A stretch of 64,000 nt of DNA from Clostridium sp. 'deep sea' (GTDB taxonomy: Bacteria > Bacillota > UBA994 > PWPR01): NCBI RefSeq assembly GCF_014931565.1, contig NZ_CP063353.1:2542001-2606000 (forward strand), written 5' to 3'. The stretch's first letter is position 1. Each line of letters starts with the position of its first letter. The notes beneath the pieces are model-generated. The model did not search any database. It was not told the origin of the DNA and worked only from the letters and a program-made list of their open reading frames with translations. This document shows positions 1 through 64,000 of the stretch, in pieces. The position numbers and the translations under genes were made by a program.

Positions 1-483
1 ATTACAATATTTTCTTAAGGTACTTACATGCATTGCATAAAACATATCTGTATTAAAGATTAACATTCTTTTTAACTGCTCTAAACTTACCCATCTAAAA
101 TTACAGGCCTCATTTGTGCTATTAAGTAATTGCCCTGTAGCCCTACAAATAAAAACTTCTACCATTATTGGGTAATCACCTTTAGTATTCTGTGAGCAAG
201 AAAAAGGTTGATAATTAACTACCTTATAGTTATCGATTTCATATATTTCAGCTTTATCTTCATCTTTAATACTAATAACGTTTAGGCCAGTTTCTTCAAA
301 AACTTCTCTTCTTAAACAATTATAAACATTTTCAAAAGCCCTCACTTTGCCTGCAGCAATTTCAACCATTCCTTGAATACAATGAGGCTCTTGTTTTACT
401 CTATCCTGAATAAGAATATATTTTTCATTTTTGATTATACGTTCAATAATTCCGCCAACTGCGGGTATTGCAAATGTCTCCAT
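1..483 (-). CDS. NUDIX hydrolase, 3' end cut by the window edge
   Basis: The reading frame stays open for 161 codons from an ATG at 483 to the left edge, so the C-terminus is missing. A complete Nudix box (G-x5-E-x7-R-E-x2-E-E-x-G) lies at about residues 45-67, with the core REVFEETGL. Nudix proteins hydrolyse nucleoside diphosphate derivatives in the cytoplasm using Mg2+ held by the box glutamates. The substrate cannot be read from the sequence. An AGGAGA ribosome site lies just upstream of the ATG. It is one of two Nudix genes in the first 3.2 kb. Confidence 0.85.
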   Translation of the reverse strand, partial: METFAIPAVGGIIERIIKNEKYILIQDRVKQEPHCIQGMVEIAAGKVRAFENVYNCLRREVFEETGLNVISIKDEDKAEIYEIDNYKVVNYQPFSCSQNTKGDYPIMVEVFICRATGQLLNSTNEACNFRWVSLEQLKRMLIFNTDMFYAMHVSTLRKYCN

Positions 484-687
484 TAGCTTCTCCTAAATAT
501 AATTTGTGTTATCTAAATAATAACATATATAAAGTAATATGATAATAAACTAATATTAATATAAGATTATTAAGACAATTAACTATTTCGGCAACTATAA
601 ATTAATGATATAAAAGAAAATTAAATATTTGTATGCTTATATTATATTTGTCTATAAAAACTTAGTAAATATAATATATTATATTTA

Positions 688-717
688 TTGACAAAAATTG
701 TTTTACAATGTTATACT
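688..717 (+). promoter_or_regulatory. SigA-type promoter of the candidate small RNA
   Basis: There is a perfect TTGACA -35 box at 688-693 and TATACT at 712-717, with an 18-bp spacer (17 bp if TTATAC is taken). This predicts a start near 724. The next protein start is over 200 bp away and a terminator lies in between, so the immediate product should be a short RNA. Confidence 0.7.
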
Positions 718-723
718 GATTAA

Positions 724-815
724 GTACATTAATATAATGTGGCCAGCCAGCTATGTTGGTTTTCCAACAAGTGGGTTTATAAGAGTACCTTCATTAGAGG
801 GTACTCTTTTATATA
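724..815 (+). ncRNA. candidate small RNA or attenuated leader with two hairpins
   Basis: The predicted transcript of about 90 nt contains a TGTTGG-TTTT-CCAACA hairpin (754-769) and then an intrinsic terminator: AAGAGTACC (781-789) pairs with GGTACTCTT (800-808), followed by a T-rich tract. A strong promoter precedes it. It could be a stand-alone regulatory RNA or an attenuator in front of the patatin genes. I do not recognise a known RNA family. The call rests on the promoter, hairpin and terminator arrangement. Confidence 0.45.
781..812 (+). terminator. intrinsic terminator of the candidate small RNA
   Basis: A 9-bp perfect stem (781-789 with 800-808) with a 10-nt loop is followed by TTTTATAT. 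Confidence 0.7.
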
Positions 816-947
816 ATATTTTAATTCTTAACAAATTTTTAAGATAACATGAAGAATTAAAAATTTACATTTAATTTTATCTTCATGTATACTAAAATAT
901 CTATAGTAACTTATTTAATTGATATTAAAGGAGCAAATATAAAAAAA

Positions 948-1787
948 GTGAATAATAAAACAAGTTTAATAATAGAAGGCGGAGCAATGAGGGGTATTTT
1001 TACTGCTGGAGTGTTAGATACCTTTATTAAAAATGATTTTTATCCCTTTGATTTATGTTATGGAGTATCTGCAGGGGCTCCTAATGTAGCGCTATATTTA
1101 GCAGGTCTCTATAATTATAGCTACAAAATATTTACCCACTATATGATTAATCAAGGATTTAAAAGCTGGAGAAGGTTTTTAAGGGGGGGAAATCTGTTAG
1201 ATATAGATTGGCTTTGGGATGAGCAAATGAAAGCTAACAACCTAAAACTAAAGGAGATATTCTTAAAAAACTCCAAATTAATAGTGGTTACTGCAAATGC
1301 CATAAATGGAGAGGTAGTTTATATAGAGCCAAATGAAAATAACATTATTCAGGCTTTAAAAGCTGCAACATCTGTACCCATAGTACACCGTAATATGCCT
1401 AAAATAAACGGTGTATATCTAATGGATGGTGGGGTTGGCGACCCATTACCTGTTCAAGATGCTTATAATAGAGGAGCACGAAAAATTTTAGTAGTAAGAA
1501 CTAGAAAATACGATTACAAAGTTTCAGATAAAATGGATAGAGCAATGTCTACTATCTATTTAAGAAATAATCCTCAATTACGAAAAGCAATTTCTCAAAA
1601 GGCATATAAGTATAGAAGGGCAATAAAGTACCTTAGAAATCCACCAGTTGATGCTGAGGTAATAGAAATTAATCCCCCAATATCTTTTCAAACAGAGAGA
1701 TTAACTAGAGACTTATTAATACTTAATAAAGACTATGAGCTTGGTTTAGAAATGGGAAAACAGGCTTTAAAACAATGGAATAAATAA
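948..1787 (+). CDS. patatin-like phospholipase / serine acyl hydrolase (copy 1)
   Basis: Patatin-like hydrolases cleave acyl esters of lipids with a Ser-Asp dyad. The glycine-rich oxyanion segment GGAMRG, the nucleophile elbow G-V-S-A-G and the D-G-G motif (MDGGVGDP) are all present. The basic C-terminal part resembles the YjjU-type group. The frame is open from an ATG at 885, but I chose GTG 948: its first residues (VNNKTSLII) align directly with the start of the neighbouring paralog (MSNRTALVV), and AAAGGAG lies 14 nt upstream. An ATA at 939 would be better spaced, so the exact start is uncertain. It forms a tandem pair with the next gene. Confidence 0.85.
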   Translation: MNNKTSLIIEGGAMRGIFTAGVLDTFIKNDFYPFDLCYGVSAGAPNVALYLAGLYNYSYKIFTHYMINQGFKSWRRFLRGGNLLDIDWLWDEQMKANNLKLKEIFLKNSKLIVVTANAINGEVVYIEPNENNIIQALKAATSVPIVHRNMPKINGVYLMDGGVGDPLPVQDAYNRGARKILVVRTRKYDYKVSDKMDRAMSTIYLRNNPQLRKAISQKAYKYRRAIKYLRNPPVDAEVIEINPPISFQTERLTRDLLILNKDYELGLEMGKQALKQWNK

Positions 1788-1797
1788 TCTTGCTATT

Positions 1798-1846
1798 AAC
1801 CTCGTCTTTTTAGGGAATACTAGGTGTATCTATAATGAGCGAGGTT
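1798..1846 (+). promoter_or_regulatory. inverted repeat covering the ribosome site of the second patatin gene
   Basis: AACCTCG at 1798-1804 is complementary to CGAGGTT at 1840-1846, across a 35-nt loop. The right arm contains the GAGG Shine-Dalgarno of the gene starting at 1852. Pairing would hide the ribosome site. There is no T-tract, so this is not a terminator. Confidence 0.35.
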
Positions 1847-1851
1847 TTAAA

Positions 1852-2682
1852 ATGAGTAATAGAACTGCATTAGTAGTTGAAGGTGGCGCTATGAGAGGAA
1901 TATTTGCTGCTGGAATATTGGATAGTTTTGTGGATAAAAGGTTTAATCCTTTTCAAATATGTATTGGAGTATCCTCTGGAGCAAATAACTTAACTGCATA
2001 TTTAGCTAATATGTATCAAAAAACTTACTCAATATATTCAGATTACATGTTAAGAAAAAACTTTATTAATTGGAATAGGTTCATAAAGGGCGGACACTTA
2101 ATGGATCTGGATTGGCTTTGGGATATAACCCAAAAAGAAATATTTAATCAGCAGTTTACTTTAAGTGATTCAGTACAGTTTTATATTGTATTAACTAAAG
2201 TAGCCACTGGTGAGCCTGTGTATATAAATCCTCAATGTCATAACCTTTATCAAATATTAAAAGCTGGCTGTGCTGTGCCATGTATATATAGATGTTTTCC
2301 TAAGTATAATGATGAAGAAATGACAGATGGTGGTGTAGCAGATCCATTGCCAGTAAAAAAAGCCTATAGCTTAGGAGCTAAAACAATTGTAGTAATAAGA
2401 GCTAAAAGTAAAACTGCTCGTTTTTATGATAGAATAGAGACTTTTATAGCAGGATTAATACTAAGAAAACATAAAAAATTGGCCCAAAAATTAAGCAATT
2501 ATTATTATAATTACAATGAGTCAATATCATTCATTAAAAACCCACCATCTGGGGTGAAAATAATATCAATTGAACCACCTAATAAATGTCGAGTAAGCTC
2601 TCTAACTACTAGAAAAAAGAAAATAGAGAATGATTATCGTATAGCTAGAGAAGTAGGTAATAAGTTTATAAGTAATTGGTAG
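1852..2682 (+). CDS. patatin-like phospholipase / serine acyl hydrolase (copy 2)
   Basis: This is a 276-residue paralog of the preceding gene with the same catalytic layout: GGAMRG at the N-terminus, nucleophile elbow G-V-S-S-G, and D-G-G in MTDGGVADP. Both copies also share a long basic C-terminal region ending near a conserved NPP/EPP segment. The 64-bp gap suggests cotranscription. The start is ATG 1852 with GAGG seven bases upstream. There is no signal peptide, so a cytoplasmic or membrane-surface role in lipid turnover is likely. The natural substrate is unknown. Confidence 0.87.
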   Translation: MSNRTALVVEGGAMRGIFAAGILDSFVDKRFNPFQICIGVSSGANNLTAYLANMYQKTYSIYSDYMLRKNFINWNRFIKGGHLMDLDWLWDITQKEIFNQQFTLSDSVQFYIVLTKVATGEPVYINPQCHNLYQILKAGCAVPCIYRCFPKYNDEEMTDGGVADPLPVKKAYSLGAKTIVVIRAKSKTARFYDRIETFIAGLILRKHKKLAQKLSNYYYNYNESISFIKNPPSGVKIISIEPPNKCRVSSLTTRKKKIENDYRIAREVGNKFISNW

Positions 2683-2688
2683 TGATTT

Positions 2689-3108
2689 TTATTTATTTAA
2701 AAACTGGATAAATTTATCATGCAAATAAGGTTGTATACCAGGGTAGGTTAAGTTTATGGGTAACTCATTAAAGTATTCTCTTACATTAATTTCAAAATTT
2801 AACTCTTTTTCAAACTCAAAGACCTCGCATAAAAATAACCTACCAAAAGACTCAGTATTCTCTGTACTAACAGAGTAGTTACAGATAGGTGTTATTTTAA
2901 AATCTATAGCTCCTGTTTCTTCATAAAGTTCTCTTTTGGCAGTATCATTAATATCTTCGTTAGCCTCTCTGTGTCCTCCCGGAACCTCCCAAGTATCCCG
3001 TGCTTGGTGTTTAACAAAAACCCATTTATTGTGATATCTAGTACCTAAAACTGCGAATTTTAAAAGCTCATCTTGTACTTCATCAAATTCATAAAAATTT
3101 ACTCTCAT
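2689..3108 (-). CDS. NUDIX hydrolase (MutT-like)
   Basis: This is a complete 139-residue single-domain Nudix protein. The box begins at GGHREANE and ends RELYEETGA, so all catalytic glutamates are present (about residues 44-67). The segment WEVPGGH before the box is typical of small NTP-directed members. It converges on the patatin operon with only 6 bp between stop codons. Substrate is not predictable; house-cleaning of damaged nucleotides is the usual default. Confidence 0.88.
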   Translation of the reverse strand: MRVNFYEFDEVQDELLKFAVLGTRYHNKWVFVKHQARDTWEVPGGHREANEDINDTAKRELYEETGAIDFKITPICNYSVSTENTESFGRLFLCEVFEFEKELNFEINVREYFNELPINLTYPGIQPYLHDKFIQFLNK

Positions 3109-3122
3109 ATTATCTCCTTATA

Positions 3123-3647
3123 TTACTCTAAATCTCTATTCATTTTTATAAGATTTTTTCGAACTGTGTATAAAGTAAATGAAACAACAAAAGCAACAAG
3201 TGTTGAAAATGTACGGTTAGAATTTCCTGCAAAAATTGCTATAGTGTTCAGCAATAAAATTGTCAAAATAACTCCTAGTAATATTGTTGTTAAAGATATT
3301 AAATTTCTATTTCGTTCAATAATATCACTGCTATCACTAAATATATCTACAGTATTTTCACACTTTGAGGTCCTAAAGTAATGCCATCTTAAATAGCTAC
3401 CAATATATTGCCAGCCTGCATCTTCAAAGAGCTGTAGATAATCACTACTAAGTTCATAGCTTTTTCGATAGTCTAAAGAATACTTATATTTGGCAGGTTC
3501 CCCCTTAACAAAAGTAAAACGAAAACCAAAAAAAACACTAACTAAATGGTAGCCCATGCTAGACATATACTCCAGCCAAGCCTCTTCTTCCTTATACATG
3601 TGAATAAGAAAAAATTTATATTTAACAATGTATTGTTTATTATTCAT
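3123..3647 (-). CDS. DUF2812 membrane protein
   Basis: The first about 100 residues match the DUF2812 pattern (EEEAWLEYMSSMGYHL, then a WQYIGSYLRWHYF segment). Two hydrophobic helices follow near residues 117-160. DUF2812 proteins are typically encoded directly after a PadR regulator, as here: the gap to the upstream padR gene is 7 bp, so the two are one transcription unit. Function is unknown; a membrane-linked sensor or effector controlled by the PadR protein is an inference from context. Confidence 0.8.
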   Translation of the reverse strand: MNNKQYIVKYKFFLIHMYKEEEAWLEYMSSMGYHLVSVFFGFRFTFVKGEPAKYKYSLDYRKSYELSSDYLQLFEDAGWQYIGSYLRWHYFRTSKCENTVDIFSDSSDIIERNRNLISLTTILLGVILTILLLNTIAIFAGNSNRTFSTLVAFVVSFTLYTVRKNLIKMNRDLE

Positions 3648-3654
3648 TATAAAG

Positions 3655-3987
3655 TCACCTTACATGTTTGCTAATTTGTTTAAAACCATTCTTATATAAT
3701 TCTTCTAGTCTTGTTACTTCATCTTGTAAAAGAATTAAACCAATATCTGTTAAACAATATATCTTTCTTTTTCCTTCTATTTTAACAATCTTTATTACCT
3801 TGTTTTGATGCATTTTACCTAATATGCCATACAAAGTACCAGGGCCTAATTTTAGTCTGCCATTACTTATTTCTGAAACAAATTGCATAATACCATAACC
3901 ATGTTTAGGTTCTAATAAAGATAAAAGCGTATAATAAGTAGCTTCTGTCATGGGAGCTAATTTTTTTTTCAAATACTCGATGCTCAT
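3655..3987 (-). CDS. PadR-family transcriptional regulator
   Basis: A winged-helix PadR domain of about 110 residues is seen, with the family features APMTEATYYTLLSLL, HGYGIMQ and GTLYGILGKM. The frame is open to 4047, but ATG 3987 is preferred: GAGGTGA lies upstream of it, and the upstream extension would overlap the promoter. PadR proteins usually repress their own operon and respond to small molecules or membrane stress. The palindrome at the predicted transcription start supports autoregulation. Confidence 0.87.
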   Translation of the reverse strand: MSIEYLKKKLAPMTEATYYTLLSLLEPKHGYGIMQFVSEISNGRLKLGPGTLYGILGKMHQNKVIKIVKIEGKRKIYCLTDIGLILLQDEVTRLEELYKNGFKQISKHVR

Positions 3988-4009
3988 TATATTCACCTCA
4001 TATCGCACA

Positions 4010-4060
4010 TCGATATATCGAAGTATGATATATAATAGCATAGTCATTTTTAATAGTCAA
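4010..4060 (-). promoter_or_regulatory. padR promoter with operator palindrome at the start site
   Basis: On the minus strand TTGACT (4060-4055) and TATTAT (4037-4032) are separated by 17 bp. The 12-bp perfect palindrome TCGATATATCGA (4010-4021) lies at about +6 to +17 of the predicted transcript, where a bound repressor would block initiation or clearance. Confidence 0.6.
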
Positions 4061-4072
4061 GTTGAGAAAATA

Positions 4073-5095
4073 CTACATTAAAATTTCTGCTTTAATAGTT
4101 CCCTTCTGCTTATTTTTTGCCCAGTATAGTAAACTATCTGCTCTTTCTAATAAATCCTCAAAAGACAAATAATCTTGATAATTTGAAGGAATTTGAATTA
4201 AACCAGCACTAAAGCTAATTGGCTTATTAAATCTTAAATAAGACAGTTGTTTAAACACATTTTGGATTCTTGTAAGTACCTTGTTGGCTGTGTAAATAGG
4301 GGTATCTGGTAAAGCAATAATAAACTCCTCTCCTCCATATCTACCTACTAAGTCACAATTTCTTAAATTATCTCTTAGAGTATCAGCGAAGGTAACTAAC
4401 ACATCGTCACCAACTGAGTGACCATAAGTATCATTAATATATTTAAAATTATCGATGTCAATTATTACCAAAGACATTATTCTACTAGAGTTAATACTAT
4501 CATGAATCATTTTTTTACAGTGATCTACTAAATAACGTCGGTTATATAAACCTGTTAGTTCATCAGTAATACCTAAAATAGTTAATTGATCTTCTATTCT
4601 TTTGCGTTTAGTTATATCCACAAAAGACATTAAAACATATTTTTTATTATTAAAAAATATAGGTTTAGCACTCGTTAAAAACCAGCGAGTCATATGCTGA
4701 TCATCAATAATAAACTGGTGGCATAAGTCAATATTATTTATTGGTTCTTCATATAATAAAATATCATTTATGCATTTTTGGGTATGACAAACAGAGCATG
4801 CTTCACATTCACCACACTCTAAATTAGTATTAGCTAAAACTTTACAAGAAAAAGCCTTACCAAATTTTTCACCAGTTACATTGTGACTTGGTATTTTTAA
4901 GTAATTAAAAAAGCTATTATTTACTTTAAATATTTGTGATTTTTCATCAATTATAACAATCCCAATTGGAGTATGTTTAAAAGCAGTAAAAAAGAGGTCT
5001 TCTTCTCTAACATTATTATGAAGGCCATTATTAACATAGTTAAAATTTGTTGGTTTACTTAATATATTTTTTAGAGAATTATGACTAAATGACAA
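4073..5095 (-). CDS. PAS-GGDEF diguanylate cyclase
   Basis: This is a 340-residue protein with no membrane helix. An N-terminal PAS domain (about residues 35-165) is followed by a GGDEF domain (about 175-335). The active-site motif is GGEEF, and the inhibitory I-site RxxD (RNCD) sits five residues before it, so an active, product-inhibited c-di-GMP synthase is expected. The PAS domain carries a cysteine cluster (CGECEACSVC), which suggests a metal or redox sensor. The start is TTG 5095, chosen because AGGAGGTG lies 5 nt upstream. It follows the half-permease pair on the same strand. Confidence 0.88.
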   Translation of the reverse strand: MSFSHNSLKNILSKPTNFNYVNNGLHNNVREEDLFFTAFKHTPIGIVIIDEKSQIFKVNNSFFNYLKIPSHNVTGEKFGKAFSCKVLANTNLECGECEACSVCHTQKCINDILLYEEPINNIDLCHQFIIDDQHMTRWFLTSAKPIFFNNKKYVLMSFVDITKRKRIEDQLTILGITDELTGLYNRRYLVDHCKKMIHDSINSSRIMSLVIIDIDNFKYINDTYGHSVGDDVLVTFADTLRDNLRNCDLVGRYGGEEFIIALPDTPIYTANKVLTRIQNVFKQLSYLRFNKPISFSAGLIQIPSNYQDYLSFEDLLERADSLLYWAKNKQKGTIKAEILM

Positions 5096-5191
5096 AAAAG
5101 CACCTCCTCATTGCCTAAACAATTAAGTAGTATAATTTTGTAGGTATATTAAAATCAATATCATTATATACTAGTTTTAAGCTTATTTAAA

Positions 5192-5707
5192 TTACAATTC
5201 TTTGGTAGTAAAATCTTTATGGAAATATCTATCAATAAACATGGAGCTTAATACCACTAACGGTAATGATACAGCAAGACGAATTATAGAGAATTTTAAA
5301 CCTAAATAAGTAGATTCAAAAATAGTCATAGGAATACGTGCAATAGCAGCAGCCCCTACATAGGTTAAAACAACACTTAATTTAGCTCCTTTATTTAATA
5401 AAGAATGAGCAATGGGAAAAGCTACATAGGCTCCCCCAACAGTGGTTGAAGACAATAAAATAGCCCATAAATAACCCTTAAAACCACTCGATTCACCAAA
5501 ATGTTTTTCAATAGCCTCACGTTTAACCCATACCTCAAATAGCCCTATTAAGATAAAAGCACAGGGTAATATTTTTAACATACTTATAGCAAAGGTATAA
5601 AAATTTACACCTACAGTTATGCCTGGTTTATAGTTAGTAATAAAAGATAAAAATATCAATAAAGCGTAGATTAAAATAAATAACTTTCTGTTTAGAAATT
5701 TTTTCAT
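5192..5707 (-). CDS. half-size permease, second half (ArsP/DUF318-like)
   Basis: This 171-residue integral membrane protein has about five helices. It carries a motif of the form AFP-x4-L-x2-G-A (VAFPIAHSLLNKGA) preceded by a G-rich stretch, like the repeats of COG0701 permeases, but it is only half their length. Its ATG overlaps the stop of the preceding gene by 4 nt, implying coupled translation and a two-subunit transporter. A clear paralog, fused to a ferredoxin, occurs at 26305-27015. The substrate is unknown. Confidence 0.6.
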   Translation of the reverse strand: MKKFLNRKLFILIYALLIFLSFITNYKPGITVGVNFYTFAISMLKILPCAFILIGLFEVWVKREAIEKHFGESSGFKGYLWAILLSSTTVGGAYVAFPIAHSLLNKGAKLSVVLTYVGAAAIARIPMTIFESTYLGLKFSIIRLAVSLPLVVLSSMFIDRYFHKDFTTKEL

Positions 5708-6186
5708 ATTAGCTCTCCTAAAATAATACCCACAAATAAGGCTACAATTATAGCAATTACAAAATTAATAATATTTCTTATAACGGTTACTTTATGTCCA
5801 AAATATTGTTTTTCAATAGGGTAAGTAACTAATCCTACCATCATTAAGGTAGAAGAAAAAGCAGCCACAGTTGTATATGATGCTCCATTACTAAGCAAAA
5901 TACCACATAATGGAAATGCTATAAAACCTGGCATCATAGTAATAGAGCCAAGTAAAGCAGCTACTATAGTAGTCAGTAAGATACTACTACCACTTAAATA
6001 ATAGGATATTTTGCTTTCTGGCAAAAAAAACAAAACCACTGAAACAAAAATAAGCATTGAAATAAATTGAGGCAGTATTTTTTTTAACTTTTTATAAGCT
6101 ACTTTAAATGCTTTAAAGGTTTTATTTTGATCAGCAAAAAAAGATATTACAACAGCTAATATCGTAAATATGTATAAATATTTCAT
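5704..6186 (-). CDS. half-size permease, first half (ArsP/DUF318-like)
   Basis: This 160-residue membrane protein has about five helices and the motif PGFIAFPLCGILLSNGAS, which mirrors the motif in the next gene. The two genes therefore look like the two inverted halves of one permease encoded separately. Its closest relative in the window is the gene at 27012-27506, which shares the P-x-F-x-AFPL signature and the TYPIEK/TFPLEK segment. GGAG lies upstream of the ATG. The transported compound cannot be inferred. Confidence 0.6.
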   Translation of the reverse strand: MKYLYIFTILAVVISFFADQNKTFKAFKVAYKKLKKILPQFISMLIFVSVVLFFLPESKISYYLSGSSILLTTIVAALLGSITMMPGFIAFPLCGILLSNGASYTTVAAFSSTLMMVGLVTYPIEKQYFGHKVTVIRNIINFVIAIIVALFVGIILGELI

Positions 6187-6335
6187 TTAATCATCTCCAT
6201 AAAATATGTTAGCCTCTAAAATAATACCATGATTTTAGCATAAGTCCATTATTTCTTTTGTTAATATTAGCTATTGGCTATTAGTTTTAAATATTGGTGA
6301 GTTAATTACTAAACATACCTTTATATACATTAATT

Positions 6336-6370
6336 AGGGGCTGTAGCTCAAAGTTTTTGCTACAGCCCCT
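6336..6370. terminator. 12-bp hairpin downstream of the UPF0145 gene
   Basis: AGGGGCTGTAGC (6336-6347) and GCTACAGCCCCT (6359-6370) form a perfect 12-bp stem with an 11-nt loop just after the stop of the minus-strand gene ending at 6377. The T-tract is poor, so it may act as a terminator or as a 3' stabilising structure. Confidence 0.55.
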
Positions 6371-6376
6371 AATAAC

Positions 6377-6694
6377 TTATATTATTACTGCTGTTCCTGT
6401 AACCACAATCATCATCATATTTCCACCCTGACCTAAAACCTCATAATCTATGTCTATTCCAACTACAGCATTTGCACCCATTTGCTGAGCCCTATGCCGC
6501 ATTTCATCTAGGGCTTTTTTTCTTCCCTGAATAAGTTCCTCTTCGTATGAAATACTTCTGCCACCAAAAATATTGGTTAAACTTGCTGCAAAATCCTTAA
6601 CAAAATTAATACCCAAAATAACCTCTCCGTTTACCATGCCTAAATACTCTTTAATTTCTTGTCCTTGAATTGTAGGGGTAGTTGTAATAATCAT
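6377..6694 (-). CDS. UPF0145 / YbjQ-like protein
   Basis: At 105 residues it is the usual length of the YbjQ (UPF0145) family. Family features are seen: EYLGMVNGEVILGINF, the FGGRS turn, the RKKALDEMRHRAQQMGANAVVGIDIDY core split over two helices and a strand, and a C-terminal VTGTAV. The family forms a compact pentameric fold once annotated as heavy-metal binding; its function is not established. It is divergently placed from a paralog at 6879. Confidence 0.88.
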   Translation of the reverse strand: MIITTTPTIQGQEIKEYLGMVNGEVILGINFVKDFAASLTNIFGGRSISYEEELIQGRKKALDEMRHRAQQMGANAVVGIDIDYEVLGQGGNMMMIVVTGTAVII

Positions 6695-6878
6695 GCTTTT
6701 TCCTCCATAAAATATTTAGTATTAAAAATCAAAATCTATAGTCATTCAAATATAATATTACTATAACTTAACGGTCAGTAGGTTAAAACTAGATTAATAA
6801 ACTAACATACATAAACATACAATATATTGATAGATAACTTAAACTTTTTATAAGAAATAAAAAAGTGGTGTTGAGGTT

Positions 6879-7331
6879 ATGCAAAATTTTTACAGTAGTG
6901 AAGCAAGAAATGATGGAGAACCACAAACAGCAGAGGAAATAATCATAACAAATACTCAGGTATTTGAAGAGTTTGTAATTGAAGAATACCTTGGTTACCT
7001 TACGGCCACTATTGTTAGAGGCCTTAATTTTATTACAGATACATCTGCAACTTTAAACAGTATTTTTGGAGGTAGAAACAAAGCCATAGAAAACTTTGTA
7101 GAAGAATCATTTGCAGAAGCTTTAAGTATAATTAGACATAAAGCCCATAAAGTAAGAGCCGATGCAGTAATAAACCTATCATTAAGTCATAACTTTGAGC
7201 AGTTTAATTTTGGTGGATTAGTTATAGTAGTAGTAGCAGAAGGGGTTGCTGTAGAGCTAGTAAGAAGAGTGCAACCAGTTGAAACACTAAATGAAGCTAA
7301 GGCAATTGAGAAAGAAGAAGGTTTATTTTAA
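6879..7331 (+). CDS. diverged UPF0145 / YbjQ-like paralog with extra termini
   Basis: Residues about 30-125 align with the neighbouring UPF0145 protein (EYLGYLTATIVRGLNF, SIFGGR, IIRHKAHKVRADAVINL), but the glycine-rich loop GANAVVG is changed to RADAVIN. About 28 residues precede the domain and about 25 charged residues follow it. The start at 6879 has GAGG only 2-3 nt upstream, so the start is not firmly fixed. It looks like a duplicated and diverged copy of the gene at 6377. Confidence 0.75.
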   Translation: MQNFYSSEARNDGEPQTAEEIIITNTQVFEEFVIEEYLGYLTATIVRGLNFITDTSATLNSIFGGRNKAIENFVEESFAEALSIIRHKAHKVRADAVINLSLSHNFEQFNFGGLVIVVVAEGVAVELVRRVQPVETLNEAKAIEKEEGLF

Positions 7332-7335
7332 ACCT
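7319..7335. terminator. short bidirectional hairpin between convergent genes
   Basis: AGGTTTA (7319-7325) pairs with TAAACCT (7329-7335) across a 3-nt loop. The stem contains the stop codons of both converging genes. Confidence 0.4.
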
Positions 7336-8446
7336 ATTTAATTTGCTCTTTAGTAGTAGATTTTACAGTTTTTAATGTACCCCTTTTTTTCTTTATTAAT
7401 ACCATAATGAATGTCAATAAAATAATTACACCAATAGAAGTTGAGCCATATAAGTTAACAATAAAATAAAGTCGAATGTTTAATAAAGGGCTAGGAATTA
7501 ACACCGAAAGACCAACCGCAATTGCTAAAAGTGGAGCAACTATTGGTTTGTATGACTTTAAACTAAATATATCTGCTATTCCGCCTATTACAGGGTATAA
7601 ATAACCTGTTAATAAAAAGAATGTGCTAGCAAGCCATACAATAACAAATAAAGACTCAAACCCAGATATAATTTCTCCAAGCTCAACATATCTTAACATG
7701 TTGTAATAGGGATGAATTACATTATTCTGTACTATGCGTAAACCGTAAAACCCTAAATAAAAAATAGCAATGATGCTTTGAAAAACCCCTGCAAATAAAA
7801 TTGCACCACCAAATTTAAGGTTTGGTTTTTCGGGTTTTTTAATGCCTGGGTAGATAAAGCCAATAAAAACAAGCAAATTAACCATAACTCCTAATATAAT
7901 TGGCATTCCCTTTATAACAGGTGTAAATCCATTCTCAAGAAATGGAAAAATATGTGATAGTTTGATATCGGGAAGTAGAGCCAATAGTGTAAAAACGACC
8001 GAAATCAATAGTAGTATTAATAAAAAAGAGCTGGTTCTAGTTAAGACTTCTAAACCCTGTTTAATGGCATAACCTACCATAATGGCTGACAATCCAGATA
8101 AAATAATTTGTGGAGTAGTTATATACATAGCTTTGATATTTCCAGTAGTACCCCTAAAAAAAATAGCAGCTAAAATTAGCAAGTTTAAAATAATTAAAAA
8201 TCCAAAAATTTTTCCAACTACCTTTCCCCAAACATCAGGTAGGTAGGCTATTATTGTTTTACTCGGAAACTGTTTTGCTATGTAAATAATTATAGGTGTT
8301 ACTAAGGCACCAATTATAAAAGCTAACAAAATAGATAGCCAGCCATCTCTGCCTGATTCAGTAGCTATAAAGCCCGCCAAAACAATAAACATAGCTACTC
8401 CCTGTGCTATAACCAATATGGTAGCTTGATTCTGGGAAATCTTCAT
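7334..8446 (-). CDS. gerAB: spore germination protein GerAB-type (B subunit)
   Basis: This 370-residue polytopic protein of about ten helices belongs to the APC-like GerAB/ArcD/ProY family. The B subunit of germinant receptors sits in the spore inner membrane and is thought to bind the germinant. It is the last gene of an A-C-B operon; the gap to gerAC is 18 bp. The N-terminus (ISQNQATILVIAQGVAMFIV) has the typical first helix. The germinant is unknown. Confidence 0.9.
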   Translation of the reverse strand: MKISQNQATILVIAQGVAMFIVLAGFIATESGRDGWLSILLAFIIGALVTPIIIYIAKQFPSKTIIAYLPDVWGKVVGKIFGFLIILNLLILAAIFFRGTTGNIKAMYITTPQIILSGLSAIMVGYAIKQGLEVLTRTSSFLLILLLISVVFTLLALLPDIKLSHIFPFLENGFTPVIKGMPIILGVMVNLLVFIGFIYPGIKKPEKPNLKFGGAILFAGVFQSIIAIFYLGFYGLRIVQNNVIHPYYNMLRYVELGEIISGFESLFVIVWLASTFFLLTGYLYPVIGGIADIFSLKSYKPIVAPLLAIAVGLSVLIPSPLLNIRLYFIVNLYGSTSIGVIILLTFIMVLIKKKRGTLKTVKSTTKEQIK

Positions 8447-8464
8447 TTTATAATTGCACCTCCT

Positions 8465-9628
8465 TTACTTTTGTTTTTGTAGTGGATCAGTAATTATACC
8501 AGTGTGCTCAATCTGAACCTTTACATTGGTATTAATTTTTATTTTGTTAAAATTATTAGGCCAATTACTACTAAACTCTTTCCACTGTTTAGGATACTTA
8601 TTATAAATGCTTTCACCAATACCTATAATATCTGTTTTTAAATCCTCTTGTAGCTTATATAAACAAGCATCTACTTGAGAAATTATTTCTTGTTTACATC
8701 GCTGCTGTATTTGAGAAATTCTTTTACTCCCTATTAAACTAATTGGCATTTGAATATCTCCAATAGAAACAACCGCAAAAATATTTAAATCAATAACAAA
8801 CTGCCCATTTACTAAGCTAGGTTTATAACTAGATTTAACATTAATAATTTCTAAAGCAATATTACTTACATTATCTTCAGGAGAAATGATAACAATAATC
8901 CCGCTTTTAATTTTGTTTTGCAAAAACAATAAACCTCGCGATTCTTTAGCATCTAAAAAACCAACTAGTTTATCTTCCTTAAATGCCGCTGTACCAAAAA
9001 AAGCAACTTTTTCTTCGCCATCCTCTTTTGTTTGAGTACAAACTAGTGGGGCATAAGGAGAAGTGTAGGGGCTCTCAATTTGAATAGATAAACCATGCAA
9101 ATCATTAATAGCTACTTCAGAGGTGCTAGACTGATTATGCATTAATGCCAATACTTCACTTGCAGGAATTTTTTCAATATCACTTTTAGCAGATAAAAAG
9201 CTTTTAGCACTCTTTTTACATACTAATATAAAGGCTCTTTTACGAGTTTCATGATCTCTCATAAAAAAGTCTATAAACTCAGTTAAACCCTCTTCAGCAA
9301 TCTCTTGATCAAATACTACTATTCTATTCTGCTCAAAGTATAGTTTTCTACTAACGGTTTTTGAAAACTGTCTTACAGCATCAAAAATAGTTCTTCCTGT
9401 TGTTGAAGCAACAAAAACACTTTCCTCACTACTTCCACCAGAGGCAGAATTAGGGTTTAGACCACCTGGCTTTATTATTTGAGCAGTTAACTCAATTTCA
9501 CCTTGGTCATTTCTATCAATACCTATGCCAGCCACCAAAGCTCTTGAGCTTAATCGCTGACTATCCCAGCAACCACTTGTACATAGTATTAACAAAAGTA
9601 TACTTAATATTTTAGCTCTTTTTTTCAT
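8465..9628 (-). CDS. gerAC: spore germination lipoprotein GerAC-type (C subunit)
   Basis: This 387-residue secreted lipoprotein has a short signal peptide ending in the lipobox CTSGC; the cysteine is followed by WD, as in most GerAC proteins (GCWD). The rest is the three-domain Ger(x)C fold exposed outside the inner membrane. It overlaps the end of gerAA by 17 bp, so translation is probably coupled. It is part of the germinant receptor complex with the flanking A and B subunits. Confidence 0.92.
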   Translation of the reverse strand: MKKRAKILSILLLILCTSGCWDSQRLSSRALVAGIGIDRNDQGEIELTAQIIKPGGLNPNSASGGSSEESVFVASTTGRTIFDAVRQFSKTVSRKLYFEQNRIVVFDQEIAEEGLTEFIDFFMRDHETRKRAFILVCKKSAKSFLSAKSDIEKIPASEVLALMHNQSSTSEVAINDLHGLSIQIESPYTSPYAPLVCTQTKEDGEEKVAFFGTAAFKEDKLVGFLDAKESRGLLFLQNKIKSGIIVIISPEDNVSNIALEIINVKSSYKPSLVNGQFVIDLNIFAVVSIGDIQMPISLIGSKRISQIQQRCKQEIISQVDACLYKLQEDLKTDIIGIGESIYNKYPKQWKEFSSNWPNNFNKIKINTNVKVQIEHTGIITDPLQKQK

Positions 9629-11225
9629 CTTTGCTTTCTCCGTTTTTATTTTCAGGGTTTTCTGGTTCTTGACCTTTTTTTATTCTTTGACTATTTTTAG
9701 GACTTAGCATAAAGGGGCGTTTTATCATAGTCCACCAAGGATTTCTAATTGCTGAATCATGTACTTTATTATTTACATACAGCACAACTGGCTGCAGATA
9801 TGAAACTCCAAATGATCGCAGTGAATACATATGAATTAACATAATTACAAAGCAAAAACTCAATCCAAATAAACCAACTATAGAGCTTATTACTAAAATT
9901 GGTATTCTAAGCAGCAATACAGGCTCTAGTTGGGGTGGTAATAAAAATCCCATAATACCACATAAAGCAACCACAATTACAACAGGATAACTTGCTAATC
10001 CGGCACTAACAGCAGCATCTCCTAAAACTAAAGCCCCAACAATACTAACAGCCTGTCCTATAGGTCTTGGAATTCTAACACCGGCCTCTCTTAAACCCTC
10101 ATAAAAGATTAATAATAATAAGGTTTCTACCGCTGTAGGAAATGGTACACCTTCTTGGGCAGCTGCCACAGTATCTAATAAAGCTATAGGCAATATATTA
10201 GGGTGAAAGTTTATAACAGCTATATACAAAGCAGGTAAAAAAATAGCTAAAAACATGGCTACAATACGTAAAAATCGTAAGGCAGTAGCCAAAAATGGAT
10301 TTTGATAATAGTCTTCTGTTACTTGAATATTCTCAACAAAGAGTAAAGGTATAGTTAAAGCAAAGGGTGTTCCATCTACTAAAACTCCAACTCTGCCTTC
10401 TAAAATTTTACCAGCAAACTTATCAGGTGACTCGGTATAACCAACTGTTGGAAAAAGAGTGAATGGAGTATCCTCTATAAAAGATTCAATATATCCTGAC
10501 TCCAAAATACTATCAATTTTAATACTTGATACTCTTTCTTTAACCTCCTTAACAATGTCATCGTTGGCAATGTCTTTTATATAGACCAGAGCAATATCGG
10601 TACGGGTGCGTTCTCCTAACATGAGCATTTCAATCATAAGCTCAGGATCTTTAATCTTTCTTCTAACTAAAGAGGTATTTATACGCAGTGTTTCTGTAAA
10701 ACCTTCACGTGGCCCACGTACTACGGATTCACTCTCGGGTTGGCCCACTCCACGTTGCTCCCATTTGCGGGTACTGCAAAGTAAACATTCAGTTGAACCA
10801 GCAATAAAAACAGCAGTTTCACCAGATAAAACAGCATTTACAACATCATCTATATTAGCTACAGTTTTAGCTTCAACAAAATTAACAAGGCTCTTAGTAA
10901 TATTCTCTATTGAATAGTCACCTTGCCAATTTACTTTACGAGATTCCCACATTAAAGGGTGCAAAATATCATTATTTATCATTGATTTATCACTTAAGCC
11001 GTCAATGTTTATTGAAAAAGCATCAACTTCTTCTGGTCCAACTTTAAACTCTCTAAAAATAATATCTGAGTTTTTAACAAATATTGCCTCTAACAATTTT
11101 AAGTTAACACTTAAATTTTCTTCAATACTAAAATCGTAAACCTTTTCTTTTTTAGGTAACTGTTTTTTTTGAGCCTGAAGTTGTTCTTGAATCATATGTA
11201 TTTTTTGCATAAATTTTTTGGGCAT
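9612..11225 (-). CDS. gerAA: spore germination protein GerAA-type (A subunit)
   Basis: This 537-residue protein has a large soluble N-terminal region (about residues 1-300), membrane helices (about 310-480) and a basic tail rich in Lys, Pro and Glu. Segments typical of GerA-type A subunits are visible, including ECLLCSTRKWEQRGVGQPES, the GTPFALT turn and PTAVETLLLLIFYEGLREAG split across a helix. AAGGAG lies about ten bases upstream of ATG 11225. It heads the gerAA-AC-AB operon, so the organism forms spores. Confidence 0.93.
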   Translation of the reverse strand: MPKKFMQKIHMIQEQLQAQKKQLPKKEKVYDFSIEENLSVNLKLLEAIFVKNSDIIFREFKVGPEEVDAFSINIDGLSDKSMINNDILHPLMWESRKVNWQGDYSIENITKSLVNFVEAKTVANIDDVVNAVLSGETAVFIAGSTECLLCSTRKWEQRGVGQPESESVVRGPREGFTETLRINTSLVRRKIKDPELMIEMLMLGERTRTDIALVYIKDIANDDIVKEVKERVSSIKIDSILESGYIESFIEDTPFTLFPTVGYTESPDKFAGKILEGRVGVLVDGTPFALTIPLLFVENIQVTEDYYQNPFLATALRFLRIVAMFLAIFLPALYIAVINFHPNILPIALLDTVAAAQEGVPFPTAVETLLLLIFYEGLREAGVRIPRPIGQAVSIVGALVLGDAAVSAGLASYPVVIVVALCGIMGFLLPPQLEPVLLLRIPILVISSIVGLFGLSFCFVIMLIHMYSLRSFGVSYLQPVVLYVNNKVHDSAIRNPWWTMIKRPFMLSPKNSQRIKKGQEPENPENKNGESKDEKKS

Positions 11226-11345
11226 AAATAAACAACTCCTTCATAAATGAATTAGTGTTATTATTACCAGCAAAAAATAATAAATGCACCGTAAGATACA
11301 TTCAATTAATTAATAGTATAGAAAATGTAATAAGGTAAAAGCTAA

Positions 11346-11540
11346 ATGCAAGGGTGTGACAAATTGTATAAAATACTTATAATAATATTTTTTGGAGTTT
11401 TGGCGTATAAAGAATTAACACCATTATTAATAGATAAGTTGTATAAAGATGCTGGTGTTACTGCAGGATTAATAGTGATAGGAATAGTAATAGCTATGTT
11501 TGCTGCATTTCACTATAGAGTTCCTATCCTATTTGAGTAA
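11346..11540 (+). CDS. small hypothetical membrane protein
   Basis: The 64-codon frame encodes two hydrophobic segments (around residues 8-28 and 38-56). No family is recognised. There is no good Shine-Dalgarno before ATG 11346; a TTG a few codons later has AAGG ten bases upstream and may be the true start. It stands divergently from gerAA. Confidence 0.45.
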   Translation: MQGCDKLYKILIIIFFGVLAYKELTPLLIDKLYKDAGVTAGLIVIGIVIAMFAAFHYRVPILFE

Positions 11541-11756
11541 CAGTGTTAAGTTATCTTGAAATTACTAATATTTTGTAGCAAGTTGAGATATTCTAAAAGC
11601 CTACTAAAACCCTATAAGTTAGCCTTACTAAACTATTAGTAAACGTTATTTAAAATTAATAAAGTTTTTTTATTAAATTAAACATTTACTTCTTGACATA
11701 GCTCTACGAGAATGTTCTTATTAAAATAAATAAAAGAAATAGAGGGGGATGTGTTA

Positions 11757-12188
11757 ATGTACCCGAGTCGTAGAAGTACAGTAGTAGGTAAGTATATGCT
11801 TTTTTTATTAGGATTAATAAATTTAGGATTAGGGCTTTATCTGGTAATTAGTAAAGATAGTTTGGCAATCTTTATATCAAAAGTGAGTGTAGACACCAAT
11901 ATGCAATTATTTAATAATCTCTTACTTTTTTCTGGTGTTTTACTAGTGATAAATGGTCTATATAACTTAATGGTTTCCTTAAGTCAACATAAACTTATTT
12001 TTTATGCCGCTTTAGTAGAGTTAATTAAAGGTGCAGTTATAGTTTATTTAGAAATATTCAAACACTTTACTAGTTTTTTATTAGTAAGATCTGCAATCTC
12101 TTTATTGATAATACTGATATCTATAATAGCGATAATTTCAGCTTTACGCAGTCGTTTCTCAAAAAAGTACATTTTTTTTAATAAATAA
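11757..12188 (+). CDS. hypothetical four-helix membrane protein
   Basis: This protein of about 143 residues has four predicted membrane helices, a basic N-terminus (YPSRRSTVVGK) and a basic C-terminus. I chose ATG 11757 because AGAGGGGG ends 8 bases upstream; the frame also allows GTG 11751. A TTGACA box lies about 60 bp upstream. No known family is recognised; the topology resembles small DUF-type integral membrane proteins. Confidence 0.65.
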   Translation: MYPSRRSTVVGKYMLFLLGLINLGLGLYLVISKDSLAIFISKVSVDTNMQLFNNLLLFSGVLLVINGLYNLMVSLSQHKLIFYAALVELIKGAVIVYLEIFKHFTSFLLVRSAISLLIILISIIAIISALRSRFSKKYIFFNK

Positions 12189-12201
12189 AAATACATTTAC
12201 C

Positions 12202-12235
12202 TAGCCTTTGGGAATAAATAAATATCCAAAGGCTA
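12202..12235 (+). terminator. intrinsic terminator
   Basis: TAGCCTTTGG (12202-12211) pairs with CCAAAGGCTA (12226-12235); a short T-rich stretch follows. It closes the unit ending at 12188. Confidence 0.6.
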
Positions 12236-12346
12236 TTTAGTATATAATCCTAAATAATTGTTATCTAAAAATAGTAGTGTTAATTATATTATTTAACAAG
12301 TATTAGCTTATAACATAAAGGTAATAATATTTTTAGGTGATAAATT

Positions 12347-13714
12347 ATGAAATGGTTTACAGGGCATAGAGTGCTAAGGGAAAAAGATGGCAGTACGGTA
12401 GTGTTATATTTAAACCAGTACTTAACAGAATTTAGTGCTGAATTTTTTCATAACCAAAAACAGAGTTACGACACAAGTATAGAGGATAGTGCTTATTCAT
12501 ATATTAAAAGCAATATACCCAATATTAATTTAAAAAAAATAAAAATAATGTTAGGGTCATTGACATTAGCCAATATTACATCACCTAAAATAACTAGTGA
12601 TAAAATGAAGAATAATAGAGCAGATATCAACTTAAATAATATTAGCTATTATACGGTTAAACCTAATGATACATTAGTTAAAATAGCAAATCTATACAAC
12701 ACAACAGTTGCCTCACTTAAAACTTTAAATAATATTAATAAAATATTTATTGGTCAAACACTAAAAATTTATGGCAATGCTAGAGCAAGATATTTTGTAA
12801 AGGAAAATGATAGTGCAGAGGATATTGCTAAAAGCTTTAATGTTACAATAAACCATTTAAAGTACGTTAATAATGTAGAAAACATAGAGCCGAAACAGCA
12901 ATTAATTATACCAAGACAAGAATCAGAGTTATTTGTGAACATGTTACCAGAGAAAGAATTAAATAAAGATAGTAAAGGCGTACATGTGAAAAGATTACAA
13001 CTAGCCTTGTATTTATGTGGTCACTATATTGAGATAAACGGAATTTTTGGCAAAGGAACAGAGTCTGTAATATATAAGCTTCAATCAAATAATAAGATAA
13101 GGCCTACTGGTAAATATAATGAAAGCACCAAGTCCCTAATTAGCAAAATCATTCTTGGTTATCAAAAGATTATAAAGAATCCTGATGATGCTTTAGTTTT
13201 AGTAAATAAAAATAATAGATTACCTTTTAACTATATTCCTAGGGATTTAATAGTGCCTCATGTGCAGTTTAATGGTGATATAAGTAATAACCAAAAACTA
13301 CTTCGAAAAGATGTTGCTCTTAACCTTTATCAGCTTTTTAATAAGGCTCAAGATAACAATATCCAGCTAATGCTACACTCTGCTTATCAATCATATGTAA
13401 TCCAAGAGCAGATGTTTATTAACTATGCAAATAGCCACAATCTCAAGGCTGCTTTAACAGCAATAGCCAAACCGGGTGAAAGTGAATATCAAACAGGACT
13501 TGCTGTAGATGTAGTTAGTAAAAATCATAATCAGCATATATTAACAAACAAATACATTAATAATAATGTTGCCAAGTATGGCTTTATTTTAAGTGAGGTT
13601 AATAAAGCAGTTGATAAGAAAACCGTATATCATTTAAGATTTGTTGGAAAAGAGGCAAGCCAAGAGATAACAGCTAAAAATATAACTTTGCAGCACTATT
13701 TACATAAAGAATAA
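12347..13714 (+). CDS. LysM-LysM-PG-binding-VanY-like protein, probably catalytically dead
   Basis: The 455 residues contain two LysM domains (about 102-144 and 147-187), a PG_binding_1 domain (about 195-265) and a C-terminal VanY-like D,D-peptidase fold (about 275-455). LysM and PG-binding modules attach to peptidoglycan. The peptidase motif that normally reads S-x-H-x2-G-x-A-x-D is SEYQTGLAVD, so the first zinc-binding His is Tyr. The normal E-x-x-H motif reads T-V-Y-H, so the catalytic Glu is Thr. Asp and the last His remain. No signal peptide is obvious, which suggests export as part of the spore surface or a cytoplasmic role. Binding rather than cleavage is the likely function. Confidence 0.8.
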   Translation: MKWFTGHRVLREKDGSTVVLYLNQYLTEFSAEFFHNQKQSYDTSIEDSAYSYIKSNIPNINLKKIKIMLGSLTLANITSPKITSDKMKNNRADINLNNISYYTVKPNDTLVKIANLYNTTVASLKTLNNINKIFIGQTLKIYGNARARYFVKENDSAEDIAKSFNVTINHLKYVNNVENIEPKQQLIIPRQESELFVNMLPEKELNKDSKGVHVKRLQLALYLCGHYIEINGIFGKGTESVIYKLQSNNKIRPTGKYNESTKSLISKIILGYQKIIKNPDDALVLVNKNNRLPFNYIPRDLIVPHVQFNGDISNNQKLLRKDVALNLYQLFNKAQDNNIQLMLHSAYQSYVIQEQMFINYANSHNLKAALTAIAKPGESEYQTGLAVDVVSKNHNQHILTNKYINNNVAKYGFILSEVNKAVDKKTVYHLRFVGKEASQEITAKNITLQHYLHKE

Positions 13715-13831
13715 TATCTTTTTATACTGTAATTAAATATGTACCAAAATAAATAAGTATAAATTTTTCATTGCAAAAATACTTAATATAAAATAAAATG
13801 TAATCTAATATAATAAATATATGGTGATATT

Positions 13832-14506
13832 ATGAAAAAAATTCTTAGTGCATTTGATATAACTGGGCCTATCATGATTGGGCCTTCTAGTTCGCATACA
13901 GCTGGTGCATGTCGGCTTAGTTATGCAGCATTAAAAATACTTGGAGAAGAGGTTTCACAGGTAGTGTTTCAGCTATATGGTTCTTTTAAAGAAACCTTAA
14001 ATGGTCATGGAACCGATAAAGCCTTACTTGGTGGAATACTTGGTTTTGCACCCAGTGATGAGAGAATAAGACAAGCATATGAAATAGCTATGCAGCAAAA
14101 ATTAAACTATAGCTTTATAAAAATGCACAATGAAGCAGATCACCCTAATACAGTAGTTTTTAAACTAACGGGCATCAATGGAGCTCAAATGCAAATAAAA
14201 GGGGCTTCAGTTGGTGGAGGTAATATACTAATAACAAAAATAGATAATACCGACTTAAAATTTACTGGAAAGTACAGTACCCTAATTACTCGACATTGGG
14301 ATCAACCAGGTGTAGTTCTTAAGGTTTCTGAAATACTTACAAAATTCAAAATAAATATAGCTAACATGAATTTATACCGAGAGTATCGTAATGACCTAGC
14401 ATACATGGTGATAGAGGCAGATGAGAATATACCTCAACAATGTATTAATCACATTAGAGAGTTAAAGGATATTGATTATGCAGTATCAATAGCTAGGCTA
14501 TTTTAG
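13832..14506 (+). CDS. sdaAB: L-serine dehydratase, beta subunit
   Basis: This 224-residue beta subunit of the Fe-S L-serine ammonia-lyase has the signature DITGPIMIGPSSSHTAGACR at its N-terminus and a C-terminal ACT domain (about 150-224). With the alpha subunit encoded 10 bp downstream it converts L-serine to pyruvate and ammonia, a common catabolic entry in amino-acid fermenters. ATG 13832 follows a GGTGATAT site. Confidence 0.95.
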   Translation: MKKILSAFDITGPIMIGPSSSHTAGACRLSYAALKILGEEVSQVVFQLYGSFKETLNGHGTDKALLGGILGFAPSDERIRQAYEIAMQQKLNYSFIKMHNEADHPNTVVFKLTGINGAQMQIKGASVGGGNILITKIDNTDLKFTGKYSTLITRHWDQPGVVLKVSEILTKFKINIANMNLYREYRNDLAYMVIEADENIPQQCINHIRELKDIDYAVSIARLF

Positions 14507-14516
14507 GGGTGGAATA

Positions 14517-15401
14517 ATGAGTAGATATCAATTTACAACTGGAGAAAAACTACTACAGATATGTGAGAATGAGGCATTAACTATCAGTGACGTAACCATA
14601 AAAAGAGAGCATGAATTAAGTAATATTAAAACCACAGAGCAAATAAACTTTATGGGTGAAATATACCTAGTAATGAAAGATTCCGTAACAAAAGGTATTA
14701 ACTCAACCGAGCCATCTACTGGTGGATTAATAGGTGAGAATAGTCATAAAATGTATAAATATTGGCAATCAGGTAAAGCAGTTGGATCAGATGTTTTAAT
14801 AAAATCTATCGCCTATGCTTTAGCCATTACAGAAGAAAATGCCCGTATGGGTAAAATCGCTGCCTGCCCTACTGCAGGGGCATGTGGCGTAGTTCCTAGC
14901 CTAATGGTTGCCTTACAAGAGCAATATAACTACACAAATCAAGAGATAATAAAGGCCTTATTTAACTCATCAGCAGTGGGGGTAATAATTGCTACAAATG
15001 CCTCCATTAGTGGAGCAGAGGGTGGATGTCAAGCAGAGGTAGGCAGTGCCTCAGCAATGGCGGCCTCTGCCATGGTAGAGCTGTTAGGGGGAAGCCCTAA
15101 AATGTGTTTAACCGCCGCAGCTATAGCCTTAAAAAACACCCTAGGGCTAGTCTGTGATCCAGTTGCTGGTTTAGTAGAGGTGCCATGCTCTAAACGAAAT
15201 GCTATGGGGGTTTCTAATGCCTTTGCGGCCGCTCATATGTCACTAGCTGGAATTGAAAGTTTTATAAAATTCGACGAAGTAGTTGAGGCCATGAATATGG
15301 TTGGTAAGGCCTTACCATCATCGCTTAAAGAAACAGCACAAGGCGGTCTAGCTATTACTAAAACTGCAAGAGACTATTGTGAGTTAAGAAATAAGGATTA
15401 A
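14517..15401 (+). CDS. sdaAA: L-serine dehydratase, alpha subunit
   Basis: This is the 294-residue catalytic subunit, of usual length. The cysteines that hold the [4Fe-4S] cluster are visible in CPTAGACGVVPS and in the CDPVAGLVEVPC segment, and the EPSTGGL substrate-loop motif is near residue 62. It forms an operon with sdaAB. No dedicated regulator is adjacent. Confidence 0.95.
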   Translation: MSRYQFTTGEKLLQICENEALTISDVTIKREHELSNIKTTEQINFMGEIYLVMKDSVTKGINSTEPSTGGLIGENSHKMYKYWQSGKAVGSDVLIKSIAYALAITEENARMGKIAACPTAGACGVVPSLMVALQEQYNYTNQEIIKALFNSSAVGVIIATNASISGAEGGCQAEVGSASAMAASAMVELLGGSPKMCLTAAAIALKNTLGLVCDPVAGLVEVPCSKRNAMGVSNAFAAAHMSLAGIESFIKFDEVVEAMNMVGKALPSSLKETAQGGLAITKTARDYCELRNKD

Positions 15402-15466
15402 AGATTAATTAAGGTTTAGATTTTTATGTTATTAAAAAGGGTTATTATCCTGTATATGATGTAGGA

Positions 15467-16342
15467 TTAATTTTTTAGTTCATTAATAAGAGGTTTCTTT
15501 GTATAATAAACTAAACCAATTGCTCCGGGCCCCACATGGGTACCGATTACTGGTCCAATAGAGGCAATAGAAACAGGTAGCTTTATCATATCTTCAATAA
15601 CTTTAGCAAGATCTTTAGCCTCTTCTTCACACTCAATATGATGAACCTTAATATCGCCCAAGCCAAACTGCTTAATGTCTTGTAAAAATATCGAAACTAA
15701 AGATTTCACAGCCCTCTTTTTAGTTCTTACTTTATCTAAAACCTTAACCGTTCCCTCACGAACGGTTAAAATCGGTTTAATTCTCATTATACTTCCTATT
15801 AGGGAGCTTGCTGCTCCAATACGACCACCTTTACGTAAATACTCTAAATTATCTGGTATAAAAATAAACTTACTTCTTATAATATTTTGTTTGGCAGCAT
15901 TTACTACATCTTTTAACGAGCCATTGGCTTTTGCTTCTTTTGCCGCAGCCAATACTGCAAAGCCAAGTTGAAGGCTGTTTGATAAAGAATCGATAATTTC
16001 TATTTTTGCATTTGGAATTTTCTCTAACACCATTGCTTTAGCCATGTTTGCGGTGCTATAAGTACCGCTCATTTTAGAGGAAATAAATATCGCTACGGTG
16101 CTGATGCCAGCCTTAGCATTTCTTTCAAAAATACTCTTTATATCATTAATAGGAGGCTGTGATGATGTAGGTAACGTTTTGCTATTACTTAATTTACTAT
16201 AAAAAAAGCTATTTGTTATTTCTGTTTCTTGAAAACTTTCATTTTTAAAAACAATTCCTAATGACACAACATCAATATTATACTCAGTCAATAAATTTTT
16301 AGGAATATAACATGTACTATCTGTTAAAATTTTAATTGTCAT
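15467..16342 (-). CDS. DegV family fatty-acid-binding protein
   Basis: The protein of about 291 residues begins KILTDSTCYIP, the DegV start. It carries the SSKMSGTYSTAN and GPVIGTHVGPGAIGL segments that line the lipid pocket. DegV/FakB proteins hold a fatty acid for phosphorylation by a FakA kinase; no fakA is in the window. ATG 16342 is chosen because GGGTG lies upstream, while the longer frame starts at a GTG inside that ribosome site. Confidence 0.9.
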   Translation of the reverse strand: MTIKILTDSTCYIPKNLLTEYNIDVVSLGIVFKNESFQETEITNSFFYSKLSNSKTLPTSSQPPINDIKSIFERNAKAGISTVAIFISSKMSGTYSTANMAKAMVLEKIPNAKIEIIDSLSNSLQLGFAVLAAAKEAKANGSLKDVVNAAKQNIIRSKFIFIPDNLEYLRKGGRIGAASSLIGSIMRIKPILTVREGTVKVLDKVRTKKRAVKSLVSIFLQDIKQFGLGDIKVHHIECEEEAKDLAKVIEDMIKLPVSIASIGPVIGTHVGPGAIGLVYYTKKPLINELKN

Positions 16343-16484
16343 TTTTATCACCCATATTTTATTGTTTATTTTATAAAGCTTTATATTAATATACTCTAAG
16401 TTATAAAAAAAAATAAATATATAACTATCATAATAACACTAAAATGAACAAAATTCATTAAATAATTTAAACCTTATAATATAG

Positions 16485-17147
16485 CTACTTAATTATTTGC
16501 CAATTTTCTTTTAGGGCATGCTTTAACAGCCTTTTATCAGGTTTTACCACAACTGATTTACCAACTAAATTTAATAAACCTAAGTCAGCAATACTGTCTG
16601 CATAAGCTAAGCTATTTTGCCAATCTATTTCTTCTTCTTTAAAAACAGTTTTTACTATATCTTGTTTTAAAAAACCGCTGATATGAGTAGGCTTTTTATC
16701 GTAATTTAGCTTATTTTTATAAAAATATAAGTCTGTTCCAATAGCTTTATTTATGCCTAAATCACTAGCAACTACTTCTAAAAAAAGGCTATAACATCCA
16801 GATAAAAGAACAGTGTAATAACCCTGTTGTTTAGCTTTATTTATTTCACTTACAACATTTCTATTAAAATAAAGCTTGGCTTCTTGGTAAATCTCATTAA
16901 AGAATTTTACAATATCTTTTTTAGTCATACCCATAAAAATATAAGGGAATATTTCAATTACAGAGGTTCTAAACTTTTCTTTTGGTAAAAGCCGTAACTT
17001 ATATTTTATAAACAAAAAAATAATCCGATTTTTAATAATGAATAGCTTGCTTTTAGAGTAATTAAGCTTATGCCATTGCTCTATAAAAAAAGGAATAGTT
17101 TGTTTTGTAAATAGGGTGCCATCAAAATCAAAAATAGCTAGTTTCAT
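16485..17147 (-). CDS. HAD-superfamily hydrolase, subfamily IB (phosphoserine-phosphatase-like)
   Basis: The 220 residues contain the HAD motifs in order: DFDGT at residues 6-10, a serine motif in LLSGCYSLF, a lysine in the DIVKTVF region, and ADSIADLGLL for motif III. Length and cap position fit class IB phosphatases that act on small phosphomonoesters. It lies 27 bp upstream of nothing co-oriented but 27 bp downstream of the acyl-ACP thioesterase gene, with which it may be cotranscribed. Substrate is unknown. Confidence 0.85.
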   Translation of the reverse strand: MKLAIFDFDGTLFTKQTIPFFIEQWHKLNYSKSKLFIIKNRIIFLFIKYKLRLLPKEKFRTSVIEIFPYIFMGMTKKDIVKFFNEIYQEAKLYFNRNVVSEINKAKQQGYYTVLLSGCYSLFLEVVASDLGINKAIGTDLYFYKNKLNYDKKPTHISGFLKQDIVKTVFKEEEIDWQNSLAYADSIADLGLLNLVGKSVVVKPDKRLLKHALKENWQIIK

Positions 17148-17174
17148 AATAATCTCCTACTAAATTAAACAAAG

Positions 17175-17900
17175 TTAAATATGAGTAAAGCGTATTCTTG
17201 TTAAAGTGCTTTGTTTATCAGTATGTTCATTTATAGCAGCTACATACACCTCATTATTATTAACATTAGTTTTACGAAGAATAGTACTATCACCATATTT
17301 CATCTCAGATATAAAGTTAATAGCAATTTCATTTATTTTTATAGACTTGTAAGTATCATAATTAAAAGTATTCATTACCCACTCAATGTAACGGGCATTG
17401 TTTACATGATTATTAACATCTAAATCACACACTTGAATTTTTTTAGCGTAACAATCATTAAAACTAAGCTTAGTACGTAATTTAGGTGCATTTTCTTCTA
17501 TTGCAAAAACATTGTTATTTCCTGGGAAATTAGCTAAACGCGTCATTTTTCTGGTTTTAGCATCTAACAATAGCCAGGAGGTTGTCGCTATAGCACAAAG
17601 ATTATCATTGTTATATATTTTAAAATCTCTTAAAGCAAAAAGCCTGTTACAACCCTTGGGCCACGTTTCTATGGTGATTATATCGTTTTGTTTAGGTAGC
17701 TCAAAGAACCTAATATTAACTCTTGACAGTACCCAAAAAACCTTATTTTCTGTGATATACCGTAGACCAACGCCTAAACTATCTGCACTGTGTTCGGCAG
17801 CTTCTTGCATTAACTTAAATATTTCAGCAGGCTTAATCCTTGCCTTAAAGTCTACCTCGGGGGTTCGCACCTGCCAAGATTCTTTCCATATGTAATTCAT
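17175..17900 (-). CDS. acyl-ACP thioesterase
   Basis: This 241-residue protein has the double hot-dog fold of the FatA/FatB-like family. WVLSRVNIRFFELP and the TWPKGCNRLFALRDF region are typical of the first hot-dog. The second carries DVNNHVNNARYIEW, with the catalytic Asn/His of the family. It hydrolyses acyl-ACP to release fatty acids. A HAD phosphatase gene follows after 27 bp. Confidence 0.9.
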   Translation of the reverse strand: MNYIWKESWQVRTPEVDFKARIKPAEIFKLMQEAAEHSADSLGVGLRYITENKVFWVLSRVNIRFFELPKQNDIITIETWPKGCNRLFALRDFKIYNNDNLCAIATTSWLLLDAKTRKMTRLANFPGNNNVFAIEENAPKLRTKLSFNDCYAKKIQVCDLDVNNHVNNARYIEWVMNTFNYDTYKSIKINEIAINFISEMKYGDSTILRKTNVNNNEVYVAAINEHTDKQSTLTRIRFTHI

Positions 17901-17999
17901 TTATTCTTAACCTTTCAAAACCTTTCAAAAATATCCCTTACATTTTAACATATAATAAATACTAAAAAGAGATAGAAATTATAATTATTGATTATGGGT

Positions 18000-18037
18000 A
18001 CAAGAAAAGAGAGTATTATTAAAATAAATACTCTCTT
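18000..18037 (-). terminator. terminator of the nucleoside ABC operon
   Basis: AAGAGAGTATT (18007-18017) pairs with AATACTCTCTT (18027-18037). On the minus strand the stem is followed by TTTTCTTG. It ends the riboswitch-controlled ABC operon. Confidence 0.7.
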
Positions 18038-18091
18038 GTTTCATTACTACTTCATTAATAGCTTAAATTATTTTACTATAAGCTTAGTATC

Positions 18092-19021
18092 TTATCTTTC
18101 TTCTCTAAAATAACCAACCCCTAATGACTTAGGAGAGTGATCTTTTTTCTTGTACATAGAGCTGAAGATTAATACAATAATCGTTATAGCATAAGGCACC
18201 ATATCTATTACATATTGAGAAACAGGGAAACCTATTTGCTGTAATCTAAAGCCAATAATATCTAAGCCACCAAACAAAAAAGCACCAGCTATTGCTTTGT
18301 AAGGATTCCACATACTAAATATAACCAAGGCAACAGCGATCCAGCCTCTACCTGCAGTTATATTTTCCTGCCACACAGGAACATATACTAGCGATAAATA
18401 GGCCCCACCTAATGCTGATATGGCACTACCAATTAGTATATGAACGTACTTATATAAGTTTACATCTATACCAGAAGAGTCAGCAGCTTGGGGGCTTTCT
18501 CCTACAGTTCTAACATTTAAACCTAAGCGGGATTTAAACAAATAAATTCCCATACAGATAGCTACCAGATAGCCAGCGTAAATAAATATATTGTGTTGAA
18601 AAAAGATTGTACCTAAAACAGGAATTTTGCTTAACAATGGTATAGCTTTCTCTGCAAAAATAGACTTAATAGTTGTTGGTAAATTTTGACCCATAAAAAG
18701 CTTGCCGGCATAGCCCGCAACTCCAGTTCCAAAGATAGTTAGCGTTAAACCAGTTACTACCTGATTGGCTCTAAGTGTCACTGTTAAAAAGGCGTAAATT
18801 AAACCACCCAAGGCCCCAGCAATAATAGCAGCTAGAATCGCAAGTAAAGCGCTCTGTGTTAACATGCCGGCCGCAAATCCCCCAACAGCACCTAACAACA
18901 TTAAACCCTCAACCCCTAAATTTAGGTTGCCAGATTTTTCAGTTAAAACTTCACCTAAGGTAGCAAAAAGCAGAGGAGTACCAGCATGAACTGCGGCCTT
19001 TAAAAAAATTAAAATTGCCAT
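18092..19021 (-). CDS. nucleoside ABC transporter permease (NupQ/YufQ-like)
   Basis: This 309-residue BPD_transp_2 permease of about eight to nine helices contains GLNVRTVGESPQAADSSGI, a cytoplasmic segment typical of this family. It is the last gene of the bmp-ATPase-permease-permease operon, with 2 bp between it and the upstream permease gene. It forms the membrane channel with that partner. The guanine riboswitch upstream points to purine nucleosides as cargo. Confidence 0.9.
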   Translation of the reverse strand: MAILIFLKAAVHAGTPLLFATLGEVLTEKSGNLNLGVEGLMLLGAVGGFAAGMLTQSALLAILAAIIAGALGGLIYAFLTVTLRANQVVTGLTLTIFGTGVAGYAGKLFMGQNLPTTIKSIFAEKAIPLLSKIPVLGTIFFQHNIFIYAGYLVAICMGIYLFKSRLGLNVRTVGESPQAADSSGIDVNLYKYVHILIGSAISALGGAYLSLVYVPVWQENITAGRGWIAVALVIFSMWNPYKAIAGAFLFGGLDIIGFRLQQIGFPVSQYVIDMVPYAITIIVLIFSSMYKKKDHSPKSLGVGYFREER

Positions 19022-19023
19022 AA

Positions 19024-20091
19024 TTAACTCCTTTTATTGCCTTTATTTTTTCGTAAGTGTATTTGGTAGTTTATAAAAAACTCACTGCCTAAGGCACAAA
19101 ATAAAATCGTACCCTGCATAATTTCTGCTACGCTATGGGGTATTTGAAAAGCAGTTTGAATAAAAAAAGCACCCTGGGTTAATACAGCAAACAATAAACC
19201 TATAACTGGAATTAAATGCACCCTTACATGGGCAAGCCAAGTAACTATAATAGCCGAGTAACCAATGCCTCCTGAAATTGAGGATGATAAAGTACCATGA
19301 ACACCTGAGGTTTGGATCATGCCAACTAGGCCCCCTAATGCACCGCTTAGAAATAAGGAGCTTAAAACTACCTTATTAACATTCATACCTGCATATTTGG
19401 CAGTGTTTTTACTTTCTCCAATAACATCAACCTCGTAACCAAACTTGCTCTTGTTAATAAAGAAGTAGGCTACCACAAATATTACTATAAAAATAATCCA
19501 ACCAAAATGAATACCCGCCACTTTTGGTAGGCTAGCATTTAAACTAAAATCTGGTATTTTAGGAAAACCAGCTTGTTTTGGATCTTTCCATGGGCCATAT
19601 TGTAAATAAATAATGAATTTTATAGCTATATAGTTAAGCATTAATGTAAACAGGGTTTCGTTGGTTTCAAACTTAACCTTAAAAAAGGCTGGTATTAATG
19701 CCCACAAACCACCTACTATAATACCAGCAGAAGCCATTATTAAAAGTAAAATAGGTCGCGGTAAATAACTAAAATTAAGGGCAAAAAATGTAGCAGCAAA
19801 AGCACCCATTAAAATTTGTCCTTCAGCTCCAATATTCCAAAACTTCATCTTAAAAGCAATTAAAATGCCTAGAGAGGTGATACTTAACGGAATCATTAAT
19901 TCAACAGTTTTTCTGAACCTAAAAAAAGTACCAAAACAACCAGCAAGCATTGCATTAAATACTTTAAGGGGGTTATGCCCTATAATGGCTAAAAACAATG
20001 AAATGATTAATAGCGAAACAAGAATACTACCAGCTCTAATTAACCACTGTATATACGATGGTAACTCCGTACGTTTAGAAATACGAATCAT
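19024..20091 (-). CDS. nucleoside ABC transporter permease (NupP/YufP-like)
   Basis: This 355-residue BPD_transp_2 permease contains EVDVIGESKNTAKYAGMN, the counterpart of the cytoplasmic motif in its partner, and NIGAEGQILMGA, typical of NupP-type subunits. Its start overlaps the ATPase stop by 4 bp, so the genes are translationally coupled. It works with the neighbouring permease in importing nucleosides. Confidence 0.9.
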   Translation of the reverse strand: MIRISKRTELPSYIQWLIRAGSILVSLLIISLFLAIIGHNPLKVFNAMLAGCFGTFFRFRKTVELMIPLSITSLGILIAFKMKFWNIGAEGQILMGAFAATFFALNFSYLPRPILLLIMASAGIIVGGLWALIPAFFKVKFETNETLFTLMLNYIAIKFIIYLQYGPWKDPKQAGFPKIPDFSLNASLPKVAGIHFGWIIFIVIFVVAYFFINKSKFGYEVDVIGESKNTAKYAGMNVNKVVLSSLFLSGALGGLVGMIQTSGVHGTLSSSISGGIGYSAIIVTWLAHVRVHLIPVIGLLFAVLTQGAFFIQTAFQIPHSVAEIMQGTILFCALGSEFFINYQIHLRKNKGNKRS

Positions 20092-21605
20092 GATACATTA
20101 CCTCTCTCTAAGCGTTTTCCAGCCATCATATAACCCAAGTCTTCACGGGTAACCTCTTGGGGATTAACAATGCCTGTAACCTCTCCATCACATAAAACCA
20201 TGATTTTATCAGCAAGCTGTAGTAAAACATCTAAATCTTCACCGATAAAGATAATACCGTTACCTCGTATTTTTTGCTCGTTTAACAAATCATATATTTT
20301 GTGGGCTGATCCAATATCTAGCCCGCGTGCAGGGTAAGCTGTAATTATTAGCTCGGGTTGTAGTTCAATCTCTCTACCTAAAAGAACTTTTTGAATATTA
20401 CCACCCGATAACTTGCTTACTTTAGTAGTTGCTGATGGCGTATCGATATTTAGCTTTTTTATTAGTCTCAAAGCCTCTGTTTTGGCTTCATTTCTGTTAA
20501 CAAATAAACCAGGCTGGTTTAAATAGGATTTCAATAAAACATTATCTACAATATCCATACCTGCAACTAAACCCATCCCTAATCTATCTTCTGGAACAAA
20601 GCTCATACTTATCCCTAAATTAATAATTTCTCGTGGAGACTTACCACAAATATCTTCAGATTTAAACTTAATTTCTCCCTCAAGATGGGGCTGTAATCCT
20701 GCAATTGCTTCGCATAGTTCCTTTTGACCACTACCAGCAACTCCAGCTACACCTAAAATTTCACCTTGTTTAAGCTTAAAAAATAAATTCTTAAGGGCTT
20801 TAGACTTATTTTTGCGATAAACCGTTAAATCTTTAACCTCAAGGATAGTATTTTTACCTTTAACTTTAGGTCTATCAATTTGAAGTTCAACAGCCTTACC
20901 AACCATTTGATTAGTTAACTCACGTGGACTCAAGTTTTCATTATTAAGGGTACAGATATACTTGCCTTTGCGTAAAACAGTAATGCGGTCACATATCTCT
21001 ATAACTTCATCTAGTTTATGAGAAATAAAAATAATGGAGTGCCCATCTGCTTTTAAACTATTAATTATCTTAAACAATTTATTGGATTCTTGAGGAGTTA
21101 AAACAGCAGTTGGCTCATCTAAAATTAATACCTTTGCTCCTCTGTATAAAACCTTTAATATTTCTACCCGCTGTTTTTCAGCAACAGAAAGCAAACTTAC
21201 TTCTGTAAAAGGACTTATTTCTAATCCATATTTCTGAGAAATTTCTTGAATATGTTGACCAAGTTTTTTACGGTTAATGAAAAAAGAACTTTTAAGTCCA
21301 GCAACCATATTTTCTAAAACCGTATGACTCTCTACTAGCTTAAAGTGTTGGTGAATCATTCCAATTCCCATGTCAATAGAATGACGAGGAGAGGGTATCG
21401 TAACCCTCTCTCCGTTCATAACTATTTCACCTTCATCTGGTTGGTACACTCCAGCTATTACATTCATTAATGATGATTTTCCAGCACCATTTTCGCCAAG
21501 AATAGCGTGCACTTCACCTTTAAATAAATCAAAATCAACATGGTCATTGGCATAAACAGGTCCAAACTTTTTAACAATACCTTTTAGCTCAATAACTTTA
21601 TTCAT
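20088..21605 (-). CDS. nucleoside ABC transporter ATP-binding protein with two NBDs (NupO/YufO-like)
   Basis: This 505-residue protein has two ATPase domains. The first has Walker A GENGAGKSS, a degenerate signature SVAEKQ and Walker B LILDEPTAVL. The second has the degenerate Walker A GVAGSGQKE, a canonical LSGGNIQK signature, and LIITAYPARGLD in place of Walker B. This asymmetry is normal for carbohydrate/nucleoside (CUT2/BMP) importers. It powers the adjacent permease pair. Confidence 0.93.
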   Translation of the reverse strand: MNKVIELKGIVKKFGPVYANDHVDFDLFKGEVHAILGENGAGKSSLMNVIAGVYQPDEGEIVMNGERVTIPSPRHSIDMGIGMIHQHFKLVESHTVLENMVAGLKSSFFINRKKLGQHIQEISQKYGLEISPFTEVSLLSVAEKQRVEILKVLYRGAKVLILDEPTAVLTPQESNKLFKIINSLKADGHSIIFISHKLDEVIEICDRITVLRKGKYICTLNNENLSPRELTNQMVGKAVELQIDRPKVKGKNTILEVKDLTVYRKNKSKALKNLFFKLKQGEILGVAGVAGSGQKELCEAIAGLQPHLEGEIKFKSEDICGKSPREIINLGISMSFVPEDRLGMGLVAGMDIVDNVLLKSYLNQPGLFVNRNEAKTEALRLIKKLNIDTPSATTKVSKLSGGNIQKVLLGREIELQPELIITAYPARGLDIGSAHKIYDLLNEQKIRGNGIIFIGEDLDVLLQLADKIMVLCDGEVTGIVNPQEVTREDLGYMMAGKRLERGNVS

Positions 21606-21614
21606 GATAACCTC

Positions 21615-22700
21615 TTAATCAGTTATAATTTCACCGTTAATACCGTTAATAAAATAATTCATATTTAATAATTCATTGTCACTTAAAGTTTTACCAGCTT
21701 CACCAACTGTAGTTCCATCTTGTTTGGTGATTACACCATCAAAAACCTTAAACTCACCAGCTATAATTTTAGCTTGATAATCTTCAATTAACTCTTTAGC
21801 CCCTTCAGGAGCGTTGTCAGTTAATGGAGCTAATAACACTAAACCATCTTTCATGCCTAACCAAACATTAACTGGTTCCCAAGTTCCTGCCATAACTTTT
21901 TCAACTTCGCTCTTATAATAAGCTTTCCAATCCCAAATAGGAGCAGTCATATAAGCATTTGGGGCGTTTTCTTCAGTTATTGAGTGGTAACCAACAGCGG
22001 CAACACCACGCTCTTCGGCAGCTTGTTGTGGAGCAGCTGTATCTTGGTGCTGAGCTATTACATCACAACCACTATCTATTAAAGAAAGAGCCGCATCTTT
22101 TTCTTTAGCAGGATCATACCATGTATGAGTCCATACTACATTAACTTTAGCGTCTGGATTAGCAGTTTGAACACCTAATGTAAAGGCGTTAACTCCACGA
22201 ATCACTTCTGGAATTTCATAAGCAGCTACATAACCAATTTCGTTTGTTTTTGTTTTTAAACCAGCAACTAAACCAGATAAAAAACGAGGCTCATACATTC
22301 TACCAAAATAAGTATTCATGTTTGCAGCATCTGTTGCACCTGAGCAGTGTAAAAACTTTACGTTAGGATATTGATCCACAACATTTAACATGTACTTACC
22401 AAAACCAAACGAAGTACCAAATATAACATTACATCCTTGATCAACCATATTAGCTATAACAGCTTCAACATCTGCATTTTCTGCTACAGACTCTTGGTAC
22501 ATTGTTTCTATGCCAAGCTCTTGCTCTAAATATAAACGCGCTTGATCATGTGAAAAAGTAAATCCTTCAGTTCCAATATTACCAATATAAATAAAACCAA
22601 CTTTTGTTGCCGGATCTTGTCCTGTGCTCTGCTGTGAACATGCAGATAAAAGAACTAACAAAGTTAGAACTAACACACTTGCAAACCTAAAATTTTTCAT
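21615..22700 (-). CDS. BMP-family nucleoside-binding lipoprotein (NupN-like)
   Basis: This 361-residue lipoprotein has a signal peptide ending in LSAC followed by a Ser/Gln-rich linker. BMP family features follow: VGFIYIGNIGTEGFTFSHDQ and the GTSFGFGKYML segment around residue 105. It captures nucleosides outside the cell and delivers them to the ABC permeases encoded next. GGAGG lies 8 nt before the ATG. It is the first gene after the guanine riboswitch. Confidence 0.93.
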   Translation of the reverse strand: MKNFRFASVLVLTLLVLLSACSQQSTGQDPATKVGFIYIGNIGTEGFTFSHDQARLYLEQELGIETMYQESVAENADVEAVIANMVDQGCNVIFGTSFGFGKYMLNVVDQYPNVKFLHCSGATDAANMNTYFGRMYEPRFLSGLVAGLKTKTNEIGYVAAYEIPEVIRGVNAFTLGVQTANPDAKVNVVWTHTWYDPAKEKDAALSLIDSGCDVIAQHQDTAAPQQAAEERGVAAVGYHSITEENAPNAYMTAPIWDWKAYYKSEVEKVMAGTWEPVNVWLGMKDGLVLLAPLTDNAPEGAKELIEDYQAKIIAGEFKVFDGVITKQDGTTVGEAGKTLSDNELLNMNYFINGINGEIITD

Positions 22701-22761
22701 TTACTTATCCTCCGTTTCTTTCATGCACAGAATAACAGTAGCTAGTAAATAAAAAAACCTC

Positions 22762-22813
22762 TTACCCAAAAAAAGGAAAGAAGCTCTATTGATACACTAG
22801 CAAAGTGTAATCG
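22762..22813 (-). terminator. expression platform of the guanine riboswitch
   Basis: Directly after the aptamer the minus strand can form a TACACT-AGTGTA hairpin. It overlaps sequence complementary to the GTGTA strand of P1. It is followed within 20 nt by a pyrimidine run ending in seven T. This fits transcription control, but the alternative pairings were judged by eye only. Confidence 0.5.
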
Positions 22814-22879
22814 GTGTAGTCGAATCTTTTTAGGGCGATTCGGTAGAGACTTCTGGACCATATTACCAGGATTATACAC
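22814..22879 (-). promoter_or_regulatory. guanine-class purine riboswitch aptamer
   Basis: On the minus strand the conserved parts of the purine aptamer appear in order: TATAATCC after P1, the L2 loop core AATATGG, J2/3 as GTCTCTACC, a P3 stem CGAATC/GATTCG, and J3/1 as GACTACAC. The nucleotide that pairs with the ligand (in GAC) is C, which specifies guanine rather than adenine. P1 is GTGTA/TACAC. It lies about 110 bp upstream of the BMP lipoprotein gene. Confidence 0.92.
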
Positions 22880-23069
22880 ACGAACATATTAAAAATGTGC
22901 GCTGTTATAGTTCGTTTATAACATAGGTATATAGTACCAAGCCCAATGTATAAATGCAATAAAATTAAGCAAAAATAACATAATAAATTAACGTAATATT
23001 TAACAAATAATTTAAAATAATGGTTACATTGTTTGATATAATTGGAATAGTATTAGATGAGGAGGTTTG

Positions 23070-23831
23070 ATGTTATTGCATAATTCACCATTTTTCTTAG
23101 GTCTACATTGTGCTCATTTTGTAGGTAACTTTAGTCAAGAATTAAAAAAGCATTACTTAGATTTATCATATAACGTTATTATAGAAACAGCTAGTTTTGA
23201 CCTTATGAGTGATAATTCTTTAAACATTCTGTTAAGTAAGGATCAGTCTCTTAATCAAAATCAGTACAGCATAGTATACTTTACAGACTGTCTTGAAGCA
23301 AAAAAACAGTTTTTAAGAAATCAAAATATTAACTATAATGCCACTATAATTTTTAATAGCGATACAGTTCATCTTAATATTGCTAACAAAATTAAGATGT
23401 ATATAATAGAGCATAAACCAAAACTAAAATTAAATCATAAATTAATTATGCTAAATGAATTACAACCTCAAGAACACGAACATTACCCCAATAATCTATG
23501 TGGTTTGTATGGGGAGATATCTTTTGCAGTACAGGATATTAAACCAATTATTTTAAGCCTAAAAAAACTGGGCTTTAAGGTAGTTGTTGATACCGTAGGG
23601 CATTACCCCTGGGCTATTTTAACAGATGGATTAACAATTATAGGTTTACATCAAACAAATAATTTTATTAATCCTACAATTACCTATTTTGCAGTGGATA
23701 TGGTAGAAAGAATTCAAAAACTTAAACACAATACTGAATTAAATCTCACAAATGTAGAGGGCTTAAATCAAGATAAAGCAGCTAAAATAATAGCTCCTAA
23801 TCAGCTTGAGTATTTTTTATTTAGTCTTTAA
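23070..23831 (+). CDS. uncharacterised protein with C-terminal VOC-like domain
   Basis: Of about 253 residues, the N-terminal about 140 match no family I know. Residues about 145-230 resemble one vicinal-oxygen-chelate (glyoxalase-like) half: LYGEISFAVQDI, then a VVDTVGHYPWAILTDG hairpin, then a helix ending near VERIQKLK. ATG 23070 is chosen because GAGGAGG lies 4 nt upstream. It is a single-gene unit bounded by the riboswitch operon on the left and a bidirectional terminator on the right. Confidence 0.6.
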   Translation: MLLHNSPFFLGLHCAHFVGNFSQELKKHYLDLSYNVIIETASFDLMSDNSLNILLSKDQSLNQNQYSIVYFTDCLEAKKQFLRNQNINYNATIIFNSDTVHLNIANKIKMYIIEHKPKLKLNHKLIMLNELQPQEHEHYPNNLCGLYGEISFAVQDIKPIILSLKKLGFKVVVDTVGHYPWAILTDGLTIIGLHQTNNFINPTITYFAVDMVERIQKLKHNTELNLTNVEGLNQDKAAKIIAPNQLEYFLFSL

Positions 23832-23848
23832 ATAATCAAAAAATCAAA

Positions 23849-23885
23849 AAAAAGAACACAAATAATATAGCTTTGTGTTCTTTTT
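23849..23885. terminator. bidirectional intrinsic terminator
   Basis: AAAAAGAACACAAA (23849-23862) pairs with TTTGTGTTCTTTTT (23872-23885), giving T-tracts on both strands between convergent genes. Confidence 0.8.
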
Positions 23886-23900
23886 ATATATATCAATTAA

Positions 23901-25676
23901 TTACTTAAGTTTTATTAACATTTTTCCTTGGGCATTACTAAAATTAACAATATCATTGGCTTCATCTACGTAACCATTAAACTGATTAAAATAAAATTTA
24001 ATCTCGATGGCATCATTTTCGGTTTTAAAGCTAAGTTGATTAGCTGTAAAGTTACCTTTGTATTTTAACTTATATTTTTTATATAGGGTAGTTGCATAGT
24101 CCTTAAGATTCACTGAGATTAACTCTTCATTGTTTTTACTTATTACCAGCATATTGTCATTAAAGCTTATGTTATATTCTTCGTTATTGACTATAAAACC
24201 ATCGATATCTTTATTACTATAATTATCAAGATAAAAGTCGAATAAAAGTTGATAGCCGCTTATATCAAGAATTTCATCACCACGGTTATAATAAAAATTA
24301 TTAGATTTAGTATGAGGAATATTGTAATATTCTTTAAATCCAAATAGAGTTTCCATGTCTTTAAACTTAAAGTCCTTAGGCAGTATCTTTAGCTGTGAAA
24401 AATCATGATTATCATTAAAGTAGTACAAAATATTACTTATTTCTCGTTTATGGTTATCCGAAACGTTACTACTTGCCACAATAGTTTGATTTTGAATCAT
24501 ATTGTACTCATTTAAGATACTATTAAAACGCTTATTTTGGCTATTAATAGAAATATTAAAGGCACTTAAGGGGCCGTAAGCACATACTAACAAAGTTAAA
24601 GCTAAACTTATTAAAAAAACAATATTACGTTTACCTTTATTAAAATTAACATACAGCATCACTAAGGTAGCCCAAATGCCTATAATTAAAACAAAGTACC
24701 TATTTTCAGTGAATCCATATTGATTAATTCTAACAATAATGGCATAAAACATCATTGCCAATAAAGGAAAAACTGCTTTGCTATAGATAACTGAAAAACC
24801 CCCAACCCATCTATTTTTATCTTTGTAAGGCGATAAAATAAAAATAGAGGCAATGCCAATTGCGGCATATGTTACAACTAAATAAGATACAATTCCGCTA
24901 GGCCACGTAGTTGTAATTAAGACTTTTCCAAAGTATAAATAAAGAATTACAGTATAAATAGATAGTAAAGGTAGAGCTATATACGTAAAAGCTACCTTTA
25001 ATAACCAATTAAAATCCTTCAACTTGTACTTTTGGGCCTTGTAAGGCAGATTAGCTAAAAAGTTTAGGGGAGCAAATATTACGGCAGCGATAATAAAGGT
25101 ATAGTAATATAAGTCTGTATTTAAATCATTTATTAACAATGCTTTTATGCCAGCAAAAACAGCAATGACACCTAAGGTAATACACAACATAAAAAATACA
25201 CTCACTGCGGCTTTGTTAATTAACTTTGTAATGTAAATCTCGATACCTTTTTTTGAAATATAGGGAATAAAAACAAATGCAATTAATAATGCTGCAACTG
25301 TAAGCCACAGGGTTAATACTGCCACCATTTCTGTATTAATATAAACGAACTGATAAAACAAAAACACAAAAGCAATTTGCACTAAATAGTTAATAATAGT
25401 TGCAAAAACAGTTAGATTTTCACCATACTTTTCTCTTATTGCACTGAAAAATAAAGAGCAGGCTACTGCAAATACCAATGTTCCAGCAAGTCTTTGCAAA
25501 GGCTCTTCTATTGTAGATAAATAAGATATCTCATTTAAATAAATTAAAATTGATGCCAAGGCAAATAAGAATATAGCAGTTAATGGAAACCTCTTAATAG
25601 TATTAAAGACTTTCAAAAGGCTTTGGTTAATAAAATCACTAAAGCTAAATCTTCTTGAGGAATTTTTACTTCCCAT
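23901..25676 (-). CDS. DUF4153 membrane protein
   Basis: The 591-residue protein has about twelve membrane helices in residues 20-380 and a soluble C-terminal region. The repeated helices and the REKYGENLTVF segment fit the DUF4153/DUF4173 family, whose function is unknown. ATG 25676 is preferred over TTG 25691 because GGAGGTG lies between the two. No partner gene is adjacent. Confidence 0.75.
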   Translation of the reverse strand: MGSKNSSRRFSFSDFINQSLLKVFNTIKRFPLTAIFLFALASILIYLNEISYLSTIEEPLQRLAGTLVFAVACSLFFSAIREKYGENLTVFATIINYLVQIAFVFLFYQFVYINTEMVAVLTLWLTVAALLIAFVFIPYISKKGIEIYITKLINKAAVSVFFMLCITLGVIAVFAGIKALLINDLNTDLYYYTFIIAAVIFAPLNFLANLPYKAQKYKLKDFNWLLKVAFTYIALPLLSIYTVILYLYFGKVLITTTWPSGIVSYLVVTYAAIGIASIFILSPYKDKNRWVGGFSVIYSKAVFPLLAMMFYAIIVRINQYGFTENRYFVLIIGIWATLVMLYVNFNKGKRNIVFLISLALTLLVCAYGPLSAFNISINSQNKRFNSILNEYNMIQNQTIVASSNVSDNHKREISNILYYFNDNHDFSQLKILPKDFKFKDMETLFGFKEYYNIPHTKSNNFYYNRGDEILDISGYQLLFDFYLDNYSNKDIDGFIVNNEEYNISFNDNMLVISKNNEELISVNLKDYATTLYKKYKLKYKGNFTANQLSFKTENDAIEIKFYFNQFNGYVDEANDIVNFSNAQGKMLIKLK

Positions 25677-25691
25677 TATAGCCACCTCCAA

Positions 25692-26304
25692 TTAACATAT
25701 ATTATACCACAGCGTTTCACTTAACATAATTTTTAGTAAATTAAAAGGTAAAGATTTGATTTTTCAGATTACCTAATTATTTACTTAATCCCGTTGAGTC
25801 GCCACCCACTATGTGGCTGGTATTTTAATTGTATGTTTTTTCCTTATACACTTAGGAGTAAGTTTTATTCTTTTGTATTACTTTTCATTTATAATTTAAC
25901 AAGTTTTTCCATAAATAGTTTAACAGTTGGCTATGTTATCAGCTGCTATCGCTCAAGTATATCTTTTCATAATTGATACGTTTTTTGTTTAACCACAAAG
26001 TACACGAAGAAAAAAGAAGGTATTATTGCTTACCGTAAATTCCGTGCCTCAGCACCTTCATCAATAGTCCATTCATGTTTTAAAAAAGAGTAAAAAAGGC
26101 AAATAGATTATTGAAAGGTACTGCATATAACTGGCTTATTCTGTTACATATATATTATTATGTTTAAATTGCCGTTAAAATGCTAACAATACAATGTCCC
26201 TTTAGGGTGGCAATAGTGTCAAGACAAAGTGAAATCAGCGTCTTAAGGCGCCACTCAGTAACACTCCTATAGGGGTAGTGCAAACTATCTGTTTGTAGTA
26301 CTAA
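25692..26304. other. 613-bp intergenic region without a supported gene
   Basis: No frame here has a ribosome site or recognisable protein. A short GCCAC...GTGGC hairpin is seen near 25801-25818, and base composition rises in GC around 26035-26070 and 26200-26280. These patches could be relics of a lost gene or element, but I could not identify one. Confidence 0.4.
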
Positions 26305-27015
26305 TTACAGTTTATCCGATATTGCTTTTACTGGACATTTATCAGCTGCATCTTTAAGTTCTGCTTTATATTTGCTAATATCTAAATCCTTATTAATGCA
26401 AACTTTATTATTGTTAATTTTAAAAATATTTGGATAGTTTTTAACACAAACGCCACACTTAATACAGTATTGAGTAGCTATAATTGGTTTTTTAGCTTTA
26501 CTACTAGTCTTAATATCTACGGGCTTAACAGTTTTACTAATTAGGTAAGCAATCATTAAAATAGCTATTACTGTTAAAATCCATCTGGTAATCATAAAAT
26601 TTAGGCCTAAAAACTTAAACTCATTTATTAACATAGGAATTTTAATTACAGCCCATGAACTTAAAATAATAACAATATTATAAACACTAGCTCCTTTAGA
26701 AAAAAGCATTTTACAGATAGGAAAGGCGGCATAAATTGGTCCAGCTGAAATACTACCCAAAACAAATGAGAACAGAATACCTTTTAGACCTGATTGTTTA
26801 CCTAAATTTTTAGTAATTACTTTTTTGGGTATCCAAGTTTCAATTAAGGTAGTAATAATTAAAATTATAGGCATTATTAAAGCCATTTCTTTTATATAAT
26901 AAACACTATTATAAAGCGAGTCTATGGCCTTATTGGGAGTTAAAAAAGCAGCAACAATATATAGTAACAATACAAATGTAAATAACTTATTTTTTTTAAC
27001 AACACTTACTATCAT
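26305..27015 (-). CDS. half-size permease, second half, fused to a [4Fe-4S] ferredoxin domain
   Basis: Residues 1-165 form about five membrane helices with the motif YAAFPICKMLFSKGAS, homologous to the half-permease at 5192-5707. Residues about 178-236 are a single-cluster ferredoxin: CIKCGVC early and DKCPVKAI late supply four cysteines. The family therefore appears both with and without an electron-transfer domain. Its ATG overlaps the upstream gene by 4 nt. Redox-coupled transport or redox gating is a reasonable inference; the substrate is unknown. Confidence 0.65.
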   Translation of the reverse strand: MIVSVVKKNKLFTFVLLLYIVAAFLTPNKAIDSLYNSVYYIKEMALIMPIILIITTLIETWIPKKVITKNLGKQSGLKGILFSFVLGSISAGPIYAAFPICKMLFSKGASVYNIVIILSSWAVIKIPMLINEFKFLGLNFMITRWILTVIAILMIAYLISKTVKPVDIKTSSKAKKPIIATQYCIKCGVCVKNYPNIFKINNNKVCINKDLDISKYKAELKDAADKCPVKAISDKL

Positions 27016-27506
27016 CTTAAAATTACCCCCATGATTAATGCTATGATAATTGCAAATACAAAGCTATATATATTTCTCATTAAAGCAAACTTAATACCAA
27101 ATTCCTTTTTTTCTAGTGGAAAAGTAACAAAACCAACCATTGTAAGAGTTGTTAAAAAAGCAGTTGCTGGTACAATACTTACTCCTACGCTTGTAAAAGA
27201 GTTCACTAATGGAAAAGCTACAAAGGCAGGTATTAAAGTTATGCCACCAACAAAGGCAGCAATTATTGTTGAAAACACTACGTTTGTTTTATTAAATATA
27301 ACTTGAATAGCTGATGGAGGAACAAAACTAAGCAACAAGCCAATAAACAAAAGTATAGCAAAAATACTGCTAAACATATTTTTCATCATGCCTTTAGCCA
27401 TAGTTAAAGACTTAAAAGTTTTGGCTTTATTTTTCAATAAAGACATAACTAAAGCTACAATAGCTAATATCCACAAAATTATTGTGAAAATATCCATATA
27501 AACCAC
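27012..27506 (-). CDS. half-size permease, first half
   Basis: This 164-residue membrane protein of about five helices has the motif PAFVAFPLVNSFTSVGVS and the segment VTFPLEKKEFG, closely matching the half-permease at 5704-6186. It is the first gene of a two-gene operon with the ferredoxin-fused half. The promoter faces a divergent Crp/Fnr gene, and a palindrome is centred at -41.5 from its predicted start, which suggests activation by that regulator. Confidence 0.62.
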   Translation of the reverse strand: MVYMDIFTIILWILAIVALVMSLLKNKAKTFKSLTMAKGMMKNMFSSIFAILLFIGLLLSFVPPSAIQVIFNKTNVVFSTIIAAFVGGITLIPAFVAFPLVNSFTSVGVSIVPATAFLTTLTMVGFVTFPLEKKEFGIKFALMRNIYSFVFAIIIALIMGVILR

Positions 27507-27526
27507 CTTCTTAGATTGATACCTTT

Positions 27527-27569
27527 ATAATATACTTAAATAAAGATTACATCAGTTACCAAGGTAACT
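27527..27569 (-). promoter_or_regulatory. permease promoter with Crp/Fnr-type operator
   Basis: The palindrome AGTTACC-AA-GGTAACT (27554-27569) is centred at 27561.5. On the minus strand a TATTAT -10 box (27532-27527) predicts a start near 27520, which puts the palindrome at -41.5, the class II activator position. No good -35 box is present, as expected for an activator-dependent promoter. Confidence 0.6.
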
Positions 27570-27584
27570 AATTGGAGTAAAAAT

Positions 27585-28253
27585 ATGAACTTAGAAAAAT
27601 ACTTTAAACTATTAAACAATAACCCCTTATTTGCAGTACTTAATGAACAGGAGCAGCAAAAACTACTTAATGTTAGTAGTAGAATAGCAATCTTTAAGAA
27701 AAACAGAATAGTTTATATGGAACAAAAAGAATGTCTTAGCCTAGATTTAATTTTAAAGGGTAGGTTAGTGGTTCAAGATATTAACAAAAACGGCAATGTA
27801 GTTTTAATAAAACATATCAATAAAGGTGAAACAATTGGCGCTAATTTGCTGTTTGCTAATAACAATAAATACCCAATGACCTTTATTGCAAAAACACAAA
27901 CAAGTATTTTGCAAATAAATAAAAATACTATACTAGATTTGTGTCATAATAATAGTTTATTTTTGCAACAATTCCTACTGTTGGTATCTGAACAAGCTAT
28001 TTTTTTAGCTACCAAAGTTAAATCACTAAACAGAAAGTCTTTACGAAGATATATAGTTGAGTTTTTGCAACAAGAGTACCATAATCAGCAATCTAGAATA
28101 ATTAAGCTACCACTTACCAAAAAAGAGCTGGCTGAAAAATTTGCGGTACAAAGAAGCTCTTTATCAAGAGAGCTTCAAAAAATGAAAAAAGAAGGACTAA
28201 TAAACTACGATGCCAATACTATTACAATTGTTAATTTAGCACTAAACACTTAA
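27585..28253 (+). CDS. Crp/Fnr-family transcriptional regulator
   Basis: The 222-residue protein has an N-terminal cyclic-nucleotide-binding-like beta barrel (about 15-125), a long helix and a C-terminal Crp winged helix (about 150-220) with the recognition region FAVQRSSLSRELQKM. The cysteine pattern of Fnr iron-sulfur sensors is absent, so the effector is unknown. It is divergent from the half-permease/ferredoxin operon, with the predicted operator in the shared 78-bp intergenic region. Confidence 0.85.
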   Translation: MNLEKYFKLLNNNPLFAVLNEQEQQKLLNVSSRIAIFKKNRIVYMEQKECLSLDLILKGRLVVQDINKNGNVVLIKHINKGETIGANLLFANNNKYPMTFIAKTQTSILQINKNTILDLCHNNSLFLQQFLLLVSEQAIFLATKVKSLNRKSLRRYIVEFLQQEYHNQQSRIIKLPLTKKELAEKFAVQRSSLSRELQKMKKEGLINYDANTITIVNLALNT

Positions 28254-28402
28254 CTGGGGTTATACAAAATTTTACCTTTCTTGTATTAAACTTATTTGCC
28301 ATTAAACATTTAAAAGAGGAATATGAGTGTGTATGTGGAAAATTAAACTAATTAACTAAGATATTTAAAATGTTAATTTAAAATAAGAAAGGATTATTAA
28401 GA

Positions 28403-29557
28403 ATGAAAAAAGTATTAGTAGTTTTATTAGCTTTATTTATTTGTACTGTAAGCAATGTGAATGCCATAGCAGATAGAAATGTAACTTTAAATGATCAACT
28501 GTTAAACAAACAGTTTCAATCATTAACTGAATACAATAAAATTATAGAGGCAGTTAATAATAAAGATACATCTTTGTTGGCAACAAAGAATAACATAAGT
28601 AATTATTTTGGTGGGGCATACCTAAATGACAAAAAGCAGTTGGTGACTTTAGTAACAGAAAATAATAAAACAGTAGTTAATGAACTAATTAAGTTAACTA
28701 ATAATGATAATTTAATAATTAAAAAGGTTAAATTTAGTTATAGTCATTTACAGCAAACAATGAACAAAATTAATAGTTATCTTTACATGAATCAAAAAAG
28801 TGATGATAAAATAATTAACAATATCAATAGAATTACTTTACATGATGATAAAAACTGCATTGTAGTATCTCTTTTTAGAATTAATGAAGACTACATTAAA
28901 TTATTTAAAAATAAAGTATGCTCTTCTGAATGTCTTATATTTAAAGAAGATAGTAAGCCCATTCTAGATGAAAGCACTGCTTATGTGGGGCAAAAAATTG
29001 GGGCAAAAAACTGGATATCATCTGGGTTTAAAGCTAAGTGGAACTCTCCAGAGGGTGCTGTATATGGTTATGTAACCTGTGGTCACGGTATGCGGGGCAA
29101 CGACACAATTATTGATGAGCAAGGTAATGTTTTGGGAAGGGTAAGAATAATAAAATACGGTGGCAAAGTTGATGCATCATTTTTTGAAGTAACAGATAAA
29201 AATTGCCGACTAACGAATATTATCTATCAAGAGCGAGACTATAGCCAGTTAGATGGTGCTAATTTTTTACCAGCTGTAGGATTAACTGTGAGTAAGTTTG
29301 GACACGCCACAAATAAAACTATAGGTGTTGTAATAGCCTCTAGTGTTACCGCCAGAGTTGGAGATACCGTATTTACTAACCTTGTTCAAACCGATTATAG
29401 TTCAGATGCAGGGGATAGTGGAGGTTTTGTTGGGGTAGAGTCTTCTAATAATAGATATGTCACTGCTGGAATACATAAGGGTTCTTCTGGAAAATATAGC
29501 TTTTATGTTGTTGCAAGTTATATACGTGATGAATTGAATGTTGATATTGTAGAATAG
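28403..29557 (+). CDS. secreted trypsin-like serine protease with N-terminal propeptide
   Basis: The 384-residue protein begins with a signal peptide (cleavage likely after about residue 23, VNA-IA). Residues about 25-190 are a propeptide-like region that recurs as a separate protein in the next gene. Residues about 195-384 form a chymotrypsin-fold domain with VTCGHG (His), GGKVDASFFEV (Asp) and GDSGGFVG (Ser), resembling streptogrisin-type S1 proteases. It is probably exported as a zymogen. The downstream gene may encode a folding helper or inhibitor. Confidence 0.85.
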   Translation: MKKVLVVLLALFICTVSNVNAIADRNVTLNDQLLNKQFQSLTEYNKIIEAVNNKDTSLLATKNNISNYFGGAYLNDKKQLVTLVTENNKTVVNELIKLTNNDNLIIKKVKFSYSHLQQTMNKINSYLYMNQKSDDKIINNINRITLHDDKNCIVVSLFRINEDYIKLFKNKVCSSECLIFKEDSKPILDESTAYVGQKIGAKNWISSGFKAKWNSPEGAVYGYVTCGHGMRGNDTIIDEQGNVLGRVRIIKYGGKVDASFFEVTDKNCRLTNIIYQERDYSQLDGANFLPAVGLTVSKFGHATNKTIGVVIASSVTARVGDTVFTNLVQTDYSSDAGDSGGFVGVESSNNRYVTAGIHKGSSGKYSFYVVASYIRDELNVDIVE

Positions 29558-29565
29558 TAAATTCT

Positions 29566-30123
29566 ATGAAAAAAGCAATAGTAGTTTTGTGTTTGTTATT
29601 AACTTGTTTTTTAGTTGGTTATAATACAATGCAAATTAAAATCCTAAAAACTGACAATTATTATATGCAAAAGCAAATACAATCAATGACTAATTATAAT
29701 AAACTTTTAAATTGGTTTAATATAAAGAATAAAACAGATTTATATGGGGGTATGTATATTAATGAGGATAAAGAGTTAGTAACATTAGTGACAGATGATA
29801 GTAGTAAATATAGGTCTGAATTAAAAAAAGTAACTCAAAACCAAAATCTTATAATTAAGAAAGTTAAATATAGCTATAATTATTTACAGCAACTAATGGA
29901 AAAAATTAATGAGTATCTTTTAGCTAATGAAAACTCACATGATATACTATATAATAATTTTAATAGAGCTGCTTTGTATGATGATAAAAATTGTATTGTA
30001 GTGTCATTCTTTAAGCTGAATGATGAATCTATAAAGCTGTTTAAAAATAAAATAAGCCCTTCTGAGGCAATTAAATTTGAGGAAGATAGTAGTGCACTAG
30101 TAGATGAAAACTCTTCCCCATAA
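29566..30123 (+). CDS. free-standing propeptide homolog of the upstream protease
   Basis: The 185-residue protein has an N-terminal signal peptide or anchor, then a domain that aligns with the propeptide of the protease encoded 8 bp upstream: shared segments include the LVTLVT strand, NLIIKKVK, YLQQ-MEKIN, DDKNCIVVS and IKLFKNK. It stops right where the protease domain begins in its neighbour (DENSSP versus DESTAYVG). A terminator follows at once and the frame is intact, so it looks selected rather than decayed. A propeptide acting in trans as chaperone or inhibitor is the best hypothesis. Confidence 0.75.
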   Translation: MKKAIVVLCLLLTCFLVGYNTMQIKILKTDNYYMQKQIQSMTNYNKLLNWFNIKNKTDLYGGMYINEDKELVTLVTDDSSKYRSELKKVTQNQNLIIKKVKYSYNYLQQLMEKINEYLLANENSHDILYNNFNRAALYDDKNCIVVSFFKLNDESIKLFKNKISPSEAIKFEEDSSALVDENSSP

Positions 30124-30129
30124 AACCAT

Positions 30130-30168
30130 AAATGGCTGTTTTCTCCTTAAGAGCGACAGCCATTTTTA
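30130..30168 (+). terminator. intrinsic terminator of the protease operon
   Basis: AAATGGCTGT (30130-30139) pairs with ACAGCCATTT (30156-30165), followed by T-rich sequence. It lies 6 bp after the stop codon. Confidence 0.8.
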
Positions 30169-30173
30169 CTTTA

Positions 30174-31079
30174 TTATGAAAAATACTTAACCCACGGGCA
30201 TTTGTAAAACAAATTTTTAAACCCTATAGCATGATAAAACTCTTGGCCCGATTCCACTATAGCGTATTTGGCCCCCATAGCTTTTGTTCTCCTTAAACAC
30301 TCTAAAACTGCCGCTTTTCCTAAACCCATTTTGCGGTAGTCCGGATCGGTAGCTACTGGTTCTACATAAGAAATTTCGTTTACAGAATCATACCAAATGC
30401 CACTATAAGAAACATAATTGCCGTTAGGAGCAACTACCACAATATTTAAGGCCATCTTAAAATTTGGAGCGCTTTGCAGATACTTTCTACCACTAATATC
30501 TGCAGGATTAGGTTCTCCTTCATGGTTAAAGCCTCGCCATAGTGCTCTATCAACTTTATAAATATCATTTTCAGTTGCCAAGCTCTGTAACTTAAAGCCA
30601 TTTGGTAGCTTAACCTGTGGTACTGGTTTTAATAAATCATACTGGGTGACTTCACACCACTTTTTGTCAATCTCCACTGGCTTATATCCTCTTTTAGTCA
30701 ACAACTCTAGATATTTGTAATCAAAACTAGCAGGGTAGAACTTTAAAAATTTTCGGTTATTCTCGGAGCCTGTTAAAAAATTCTCAGCATATGTTATCAT
30801 TTCATCTTTTAAATAGCTATGCTTAGGGTCAACCTGAAAATAACAGCGGCCTGGTTTATGCTCATAATTTGCTACAGCAACTATCTGTTTGTTGTGCTCC
30901 CAAACACCTATTTTATGAAAGTCATTAGCATTAGTATAGGGGTGATAGTGCATGTATTCCCAACGAGGCTGTAACCAGTTTTCATAAGGTTTACCTAATT
31001 CACCGTAACTATTTTGCAAAAATATATTTATTTTGTCATAGTCTTGCTCTCTGTTATAGGGTCTTACATTTATAGTCAT
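30174..31079 (-). CDS. GNAT-family N-acetyltransferase, two-domain
   Basis: The 301 residues appear to hold a degenerate N-terminal GNAT fold (about 1-150) and a canonical C-terminal one (about 160-300). The acetyl-CoA loop lies in VEPVATDPDYRKMGLGKAA (R/Q-x-x-G-x-G/A type). The acceptor is unknown. The ATG follows a GGGAGGT site (minus strand, just above 31081). It is a single-gene unit converging on the protease operon. Confidence 0.85.
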   Translation of the reverse strand: MTINVRPYNREQDYDKINIFLQNSYGELGKPYENWLQPRWEYMHYHPYTNANDFHKIGVWEHNKQIVAVANYEHKPGRCYFQVDPKHSYLKDEMITYAENFLTGSENNRKFLKFYPASFDYKYLELLTKRGYKPVEIDKKWCEVTQYDLLKPVPQVKLPNGFKLQSLATENDIYKVDRALWRGFNHEGEPNPADISGRKYLQSAPNFKMALNIVVVAPNGNYVSYSGIWYDSVNEISYVEPVATDPDYRKMGLGKAAVLECLRRTKAMGAKYAIVESGQEFYHAIGFKNLFYKCPWVKYFS

Positions 31080-31265
31080 TATAAACCTCCCGTTTAAAAA
31101 AAAGGGATGTCACATCAATTAATTTCTTAACCTCAAAGTTAATATAGATAGCTCATAATTCTAGTTCAAGTTTTAATAATTAAGCTCAATACTTAATACG
31201 ACAGTCCTTTTGAATCAATTATAAGTTAATTAAATTTACCAAACAATACATATAATGATTACAAA

Positions 31266-32099
31266 CTAACTAGAGCTATTTGTGTTCGTTAAGCCTGTTT
31301 TAGTAAAAACCAAGCTAACTAAATAAAAGAAAGCCGAGATTATAACAATAGTTGCCCCCGAAGGAATATCAAAAACATATGACCAGCCAAGACCTAATAA
31401 CGTAAAGAATAAACCCATAATACAGGAGCCTATAATAATATTTTTTAGATTGTAAGTAAACATTCGAGTAATTGCAGGGGGAATAGTGAATAGAGCTAAA
31501 GACAGAACCACCCCTACTACCTTAACAAGGCTTACAACACATAATGCTATTAGTATCATCAAAATATTCTCTAGCAACTTAACATTAATTCCTAAAGTTT
31601 TACAATACTGTTCATCAAACAAAAAGCATTGCCAATAATTAAAAAACAAAATTATTACAAGCATAATAACTACTGTTATTAAAGCCATGACCCGCAAATA
31701 AACGGTAGAAACAGTAAGAATATTACCAAATAAATAAGATGACATATTGGGGGCATAACCTGGGGTAAGGGCAATAAAAATAATACCTAAAGACATACCA
31801 ACAGACCAAAAGATTCCTATAACTGTATCCGCATAGGCTGAAACTTTGTTTTTTACATAACTAATACCTAAAGCAGCTAAAATCGCAAAGATTAACGCCC
31901 CATAAATTGGCTCAAAACTTAATAAATAACCTAAGCCAATTCCTCCAAATGAGGCATGGGCAATACCTCCACTAATACTTACTAGTTTTTTTTCAACAAT
32001 AATAGTACCAATAAAACCACAGGCTATGCTAGCAAAAAAAGCAGCAAGCGCGGCGTTTAAAATAAAATGATACCCTAATAACTGCCGAAGTATACTCAT
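31266..32099 (-). CDS. zinc/manganese ABC transporter permease (ZnuB/MntB type)
   Basis: This 277-residue ABC-3 family permease of about seven to eight helices has the family segments GGIAHASFGGIGLGYLL near the N-terminus and VKVVGVVLSLALFTIPPA in the second half. It is the last gene of a three-gene metal importer (binding protein, ATPase, permease), with 11 bp to the ATPase gene. Confidence 0.92.
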   Translation of the reverse strand: MSILRQLLGYHFILNAALAAFFASIACGFIGTIIVEKKLVSISGGIAHASFGGIGLGYLLSFEPIYGALIFAILAALGISYVKNKVSAYADTVIGIFWSVGMSLGIIFIALTPGYAPNMSSYLFGNILTVSTVYLRVMALITVVIMLVIILFFNYWQCFLFDEQYCKTLGINVKLLENILMILIALCVVSLVKVVGVVLSLALFTIPPAITRMFTYNLKNIIIGSCIMGLFFTLLGLGWSYVFDIPSGATIVIISAFFYLVSLVFTKTGLTNTNSSS

Positions 32100-32110
32100 A
32101 ATTGCACCTA

Positions 32111-32794
32111 TTAAATCCTAAAATTATTTGTTAAATACTGCTTTAATACACTTTTATCTTTACCAAAATACAATAGCTCACAATTTATAACTACAAAACT
32201 AGTAGCATATTCAACTAGCTTAGCAAGATTATGACTAATAGCTAAAATTGTCATTTTACTATTCAAATCACGTAAAATCTTAAATATTTCATTCTCTGTA
32301 TAACAATCAATATTAGCTGTTGGCTCATCTAACATAATTAAATTTGGCTCACTAATTAAGGCCCTTGCAATTAAAACCTTTTGTAACTCTCCACCCGATA
32401 ACAACGAAATATTTTTGTGTTTTAAATCAATAATATTTAACTTTTTCATTAAGCCAAAACACCTATCTTTAACTTCGTTATTATACCTAAAATGAGGTTT
32501 AATATTTTTAGGCAAAGAGCCTGTTAAAATAGTATCTAAAACACTAATTGGAAAGCCTCGTATAAAGCTTTCCTTTTGGGGTACATAAGAAACCCTTAAA
32601 TCACTTTGGTAACTAAAGCTTCCACAAGTTGGTCTTGCTAAACCCATTAAAACTTTAACTAAAGTAGTTTTCCCTCCACCATTAGGTCCAACAATGCCTA
32701 TAAAATCACCCTTATTAACATTAAAACAAATGTCTTTAATTAGGTGGTTGCCTTGTTGCCTATAGCTAATATTATCTACAAATAAAATACTCAT
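32111..32794 (-). CDS. zinc/manganese ABC transporter ATP-binding protein
   Basis: This 227-residue ATPase has Walker A GPNGGGKTT, signature LSGGELQ and Walker B LIMLDEPTANID, followed by a switch His in AISHN. It lies between the substrate-binding and permease genes with gaps of 5 and 11 bp. It powers uptake of a divalent metal; Zn versus Mn cannot be settled by sequence reading. Confidence 0.93.
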   Translation of the reverse strand: MSILFVDNISYRQQGNHLIKDICFNVNKGDFIGIVGPNGGGKTTLVKVLMGLARPTCGSFSYQSDLRVSYVPQKESFIRGFPISVLDTILTGSLPKNIKPHFRYNNEVKDRCFGLMKKLNIIDLKHKNISLLSGGELQKVLIARALISEPNLIMLDEPTANIDCYTENEIFKILRDLNSKMTILAISHNLAKLVEYATSFVVINCELLYFGKDKSVLKQYLTNNFRI

Positions 32795-32799
32795 ATTAG

Positions 32800-33693
32800 C
32801 TATTTTAAGGCATTAGCAATATTTTCAGCTATTAATTGCATATTCTCAACATAATTAGAGGCGAGAGGAGAAGTTTTAATAACTGTGCCATTAATTTCTG
32901 TGGCAATAATATTTGCCTGATTATCATCAAACTCATCTTGGTAAAAAATAAACCTAATATCCTCCTGTTTGGCAAAATCAACAACCTCTTTAATTCTTTT
33001 AGCAGTTGCTTCTTTTCCATCACTCTCAACAGCTGTCATCAACAAATTATAGTCATTTGCAAAATAACCATAAGCAGGGTGGTACACAATAAAAGAACGT
33101 TTAGTGGTATTGCTTAAGCTGTTAAGTATAGATTTATGTAAAAGCTGCAAAGCCTCTAAATAATCCTGAGTGTTTTTTTTGTAGGTTTCTTCATTTTTAG
33201 GGTCTAGTTCACATAACTCATTACAAATTACTTGTACCATCACTTTAACCCTTAAAGGAGACAACCAAATATGAGGATCTCGACTGGATTCATCTTTTTT
33301 ATCACCTAAATATAGGGGTAAATAAATTTCTTCCACCTTTTTGTGTAGTTCAACAACCTTTAATGACTTATTAAAAGACTTAAGGGTTGGTAAAATATAA
33401 TCTCTCTCAGACTGTACTCCAATAGTAAAATAAATAGCTGTTTTACTTAATGACATAGCATCTTTGGGGCTAGGCTCATAATTGGCAGGACTAAAGCCAG
33501 TAGGAATAACTGTTACAACCTCTACTAAATCCCCTGCGACAGCCTTAACAAAAGTACGCTGAGGGGCAATAGATACAGTAACAGTAGGTTTACCACTATT
33601 AGTTAAAGTAGCATAGTCTCTACCAGATAACTTAAAACTAACAAAAGAAACTGCTATTAATATTAAGAATACTACTAACAATTTTTTATTCAT
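32800..33693 (-). CDS. metal-binding protein of the Zn/Mn ABC transporter (ZnuA-like)
   Basis: This 297-residue exported protein has an uncleaved or lipid-free N-terminal hydrophobic segment (residues 5-22). ZnuA/MntA features are TVTVSIAPQRTFVKAVAGD, DPHIWLSP (metal His), VYHPAYGYFA (metal His) and the acidic YQDEFDD loop. The first metal ligand region reads SPANYEP, so the His usually found before YEP is replaced. There is no His-rich loop. It is the first gene of the metal importer operon. Confidence 0.9.
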   Translation of the reverse strand: MNKKLLVVFLILIAVSFVSFKLSGRDYATLTNSGKPTVTVSIAPQRTFVKAVAGDLVEVVTVIPTGFSPANYEPSPKDAMSLSKTAIYFTIGVQSERDYILPTLKSFNKSLKVVELHKKVEEIYLPLYLGDKKDESSRDPHIWLSPLRVKVMVQVICNELCELDPKNEETYKKNTQDYLEALQLLHKSILNSLSNTTKRSFIVYHPAYGYFANDYNLLMTAVESDGKEATAKRIKEVVDFAKQEDIRFIFYQDEFDDNQANIIATEINGTVIKTSPLASNYVENMQLIAENIANALK

Positions 33694-33796
33694 AATTCAC
33701 CTCACGTAAAGCTTATATTAATAGCATAAACATAAAAACCTTAAACTAAACAAAATGGGGTCAGGCTTTAAAAATTTAATAACTTTTTACAAAACA

Positions 33797-33820
33797 AAAA
33801 AAGCCACCTACGTGACTTTT
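33797..33820 (-). terminator. intrinsic terminator of the small GNAT gene
   Basis: AAAAAGCCAC and GTGACTTTTTT form a hairpin with one mismatch and a CTAC loop. On the minus strand it is followed by a T-rich tract. Confidence 0.65.
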
Positions 33821-33860
33821 TTAATAATATTTTATACCTCTAAGCTAAAACTCAACACAG

Positions 33861-34265
33861 TTAAATATTTTTAACAAAAATAATCTCCAATGCCTCATTC
33901 TCAAGCATTAAACAACCCTTGTCTTGGTAACCTAGTTTTCGGTAAAAATGCTGAGCATTTTCATTTGATAAAGTAGAGGTCATAATTATATCATGGCTCT
34001 CTTTTTTCATCTCCTGCTCAAAGAAACCCATTAATTCTTTTCCAATACCCTTAGAGCGGTGTTCCTTTTTAACATAAAGCATATTAATAAAAGGAGTATT
34101 GTCCCAAAAATAGTTATAGCGCAATAAGCCAACGGCCTTATCATTTAACATGGCAATTAAATACTCCTTGCCCTTTACTTTAGCAGGCAGTTTTGTTAAT
34201 AGCATATGTTTATCGTAAGATTTAATAAAATCTATATCTTTAGGTGTAGCAAACCTAATTTCCAT
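33861..34265 (-). CDS. GNAT-family N-acetyltransferase
   Basis: This single-domain GNAT of 134 residues has the acetyl-CoA-binding loop HRSKGIGKELM (R-x-x-G-I-G-x) at about 73-83, and the preceding FINMLYVKKEHR strand is typical. It probably acetylates a small amine or protein N-terminus; the acceptor is unknown. It is 47 bp downstream of the ZIP transporter gene on the same strand and may be read through from it. Confidence 0.87.
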   Translation of the reverse strand: MEIRFATPKDIDFIKSYDKHMLLTKLPAKVKGKEYLIAMLNDKAVGLLRYNYFWDNTPFINMLYVKKEHRSKGIGKELMGFFEQEMKKESHDIIMTSTLSNENAQHFYRKLGYQDKGCLMLENEALEIIFVKNI

Positions 34266-34311
34266 ATTAGTCTCCTCTTAAATATCTAATTATAATACAA
34301 GCAAGTTATTA

Positions 34312-35115
34312 TTAACTAAACAATACTAAGCTTAATGCCATAACTACCATACCTAAAACTAAGCCATAAATTGCAATATGATGTTTGCCGTATTTTTCAG
34401 CTGTTGGTAATAGCTCATCTAAAGCAATAAATACCATTATACCTGCTACTGCTGCAAATAAAACTCCAAAAACAACATCGTTAAAGTATCTATACAGTAT
34501 TGTATAACCAACTAAAGCACCAACCGGCTCAGATAATCCAGATAAAAAAGATAATAAAAAGGCTTTTTTTCGATTACCTGTAGCATAATATAAAGGAACT
34601 GAAACCGCTATACCCTCTGGTATATTGTGAATGGCTATTGCAATGGCAATACTTATGCCTAGTGTTGGATCTTTTAGAGCACTAGTAAAAGTAGCTAAGC
34701 CCTCTGGAAAGTTATGAATAGCAATTGCTAAAGCCGAAAACATACCCATACGTTTAAGCTGTAACTTTTCATTTTGTTTTATAGCATTTTCATCATTAAT
34801 GTCTTTAGGTTCATGTGGGTTTGTAAAAGAGGGTACTAGTCTATCAATTAATGCTATTACAGCCATTCCCCCAAAAAAAGCTATGGTGGTAAACATATAT
34901 CCCTTAAAATCACCTAAAGCAAGTTGTAAGGCATCTTTAGATTTAACAAATATCTCTACAAAAGATACATAAATCATAACACCAGCAGAGAAACCTAACG
35001 CTCCGGATAAAAACTCTTTATTAGTTTTTTTTGTAAAAAATGCTAAAGCACTACCTATACCTGTAGATAAACCAGCAAAGAGTGTTAAGCCAAATGCAAA
35101 TAAAACATTGTTCAT
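34312..35115 (-). CDS. ZIP-family divalent metal transporter (ZupT-like)
   Basis: The protein of about 267 residues has eight helices and the two paired metal-site motifs HNFPEG and HNIPEG that define ZupT-type ZIP carriers. It imports Zn, Fe or Mn. ATG 35115 is chosen because AGGAGG lies upstream of it; the longer frame to 35166 has no ribosome site. The Fur-like palindrome at 35258-35292 lies upstream, shared with the divergent EFR1 gene. Confidence 0.9.
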
Positions 35116-35257
35116 AAAAAAACCTCCTAACATATTAAAATAAATATATTTGCTAAACCAATACACTATCTAAATTACAGCAATAATCTAATTATTAATT
35201 CTATTATCAGCATATTATTTAGGATAATGTATTGAACTCTTATTTTTATTTACCCTG

Positions 35258-35292
35258 TATTGCTTATTGATAAACATTATCAATAAGCAATA
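35258..35292. promoter_or_regulatory. 35-bp perfect inverted repeat with Fur-like core
   Basis: TATTGCTTATTGATAA and TTATCAATAAGCAATA flank ACA, a 16-bp perfect inverted repeat. The core TGATAAACATTATCA matches the 7-1-7 Fur-box pattern TGATAATnATTATCA at 14 of 15 positions. It lies between a metal ZIP transporter and an iron-sulfur flavodoxin-ferredoxin gene, so control by a Fur, Zur or PerR protein is likely. Confidence 0.6.
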
Positions 35293-35368
35293 TGGTATTT
35301 AATTTTTATGCTTGTTAAACGTTAGAAATACATTTATTATAATATATAAATAAATAAGGGAGAGAATA

Positions 35369-36151
35369 ATGAACATTAAAAAGCTTTACATAGTTTATTT
35401 TAGCCCAACCGATACAACCAAAAAGACTTTGCAGAACATAGCTTTAGGATTTAAAGATATAGAAGTTGAAGAAATAAATTTAACGCCTTATCATAATAGA
35501 GAGTTAGACTATAACTTTACCAAAGATGATTTAGTTATTATTGGTGCTCCTGTTTATAGTGGTAGACTACCAGAACCAGTTACAGAGATTTTGAAAAGAG
35601 TAAAAGGGTGCCAAACTCTTGCAGTACCCATTGTTGTTTATGGTAATAGAGCGTACGATGATTCATTAGCTGAGTTAAACTATTACCTTAAGTTAAATGG
35701 CTTTATCACAATTGCTGCTGCAGCATATATAGCAGAACATTCGTTATTGGCTGAAATCGCTACTAATAGACCAGATGAAAAAGACCAAAAACACCAAATA
35801 CAATTTGCAAAATCTATTATTAAAACTATTGACAGTAAAGAGTATACCCACAATACTTTAATAGTTAAGGGCAATATACCCGAGCCAATGCAGCGAAATA
35901 ATAAACTAGTACCTCAATCAACAGCTGAGTGTACAAATTGTGGAGTGTGTAGCACTGAATGTCCAATGTTAGCAATAGATAGTAAAGACTTTAACAAAAC
36001 AGATGTGCAAAAATGTATACTTTGTTTTAGATGTGTAAGATTATGCAAACAGCAAGCCAGAGTATTACAAAATGAAGTATTTAATGAAAAAATTAAAAAT
36101 ATGGCAAAAAAATTAACCGAAAGAAAACAGCCTGAGATATTTTTAATATAA
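35369..36151 (+). CDS. EFR1-type flavodoxin-ferredoxin protein
   Basis: Of 260 residues, the N-terminal half is a flavodoxin-like fold with the FMN-phosphate loop FSPTDTTKKT at residues 11-20. The C-terminal part (about 190-240) holds two [4Fe-4S] motifs, CTNCGVCSTECP and CILCFRCVRLC. EFR1 proteins are electron carriers common in anaerobic Firmicutes. GGGAGAG lies before the ATG, and a TATAAT box is at 35338. The Fur-like palindrome lies about 75 bp upstream of the predicted transcript start. Confidence 0.9.
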   Translation: MNIKKLYIVYFSPTDTTKKTLQNIALGFKDIEVEEINLTPYHNRELDYNFTKDDLVIIGAPVYSGRLPEPVTEILKRVKGCQTLAVPIVVYGNRAYDDSLAELNYYLKLNGFITIAAAAYIAEHSLLAEIATNRPDEKDQKHQIQFAKSIIKTIDSKEYTHNTLIVKGNIPEPMQRNNKLVPQSTAECTNCGVCSTECPMLAIDSKDFNKTDVQKCILCFRCVRLCKQQARVLQNEVFNEKIKNMAKKLTERKQPEIFLI

Positions 36152-36163
36152 ATGTATAAAATA

Positions 36164-36187
36164 AGGCACAGTAAATTTACTGTGCCT
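36164..36187. terminator. 24-bp palindromic terminator between convergent genes
   Basis: AGGCACAGTAAA and TTTACTGTGCCT form a perfect 24-bp palindrome between the EFR1 gene and sucD. Confidence 0.7.
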
Positions 36188-36195
36188 AAAATAAC

Positions 36196-37065
36196 TTATT
36201 TTAATAATTTAGCTACGGTTTCGCCTATTTTTTGAGGCGTATCAGCTATAAAAACACCACTATTTCGCATGGCGTTTAGTTTTTCATCAGCTGTACCTTT
36301 GCCTCCAGAAATAATTGCTCCAGCATGTCCCATTCTTTTACCAGGTGGTGCGGTTTGACCACTAATAAAGCCTACAACTGGTTTTTTCATATACTTTTTA
36401 ATCCACTCACAAGCCTGTTCTTCAGCAGTTCCGCCAATTTCTCCAATCATAACTACTACCTTTGTTAAGGGATCATTATTAAAGGCTTCTAAAACATCAA
36501 TAAAATCTGTACCATTTACAGGATCACCGCCAATTCCAACGGCAGTAGACTGACCTATGCCAAGCTGGGTAAGTTGGTGTACAGCCTCATATGTTAGTGT
36601 TCCTGAGCGTGATACAACTCCTACACAACCCTGTTGATGAATGTAACCAGGCATAATACCAATTTTACATTCATTGGGGGTAATTAATCCCGGACAGTTA
36701 GGGCCTATTAAACGAGTTTTTTTACCAACCATGTAGTTTTTAACTCTTAACATATCTTGAACAGGAATATGCTCAGTAATGCAAATTACTAAATCTAACT
36801 TAGCGTCTACAGCCTCTAAAATAGCATCAGCAGCATAAGGGGCAGGCACATATATAACTGAAGTAGTGGCCTTTGTAAACTGAACAGCTTCCTGAACAGT
36901 ATTAAAAACAGGAACCCCTTCAATTGTAGTTCCACCCTTATTAGGGGTAACACCTGCCACTATTTTAGTTCCATAATCCAACATGGCTTTGGTATGATAA
37001 GCTGCAGTATTGCCTGTAATTCCTTGCACTATTACTCTGGTATTATTATTAATCCAAATACTCAT
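36196..37065 (-). CDS. sucD: succinyl-CoA synthetase, alpha subunit
   Basis: The 289 residues include the CoA-binding N-terminal Rossmann domain ([20 protein letters not shown]), the GPNCPGLI segment and the active-site His in [14 protein letters not shown], which is phosphorylated during the reaction. With SucC it interconverts succinyl-CoA and succinate with ATP or GTP. sucC lies directly upstream (adjacent stop and start), and both follow a permease gene and a cobalamin riboswitch. Confidence 0.95.
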
Positions 37066-38232
37066 TTATTTACCCTCCGTTAAGCTGACTATTGTTTGGG
37101 CACCCTCACTAAGAGTTGAAACTAAGTTTACATCGAGAGTAGATGAGACTAAAATTTGTTTACCTTCTTCTACATTTGTTCCCTCTAATCTAACTACTAA
37201 AGGCAAATCTAACTTAGTATTTTTTAAGGCATTAACAACCCCACGAGCAATTACATCACACTTCATTATTCCACCAAAAATATTAACAAAAACACCTTTA
37301 ACATTAGTATCACTAAGAATAATTTTTAAAGCCTTACTTATTTTATCCTCTGTAGCACCACCACCAACATCCAAAAAATTAGCAGGATTACCGCCGTAGT
37401 GCTTAATAATATCCATAGTAGCCATAGCTAAACCGGCTCCATTAACCATGCATCCAATAGAACCATTTAAAGATATATAAGACAAACCATACCTAGAGGC
37501 CTCAAGCTCTTTTTTATCTTCTTCACTCTCGTCCCTAAGAGCAAAAATATCTTTTTGACGGTATAGGGCATTGCTATCAAAGTTTAGCTTAGCATCAAGG
37601 GCTAAAATATCATTTTCCTTAGTTATAACTAATGGGTTAATTTCTGCAATAGAGCAGTCTTTTTCTATAAAACAACTATAAAGATTTTTCATTACCTTAA
37701 CAGCTTTATTAATTAATTGAGTAGGCATGTTGATTCCATATGCAATTTGTCTTGCCTGAAAATCTGTTAATCCTACTAAAGGGTTAATAAAAACCTTAAT
37801 AATTTTTTCGGGACTATTTTGGGCAACCTGCTCAATCTCAGTACCACCTTCTTCAGAGGCTATTAAAGCAACTGTTGAAGTATCACGATCTAAAACTAAT
37901 CCCAAATAATACTCCGATTCAATCTCACAACCTTCTTCTAGTAAAACACAGTTAACCTGTTTACCCTCGGGACCAGTTTGATGAGTAACTAAAACTTTAC
38001 CTAGTAATTCATTGGTATATTTTTTAACCTCGTCAATACTATTTGCCAGTTTTACTCCACCAGCTTTTCCTCGTCCGCCAGCATGAATTTGGGCTTTAAC
38101 GGCAACAACATCGCTCTCTAAACCCCAAACTAGTCTTTCCGCATCTTCTTTATTAAAAACAACCTTGCCCTTTGGCACATTTATATTAAAACTACTTAAA
38201 ATTCTCTTTGCCTGATACTCATGTATATTCAT
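37066..38232 (-). CDS. sucC: succinyl-CoA synthetase, beta subunit
   Basis: The 388 residues contain the ATP-grasp domain starting [11 protein letters not shown], the [18 protein letters not shown] nucleotide-loop region, and the C-terminal flavodoxin-like domain with [17 protein letters not shown] and [11 protein letters not shown]. In this direction the pair can make ATP from succinyl-CoA. It is part of a three-gene operon with a SucE/AspT-type permease, downstream of a B12 riboswitch, an unusual setting for sucCD. Confidence 0.95.
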
Positions 38233-38249
38233 AAATTAAACTCCTAATA

Positions 38250-39416
38250 TTATATTTTAAATAAGATATTAGTGAATAAAATCATAAAAAAGAGAGCAAA
38301 TGGATAAGTAGCACCATATCCTACCGTAACCTCTTCACTATTAACCGCCTCAATAGAGGCCGCTAAACCTGGTGTACTTGTCATACCACCACAAATACCA
38401 CCTATTAAGTGTATTACATTAAGCTTTAGCACAAATTTGCCTACCACATAGCCCATAAAAACACTGAGACTACCTGTAGTAAGTCCAAATAATAGTAATT
38501 GCAAGCCAGAGCTCTGTATGAGAGACACCGCATTATAGCCATAGTTTAATCCAACAATAGCTAAAAACATATTAAGAGAAATATCTCTAACTACTGATAA
38601 TGATTTTTTACTCATACTAAAGTTCATAGAGCCAATTTTTTTTACCTCACCTAATATTAAAGACATAATTAGTACTCCACCGGTTGATCCTAAAGCAAAA
38701 TTACCAATAAAAGAACCCAAATAAATCTTTACTTTGCCAAGTAATACCCCTGTTAAACATACAAAGCTAAAAGCTATAATATCAAAACTAGTATTTTTTG
38801 ATTCTGTTATATTGTCGTTAGTGTTATCATTTTTACCTTGTTTAGTATATTTTTTACCCATAAACTGAGCAAAAATAATAACTATTGCTACTCCAGGTAC
38901 ATAAGATATTGAATAGCCTAAGCCTACTAAAGCTTCACTATTAGCTACTGAATTTTTAGCCATTTCTAAAGCGGTAGCTAATCCTGGCGAGCTTGTTAAA
39001 GAACCAACATAAGTACCAATAATGCTTGCGTTACTAAAGTGAGTAAAGGATTTAGCAAATATTAGGGTTAAACATGCCCCTGTAAATGTAATAACAAAAG
39101 CCAAAAATACAAATTTTAAGCCATTTTTTTTAATAGTTTGTTTAATGTTTTTAGAAGCAATAAGACCCACTGAGGCAATAAAGCCAATTAAACTTAAGCT
39201 AAACAAATCTTTGGTAACAAAAGGGGCTCCAAAACTAACATTGCCATTAATAGCTACCCATTTAGTTACCGTGTAGCTTAAAAAAATGCCAACAAATAGC
39301 CCCCCAGAGCTACCTAGTTTAAAGTTTTTATACTCAAGTTTACCAAGATACTGCCCTAAAACTATACTTAAAAACAAAAGAACAAAAGGGTTTGTGATAA
39401 TACTTTTTATATCCAA
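38250..39416 (-). CDS. AspT/SucE-type permease (AAE family), probable succinate or dicarboxylate exporter
   Basis: This 388-residue membrane protein of about ten helices carries the duplicated family motif, TSSPGLATALEMAKNS in the first half and TSTPGLAASIEAVNSE in the second. The soluble RCK domains of longer AspT proteins are missing. Family members exchange aspartate/alanine or export succinate (SucE). The start is TTG 39416, preceded by GGAGGAGA at 8 nt. It is the first full-length gene behind the cobalamin riboswitch and is followed by sucC-sucD, which makes succinate the likely cargo. Confidence 0.78.
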   Translation of the reverse strand: MDIKSIITNPFVLLFLSIVLGQYLGKLEYKNFKLGSSGGLFVGIFLSYTVTKWVAINGNVSFGAPFVTKDLFSLSLIGFIASVGLIASKNIKQTIKKNGLKFVFLAFVITFTGACLTLIFAKSFTHFSNASIIGTYVGSLTSSPGLATALEMAKNSVANSEALVGLGYSISYVPGVAIVIIFAQFMGKKYTKQGKNDNTNDNITESKNTSFDIIAFSFVCLTGVLLGKVKIYLGSFIGNFALGSTGGVLIMSLILGEVKKIGSMNFSMSKKSLSVVRDISLNMFLAIVGLNYGYNAVSLIQSSGLQLLLFGLTTGSLSVFMGYVVGKFVLKLNVIHLIGGICGGMTSTPGLAASIEAVNSEEVTVGYGATYPFALFFMILFTNILFKI

Positions 39417-39442
39417 ATGATTCTCCTCCTCAAATTATCACC

Positions 39443-39550
39443 TTAAAAAATAAAAAAACCAGCATTCAAAAAATGCTGGTGCTCGTTGGCTTTTACCTTT
39501 CCTTTACGAAAAGCAAACATCAAAAACAGTAGAATACATAATCCTACCAT
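39443..39550 (-). CDS. 35-codon leader ORF / small membrane peptide between riboswitch and terminator
   Basis: From ATG 39550 a 35-codon frame encodes a hydrophobic N-terminal segment (VGLCILLFLMFAF), a basic patch (RKGKVK) and a hydrophobic tail (AGFFIF). A very strong GAGGAGGTG ribosome site lies 10 nt upstream. The frame runs through the intrinsic terminator hairpin and stops within its T-tract. It could be a small subunit of the permease encoded 26 bp downstream or a regulatory leader whose translation blocks the terminator. Confidence 0.5.
   Translation of the reverse strand: MVGLCILLFLMFAFRKGKVKANEHQHFLNAGFFIF
39446..39480 (-). terminator. riboswitch-controlled intrinsic terminator
   Basis: On the minus strand ACCAGCATT (39480-39472) pairs with AATGCTGGT (39466-39458), followed by TTTTTTATTTTT. 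The sequence AATGCTG at 39594-39588, just past the aptamer, is a copy of the 3' arm and could pair with the 5' arm as an antiterminator. Confidence 0.8.
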
Positions 39551-39602
39551 AGTTTAATAACACCTCCTCATCCTCGTGAGTAAATTACAGCATTGTTACT
39601 AC

Positions 39603-39775
39603 TGGCAGGTCTCCTGACTTAGGCATAACAAAATTTATTCCTTCCCATACATAAGTACAGTGGTAATAATAAATTTCTAACCTTTACAGTGGCGGGACCG
39701 TGTTGGCTTTTAACCAAACTTCCCTTTTAAGAAATTGCGTATTAACAATTTCACCAATAGCCGAATATTCAATTC
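39603..39775 (-). promoter_or_regulatory. cobalamin (B12) riboswitch
   Basis: On the minus strand the two best-conserved blocks are present and correctly ordered: CGGTCCCGCCACTGTAA (about 39702-39686), then the B12 box AGTCAGGAGACCTGCC (39619-39604). Upstream lie AAAAGGGAAG and a GGTTAAAAGCC stem as in the four-way core. It precedes the leader ORF, permease, sucC and sucD. Cobalamin binding normally turns such genes off. Confidence 0.93.
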
Positions 39776-39888
39776 CGCTTCACTATACAATGCATTTATA
39801 AAACTGTCAATGTTGTTTTTTAAACTTTAAGGTCTTTTTTGTGTTTAAGGTACTAGGCTACAAACATTAAATTATAGGTTTTTAAATG

Positions 39889-39913
39889 AAAAAGACCCTA
39901 TATGGGTCTTTTT
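39889..39913 (-). terminator. intrinsic terminator of the P5C dehydrogenase gene
   Basis: AAAAAGACCC (39889-39898) pairs with GGGTCTTTTT (39904-39913), with T-tracts on both sides. Confidence 0.8.
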
Positions 39914-39955
39914 CTGTGTGTTTATTAAGTTATCTACTAAAACTTATAGTAGTAA

Positions 39956-41584
39956 TTAATCTTGCATAAATTTATACTTATATGAATGAGGCGGATTAAA
40001 GTTTTCTTTAATATTTCTTAAAGTTACCCATCTCTGTAGGTTTAATTTACTTCCTGCCTTGTCATTTGTTCCTGACTTACGTGAACCACCAAAAGGCTGT
40101 TGACCAACTACGGCACCTGTTGGTTTGTCATTAATGTAAAAGTTACCAGCACTGTGGCTTAGTACTTCTTCCATATGTTCTATTACATATCTATCCTGAG
40201 CAAAAATTGCCCCTGTTAAAGCATAAGGTGATGTTTCATCACATAGCTGTAATGTATCTTCAAATTCTTCGTCATTATATACATAAATAGTAAGTACAGG
40301 TCCAAAAATTTCTTCTTGCATTGTCTTAAACTTAGGGTTGCTAGTTACTATAATAGTAGGGTCAATAAAATAGCCTACAGAGTCATCGTAGGTTCCCCCA
40401 GTAATAATTTCAGCTTCATTTGAGTTTTTAGCGTAATCAATATAGCTGGCAATTTTATTAAAGGCCACTTTATCAATAACTGCACTCATATAATTAGTAA
40501 AATCTTCAACATCGCCAACTGAAATTTTACTAACGTCTGCTATTAAATCATCTTTAATAATGTTATAAATGCTTGCTGGAATATAGGCACGTGAGGCAGC
40601 TGAACACTTTTGACCTTGGTACTCAAAAGAACCACGTATTAAAGCAGTTTTAAGGGCCTGAGCATCACATGATTTGTGAGCAAATACAAAATCTTTACCA
40701 CCAGTTTCACCTACAATACGAGGGTAACTTCTATATGAGTCTATATTTTTGCCAATGTTTTGCCAAATAATTTCAAATACTCGAGTTGAGCCAGTAAAAT
40801 GAATACCTGCAAAGTCTTTATGAGCTATTGCTACTTCACTTATAGCTGGTCCATCACAAGGTACAAAATTAATAACCCCAGCAGGTAAGCCAGCCTCTTG
40901 TAATAGTTTCATAATAAAGTAATTAGAATAAACAGCTGTTCCTGCAGGCTTCCACAAAACGGTATTGCCTAAAAGTGCAGGGGCTGTTGGTAAGTTGCCA
41001 CCTATAGCCGTAAAGTTAAAGGGTGAAATAGCAACAACAAAACCATCTAGAGGTCTGTATTCAATTCTGTTCCATTCTGTGCTGGTTGAATAAGGTTGGT
41101 CTTGATAAATTTGTTCTGTGAACTGAACATTAAAGCGTAAAAAATCAGCAAATTCACAGGCAGAGTCAATCTCTGCTTGGTGAGCAGTTTTACTTTGCCC
41201 AAGCATGGTGGCAGCATTTAAAGTAGCACGCCAAGGGCCAGCTAATAGTTCTGCAGCCTTTAAAAAAATAGCAGCTCGGTGTTCCCACTTAAGCTTAGAC
41301 CATTCTTTTTTTGCTACTTCGGCGGCCTCAATAGCCATTTGCAATTCTTTTTTACCAGCTACATGGTAATGGGCTAAAATATGTTGATGATTATGAGGAA
41401 TAATGCAGGTTTCTAAGTTGCCGGTTCTAATTTCTTTCCCCCCAATAATTAAAGGAATTTCAATTTCACGGCTCTTTAGATCTTTAAGCTTGTTCACTAG
41501 TGTGATTCGTTCAGCACTGCCTTTTTCATAGTGCAAAACAGGCTCATTCTTTGGTAGGGGAATTTTAAATATTCCTTTATTCAT
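39956..41584 (-). CDS. pruA: 1-pyrroline-5-carboxylate (glutamate semialdehyde) dehydrogenase
   Basis: The protein of about 542 residues is of the long P5CDH type. The catalytic Glu is in VGETGGKDF and the catalytic Cys in GQKCSAASRAY; the NAD-binding GSTRVF motif is near residue 262. It oxidises P5C from proline or ornithine to glutamate. ATG 41584 is chosen because GGAGG lies 8 nt upstream; the frame also allows TTG 41599. No proline dehydrogenase gene is next to it. A long structured leader of unknown type precedes it. Confidence 0.93.
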   Translation of the reverse strand: MNKGIFKIPLPKNEPVLHYEKGSAERITLVNKLKDLKSREIEIPLIIGGKEIRTGNLETCIIPHNHQHILAHYHVAGKKELQMAIEAAEVAKKEWSKLKWEHRAAIFLKAAELLAGPWRATLNAATMLGQSKTAHQAEIDSACEFADFLRFNVQFTEQIYQDQPYSTSTEWNRIEYRPLDGFVVAISPFNFTAIGGNLPTAPALLGNTVLWKPAGTAVYSNYFIMKLLQEAGLPAGVINFVPCDGPAISEVAIAHKDFAGIHFTGSTRVFEIIWQNIGKNIDSYRSYPRIVGETGGKDFVFAHKSCDAQALKTALIRGSFEYQGQKCSAASRAYIPASIYNIIKDDLIADVSKISVGDVEDFTNYMSAVIDKVAFNKIASYIDYAKNSNEAEIITGGTYDDSVGYFIDPTIIVTSNPKFKTMQEEIFGPVLTIYVYNDEEFEDTLQLCDETSPYALTGAIFAQDRYVIEHMEEVLSHSAGNFYINDKPTGAVVGQQPFGGSRKSGTNDKAGSKLNLQRWVTLRNIKENFNPPHSYKYKFMQD

Positions 41585-41599
41585 TTTAAATACCTCCAA

Positions 41600-41870
41600 A
41601 AATAGTTATCGAACACTCGGAGGCAGAGTCGGAGCATGATGAATTATATATTACGTAATTAAACAATAGCCCTTAATTTAGCTAATAAACAACTAAGCCT
41701 GTTAACAGGCATCACTAAACTAATGAGCTATATATTCATACCCCTTTCCGCACTGGGAGGCTTAATCGTTTCCAACTAAACCCTATCGGTCTTAGTTCCA
41801 TAAAATATATTTCCCAGGAAAAAAGACTCGGAGTAAATATTCGACTCGCCTGTAATAATAGTTATTTACC
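41600..41870 (-). promoter_or_regulatory. long structured leader of unknown class upstream of pruA
   Basis: About 270 nt without a gene hold several helices on the minus strand. A CTGGGA/TCCCAG pair encloses an AACTAAGACC-GATAG-GGGTTTAGTT hairpin with one mismatch. A perfect GCCTGTTAACAGGC palindrome follows, and near the gene a CCTCC could pair with the GGAGG ribosome site. CTCCGAGT occurs at both ends. I found no T-box, lysine, SAM, glycine or c-di-nucleotide consensus. It may be a new regulatory RNA. Confidence 0.4.
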
Positions 41871-41917
41871 AAGAGAATGTCAATAATTCTTTAAAAAATA
41901 AATTTAAAAATAATAAA

Positions 41918-41943
41918 AGCATTGCCAAAAAGTAGCCAATGCC
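41918..41943 (-). terminator. intrinsic terminator of the esterase-like gene
   Basis: GCATTG and CAATGC arms (within 41918-41943) form a short hairpin followed on the minus strand by TTTTATTATTTTT. Confidence 0.6.
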
Positions 41944-41969
41944 TTTATTTATTAGGTTTTATCAGTTAA

Positions 41970-43343
41970 TTATTCATTTAAGGCGTCTTTTAAAAACTCA
42001 TAAATATCATTAGCAATTTCCGTAGTGATTTCATGTTTAACATTTTCATAAATCCTAAATTCAGAATTACTTAGACCTTTGTTTGCATATAAGTCTTTTA
42101 TTATCTTAAATCTCTCAAGTAACACTTTATTATAAACTCTATGCAAAATAACATCATTATCTTGATCACTTAAGTTTCCCTTTACATATACAGGGGTAGG
42201 TTTGCTTTGGGATAGCTTTTTGGTATTTTCAGTTATGAACTTATTATAATACTCTAACCATGTATAGGTATTTGTTTTACCATTGTTGGTGATAACTTGC
42301 CAGCCACCCTCATCTTTGCTTCCTTTATAAATAAACCTGTTTATTGCTTTAAAAGTGTTAATATTAAAATCTTTACCTGTGATATCTTGGTAGTCATAAA
42401 CACCAATAGGATAAGGTAAATTTTCACCCTTAAACGTTTTAAGTGGAACCATATTATTACAACCACCTATTACAGTTGCTTTAACTAACTCTGGGTGTAA
42501 AAAGCTAAATCTGTCAGTAAAATCTCCAGATGCAGAAAAGCCAAACATTAAAATCTTATTAGCTACATTTATATCGCCGTCTTTTAATCGCTTTTGGCAG
42601 TCTTTAACCATAGCTATCAGCTGTAAATCTAATCGCTCATTATCAGGAACTAAAATAGTTATTCTATCTAGTGAATGGGTATCCATAACCTCAGTACGTG
42701 GAAATATTGGCACTAGCAGAGGTACCCCTAATTTAGTTGCCAATTGTGCTTGTTTAATAGCTAAGCTTATAGCGCTATTTTTATGTATTTCAATATTCTC
42801 ACAAACTAAGCCAGTGTTATTGGGCATAACTAAAATGTTTTTATGGTTAACTTTTGTAGGGGTAAATAAAATGTATTGGTAATTAAATCCCTTGTTAATA
42901 TTGCTATTTACAATCTCATAATTTGCATTAGGCAGTTTATATATAGGGTAAGTATTTTTTAGCCCTACATAAACACCACCTGTATAGTTTTTAACAGCAA
43001 CATTAATGTTATAGATGTTAGGTTTTAGGTCTAAAGAAAAATCATTTTCAATTTGTTTAAAATCCTTTGTAAAAACTACTTGTTCTTTCTCGTCAGTAAT
43101 AGTTAACACTCCAGTGCCTGTAAGATTCTTAGCCCAAAGACGTAATTCTACGTTATTTTTAGCTATAAATCTCTTACTATAATTACCATTATAAAAGGGT
43201 CGTTGAAACATACTGCAACTAATGTTATTACTGCTTGCTTTTTCAGCGTTTAAACCAATGTAGATAGTAAGTATTTTAAACGAAACTAACAAAATAACAG
43301 CTAAACAAACAGCTAGTATAATTCTACGTGTTTTTAATTTCAT
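41970..43343 (-). CDS. membrane-anchored or secreted alpha/beta-hydrolase (esterase-like)
   Basis: The 457-residue protein has an N-terminal hydrophobic helix (about 8-30) that may be a signal peptide or anchor, then a beta-rich region (about 45-150) and an alpha/beta-hydrolase domain. The nucleophile elbow is G-F-S-A-S-G at about residue 272, and a His near the C-terminus (NVKHEITTE) may complete the triad. The layout resembles PHB-depolymerase-like esterases. The gene stands alone, flanked by terminators. Confidence 0.7.
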   Translation of the reverse strand: MKLKTRRIILAVCLAVILLVSFKILTIYIGLNAEKASSNNISCSMFQRPFYNGNYSKRFIAKNNVELRLWAKNLTGTGVLTITDEKEQVVFTKDFKQIENDFSLDLKPNIYNINVAVKNYTGGVYVGLKNTYPIYKLPNANYEIVNSNINKGFNYQYILFTPTKVNHKNILVMPNNTGLVCENIEIHKNSAISLAIKQAQLATKLGVPLLVPIFPRTEVMDTHSLDRITILVPDNERLDLQLIAMVKDCQKRLKDGDINVANKILMFGFSASGDFTDRFSFLHPELVKATVIGGCNNMVPLKTFKGENLPYPIGVYDYQDITGKDFNINTFKAINRFIYKGSKDEGGWQVITNNGKTNTYTWLEYYNKFITENTKKLSQSKPTPVYVKGNLSDQDNDVILHRVYNKVLLERFKIIKDLYANKGLSNSEFRIYENVKHEITTEIANDIYEFLKDALNE

Positions 43344-43449
43344 AAAAAGACTCTCCTTTACATGTAAATATCAATAAGCTTTTCAATATTAACATGTAAA
43401 AATTAACATAATTATAAAGAAATAATTAATATATTATTAAGATAATACT

Positions 43450-43482
43450 AAAGGCTGTTCACTTTTTTAGTGAACAGCCTTT
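43450..43482. terminator. 14-bp stem terminator
   Basis: AAAGGCTGTTCACT (43450-43463) pairs perfectly with AGTGAACAGCCTTT (43469-43482) around five T. It follows the stop codon of the MerR/TipA gene. Confidence 0.75.
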
Positions 43483-43488
43483 TTGGAG

Positions 43489-44250
43489 TTATGCTTTATT
43501 TACGTAAACTAAAACACTATCACGTAAAAATTTGGCTAAGCCAGGTTGCTCTTTATCGTAATATGCTGTAAATCTCTCATCTTCAACATACATTTTAACT
43601 AATCCAGTGTGAGCTTCTTCGTTATAGTAACCCCAACACATAGTTATCCATTGTTTGTGAAGTTTAGCAACAGTTTGTGCCAAAGCACTATTTACATCGC
43701 CGGTTTTATAAGCCTCTAGCAGTTTAATATTAATTTCCTTACTTAAGTTATCCATTTTATGGTATTCTGCTTTATTCATGTTTTTAAACGCCTTATAGGA
43801 TTTATCAACAGCATCTTCGCCATACTTTTCTCTAATTTCTGTGCCATATTTTTCTTCATTTTCGGCTAACAGTTTTGATTTAAATCCTTCAAATTTCTCT
43901 TTATCAGTCATTTTAAGGCTCCCTTCTTTCATTGTTATAGTTTTTTGAACATTTTTAATTAAGCTATTGATTTGCTGTTGTTTTGCCAATAGCTTATGCA
44001 AATGTTGCTTTAATGCACTAACCTCATTAAAAGTAGGTGAATGTAGAATACTTTTAATATTATCTAAGCTAACACCTAGCTCGCGATAAAATAAAATCTG
44101 TTGTAGTTTATTTACCTCATGTTCGCCATAAATACGATATCCAGAAGAGCTTATTCTTTTGGGCTTTAGTAAGTCTATTTCATCATAATAGCGAATAGTT
44201 CTTGAACTAATGCCAGCTAAGTAGCTTAGCTTTTTAACTGTATACTCCAT
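43489..44250 (-). CDS. MerR-family regulator with TipAS-type antibiotic-binding domain
   Basis: Residues 1-70 form a MerR winged helix (SYLAGISSRTIRYYDEIDLL). A coiled coil follows (about 80-115), then a helical TipAS domain (about 130-253). TipA-type proteins bind peptide antibiotics or other large ligands and activate their own promoter. ATG 44250 is supported by AGGAGGTGA upstream. The promoter has the stretched 19-bp spacer used by MerR activators. Confidence 0.88.
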   Translation of the reverse strand: MEYTVKKLSYLAGISSRTIRYYDEIDLLKPKRISSSGYRIYGEHEVNKLQQILFYRELGVSLDNIKSILHSPTFNEVSALKQHLHKLLAKQQQINSLIKNVQKTITMKEGSLKMTDKEKFEGFKSKLLAENEEKYGTEIREKYGEDAVDKSYKAFKNMNKAEYHKMDNLSKEINIKLLEAYKTGDVNSALAQTVAKLHKQWITMCWGYYNEEAHTGLVKMYVEDERFTAYYDKEQPGLAKFLRDSVLVYVNKA

Positions 44251-44269
44251 AAAATCACCTCCTAAAAAA

Positions 44270-44300
44270 ACTATACACTTATACGTAGCGTAAAGGTCAA
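44270..44300 (-). promoter_or_regulatory. MerR-type promoter with 19-bp spacer
   Basis: On the minus strand TTGACC (44300-44295) and TATAGT (44275-44270) are 19 bp apart. The spacer contains an imperfect palindrome CTTTACG-CTA-CGTATAAG, the expected binding site for the MerR protein encoded downstream. Confidence 0.7.
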
Positions 44301-44310
44301 GGGCACACCA

Positions 44311-44350
44311 GTAGGAAATCACCTCTTTGTGATTCCATTGTGGATATTTA
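44311..44350 (+). repeat. dispersed 40-bp repeat, copy 1
   Basis: This segment matches 52556-52595 at 36 of 40 positions in the same orientation. It contains a GGAAATCAC...GTGATTCC hairpin. Confidence 0.7.
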
Positions 44351-44370
44351 GGTAACCTGTAATAACATCT

Positions 44371-45819
44371 TTAAAAAACTGAGTACTCTAAAGCAATGTT
44401 ATCAAGATTTATTTCATTAATACATGTGAAATACCCCTGTTTATTTCTCCTATTTATAATATTCAAGGCCTTATCATAGCTAATATTATATGCTGCCATT
44501 AACATATAAGCAGAGGCAGTATTAACATTAACGTTTAATGGTTTAGTTTCACTCTGCCAAAAACATACGGGTACTTGAATATTACTCATTAGCCATAACT
44601 CTTTACCTACATTATTATCAATCTTTAGTTCATTTAACGTTACTTTTTCACATATGTTTTGCAAACAATCTTTAAACTGCTTAATATAAATACGTGTTTT
44701 AGCAATATCTCCAATCATACCAGCATAAGCAAGTTGCTCATAAATATCACTAAGGCTATTATCCACAGTTTTTCCTAAAGTTGTTGAAGTAAAAATGTTA
44801 ATCAGCTCTTGTTTATCTTGAGGAAAGCAGCTAATCCAAGTTTCAATAAAGTTAATCATTAAACTCTTATTTTTATAGTTATCTCTCATTTGGTACAACA
44901 CCCATAAGTTTTTAAGAATTACGTTTTCAAATGGGGTAAAGATATCTTTAATAGCTAGGTTATTAGGGATATCCCTAACTGTAAAGTGATTATAAAAGCT
45001 TGCTTCAAGATAATTATTTTGCAGTTTATCATTACTATTTATTCTATAAAACAAAGTAGCTATCACACCCTCGCAGGCTAACAGCTGTTGAGCATTTTTA
45101 AGCTTAAGCTTATTAAACATAGGGCTAGTATGCTCTAAAATTAATTTATTTACCAATTTGCTTTGCTGCTTTATATTGTTTAAATTTACTTTTTGATAAA
45201 TAAATCTATTATCAACAACTCCATTTATTCTATTACCAGAATCTAGCTCACTCTGCCATAGCTTAATTATTTGTTCATTATTATTATCTTTATTGAACAA
45301 GTCTCTATAAAGTTTTACATTGTCATAAGCAAAACGTTCAAATTGAATTGCAAAACCCTCTATAAAGGCTGTGTTTTCATCAGTAATGGCAACACTTAAA
45401 TGTTGCATTGTTGACTTACCTTCTTTTAATTCTGGTAAAATATTACTCATTTTTACATGGGCCAATTCATGACTAAATATGTTTAGCTTACCATTTGCTA
45501 AATTTTGCTCATTAATCATTAAGTCTACATAGTTTAACTGCTCATAATACTGCTGTTGATTTTTATTAAGAATAGTTAAGCCCCTTTTTGCAAAGCCACC
45601 ATCTGTGTTAGATAAAAATAGTACATTTGGTCCATATACATTTTCTACTAAGTTTCGGGAACATTGAGCTAGCTTAATAACAGATTTATGATATTTATAA
45701 TTTAACTGTTCTTTAATTTTTATATATAAACTGGTATTTTTATTTAGAAAATGACCACTAGCATTATCTACAGCCTTAACTAACTCTATAGTAGTATTTG
45801 TTGGAAAAATAAAACTCAT
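44371..45819 (-). CDS. HExxH metalloprotease-like protein with C-terminal helix-hairpin-helix
   Basis: The 482-residue cytoplasmic protein has the zinc-protease motif HELAH (about residue 114-118) in NIFSHELAHVKM, within a gluzincin-like setting, and a helix-hairpin-helix region at the C-terminus (LNVNTASAYMLMAAYNIS, then EINLDNI). HhH domains bind DNA or form protein contacts. The gene overlaps an upstream wHTH gene by 4 bp. The pair suggests a regulator plus a protease acting on it or on DNA-bound targets. No named family is recognised. Confidence 0.6.
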   Translation of the reverse strand: MSFIFPTNTTIELVKAVDNASGHFLNKNTSLYIKIKEQLNYKYHKSVIKLAQCSRNLVENVYGPNVLFLSNTDGGFAKRGLTILNKNQQQYYEQLNYVDLMINEQNLANGKLNIFSHELAHVKMSNILPELKEGKSTMQHLSVAITDENTAFIEGFAIQFERFAYDNVKLYRDLFNKDNNNEQIIKLWQSELDSGNRINGVVDNRFIYQKVNLNNIKQQSKLVNKLILEHTSPMFNKLKLKNAQQLLACEGVIATLFYRINSNDKLQNNYLEASFYNHFTVRDIPNNLAIKDIFTPFENVILKNLWVLYQMRDNYKNKSLMINFIETWISCFPQDKQELINIFTSTTLGKTVDNSLSDIYEQLAYAGMIGDIAKTRIYIKQFKDCLQNICEKVTLNELKIDNNVGKELWLMSNIQVPVCFWQSETKPLNVNVNTASAYMLMAAYNISYDKALNIINRRNKQGYFTCINEINLDNIALEYSVF

Positions 45820-46382
45820 AATTTAGTGGCTCCATTAATATTGTATCTTTGTTTTCTATTTAAAGAGGCAACCGTTAAATAAGCGTTTAAGCCAAAATCC
45901 GTTGCAGCATATTTACCATTATCTTGTTTAACTACAAAGCCTTTATTTTGTAAATCCTTAAGGTGATGGTGCATATGCCCGCCAGCCATGTTTGTTGCTT
46001 TCATTAACTCTCCACTGCTTAAATCTTGTTTTGCTAAAATTCTAATAATAACTAAACGCTGTTTAGAGGATAATACATTACATATGGCTGCTAAATCATT
46101 ATCATTTTCTTCTTCATAGAGAGTAGAGAAGCTAGTCACCTGAATACTTGATTTACTAGGTTGCTCATTTATAATTGTTTGCATTATTATGGTATCGTTT
46201 TGGCTAAAAAATTGCTTTAGTTTATTTGCTTCAGCTAAAAGAACAGACATTAACTCAGTTAGCTGCAAATTATTGTTGGTTACAGTGGTTGCTGTTGTGC
46301 TTAATATTTTTTCACCAAATACAGTTTGCTCAAGTTTTTCTATACGGTTTAGTAGTTGGTTAATAGTTATTTTATTATTCAT
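45816..46382 (-). CDS. winged-helix regulator (ArsR-like) with N-terminal coiled coil
   Basis: In about 188 residues, the N-terminal half has a short coiled coil (INQLLNRIEKLEQTVFGE) and a Ser/Thr/Gln-rich part. The C-terminal half (about 95-175) is an ArsR-type winged helix with LSSKQRLVIIRILAKQDLSS and the HMHHHLKDL recognition helix. No metal-binding cysteines are seen; the His cluster may be structural. ATG 46382 follows TGAGGT; the longer frame starts inside that ribosome site. It is coupled to the HExxH-HhH gene. Confidence 0.72.
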   Translation of the reverse strand: MNNKITINQLLNRIEKLEQTVFGEKILSTTATTVTNNNLQLTELMSVLLAEANKLKQFFSQNDTIIMQTIINEQPSKSSIQVTSFSTLYEEENDNDLAAICNVLSSKQRLVIIRILAKQDLSSGELMKATNMAGGHMHHHLKDLQNKGFVVKQDNGKYAATDFGLNAYLTVASLNRKQRYNINGATKL

Positions 46383-46563
46383 ATTATACCTCAATAATTA
46401 TAATTTTATATAATTATATAATTTTATAACTATTGTGTAAACATAGTTTGCATCAAAAATTTGTTAAAATACAAAGAAATATATATTTCGAGTAGCAAAA
46501 TGCTTGTAAATTTATTATCATTAGTAAAAGGGATTTTGGTGGTTAAAAAAAGGGGGATTTATA

Positions 46564-47124
46564 ATGACAAGAGCAGAAGCAGTTACATTATTAAAACAAT
46601 ACGTGAAAACAGACCGAGTATTAAGACATTCTTATGCGGTAGAAGCAGCAATGAGAGTCTATGCAAAAAAGTATGAACAAGATGAAAACTATTGGGGTTT
46701 ACTAGGTTTATTACATGATATAGATTTTGAAAAATACCCAGAGCAGCATCCTAATAAATCACCAGAAATATTAAGAGAAGCTGGCTTTGATAATGATTTT
46801 ATTAACTCAGTTTTATCTCATGCTAACTGTGAAGTGCCAAGAGATTCACTAGAGCGCAAATGTTTACATGCAGTAGATGAAATGGCTAGCTTCATTATAG
46901 CAATTGCTTTAATGCGACCAACTAAGTTAGAGGGTTTAAAAGTTAAATCTGTTAAGAAAAAAATGAAAGATAAAGCCTTTGCTAAAGCAGTTAATAGAGT
47001 AGAACTAAAGGCTTCAGCAGAGCAGTTAGGGGTAGAGTTGGCGGATCATGTAAATACTATAGTAAGTGGTTTAATAGAGCATGAGGCTTTGTTAAATAAA
47101 GAGGGGTATAGCTTACTTAGTTAA
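46564..47124 (+). CDS. HD-domain phosphohydrolase
   Basis: The 186 residues contain a HD domain with His in VLRHSYAVE, the HD pair in LLHDIDFEKYPEQHP and a further His in VLSHANCE. It matches the small HDIG-type proteins widespread in Clostridia. Metal-dependent phosphohydrolase activity on nucleotides is expected; the substrate is unknown. AGGGGG lies just before the ATG. Confidence 0.87.
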   Translation: MTRAEAVTLLKQYVKTDRVLRHSYAVEAAMRVYAKKYEQDENYWGLLGLLHDIDFEKYPEQHPNKSPEILREAGFDNDFINSVLSHANCEVPRDSLERKCLHAVDEMASFIIAIALMRPTKLEGLKVKSVKKKMKDKAFAKAVNRVELKASAEQLGVELADHVNTIVSGLIEHEALLNKEGYSLLS

Positions 47125-47159
47125 ATATTGTCTAACACCAAAAATTAAACAAAACAAAA

Positions 47160-47200
47160 AAACAGTCGGAAAAATAAAAAAAAGTTCCGTCTGTTTTTTT
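47160..47200 (+). terminator. intrinsic terminator
   Basis: AACAGTCGGAA (47161-47171) pairs with TTCCGTCTGTT (47185-47195) with one T-T mismatch, followed by a run of T. Confidence 0.8.
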
Positions 47201-47364
47201 AACTTTTAAAATTCTAAGGTATTGCTATTTATTAATAATAACTTGTTAATTTTAGAAAAATAATGTATTTTATATAATATAATCAATGCCTGTTTGTAAA
47301 AAATAAAAAATATAAAACTACTTTCATAAAAAGAATTACAATTTTAATAAGGATTAATAATAAT

Positions 47365-48936
47365 ATGATAAATATAAGTAAAAATCTAAAAAAATTAGCT
47401 TGGTATAATTTTGCTATGCATCTTATCCAAGTACCTATAATACTTATTGTAGCAAAACTTATGGGGTTAATTTTTACATATGCAACAGCGAAAAATGTAA
47501 ATATAGTTATTAGGTATAGTACTATTACCATTGTTGTACTTATAACTTATACATTATTTAAGTATTTCTTAGGAATTTTATATGACCAAAAAAAGATGCT
47601 TTTTTTACATCAATATAAAATGAGTGTTTACCATCAATTTTTAGCTAACCCTCTAAATATTTTGTTTATATCCCAAGATGGAGAGGTAATTGAAAAATTT
47701 CAGGATGACTTTGAAAAAGTAACAAGTAAAATAATTGATTTAAATCCTCAAGTATGGATAAACATTATCACTATTATTGGCTACTCAATTTATATTTGTT
47801 TGTTATGTCCTATTATAATGGTTACTTTACTTACAATTTCTCTATTTCAAATCGTTCCTCCAATTATTGTTAAAAAGTATATGACTGTTAATTATAAACA
47901 AACACGTGTTATTGAGGCCAAAATTATAAATTATATTATTGAAGGCTACAAAAACTTTAATATTATTAAGTTATATGGATTAAAAGATTACTACTTGAAT
48001 GGCATGAAAAAACTTCACAAACAATACCTTAAAATAGGCAATCGTGCCGAAGCAACACTAACTGCTGAAGTATCTTTAAATAAAATCGTAGAGAACATCC
48101 TCAAGTATGGTACATATGCAATTTTAGGTATATTTGTTTTACTTAAGTATTGCTCTGTAGATATTGGTGTTCAGGCAATAGCTTTATCAGCGAGGTTATT
48201 TGCTGCAGTTAAGTCTCTGTTTAAAAGTATTCCAAAGTTTGCAATAGCAAAAATTGCTGAAAATAGGCTTTCTATGTGGTTTAATAATTCAGATATTCAT
48301 AAAGAGAGTATAAGTAATTTAAAAATAACGTTATCAAATGTAAATTACGCTATTGAAAATAAAGTAATATTCGATAAGCTATCAACATGTATTGATGGCA
48401 ATAAAATATCCCTAATTAAAGGTGAAAATGGTGCTGGTAAATCAACCTTAATTCGCTTAATTTTAGGACTTGTTCAAAATAAAAAAGGCAGTATTGAAGT
48501 AGGAGGCATAGCCCCTAATAAAATAGCAGAGAGAGAATATCTAAATAAGCTGTTTTATTTGCCACAAGAAGATATTTCATTGCCAATTACAGCAAACGAA
48601 CTAGTAGAAATGGTTATTGATAAAAAAGCAATGATTGCCATAAGTCACATGCAAGACTTTTCATTAACCCAAAAAGCTATACATACTACATCTCTACAGA
48701 ATCTCTCTGGAGGAGAACGTAAAAAAGTAATGTTATCGCTGGCACTTTCTTCAGATACATCTCTACTTATACTAGATGAACCTACAAATTCACTAGACGC
48801 AGATAGTAAACAGGTTCTCAAGATGAAGCTCAAAAAACGTGTGGGAGGAGCAATCATAGTAACACACGACGATTCATTTGAAAATATAGCCAATCATGTG
48901 CTAAGAATCAACGAAGGAGATATTAGCTATGATTAA
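47365..48936 (+). CDS. ABC exporter half-transporter, subunit 1 (TMD-NBD)
   Basis: The 523-residue protein has an N-terminal membrane domain of about six helices (1-300) and a C-terminal ATPase. Walker A is GENGAGKST, the signature LSGGERKK and Walker B LLILDEPTNSLD, with a switch His in VTHDD. It overlaps the second subunit gene by 8 bp, so a heterodimeric exporter is likely. Cargo may be a peptide or drug; no precursor peptide gene is seen next to it. Confidence 0.88.
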   Translation: MINISKNLKKLAWYNFAMHLIQVPIILIVAKLMGLIFTYATAKNVNIVIRYSTITIVVLITYTLFKYFLGILYDQKKMLFLHQYKMSVYHQFLANPLNILFISQDGEVIEKFQDDFEKVTSKIIDLNPQVWINIITIIGYSIYICLLCPIIMVTLLTISLFQIVPPIIVKKYMTVNYKQTRVIEAKIINYIIEGYKNFNIIKLYGLKDYYLNGMKKLHKQYLKIGNRAEATLTAEVSLNKIVENILKYGTYAILGIFVLLKYCSVDIGVQAIALSARLFAAVKSLFKSIPKFAIAKIAENRLSMWFNNSDIHKESISNLKITLSNVNYAIENKVIFDKLSTCIDGNKISLIKGENGAGKSTLIRLILGLVQNKKGSIEVGGIAPNKIAEREYLNKLFYLPQEDISLPITANELVEMVIDKKAMIAISHMQDFSLTQKAIHTTSLQNLSGGERKKVMLSLALSSDTSLLILDEPTNSLDADSKQVLKMKLKKRVGGAIIVTHDDSFENIANHVLRINEGDISYD

Positions 48937-50515
48937 TGCTCAAAAGCAGATATACAAAGACTGTAAAAGATTTATGGCTGTACCAGCAATGTTAATTGCC
49001 CTAGAAGCGTTACTGAGTAATGCTTTATTAGTATATATAGCAAACACTTTAGGTAAGTTTGCAGATTCAGTTTTTCAGCTTAACTATAATTATGGACTCA
49101 AGAATCTTTACATTATGATTATCTGTTTACTATTATCTATTATTATTGTTCCTTTTATTGGTTTGTTTGGTAATTTGCTAATGTTTAAAAATAGTTTAGT
49201 TCATGATATCGCTATTATGAACAAGTTCTTTAATAAAAAATATCGAAATGCAACGGACATAGGAATGGGTGAAATACAACATAGATTAGATAACGACGCC
49301 GTCGACCTTCGCGTTTACTGGGTTCTGTTAACAGCAAAGTATATAGCTATACCACTAACAACTTGTTATTTGCTGTTTTCTGCTGTAGGTATAAGCGTTT
49401 TATATACTCTTGTTGTATTTATTCTCGCTGCAATTAAATTAATAGTTCCTGTTATTTTTAGAAAGCGCTTAGCTAATTATGATAAACAAACAAGGAAGTA
49501 TAAAACAACATTTCGTGATTTCGAAATGAGCATTATACAAAAACCATACATCATAAAACTGTTTAGATTAAAGAACCCTTTTATAAAAAGGTTAAATAAT
49601 TTATTTACTAGTTATTATTCCAAAGTTGGCTGTCAAAGTGTAAAATATACACGATTGGTAGATGAGGGTATGGTTTTACTTGATAAATTATGCCTAGTTT
49701 TAGTTGTTTTAGTAGGAACTATACTGCTGGCAAAGGGGAGTATTACTGGTGGTGCTATAGCTATAATGGTTGGTTTTTATGCCGTTTTTGGCACTATTCT
49801 TAACGATATAAGCTACATTATTCGTATTACACCTATTTTAAAGAATATAGTAGAGAGAATGACCTGGTTTTATACCGATATTGAAAACACCTCAGGCATA
49901 AAAATCGTTGATATTTCAAAAATAACGGCTGTTAACTTGTCGTTCTCATACGATAAAGCAACTGTATTACAAAATGTAAGTTTTAATGTAGCTGGTAAAA
50001 ATAAAACAGCCATTTGTGGAGTTAATGGTTGTGGAAAATCCACCTTAACAAAAATTCTGTGTGGTCTTTTAAAAAACTACTCGGGAAGTATTAAAATAAA
50101 TAATATAGAGCTAAGTAAAATCTCAGTAACAAGTTTACGTAAACTTATTGCCTATGTACCCCAAAATATCTACTTATTCGAAGGCACCATAAAGGATAAT
50201 ATACGTTTAGGTAATCTTCAAGCTAGTGATAAAGAGATTGAAAAAATCATGAATGAACTGGCAATTAACCATTTAGCTAATAGAACTATTACAGCAAATC
50301 AAAATGAGCTTTCTGGGGGAGAAAAACAAAGAGTAGCTATAGCAAGAGCAATTCTTAAAAATGCCAAACTACTTATTATGGATGAACCTAATAATAACCT
50401 CGATAAAGAGGGGCAACAGTGGTTAAAAGATTTTATTAAATCATATAATGCTCCATTAGTGTTTGTGTCACATGATTCACTACAAGAATTAGCAGATAGC
50501 TTTATTAAAATATAG
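48929..50515 (+). CDS. ABC exporter half-transporter, subunit 2 (TMD-NBD)
   Basis: The 528-residue half-transporter has about six helices followed by an ATPase with Walker A GVNGCGKST, signature LSGGEKQRVAIARA and Walker B LLIMDEPNNNLD. Walker B carries Asp then Glu, so both sites of the heterodimer could hydrolyse ATP. It pairs with the overlapping upstream subunit. Confidence 0.88.
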   Translation: MINAQKQIYKDCKRFMAVPAMLIALEALLSNALLVYIANTLGKFADSVFQLNYNYGLKNLYIMIICLLLSIIIVPFIGLFGNLLMFKNSLVHDIAIMNKFFNKKYRNATDIGMGEIQHRLDNDAVDLRVYWVLLTAKYIAIPLTTCYLLFSAVGISVLYTLVVFILAAIKLIVPVIFRKRLANYDKQTRKYKTTFRDFEMSIIQKPYIIKLFRLKNPFIKRLNNLFTSYYSKVGCQSVKYTRLVDEGMVLLDKLCLVLVVLVGTILLAKGSITGGAIAIMVGFYAVFGTILNDISYIIRITPILKNIVERMTWFYTDIENTSGIKIVDISKITAVNLSFSYDKATVLQNVSFNVAGKNKTAICGVNGCGKSTLTKILCGLLKNYSGSIKINNIELSKISVTSLRKLIAYVPQNIYLFEGTIKDNIRLGNLQASDKEIEKIMNELAINHLANRTITANQNELSGGEKQRVAIARAILKNAKLLIMDEPNNNLDKEGQQWLKDFIKSYNAPLVFVSHDSLQELADSFIKI

Positions 50516-50529
50516 TTAAGTAATAAAAG

Positions 50530-50553
50530 CAGTGCAAGCTAATGCTTGCACTG
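50530..50553. terminator. intrinsic terminator between convergent genes
   Basis: CAGTGCAAGC (50530-50539) and GCTTGCACTG (50544-50553) form a perfect 10-bp stem with a TAAT loop. Confidence 0.8.
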
Positions 50554-50583
50554 TTTAAGATTTGGTTTATTTAATTACTTCAT

Positions 50584-51375
50584 TTACATTTGTTCACAAA
50601 AGGTAATAATTGAGCCGTCAATTGTAGTTACTTCACAGGTTTTACCACCCCAAGGTTGCTCTTTAACTTTAGTTATTCCCTGCCAACCGTTTTCTTTTAC
50701 ATAAGAATAAAGTTTATCTATACCAATTACATTGGTAAATAACACAGCTCTTTTAGCGGGCTCTCCATAAGACATATGAAATCCATTAAAATCTGCTACT
50801 TGCATATGAACTAGTTCTCCAGGAAACGGCAATACACAGCCATAGGTTGCAATCCCTTCTTCGTTTCTGGCATCAATACCAGCGTACCAACCTAAAACAT
50901 CTTCAAACCATTTGCTTGTTTTATCCATATCTTTGGTATAATAAATAGCTCCATTATCCTGTACAGAATACCCTCTTTTACTCAAGTCTTTCATTTTACC
51001 TAACTCTCCTTCTAAAAGTGATTGAACAGAAATTTTTGCAAATGACTCTAACTTACATTTTCTTTTACGAGCTGCCAAAGGGGTAACACCGTAAAACCTA
51101 TAAAAGGCACGAGTAAATCCCTCGGCTGTGTTATAACCATATCTAACAGCAATGTCTATGATTTTTTTATCGCTATACAAAATTTCGTCTTTAGCTAGCG
51201 TTAAACGTCTATTTCGTATATATTCACCTAGTGTACAGCTGCATAGTAATGAAAAAAGTTTTTGAAAATAATAACTCGACATATATACCTGCTTAGCTAT
51301 ATCACTGGGTTTAAGCTCCTCATAAATATGCTCTTCAATGTAGTTGATAGCTTGTTGAATATTTAGTACAATCAT
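50584..51375 (-). CDS. AraC-family regulator with C-terminal VOC (glyoxalase-like) domain
   Basis: Residues about 1-105 hold two AraC helix-turn-helices (SDIAKQVYMSSYYFQKLFS and IIDIAVRYGYNTAEGFTRAF). Residues about 125-263 form a VOC domain that may bind a small ligand (IYYTKDMDKTSKWFEDVLGW). The order, DNA-binding domain first, is that of the Rob/SoxS-like effector group. ATG 51375 is chosen over an in-frame TTG at 51381; AGGAGGTGA lies upstream. Confidence 0.85.
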   Translation of the reverse strand: MIVLNIQQAINYIEEHIYEELKPSDIAKQVYMSSYYFQKLFSLLCSCTLGEYIRNRRLTLAKDEILYSDKKIIDIAVRYGYNTAEGFTRAFYRFYGVTPLAARKRKCKLESFAKISVQSLLEGELGKMKDLSKRGYSVQDNGAIYYTKDMDKTSKWFEDVLGWYAGIDARNEEGIATYGCVLPFPGELVHMQVADFNGFHMSYGEPAKRAVLFTNVIGIDKLYSYVKENGWQGITKVKEQPWGGKTCEVTTIDGSIITFCEQM

Positions 51376-51623
51376 TTGCAATCACCTCCTATCTACTTAT
51401 ATATTAAAGGTATTAAGTAATACTATCTTGATAATTTCTGTTTTAATTTGTCATAAATACCAAATAGCTTTTACGGGCTTTTGTAAATTATAGCAGTATT
51501 TCGGCTTGGTTAAAAATAAAAATCAAAATTGTTTGTAGTTATTAACTAATATATAAAATTTAGTATATTTAGTGTCCTACATACAGCCTTTTAGGGTGAT
51601 ATACTAACCACAAGGAGGTAAAT

Positions 51624-52466
51624 ATGAAACAATTGTACGTACAATCAGCAATAGACTATATTGAAAGAAACATAGAATTTCATTTAAGTGTTGAAAAAAT
51701 CTCAAAAGCCATAGGGATATCTCAAATATACTTACATAGACTTTTTTATACTTATACTGGCATGACGTTAATGCAGTATTGCAGAAAACGGAGATTAGAG
51801 TATGCCCGTTACCAGCTAGCTCAAAATAGTTTAGTTGTAGATGTTGCTTTTAAATATGGGTTTAATTCGTGTAGGTCATTTAGAAGAGCATTTACAAATT
51901 ATTTTCGCTTATCTCCCTCTAAAGCAAAAGCAATTTATTACCAACTACCTAACAAACTTAATCTAAAACAATTAGGAGGAATAAAAATGCTACCTTATTT
52001 ATCTAAACCACAAGTAATTGAAATGAACGAAATATATTGTTTAAGGTATGTAGTAATTAGTAAAAACCCCGAAATAGATGTTTGGGATTTTTTTGTAAAC
52101 TACAAACAAAAACACAATATAAAGACCTTAACAGAGTATGGCTTTGATATTCCTGTGTCAGAAGAAGAAAGTAAACAAGGATTAAGGGGATATGAGGCTT
52201 TATTATCTTTAGCTAAAGAAGACTTTAATAACTTTAACGGACCTGTAGTTACCAAAAAAATTATACCAAAAGCAAAATACCTAAGTTTAGTAATAACCGA
52301 TCCTTTTGTAGACCCCTTTGAAAGAATTCCCAATGGTTGGAGAAAGCTTTTTAATGAAGTAAAAAGCAATTATGAATTTAATGATTCCCAGATAGAGGCT
52401 TGTTTGGAGGAAAAAATAGAAGATAAACAACCAATAGATATGCGCCTTTATGCCCCTATAAAATAA
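51624..52466 (+). CDS. AraC-family regulator with GyrI-like effector-binding domain
   Basis: The 280-residue protein has an N-terminal AraC domain (VEKISKAIGISQIYLHRLFY and VVDVAFKYGFNSCRSFRRAF) and a C-terminal GyrI-like SOUL-fold domain (about 120-280), as in Rob and BmrR-type drug sensors. AAGGAGG precedes the ATG. It is divergent from the AraC-VOC gene, and both resemble drug or toxic-metabolite sensors, in keeping with the MFS and ABC exporters nearby. Confidence 0.87.
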   Translation: MKQLYVQSAIDYIERNIEFHLSVEKISKAIGISQIYLHRLFYTYTGMTLMQYCRKRRLEYARYQLAQNSLVVDVAFKYGFNSCRSFRRAFTNYFRLSPSKAKAIYYQLPNKLNLKQLGGIKMLPYLSKPQVIEMNEIYCLRYVVISKNPEIDVWDFFVNYKQKHNIKTLTEYGFDIPVSEEESKQGLRGYEALLSLAKEDFNNFNGPVVTKKIIPKAKYLSLVITDPFVDPFERIPNGWRKLFNEVKSNYEFNDSQIEACLEEKIEDKQPIDMRLYAPIK

Positions 52467-52555
52467 TACTTCAATTATTAATAGGGTAAAGCAGGTTTAA
52501 AAATGATACCTCTGTTTTTATTGTTACCTAAGCATATAGTAAATATTGTTCGCCT

Positions 52556-52595
52556 GTAGGGAATCACCTCTGTGTGATTCCGTTGTGGATACTTA
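52556..52595 (+). repeat. dispersed 40-bp repeat, copy 2
   Basis: This segment matches 44311-44350 at 36 of 40 positions. Its core GGAATCAC-CTCTGT-GTGATTCC is a perfect 8-bp hairpin, better formed than in copy 1. It lies in a gap between genes. Confidence 0.7.
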
Positions 52596-52644
52596 TATAA
52601 TGTGTATTAAATACAGTAAATAAAGTTGTGCACTATATAACAAC

Positions 52645-52689
52645 AAAGTAGCAGTAAGAAAATAAAAAACATTTTCCAACTGCTGCTTT
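52645..52689 (-). terminator. terminator of the MFS gene
   Basis: AAAGTAGCAGT (52645-52655) pairs with ACTGCTGCTTT (52679-52689), with one wobble pair. Confidence 0.55.
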
Positions 52690-52702
52690 TGCTTGTTAAA
52701 AA

Positions 52703-54010
52703 TTAGCTAATGTTTTCTAGGGGAGTTTGTTTTTGCCTAACATCTAAGTTTTCAACGTTACTATACTTTAAAATTAAAACATTAATAATAATCAGTAAAA
52801 CCCCACCTACTAAGGGTAGAATGTATGCTGGTAATTTATTTAGTAAAAATCCAGATATCATTAACCCTATAGGTGAAATTATTTTTCCTGCACTTATGCT
52901 TATACTTAAAACTCGGCCTCTAAATTCATTAGGAATAATCTTTTGCAATATATAAATAATGGGTATGTCAATTAAAGAAAGTGCAATACCAAAAACAGTT
53001 ATTATTATTGAATAGTATAATAAATAATTTCTAATACCTAGCTTAAAATTAAGTAATAATAATGGCATTGCAATTAAAACCATACTTACAGCTAATAACA
53101 CACTGATAAAAACTAGTAATTTATGGTAAGCAACTTTTTCAATTACTTTTTTAACACAAATTGCTCCTAAAATCATTCCAACAGGCAATGCACTTTGAAT
53201 AAAACCAAATTGTTTTGAGCTAAGCTTTAAAACATTGTTAATAATATAAGGTAAAGGTACTGTAACAGAAAAACTAATAAAAAAGTTTACAGAGATAAGT
53301 ACACTACATATTGCCATAATAGCCTTTCTGTTAATTATATATAAAAAGCCTTGTTTTATATCCTTAATAAAACCTGCTTTTACTTCTTTAACTTTTGCTT
53401 GATAGTTATATTTAAAATCAATAAATATCTCCGATATACCAGAGAAAATAAACGATATACCATTTATAATAATAAAACTTTGAATGTCAATATAAGCAAA
53501 TACCCAGCCACCTACAAGTGGTCCTGCAATTTTAGATAATGAATTTATTATTCTACTAATTGAATTAATATTCATTAGTTTTTTTGCTGAGACAATATTT
53601 GGTTTTGCTGTTTCAAAGCTTATGGAAAATATAGTGGTAAATACTGTAGTAAGAAAAGTGCTTAAATAAATAACTATTAAATTTAGCCCGTATTCTAAAC
53701 TTACAAAATATAGAGCTATAAATAAAAGTCCATTTAATAAATCCATAATGACAACCATTTTCTTTTTACTAAATCTATCTGCCATAACTCCTGCAATAGG
53801 ATTAAAGATTATAGTAGCCACTAAGCCAAAACCCAGAGTTGTTGCAAAACTAAGACCCGAACCAGTAAGCTTTAAAACATAAAGACCAATAGCAAAAGTG
53901 TATACCGATGTACCAAATACAGATATGAATTGGCCTAGCGAAAACAAAAGCAAATTATTAAATTCCTTTTTATTTTTTGAGGTTACGTTAATTGTTGTTT
54001 TATTTGTCAT
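52703..54010 (-). CDS. MFS efflux transporter (DHA3-like, macrolide-efflux type)
   Basis: The protein of about 435 residues has twelve helices with the MFS loop 2-3 signature GVMADRFSKKKMV and the repeat-like ERVLSI counterpart (EFRGRVLSI) before helix 10. Length and the N-terminal LFSLGQFISVFGTSVYTFAIG fit the DHA3 drug-efflux group. ATG 54010 follows AGGAGGT; the longer frame begins at 54031 without a ribosome site. It lies about 100 bp downstream of a MerR-methyltransferase gene, which may control it. Confidence 0.85.
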   Translation of the reverse strand: MTNKTTINVTSKNKKEFNNLLLFSLGQFISVFGTSVYTFAIGLYVLKLTGSGLSFATTLGFGLVATIIFNPIAGVMADRFSKKKMVVIMDLLNGLLFIALYFVSLEYGLNLIVIYLSTFLTTVFTTIFSISFETAKPNIVSAKKLMNINSISRIINSLSKIAGPLVGGWVFAYIDIQSFIIINGISFIFSGISEIFIDFKYNYQAKVKEVKAGFIKDIKQGFLYIINRKAIMAICSVLISVNFFISFSVTVPLPYIINNVLKLSSKQFGFIQSALPVGMILGAICVKKVIEKVAYHKLLVFISVLLAVSMVLIAMPLLLLNFKLGIRNYLLYYSIIITVFGIALSLIDIPIIYILQKIIPNEFRGRVLSISISAGKIISPIGLMISGFLLNKLPAYILPLVGGVLLIIINVLILKYSNVENLDVRQKQTPLENIS

Positions 54011-54096
54011 TTTAATACCTCCTATTTTCATTATAAAAAATAGGCTATAGCCAATGACAAGAGCATTATTTATTATTTTTACGTTTAAAAATAAAC

Positions 54097-54120
54097 AAAG
54101 ATAGAGTTAACCCTATCTTT
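54097..54120 (-). terminator. terminator containing the stop codon of MerR-methyltransferase 1
   Basis: AAAGATAG-A-G and C-C-CTATCTTT form a hairpin with one mismatch. The gene's last codons and its TAG stop at 54113-54115 lie in the stem. The paralog at 58985 ends in the same way. Confidence 0.6.
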
Positions 54121-55330
54121 TGCCATAAAATGCATAGTTATAAATTTTTTCTCCATTTACAAAATAATCTTCGTATTTTCCGCCATTTTCTACGTAATTT
54201 GATACTCTCTCATCTATAACCTTGTACTTTAGCTCTGCAATTTCTTGTTTTACCTTATTTAAAATAAAGTTATTTCTAAATCTTTCAGCTATTAAGCTAT
54301 TGTTATTAAAATTTTTAAACAGAATATAGGAGCCAATTATGTAGGCATTTTCCTTTACATACTTATCAATTAAAGCCAACAAAAACTCATCATGTTCAAA
54401 GCTATAATTACTAGTGCCAGAGAAATCTAAAAGAATATCTATAGACTTATGCTTTATGGGCATTTCTAAAAAATCTGCACAAATAAAAACAACATTCTTT
54501 TTAATATCGGCCATTTCAAGCATGTTCTTAAGGAACTTATGCCTCGTAATATCGTGATCAACAGCTACATAAATGCAATCATTAGGAAGTTTATTATAAT
54601 TACTTCTTAAAGCAAATCCAAAACCCGAACCTAACTCTAAAAGCACTTTATTTTTTAAATCACTAAAATCTATTTTTTTATGTACCCAGTCTATGCCTTT
54701 ATAAATATTATCTAAATAATTGTAGTCCGTTACATTAATATACTCGGTAATGTAATTAAAATCAAAATTAAATTGAGATTCATTGTTACAATTATTCGCT
54801 ATTAAAATACCATTTTCTATAATATACTCTTTTCCACAACGACATTTTAATTTTCCATTTATAATTTCATTATCTTTTATTATGCCATCTTGTATAACAA
54901 ACTGTCCGTTACATTTAGGGCAGTTAAAAATATTTAACATGTTAACATTAATACCCCATGTAAACTTCTTGTCACATTCATATTGAGATAAATCTTTTAT
55001 TTTGTTTTTCAGGACACCGCCTATAGCTGTAAGATTCTCTATTCTATTTAATATTTCTTCATGTTTATTTACAAAAAGTGTTTTATAGTATTCATTTTGT
55101 TGGTAGGGAGTAAGATTGCCAAGTAGCCTAAACACAAATATTGTTTTTATTTCGTTTAAGGTGAATGCCATATTTTTTAAATTAAATATCTCATCCAATT
55201 TATTCTGACACCTGTCATCAAAAAAATATTGACCTCCCTGTTTTTCAGGGATAATTAAGCCTAAATCCATATAATACCTTATGGTATCTTTGCTAACCTT
55301 ATTTTTACTTGCAAATTCACCTATTTTCAT
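54113..55330 (-). CDS. MerR-zinc ribbon-SAM methyltransferase fusion (copy 1)
   Basis: The 405-residue protein has three parts. A MerR-type DNA-binding domain comes first (about 1-75, MKIGEFASKNKVSKDTIRYY) with a coiled coil to about 115. A zinc ribbon follows (about 137-175) with CPKC and CRCG. A class I SAM methyltransferase ends the protein (about 205-400) with motif I LLELGSGFGFALRS. The ribbon-plus-methyltransferase part resembles RlmA-type rRNA guanine methyltransferases. A MFS pump lies downstream, so a drug-responsive regulator is plausible. A paralog lies at 58985-60196. Confidence 0.82.
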   Translation of the reverse strand: MKIGEFASKNKVSKDTIRYYMDLGLIIPEKQGGQYFFDDRCQNKLDEIFNLKNMAFTLNEIKTIFVFRLLGNLTPYQQNEYYKTLFVNKHEEILNRIENLTAIGGVLKNKIKDLSQYECDKKFTWGINVNMLNIFNCPKCNGQFVIQDGIIKDNEIINGKLKCRCGKEYIIENGILIANNCNNESQFNFDFNYITEYINVTDYNYLDNIYKGIDWVHKKIDFSDLKNKVLLELGSGFGFALRSNYNKLPNDCIYVAVDHDITRHKFLKNMLEMADIKKNVVFICADFLEMPIKHKSIDILLDFSGTSNYSFEHDEFLLALIDKYVKENAYIIGSYILFKNFNNNSLIAERFRNNFILNKVKQEIAELKYKVIDERVSNYVENGGKYEDYFVNGEKIYNYAFYGKR

Positions 55331-55390
55331 ATTATCACCATTAATAATTATTTTATATCATTAACTACATTATATAATAAATATCAATTT
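55294..55390 (-). repeat. source copy of a duplicated promoter/5' gene fragment
   Basis: The first codons and upstream region of MerR-methyltransferase 1 recur, with small indels, at about 60267-60365. The shared part includes an identical stretch from CTTGCAAATTCACC to TTTTCATATTA read on the plus strand in two pieces. Confidence 0.75.
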
Positions 55391-55418
55391 TTACATATCT
55401 TATATCTAATTTAGACTA

Positions 55419-55852
55419 CTATTTATCTTTCTTATTGTTATTTTTCTTACCTTGTTTTTCATCCAAATGCTTTTCTTTCTGCTTACGTTGTTCTTCTTCT
55501 CGTTTTTGTTTTTCTTCTAGGTGTTTTTCTTTTTTCTTGCTGCGTTCCTCTTCTTGCTTTTGTTTTTCTTCTTGCTTAAGTTGCTCTTTTTCTTGTTTTT
55601 GCTCGGTATGCTGTTCTTTTTGTTTTGAGTCTTTTTTTAAATCCACTTTAGTTTGTGAATCTTGTAACTGATGTTTTACTTGCTCTTTAATACATTCAAC
55701 GGCATCTTTATGTTGCTCCATTAAATCTTTATATTTTTCAGCTTCTTTTAACACCAGCTTTGCTGAAGCAATTTCTTGTTCATTACCAGTAACAAGGGCC
55801 TTTTGATATTGTTTTTTTGCTAATTCAAAAAGCTTTTTAGCTTCAAAAAATT
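55419..55852 (-). CDS. C-terminal tail of RsgI in the -1 frame
   Basis: This 144-codon frame continues the RsgI protein directly after the A_AAA_AAG heptamer at 55859-55853, with no internal stop: EFFEAKKLFELAKKQYQKA and onward. It ends in a strongly charged, low-complexity K/E/Q-rich region with repeats of the type KKEKHLEEKQKREEEQ. As a separate gene only a GTG near 55754 without a ribosome site is available, so it is best read as the second part of rsgI. It would lie outside the cell. Confidence 0.65.
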
Positions 55853-56722
55853 CTTTTTTGAGAGCTCAAATGCAGTCTTTAAATTTTCAACATTAATATC
55901 TTTTGACTCTAATACGTTTAAATATTTTTCTACCAATTTTATTTTCTTTTCTAAATCTTGTTCTATAATTTCACCAGTATTGGCAAATACAGCAAGCTGT
56001 TCTTCATTTGCAAAAAAATCTTTAACAGAAACATCTTCAGAATCTATATTACCTGCTTCATTAATAACCAATAAGCCTACAGGTATACTTTTTTCTTCTG
56101 CCTCAGATAATTGCTCCAGAGTAGCCTCTATCATAGCAATGTTTACATTTTGTAACTCATCGCTTTTACCTATCTTTTTATGAATTAAATCTTCAATCTC
56201 TGCTACTTTCATCTTTTTTTCCACAGGTATCATAGTAATAAGAACAAAATCATCTTCTAAATCTTCATTATTTATAAATCCGCCAATTCTGGCTTTACTA
56301 ACAATTGTCTCTATAGCTTCATCTACATCAATGCCTATAATACTAGATAAATCTAAATTTTTTCCATCTTCATTTAAGGCCTCAACCTTTATAACTTTAT
56401 TAGCTGAATTAACAGAAACTTTAATACTAGGATTAATATCCACAGTAACTAATGCCACAACATTAGCAAACTCTCTTTGATTCAGCCAATTATTAATACC
56501 CAATATGCTACTTGTTACAAATATCAAAATAACAGCCGCAACAGCTATTAGTTTTTTATTAATGTTTATTTTATTATTATCTATAATATCGTCGTTAGTG
56601 AACATAATTTTTTGGGCAACAGCTATATTATTTTTTAGCTTTATGCTCTTGTATTCATTATTATCACATAAAACAATAGCATATTTCTTTTTTACTTTCA
56701 TGACTATACCTTTATAATACAT
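55820..56722 (-). CDS. rsgI: RsgI-like anti-sigma-I factor (zero-frame product)
   Basis: In 300 residues, a cytoplasmic N-terminal anti-sigma domain (about 1-50, KGIVMKVKKKYAIVL) precedes one membrane helix (about 56-72) and an extracellular region with the RsgI hallmark VDINPSIKVSVN. In the zero frame the protein ends soon after LSKKNFLKLKSFLN. A -1 shift at the A_AAA_AAG heptamer gives a 434-residue form with a long charged tail, nearer the usual RsgI length. GAGGTGA precedes ATG 56722. It lies 44 bp downstream of sigI. RsgI holds SigI at the membrane until a signal releases it. Confidence 0.85.
   Translation of the reverse strand: MYYKGIVMKVKKKYAIVLCDNNEYKSIKLKNNIAVAQKIMFTNDDIIDNNKININKKLIAVAAVILIFVTSSILGINNWLNQREFANVVALVTVDINPSIKVSVNSANKVIKVEALNEDGKNLDLSSIIGIDVDEAIETIVSKARIGGFINNEDLEDDFVLITMIPVEKKMKVAEIEDLIHKKIGKSDELQNVNIAMIEATLEQLSEAEEKSIPVGLLVINEAGNIDSEDVSVKDFFANEEQLAVFANTGEIIEQDLEKKIKLVEKYLNVLESKDINVENLKTAFELSKKNFLKLKSFLN
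55853..55859 (-). promoter_or_regulatory. in-frame A_AAA_AAG slippery heptamer in rsgI
   Basis: The zero-frame codons read TCA AAA AAG, so the heptamer has the phase of the dnaX frameshift site. A AAGCT-AAAA-AGCTT hairpin follows within about 15 nt. The -1 frame is open from here to 55419. Confidence 0.55.
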
Positions 56723-56766
56723 GCTAACTCACCTCTTTTACCTTTACATAATATACAAAATTACAA

Positions 56767-57447
56767 TCACTTTTGCAGGCCTTTTTTTGAATCTTTTATC
56801 CAAGAAAGAATTCCCGAATAATTATTAACTATTACAATAATGATTGCAGTAATAAACAGTTTGCTTTTTTTAATTATTTTAGCGCTTACTAAAAATCGCC
56901 TAGAAATTTTAGTAATTGGCAATCGTTTTTTTTCATAAAGATGCCTTACTAAGTCTTCTTTACTACTTGTTTTTACAGCAATATCAACTGCTCTTTTTCT
57001 TGTATCTCTATGTTTAGGTGATGTATCTATTAAATCCTCAAAATCAATACGGAATTTTTTCAACTCTTTTTCAAAAAGCAAAATCTCCTCCTGTAAGTTA
57101 ACTTCTTCATAAGAACTACTTTGTAAAATGTTATTTTCTTGTTCATCTATAGAGCAATGTTTGTTTTTCTGTTCATTTTTCCAATAAGTTTTGATTCTAC
57201 TCGTAATAACTAATTTGGCATAAGCCAGAAAGCTGCCTTTATTATAATCATATCTTTGCATTGCTTCAGTGAAGGCCATTAGCCCAATAGAAAACTCTTC
57301 GTCATTTTCTATTTGAATATATTCATTCTTTAAATCTGATATGGTATTTAGTATAAAAGGCTGATAATTTTCTATTAATAAATTTATTTTTTCTTTGTCT
57401 TTTGCAAAATCTAAATTAGAAATAATAGAACCCAATTCATTTTTCAT
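56767..57447 (-). CDS. sigI: RNA polymerase sigma-I factor
   Basis: The 226-residue protein has a sigma region 2 (about 25-95, FSIGLMAFTEAMQRYDYNKG and FLAYAKLVITSRIKTYWKNE). A C-terminal helix-turn-helix region (about 130-190) follows, and an unusual hydrophobic stretch lies near 195-215. It is typical of SigI from Clostridia, where these factors control cell-wall and polysaccharide-related genes. AGGAGT precedes the ATG. It is paired with rsgI. Confidence 0.88.
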   Translation of the reverse strand: MKNELGSIISNLDFAKDKEKINLLIENYQPFILNTISDLKNEYIQIENDEEFSIGLMAFTEAMQRYDYNKGSFLAYAKLVITSRIKTYWKNEQKNKHCSIDEQENNILQSSSYEEVNLQEEILLFEKELKKFRIDFEDLIDTSPKHRDTRKRAVDIAVKTSSKEDLVRHLYEKKRLPITKISRRFLVSAKIIKKSKLFITAIIIVIVNNYSGILSWIKDSKKGLQK

Positions 57448-57582
57448 ATTTTATATACTCCTGTTTAACAGTTGCTCTAATACTAAATTTAAATATTCTT
57501 TAGGTTTAATTATAAATTATCTATATTACTATACACTGATTTATTATGTACCAAGTTATGGGAGTTTTTTTACGACTTTTTA

Positions 57583-57631
57583 TACAATACAAAAATACAA
57601 TTAATTTTAGGGACCTTTTATTGATTAATTT
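57583..57631 (-). repeat. source copy of the sigI upstream segment found again at 60434
   Basis: The 49 bp upstream of sigI match 60434-60482 at 47 of 49 positions, with weaker similarity continuing beyond. Confidence 0.8.
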
Positions 57632-57722
57632 TATAGTACATCTGTTTCTGTTATTAGAAATTCTATTACTTATAATACAGTAGTACATAGTATAACAGGG
57701 ATTTTGATATAATAATAATTCC

Positions 57723-58721
57723 CTATAAGTTTTCCATAATCCGTATAATGGTATTATTAAACTTCTCATTTTCTTCTAATTGAGGAAGGTGTGCTGAGTT
57801 TTTAAATACAATTAATTCTTTTTTAGGAGCTTTTAACTGTTTATAGAATTTCTCAACGAGTGGATAAGCAGTGGTAAAGTCATTTTTGCCTATTATAAAA
57901 TATGTTGGAACTTGTAGTTCTTTAATATCCTGCATAAAATTAATATTAATTATTTGGGAATGCATTAATTTACCTGAGTACAATAATCTTTGTAGATAAT
58001 TTAGTTTATCAAATAACTTGTACTCTGTTGACATTAATAATAATAATCCTATCCCTTTTTTGGGTTTTGTTGTGATCACTCCTCCAAATTTCTCTACATA
58101 CTTTCTATAACGCAGTATATTTTTATAGGTATGCGTTACTTTCATGCTCTCTAAATTCTTTATTGCTTTTTTATCATTTGCTTCTTTTGCTTTTCTTAAT
58201 GCAAAATCATAAGATATATTTTCATTTTGCTTTATATTTACCATCTGTGCAACACCAATATAAGCTAAATACTTCTCTGGGTTATTTTTTACTGCAAGTG
58301 TACCTAGTACTGTTCCCCATGAATGTCCACATATATATATCTTAGACTGATTAAATTCTTCTCTAAGATAATCTGTAATCTCGTCTGTATCCTTATAAAA
58401 TTGTTCAATAGTAAAGGTTTCCTGTGGTATGTCTTTTGAAAAAGATGCTCCGGAACCTCGTTGATCCCATCTTACAACAACAAACTTTTCTTCAAGCTTC
58501 TCTTGATACTGCCTTATATATCCAATTTCACTCTGCCCTGGACCTCCATGTAAGAATAGTATTACTGGGTTATTCTTGTTATGTCCCCTTATAAGAATCG
58601 CTTGTTCTACTCCTCCTATCTTAACTTTTTTAATTTCTGTAATACTATCTGAAATTATTTTTCCTTTACTTTTTATTTTGGGTGTTCTAGTAGAAAATAT
58701 AGACTTTTTTAAATTTTTCAT
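57723..58721 (-). CDS. alpha/beta hydrolase, proline-iminopeptidase-like
   Basis: The 332 residues contain the family oxyanion motif HGGPG at about 55-59, the WDQRGSGAS segment, nucleophile elbow G-H-S-W-G at about 135, acid region GKNDF and a terminal His in NSAHLPQ. These fit the S33 proline iminopeptidase group, which removes N-terminal proline, although many relatives hydrolyse other esters or amides. It lies between the sigI block and the second MerR-methyltransferase gene. Confidence 0.87.
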   Translation of the reverse strand: MKNLKKSIFSTRTPKIKSKGKIISDSITEIKKVKIGGVEQAILIRGHNKNNPVILFLHGGPGQSEIGYIRQYQEKLEEKFVVVRWDQRGSGASFSKDIPQETFTIEQFYKDTDEITDYLREEFNQSKIYICGHSWGTVLGTLAVKNNPEKYLAYIGVAQMVNIKQNENISYDFALRKAKEANDKKAIKNLESMKVTHTYKNILRYRKYVEKFGGVITTKPKKGIGLLLLMSTEYKLFDKLNYLQRLLYSGKLMHSQIININFMQDIKELQVPTYFIIGKNDFTTAYPLVEKFYKQLKAPKKELIVFKNSAHLPQLEENEKFNNTIIRIMENL

Positions 58722-58966
58722 AGTTTACTCCATTCTATTATTTTGCAATAAGTTTTTGGGTATGAACAACTTTGCAATAATAGTTTACTTTATGGTGTAA
58801 ACCCAATGTAAATATGTAATTTTTTATTTCATTATGATTATAAGTAAAGAGGCTAGGTATTGTTGTTTCTAAAGAAATATTTTTATCTACTAGAAAACTT
58901 TTATAAGACTTATGATGATACTCTAATTGCATATACTAATTGTAGGATTTTACTGATAAAAAAATT

Positions 58967-58994
58967 AAAAAGATAGGGCTACCCCTATCTTTTT
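58967..58994 (-). terminator. terminator containing the stop codon of MerR-methyltransferase 2
   Basis: AAAAAGATAGGG (58967-58978) and CCCTATCTTTTT (58983-58994) form a perfect 12-bp stem. The last codons and the TAG stop are part of the stem, as in the paralog. Confidence 0.75.
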
Positions 58995-60196
58995 AGAAAA
59001 CAAATATAATTACTTATTTTGCAATTTTCATCTAACTCTAGCTCATATTCTCCAATATCAGAAATTTCCTTTGAAGTTTTTTCTTCAATAATATCATACT
59101 TAATATTTTTAAAATTGGTTTTAACATTTTCTAATATAAAATTATTAGTATCTATGCCTTGTATTAAATCATTTTTTAGAAGGTTATTGCTTATAATATA
59201 ACTTCCAAATATCACAGAATTTACTTTAGCATACTTGTCTATATATTTTAATAAAAAGCTATTGTTAGTTGCATGTCCACCAATATCTATTATAAAATCA
59301 ACGGTATCTTGTTTTAGTGGGATATCTAAAACATCAGAACATATAAGAATGACAATTTTATTAGGATCTATTGTTTTGAGCATTTCTCTTAGAGATTTTA
59401 AAACACTAATATTATGATCAACAGCAATATATATATTATTATCTAACAAGTTTTCATAAACATTTCTTAGAAAAACACCATAACCAACACCAAGCTCTAA
59501 TATTATTGTATCTTCATTAATTTCTTTGCTAAATCTTTTACTTAGCCACCGAAGATTTTTAGTAAGTATATTTATAAATCCTAAATTACTTTTTTTAGAA
59601 TAATCTAAAAAAAACTTTTCTATATCATTTCCAAAAGGATTTTCCATGTGCTCACTTTTATTTGAAACTATGATACCATCTTCTATTAAATAAGATTTAC
59701 CACATTTGCATTTGAGAATTCCTGATAAAATTTTGGTACCATTTATATCGCATTCTTTTAAAACTAAATTCCTATTACATATAGGACATCCCAAAAGACT
59801 AAGTGCATTAACATCTATTCCCATATTTTCCCTATGTGGCAATTTAGCTGCTGAAATTTCATCAATTTTATTGCTCAATCTGTTTTTAACATTTCTTAAC
59901 TCAGCTATTTGCTTTGACACTTCTTTATGCTTATTTATATAATTTTCTTTATAATAATTGTTTTTTTTATATGTAATTGGATATGCTAAGCGTTTTATGT
60001 ATAATATGTCACGTATTTCAATTAGTTTAAAGCCATATTTCTTTAGTTCTATAATATCCTTAACATCCTCACTACATTGTTCATCAAAATAATATTGACT
60101 ACCCTTTTTATCAGGAAGTAACAAATCTAACTCCATGTAGTATCTAATACTATCTATTGTTAAATTATTCTCTTCTGCAAACTTTCCAATTTTAAT
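58985..60196 (-). CDS. MerR-zinc ribbon-SAM methyltransferase fusion (copy 2), ATT start
   Basis: This is the paralog of the gene at 54113, with the same order: MerR helix-turn-helix, coiled coil, zinc ribbon (CPIC, CKCG) and SAM domain (LELGVGYGVFLRN). From ATG 60136 the recognition part of the MerR domain would be missing. The frame stays open 20 codons further, to ATT 60196, and these codons (IKIGKFAEENNLTIDSIRYY) align from the first residue with copy 1. GAGGTG lies 7 nt upstream of the ATT and no ATG, GTG or TTG is available before the upstream stop. The 403-residue product would match the 405 of copy 1. Confidence 0.75.
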   Translation of the reverse strand: MKIGKFAEENNLTIDSIRYYMELDLLLPDKKGSQYYFDEQCSEDVKDIIELKKYGFKLIEIRDILYIKRLAYPITYKKNNYYKENYINKHKEVSKQIAELRNVKNRLSNKIDEISAAKLPHRENMGIDVNALSLLGCPICNRNLVLKECDINGTKILSGILKCKCGKSYLIEDGIIVSNKSEHMENPFGNDIEKFFLDYSKKSNLGFINILTKNLRWLSKRFSKEINEDTIILELGVGYGVFLRNVYENLLDNNIYIAVDHNISVLKSLREMLKTIDPNKIVILICSDVLDIPLKQDTVDFIIDIGGHATNNSFLLKYIDKYAKVNSVIFGSYIISNNLLKNDLIQGIDTNNFILENVKTNFKNIKYDIIEEKTSKEISDIGEYELELDENCKISNYICFLKR

Positions 60197-60209
60197 ATCG
60201 TTTCACCTC
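60194..60209 (-). promoter_or_regulatory. ribosome site and non-standard ATT start
   Basis: GAGGTG (60209-60204) is spaced 7 nt from ATT (60196-60194), which is the position of the ATG in the paralog. Confidence 0.6.
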
Positions 60210-60240
60210 AATTTCATTTATATCAAAAAAATGTAGTTAC

Positions 60241-60303
60241 TTACGGTTGCAATATAGTACCCTTATTAACCTTATTTTCACTTGCAAATTCACCTATTTT
60301 CAT
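60241..60303 (-). pseudogene. 5' remnant of a third MerR-methyltransferase gene
   Basis: From ATG 60303 the frame reads MKIGEFASENKVNKGTI, nearly identical to the start of copy 1, and then runs into LQP and a TAA. Similarity to copy 1 ends at that point. It is a broken duplicate lying directly upstream of copy 2. Confidence 0.8.
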
Positions 60304-60365
60304 ATTAGCACCATTAATAATTAGTCTTATTTTATATAACTACATTATATAATAAATATCAATTT
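60267..60365 (-). repeat. duplicated promoter/5' fragment of MerR-methyltransferase 1
   Basis: It matches about 55294-55390 with small indels and includes the remnant start codon and its upstream region. Confidence 0.75.
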
Positions 60366-60433
60366 CAATTTAGGTTTTCTTTTTTTCTTTCTTCAATAAG
60401 TTCTGCTCTGCTCATTTTTGTTTTGAGTTTTTT

Positions 60434-60482
60434 TACAATACAAAAATACAATTAATTTTAGTGACCTTTTATTGTTTAATTT
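60434..60482 (-). repeat. duplicated sigI upstream fragment
   Basis: It matches 57583-57631 at 47 of 49 positions. Lying close after the MerR-methyltransferase fragment, it suggests that a tandem copy of the whole block was deleted between the two. The rest of 60483-60679 shows no gene. Confidence 0.8.
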
Positions 60483-60679
60483 AAATTACAGCTGTTTTTT
60501 TATTAGGAGTAACCCATTACATATTATGATTAGTGGAATTTTAAAATAGGAAGGTTTTAAAAAATTCTATTCTATAAATGAAACGATGGATACAAAAGGA
60601 GTTTTTTATAAACATATACTGCTACTAAATTTTTAACTAATAAAAGGCTTATTTCATATAAAGCTTGAGTATGTTTTCA

Positions 60680-61453
60680 TTAATTTTGATATAAATAATC
60701 AGTAATTACATTAATTTTATCTTTTAGATTGATGTCTTTATAATCTTGAGGACCTAATACCAACATCCTTCCTGTGTTACTCTTATCATTTATACAATTT
60801 ACTTTAGAGTATATAACATTTAGAGTTGTCATAATTCCTTGTTTAAACTTTTTATTATCTACTCCTAAACTAGTAATTTCAGGCATCAAAAATTCTTGTG
60901 ATTCCCAAACATGAGGTAGTGTTTTGCCAAGTTCAATCGCTTTTTCTTCATTTCCAGATTTTAAATATACAAAACATAGATTAGCTTTTGTTGTACTTCT
61001 AATTTTATCATAAATACAGCTATCTAAAATGCGTTCAGATATGTATATTACCTCTTCTACAATCTTTGATGATATATCGCAATCTTTGTTAAAAGTTAAA
61101 GCCAATGCTAATTCACACATGAATCCATAATCATTAGGATATAATTTTAAGGAATTACGTAGTTCATCAATTGCTTCATCAACATTGCCTTCTTCAATTA
61201 ATCTATGAATATATGTATGTATCTTGCTAATTTGCTCTTTACTTCTAAGTTCATCCATGGCTAAAAGTTCATCTACAGATACATTAAAGAAAGTGGCTAT
61301 CGAAGCAATCATATCTAGGTTTGGGTAAGTAAGATTATTCTCCCATCTGCTTATTGCCTGAGGTGAAATATCTAAAATTTCTGATAGATTTTCCTGTGTT
61401 AAGCCTCTTTTAATTCTTAATCTCTTAATCCTTTCGCCTATTTTCACTTTCAT
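60680..61453 (-). CDS. XRE-family regulator with TPR-like C-terminus
   Basis: The protein of about 257 residues has an N-terminal HTH_3 domain (about 4-60, IKRLRIKRGLTQENLSEIL, AISRWENN). A helical TPR-like region follows (about 80-200, VDEAIDELRNSLKLYPND; EEKAIELGKTLP). ATG 61453 follows AAGGAG; the longer frame to 61579 has no ribosome site. Such proteins often sense peptides or nutritional state. It lies between the duplicated fragments and the att-like repeat. Confidence 0.85.
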   Translation of the reverse strand: MKVKIGERIKRLRIKRGLTQENLSEILDISPQAISRWENNLTYPNLDMIASIATFFNVSVDELLAMDELRSKEQISKIHTYIHRLIEEGNVDEAIDELRNSLKLYPNDYGFMCELALALTFNKDCDISSKIVEEVIYISERILDSCIYDKIRSTTKANLCFVYLKSGNEEKAIELGKTLPHVWESQEFLMPEITSLGVDNKKFKQGIMTTLNVIYSKVNCINDKSNTGRMLVLGPQDYKDINLKDKINVITDYLYQN

Positions 61454-61634
61454 CTTTTCTCCTTTTACTAATTTAGATTTTACTAAATCAATAATAAACT
61501 TACCAGTTAAAACTAACCAGTACATATATGATGAGATTTTATCAACTAAAGTGAGAATATTTATATAAATAAAACACAATATTTATATTTAGTTAAAACT
61601 TATGTTATTAATATCTTATTACCAATTTATTAGC

Positions 61635-61652
61635 TACTTATGATACGGTTCA
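61635..61652. repeat. att-like copy of the rlmH 3' end
   Basis: TACTTATGATACGGTTCA matches 62564-62581 in rlmH at 17 of 18 positions. Read on the minus strand it would still encode E-P-Y-H-K-stop. It is part of an ATACGGT...ACCGTAT inverted repeat (61644-61664 region), like SCC-type attachment sites. Confidence 0.65.
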
Positions 61653-61725
61653 GCGTACCGTATTTAAGTGAGGTTAATTTTTCATCATTATTATTCTTAT
61701 AAACGTATAATCTAAACAGCATCAC

Positions 61726-62427
61726 TTATAAAATGCCATATTCACTTTTAATATAAACTTCTTCTCTTTTCTTAGGGTTCACTTTTACAGTAACTTTTTT
61801 ACCTAGTGCAATAGTATGAATTATATGCATTGGCACTAAGAAATCTTTTGTTACTTGATAAGCTTCACCTCGATAATATGGAATATCAATCGTAATCTTA
61901 TAAGACTTAACCCTATTGATTTTCGTATGGGTATCCACTATATTTGAAATGGTTCCTTCAGTTGCATCATACGTAGAAAAATCAATATTATTACGTTTGT
62001 TCAATTTCATTAATTTAACATTTATAGCTATAATTAGTGGAATACACAAGATAAGTGTCCCGCCTTGTAACATCATAGACAGCTTGGCAACTGATACACC
62101 TTCACCAATCTCCATTGTCGCATTCCCTATATCGCCACCAAGAGCACCAATAAAAAACACATGCACTTTTAACTGATAAATTATGTAGCCAACCATTATA
62201 ATTAAATAAGTAATTGGCAGTACTGTTAATTTAATAATAATATTTGAATCCACAAGCATAGAACCCATCATAAATATCATCGTAAGTACAAAAAACACCA
62301 CAACACTTTTTAACAATACTATACCAATACTACCTGAAATAAAAATTCCAACAAGTGGCACTAATGCTCCAATTATCCCAGCTATTATGCCAAATATCAT
62401 GGTCAATCTTCTTAATTTTATCTTCAT
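61726..62427 (-). CDS. DUF3592-like membrane protein
   Basis: The 233-residue protein has four to five helices in residues 10-155 and a small C-terminal beta domain (about 160-233). EGTISNIVDTHTKIN and KKVTVKVNPKKREEVYI fit the DUF3592 pattern. Function is unknown. It is the only gene between the two copies of the rlmH-end repeat, so it may be cargo of a small inserted element. Confidence 0.7.
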   Translation of the reverse strand: MKIKLRRLTMIFGIIAGIIGALVPLVGIFISGSIGIVLLKSVVVFFVLTMIFMMGSMLVDSNIIIKLTVLPITYLIIMVGYIIYQLKVHVFFIGALGGDIGNATMEIGEGVSVAKLSMMLQGGTLILCIPLIIAINVKLMKLNKRNNIDFSTYDATEGTISNIVDTHTKINRVKSYKITIDIPYYRGEAYQVTKDFLVPMHIIHTIALGKKVTVKVNPKKREEVYIKSEYGIL

Positions 62428-62562
62428 CTAACTTCTCATCTCCTAGTTACATAACGAGTATTCATTGATTTACAAAATAATTCTATAACACAATCTATTA
62501 TTTTTATCTGGCATACATTCTATTTGTCCTCTTTTCTGTGAAATCCCCAACTAAAACCTGCG

Positions 62563-63045
62563 TTACTTATGGTACGGTTCACCACTATTAATCTTCATAC
62601 ACCTATATATTTGCTCAACTAAAAATAAACGCATTAATTGATGCGGAAAAGTCATTTTCCCAAAACAGAGCCTTAAATCACTTTGTTTTTTTAGCCTTTG
62701 AGCCAGCCCATAAGAGCCCCCTATTAAAAAGCAAAACTTACTTTTACCATAAAGAGCCTGTTTTGCAAAAACATCAGCAAACTGCTCGGAGTTTTTTTGT
62801 ACTCCATCTAAATCACAAACAATTAAATAACAGTCACTTGGTATTAGTTTTTCGAGTCTTTTGGCCTCTAACTCTATAGCATTCTCAATATCTGCTTTGC
62901 TTGCAGTCTCAGGTATATGTTCGTCATTTACTTCATTTATGGTAACCTTAGCGTAGGGGCTAATTCTTTTAACATAGTCATTTATGCCCTGAGTAAGATA
63001 TTTTGTTTTTATTTTACCTACCGTATTTATATAAATTTTTATCAT
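62563..63045 (-). CDS. rlmH: 23S rRNA (pseudouridine1915-N3)-methyltransferase RlmH
   Basis: The protein of about 160 residues has the SPOUT knot features of RlmH: LIVCDLDGVQKNSEQFA, FLIGGSYGLA and the C-terminal HQLMRLFLVEQIYRCMKI region ending EPYHK. It methylates N3 of pseudouridine 1915 in 23S rRNA. ATG 63045 follows AAGGAT; the longer frame starts at a TTG. Its 3' end is the attachment site of SCC elements in staphylococci, and here the same segment is repeated about 0.93 kb downstream. Confidence 0.95.
   Translation of the reverse strand: MIKIYINTVGKIKTKYLTQGINDYVKRISPYAKVTINEVNDEHIPETASKADIENAIELEAKRLEKLIPSDCYLIVCDLDGVQKNSEQFADVFAKQALYGKSKFCFLIGGSYGLAQRLKKQSDLRLCFGKMTFPHQLMRLFLVEQIYRCMKINSGEPYHK
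62564..62581. repeat. att-like sequence at the end of rlmH
   Basis: TACTTATGGTACGGTTCA covers the codons E-P-Y-H-K and most of the stop of rlmH, the region used by SCC recombinases. The partner copy is at 61635-61652. Confidence 0.65.
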
Positions 63046-63144
63046 AAAGTTATATCCTTTCAATTAAAAACAAACATAAGTAGTATTGTTAATGGATATT
63101 ATAACAGCTTTAAGGGTATAAAATAAAACAGTGAGGTGGTAATT

Positions 63145-63558
63145 ATGTTTAAGTGTATAACAAAAATACTACATAAATTGAGACCAAAAGCAAAGGAAAT
63201 AGCCCAAAGTGAGCAAAAAAGACAAACCTTGTTTGCTAAAGCATTACAAAAGTTGCCTAGGTTAAAAAAGGGTGGAGTAATTAGTGACACCATAGATAAT
63301 CTTAAATGGCTTATTAAAATGTTAAAATCCTATTTTAGTGGTGACTATAAAGAAATAAATTTTGAATCAGTAATTATTATAATGGCGGCTATTATATACT
63401 TTGTTAATCCGCTAGACTTTTTACCAGATTTTTTACCTGGTGGTTTAATAGATGATGCCGCTATTTTATCCTTTGTTATAAAAACAGTAAGTAGTGACAT
63501 TCAACATTATAAACAATTGTATAAACAAACAAAGCATATGCAACCCAATAAAGAGTAA
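63145..63558 (+). CDS. DUF1232 (YkvA-like) membrane protein
   Basis: The protein of about 137 residues is basic at its N-terminus. It carries the DUF1232 core around residues 78-110 (VNPLDFLPDFLPGGLIDDAA), which forms a hydrophobic hairpin. The family's function is not known. ATG 63145 follows GAGGTGG; the longer frame begins at a GTG inside the ribosome site. Confidence 0.85.
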   Translation: MFKCITKILHKLRPKAKEIAQSEQKRQTLFAKALQKLPRLKKGGVISDTIDNLKWLIKMLKSYFSGDYKEINFESVIIIMAAIIYFVNPLDFLPDFLPGGLIDDAAILSFVIKTVSSDIQHYKQLYKQTKHMQPNKE

Positions 63559-63658
63559 TATAATTTTTTCATCAAAACTGCCTAAAACATATATACCTTA
63601 GTTAAAAAGTAATTTATAATTAGCTATAACTAAAACATTTTTGCAGTGAGAGGTTACC

Positions 63659-64000
63659 ATGAATAAAAAAGGCTATTCGTTATTAGAGGTATTAGCGGTT
63701 TTAGCAATTATAGCTATAGCCTTTTCTTTGCTTACTCTAAAATTTCAAAATTCCTTAAAAAAACTACATATAACAACTCGAAATAATAAAATGGCGCTGG
63801 TAGTAGCTGCCGAAAAGCTATTTTTAACAACAACAGGTAATCATAGTATTGAGTTTTTAAGTGGAGAACCACTTGATGCTACTTGTCAGCTTGTGAGAAC
63901 TGGTTATTTAAACTGGAACGAAACAAGCTGCCATAAACCCTTTATTTGGTCTCAAAATGAAAACGGAGATTACTTATTATCCTGCACAAAACCAGATTGT
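63659..64000 (+). CDS. type IV prepilin-like protein, 3' end cut by the window edge
   Basis: From ATG 63659, 114 codons are open to the right edge. The start MNKKGYSLLEVLAVLAIIAI is a class III signal: cleavage after Gly5 would expose an N-methylated Tyr, with Glu at position +5 of the mature protein, followed by the hydrophobic pilin helix. A later Cys-containing part (CQLVRTGYLNW, CTKPDC) resembles pseudopilins. GAGAGG lies 5-6 nt before the ATG. It likely belongs to a pilus, competence or type II-like operon that continues beyond the window. Confidence 0.85.
   Translation, partial: MNKKGYSLLEVLAVLAIIAIAFSLLTLKFQNSLKKLHITTRNNKMALVVAAEKLFLTTTGNHSIEFLSGEPLDATCQLVRTGYLNWNETSCHKPFIWSQNENGDYLLSCTKPDC

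Follow-up and report, generated by a model that had tools for sequence, protein, structure and literature searches.

The 64-kb stretch of DNA analysed here (the window) contains, near its end, the rRNA methyltransferase gene rlmH, followed by a short unit bounded by two copies of the last 18 bases of that gene. This unit is 929 bp long (61635 to 62563), with 911 bases between the copies, and it carries a single gene. The features of the locus are as follows:

60680-61579, minus strand: left neighbour, an HTH (XRE) and TPR-like regulator, outside the unit, beyond the distal site towards the chromosome (Pfam HTH_3, 60.3 bits)
61635-61652, minus strand: distal site, attR-like, TGAACCGTATCATAAGTA, containing the SCC/ECC core TATCATAA at 61638-61645
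61636-61669, no strand assigned: dyad at the distal site, ACTTATGATACGGT / ACCGTATTTAAGT, core arms at 61643-61649 and 61657-61663, folding z -3.7 on the plus strand
61654-61687, plus strand: distal terminal inverted repeat (CGTACCGTATTTAAGTGAGGTTAATT...), partner at 62537-62576
61726-62427, minus strand: sole cargo gene, a 233-aa membrane protein with hydrophobic stretches within residues 5-94 and 115-143 and a DUF3592-like C-terminus (182-228)
62537-62576, minus strand: rlmH-side terminal inverted repeat (CGTACCATAAGTAACGCAGGTTTTAG...), partner at 61654-61687
62563-63045, minus strand: rlmH, 23S rRNA pseudouridine-1915 N3-methyltransferase (NCBIfam NF000985, 197.9 bits, cut-off 172; Pfam SPOUT_MTase, 172.5 bits)
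62564-62581, minus strand: rlmH-proximal site, attL-like, TGAACCGTACCATAAGTA, coding for E-P-Y-H-K and the first stop bases, without a dyad

An initial annotation of this DNA had pointed to an 18-bp repeat of the rlmH end, with one mismatch, at 61635, and both copies were confirmed. The codons at 62564-62581 read G-E-P-Y-H-K-stop on the minus strand, and the distal copy at 61635-61652 differs by one base, TAT in place of TAC. The last 18 nucleotides of rlmH, TGAACCGTAYCATAAGTA, occur at two places in the 3.83-Mb genome, 929 bp apart (the second with one mismatch), and a search of all 3,831,732 bases returned no third place with fewer than three mismatches, which rules out a dispersed repeat. 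Matches with at most one mismatch are expected from base composition about 0.008 times genome-wide, or 1e-6 times per 1 kb of one strand, and with up to three mismatches 0.16 matches are expected in the 64-kb window, where only the two copies are present. As in SCC elements, the 3′ end of rlmH is the integration site, and the insertion leaves the reading frame intact.

Three features of the sites were absent from the initial annotation: a dyad confined to the distal site, an exact TATCATAA core, and imperfect terminal inverted repeats. SCC-type direct repeats have a central TATCATAA with an essential C; the distal copy matches this core exactly, and the rlmH copy, TACCATAA, retains the C. The plus strand at the distal site reads ACTTATGATACGGT-tcagcgt-ACCGTATTTAAGT, with the inverted half on the element side, as in the attR of SCC and ECC, and the dyad itself is ATACGGT-7-ACCGTAT at 61643-61663, with a spacer of 7 nt. 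This site folds far better than shuffled sequences, and the rlmH copy has neither a dyad nor a stable hairpin when folded against shuffles (z +0.5). The terminal inverted repeats are degenerate, with a local alignment score of 24 that was equalled by 14 of 1000 shuffles, and they partly use the same bases as the dyad; they are weak evidence when taken alone.

The cargo gene, intact and preceded at 12 nt by a ribosome site (AGGAG), is the one convincing open reading frame between the sites. It had been described earlier as a DUF3592-like gene alone between the copies; the single gene stands, but the DUF3592 label (PF12158) is a weak hint below the gathering cut-off (12.9 bits against 25.3, E = 0.18). 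The earlier statement that no recombinase lies between the copies also holds. No homologue of the cargo protein was detected in 20 relatives, in 84,980 GTDB species by a pattern-seeded scan, or among plasmids, phages, NCBIfam, and PADLOC, so a horizontal origin of the gene is putative. Its GC content gives no contrast either, with 30.6% for the segment and 30.5% for the window. By analogy with the contents of other cassettes, the protein is perhaps related to defence or to the cell envelope.

Gene order around rlmH was compared with G001, the sole congeneric genome compared (a Bacillota MAG, contig JANQLZ010000035.1), and with G002, from the same family. Up to rlmH, G001 has the same order as the window, namely two MATE transporters, a pseudopilin-like repeat protein, a DUF1232 protein, and rlmH, and synteny then breaks at the rlmH stop codon, with different DNA beyond. 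In G002, rlmH is followed by a degenerate second RlmH-like open reading frame, then by L25 and other genes, and finally by flavodoxin and ZIP genes, which lie at 34-36 kb in the window. These differences indicate that the DNA behind rlmH is variable in the lineage, and the gene order is not common to the relatives beyond rlmH. Together with the restriction of the 18-mer to two places, this supports the SCC-type attachment site proposed in the initial annotation. An empty site, in which rlmH would directly abut the DNA to the left of 61635, was not found, since the one congeneric genome has other DNA at this position. The left-neighbour regulator had no DNA match in G001 or G002. In G002 (L044, 4836-5727), rlmH lacks the E-P-Y-H-K end and the degenerate RlmH-like frame behind it ends in L-P-Y-H-K, possibly a split or duplicated rlmH.

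The unit had also been suggested to be the edge of a larger island extending to the left. A scan of the whole 64-kb window returned no third, degenerate site better than chance, so that the distal copy is the last recognisable boundary, and the suggestion is unsupported here, although relatives have multi-site islands at this locus.

Large serine recombinases of the Ccr type are the enzymes expected of such sites, and a search for CcrA/B/C-like proteins had been proposed. Profile searches revealed no Ccr-like recombinase in the unit or in the genome. Because no ccr is present, the unit does not belong to SCC proper. Two proteins in this genome have a Recombinase domain, at 1.553 and 0.766 Mb (1.05 and 1.84 Mb from the unit). 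With the CcrB model, whose cut-off is 900 bits, they score 126 and 90, and they have matches to further families of serine recombinases; being far away and not Ccr-like, they were ruled out as the integrase. At 765.8 kb of the same genome (L047, 7791-8570), a TAG stop cuts short a large serine recombinase whose neighbours are a transposase and Rhs-like repeat proteins.

Other genomes of the phylum have this arrangement too, with different cargo. Of 49 rlmH loci spanning 701 kb, 6 repeat the end of their own rlmH (at most three mismatches, within 20 kb downstream), tandem arrays included, and none does so in a reversed control. The junction consensus TACGGTGAACCGTAYCAYAARTR, to which the distal site and its flank in the window (TACGCTGAACCGTATCATAAGTA) match with one mismatch, was found with up to two mismatches in 34 of 399 phylum genomes compared with 1 of 399 for the reversed pattern; the figure of 34 is an upper bound, since 2 of 30 inspected loci are rlmH ends themselves and G303 contributes one extra copy. 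A first, broader dyad pattern (gap 0-12) matched 12 places and its control about 9, a raw count that is uninformative, and only rlmH-proximal matches and the stricter consensus were used instead. A site in G220, 6.4 kb from rlmH, was not counted because its central C is lost, and a copy in G035 at 17.8 kb is uncertain, as it has no dyad.

Many of the consensus-bearing genomes have small recombinase-less cassettes (0.7-7 kb), some in tandem. Those at rlmH range from single genes to operons, with open reading frames called mechanically and several cargo labels assigned by inspection only. Short examples include a 0.83-kb cassette in G047, a 0.82-kb PemK/MazF-like cassette in G124 (label by inspection), and cassettes of 1.2 kb in G102 and 1.9 kb in G143. 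G303 has a tandem of 0.70 kb with an antitoxin-like protein and then 1.35 kb including a Fic-like protein (both labels by inspection). Longer examples include one 7.3-kb cassette with Gabija (GajAB) in G005, two cassettes in G060 (6.5 and 5.3 kb), and a tandem in G056 (4.6 and 3.0 kb) whose order behind rlmH is a HamAB-like pair, a site, an amino-acid ABC transporter, and another site, the third of the locus; its junctions include AAAAACCGCC...GATACGGTGAACCGTACCATAAGTAACGGCGGTTTTT. The window unit resembles the mini-cassettes of G047, G102, G124, G143, G303, G056, G060, and G107/G069 in having the same site, a dyad or inverted flank, and a small recombinase-less body with one gene or operon. 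It differs from them in cargo and inner flanks, and most of them have a tighter dyad, TACGGTGAACCGTA, in place of the longer 7-nt spacer of the window. As a separate observation, rlmH-type junctions near a malate:quinone oxidoreductase-like gene were seen in G359 (L235), G395 (L239), and G102 (L120); G359 and G395 have no rlmH within the 20 kb examined, and this locus may be a second target.

Evidence for movement comes from two congeneric species, G107 and G069 (L231 and L232), which have a common nitroreductase-like cassette at rlmH of 997 bp with 96.4% DNA identity. This match extends to the final base of the distal site and no further; the two rlmH ends, where compared, are 81% identical, and G069 has about 3 kb of additional genes (pentapeptide-like and others) separating rlmH from the cassette. 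On sequence comparison, this shared cassette argues strongly for transfer and for the site as its boundary. Candidate enzymes are also present among the relatives. The top two CcrB-model scores in 24 genomes, 316 and 291 bits with the next at 175, belong to the rlmH-associated recombinases of G047 and G058, which lie about 13 kb behind rlmH and immediately behind it, respectively. The Ccr-like gene of G047 (L118, 4621-6288) overlaps at its 3′ end a third rlmH-type site (4726-4742) that adjoins DUF1992- and tadA-like genes and closes a 14-kb composite island starting at rlmH, and its product has staphylococcal recombinases among its best plasmid matches (33% identity). Most cassette-bearing genomes have no CcrB-model score above 200 bits, which fits action in trans or past loss of the enzyme.

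In staphylococci, methicillin resistance is carried by SCC elements. Several Bacillota are known to have SCC, ECC, or SCC-like islands (PMC6222049; PMC10061031), and composite and pseudo-SCC forms are also known. The window unit shares with SCC the insertion at the rlmH 3′ end, the core TATCATAA, perhaps the inverted repeats at the ends (degenerate here), and the occurrence of tandem and recombinase-less units (SCCmec, pseudo-SCC, composite islands), and its repeats fit the published GANGCNTATCATAANTN (PMC3225876) with one base different, C for G. It differs in that neither the unit nor the genome has ccrA/B/C, in its size (one gene in 0.93 kb, where SCC elements span tens of kb), in its host, a distant Bacillota lineage, and in a repeat that codes for E-P-Y-H-K instead of E-A-Y-H-K. 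The att sites of ECC are direct repeats at the rlmH 3′ end with a central TATCATAA common with SCCmec, and their inverted repeats are in attR and in the circle junction (PMC6222049). The C of TATCATAA is the sole base whose change abolishes the function of SCCmec CcrAB (PMC6222049), and it is retained in both copies here. ECC thus shares with the window unit the rlmH target, the core, and a dyad in attR but not at the rlmH site, and a remnant that lacks ccr but has both sites is known; ECCs, however, are 21-78 kb with ccrAB, and their att repeats are about 50 bp compared with 18 bp here (PMC6222049). SCC-like Pol-SSB islands also lie behind rlmH in Bacillota, have sites that are copies of the last bases of rlmH, and form tandem composites, but they carry a polymerase, SSB, helicase, and site-specific recombinase, none of which is in the unit (PMC10061031).

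Of the three options offered by the initial annotation (a reduced element, a scar, or an island edge), the reduced element is the best fit. The 929-bp segment is probably a reduced SCC-like cassette that has one membrane-protein gene and no recombinase, and that a Ccr-like large serine recombinase, acting in trans and since lost, would have inserted. We infer insertion by such an enzyme from the type of site and from the relatives, and its supply in trans because it is absent from this genome. Another element would have provided the recombinase, which would join a circular cassette to rlmH, with the final ~18 bp of the gene serving as attB and the E-P-Y-H-K-stop codons retained. The rlmH site would then consist of an rlmH half and a cassette half, without a dyad, and the far-end site of the dyad-bearing cassette half and a chromosomal half. 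The unit, with its one membrane-protein gene, would be unable to move by itself, and the enzyme would later have been lost; the direction of these events and the mobility of this particular unit are likewise proposed. Several points weigh against this reading: the genomes compared gave neither an empty site nor a cargo homologue, no recombinase able to act on these sites was identified in the genome, the segment has the GC content of the window, and the terminal inverted repeats are degenerate.

The scar remains a live rival, although it ranks behind the reduced element and appears rather unlikely. It would derive from a larger SCC-like island with its own Ccr-like recombinase at rlmH, whose middle was deleted to leave both ends and one gene. 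An ECC remnant in Enterococcus faecium BM4105-RF retains both att sites (PMC6222049), the mini-unit of G047 adjoins a recombinase-bearing unit, and the ends of the window unit are degenerate. However, unrelated families repeatedly have 0.7-2 kb units in which a single gene is complete and the ends are well preserved, an outcome hardly expected from independent deletions each time, and the cargo gene here is intact with its ribosome site.

The 3′ ends of genes are common targets of tyrosine integrases, and a direct repeat alone does not reveal the enzyme, so the sites could belong to an ICE, IME, or phage that also uses the rlmH 3′ end. This is very improbable, since the distal-side dyad and the TATCATAA core are marks of the Ccr type (PMC6222049) and the relatives' recombinases at rlmH are large serine recombinases, with staphylococcal ones among the closest plasmid matches. 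Equally improbable is that the rlmH end was duplicated by chance or slippage, with no mobile element, and kept as a hairpin such as a transcription terminator behind the 233-aa gene: a stable plus-strand hairpin does lie about 55-90 nt past the cargo stop, but no T-run follows it on the gene's strand, the terminator scan does not list it, a chance match of 17 of 18 bases within 1 kb has a likelihood of ~1e-6, and other genomes have this junction behind rlmH as well.

Beyond the reduced cassette itself, a tentative extension, which we consider possible but short of probable, is that the rlmH 3′ end in Clostridium-like Bacillota (a description from relatives and gene content, not a taxonomic result) hosts an integron-like gene-cassette system. 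Arrays of small (0.7-7 kb), recombinase-less cassettes, each with one gene or operon (toxins, antitoxins, defence operons, transporters, membrane proteins) between standard dyad-bearing ends, would pass from species to species, with Ccr-like serine recombinases on other elements moving them in trans, and the window unit would be one such cassette. A literature search covering titles and the opening parts of abstracts, with subscription papers outside its scope, returned no description of small one-gene recombinase-less cassettes in these bacteria. These findings bear on where SCC cassettes originate and how ccr-less ones spread: together with its relatives, the unit suggests that use of the rlmH site, under the same site logic, reaches far past staphylococci and enterococci and falls mostly to small trans-dependent cassettes. 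If so, the origin of pseudo-SCC elements and composite islands would become testable in harmless anaerobes.

Elsewhere in the window, two paralogous MerR-methyltransferase genes lie at 54113-55330 and 58985-60136. Their upstream blocks (55280-55390/60253-60365 and 57565-57657/60416-60506) are 86-89% identical, with one 29-bp stretch at 100%, and the pair is read as a recent duplication around a sigI/rsgI-like pair.
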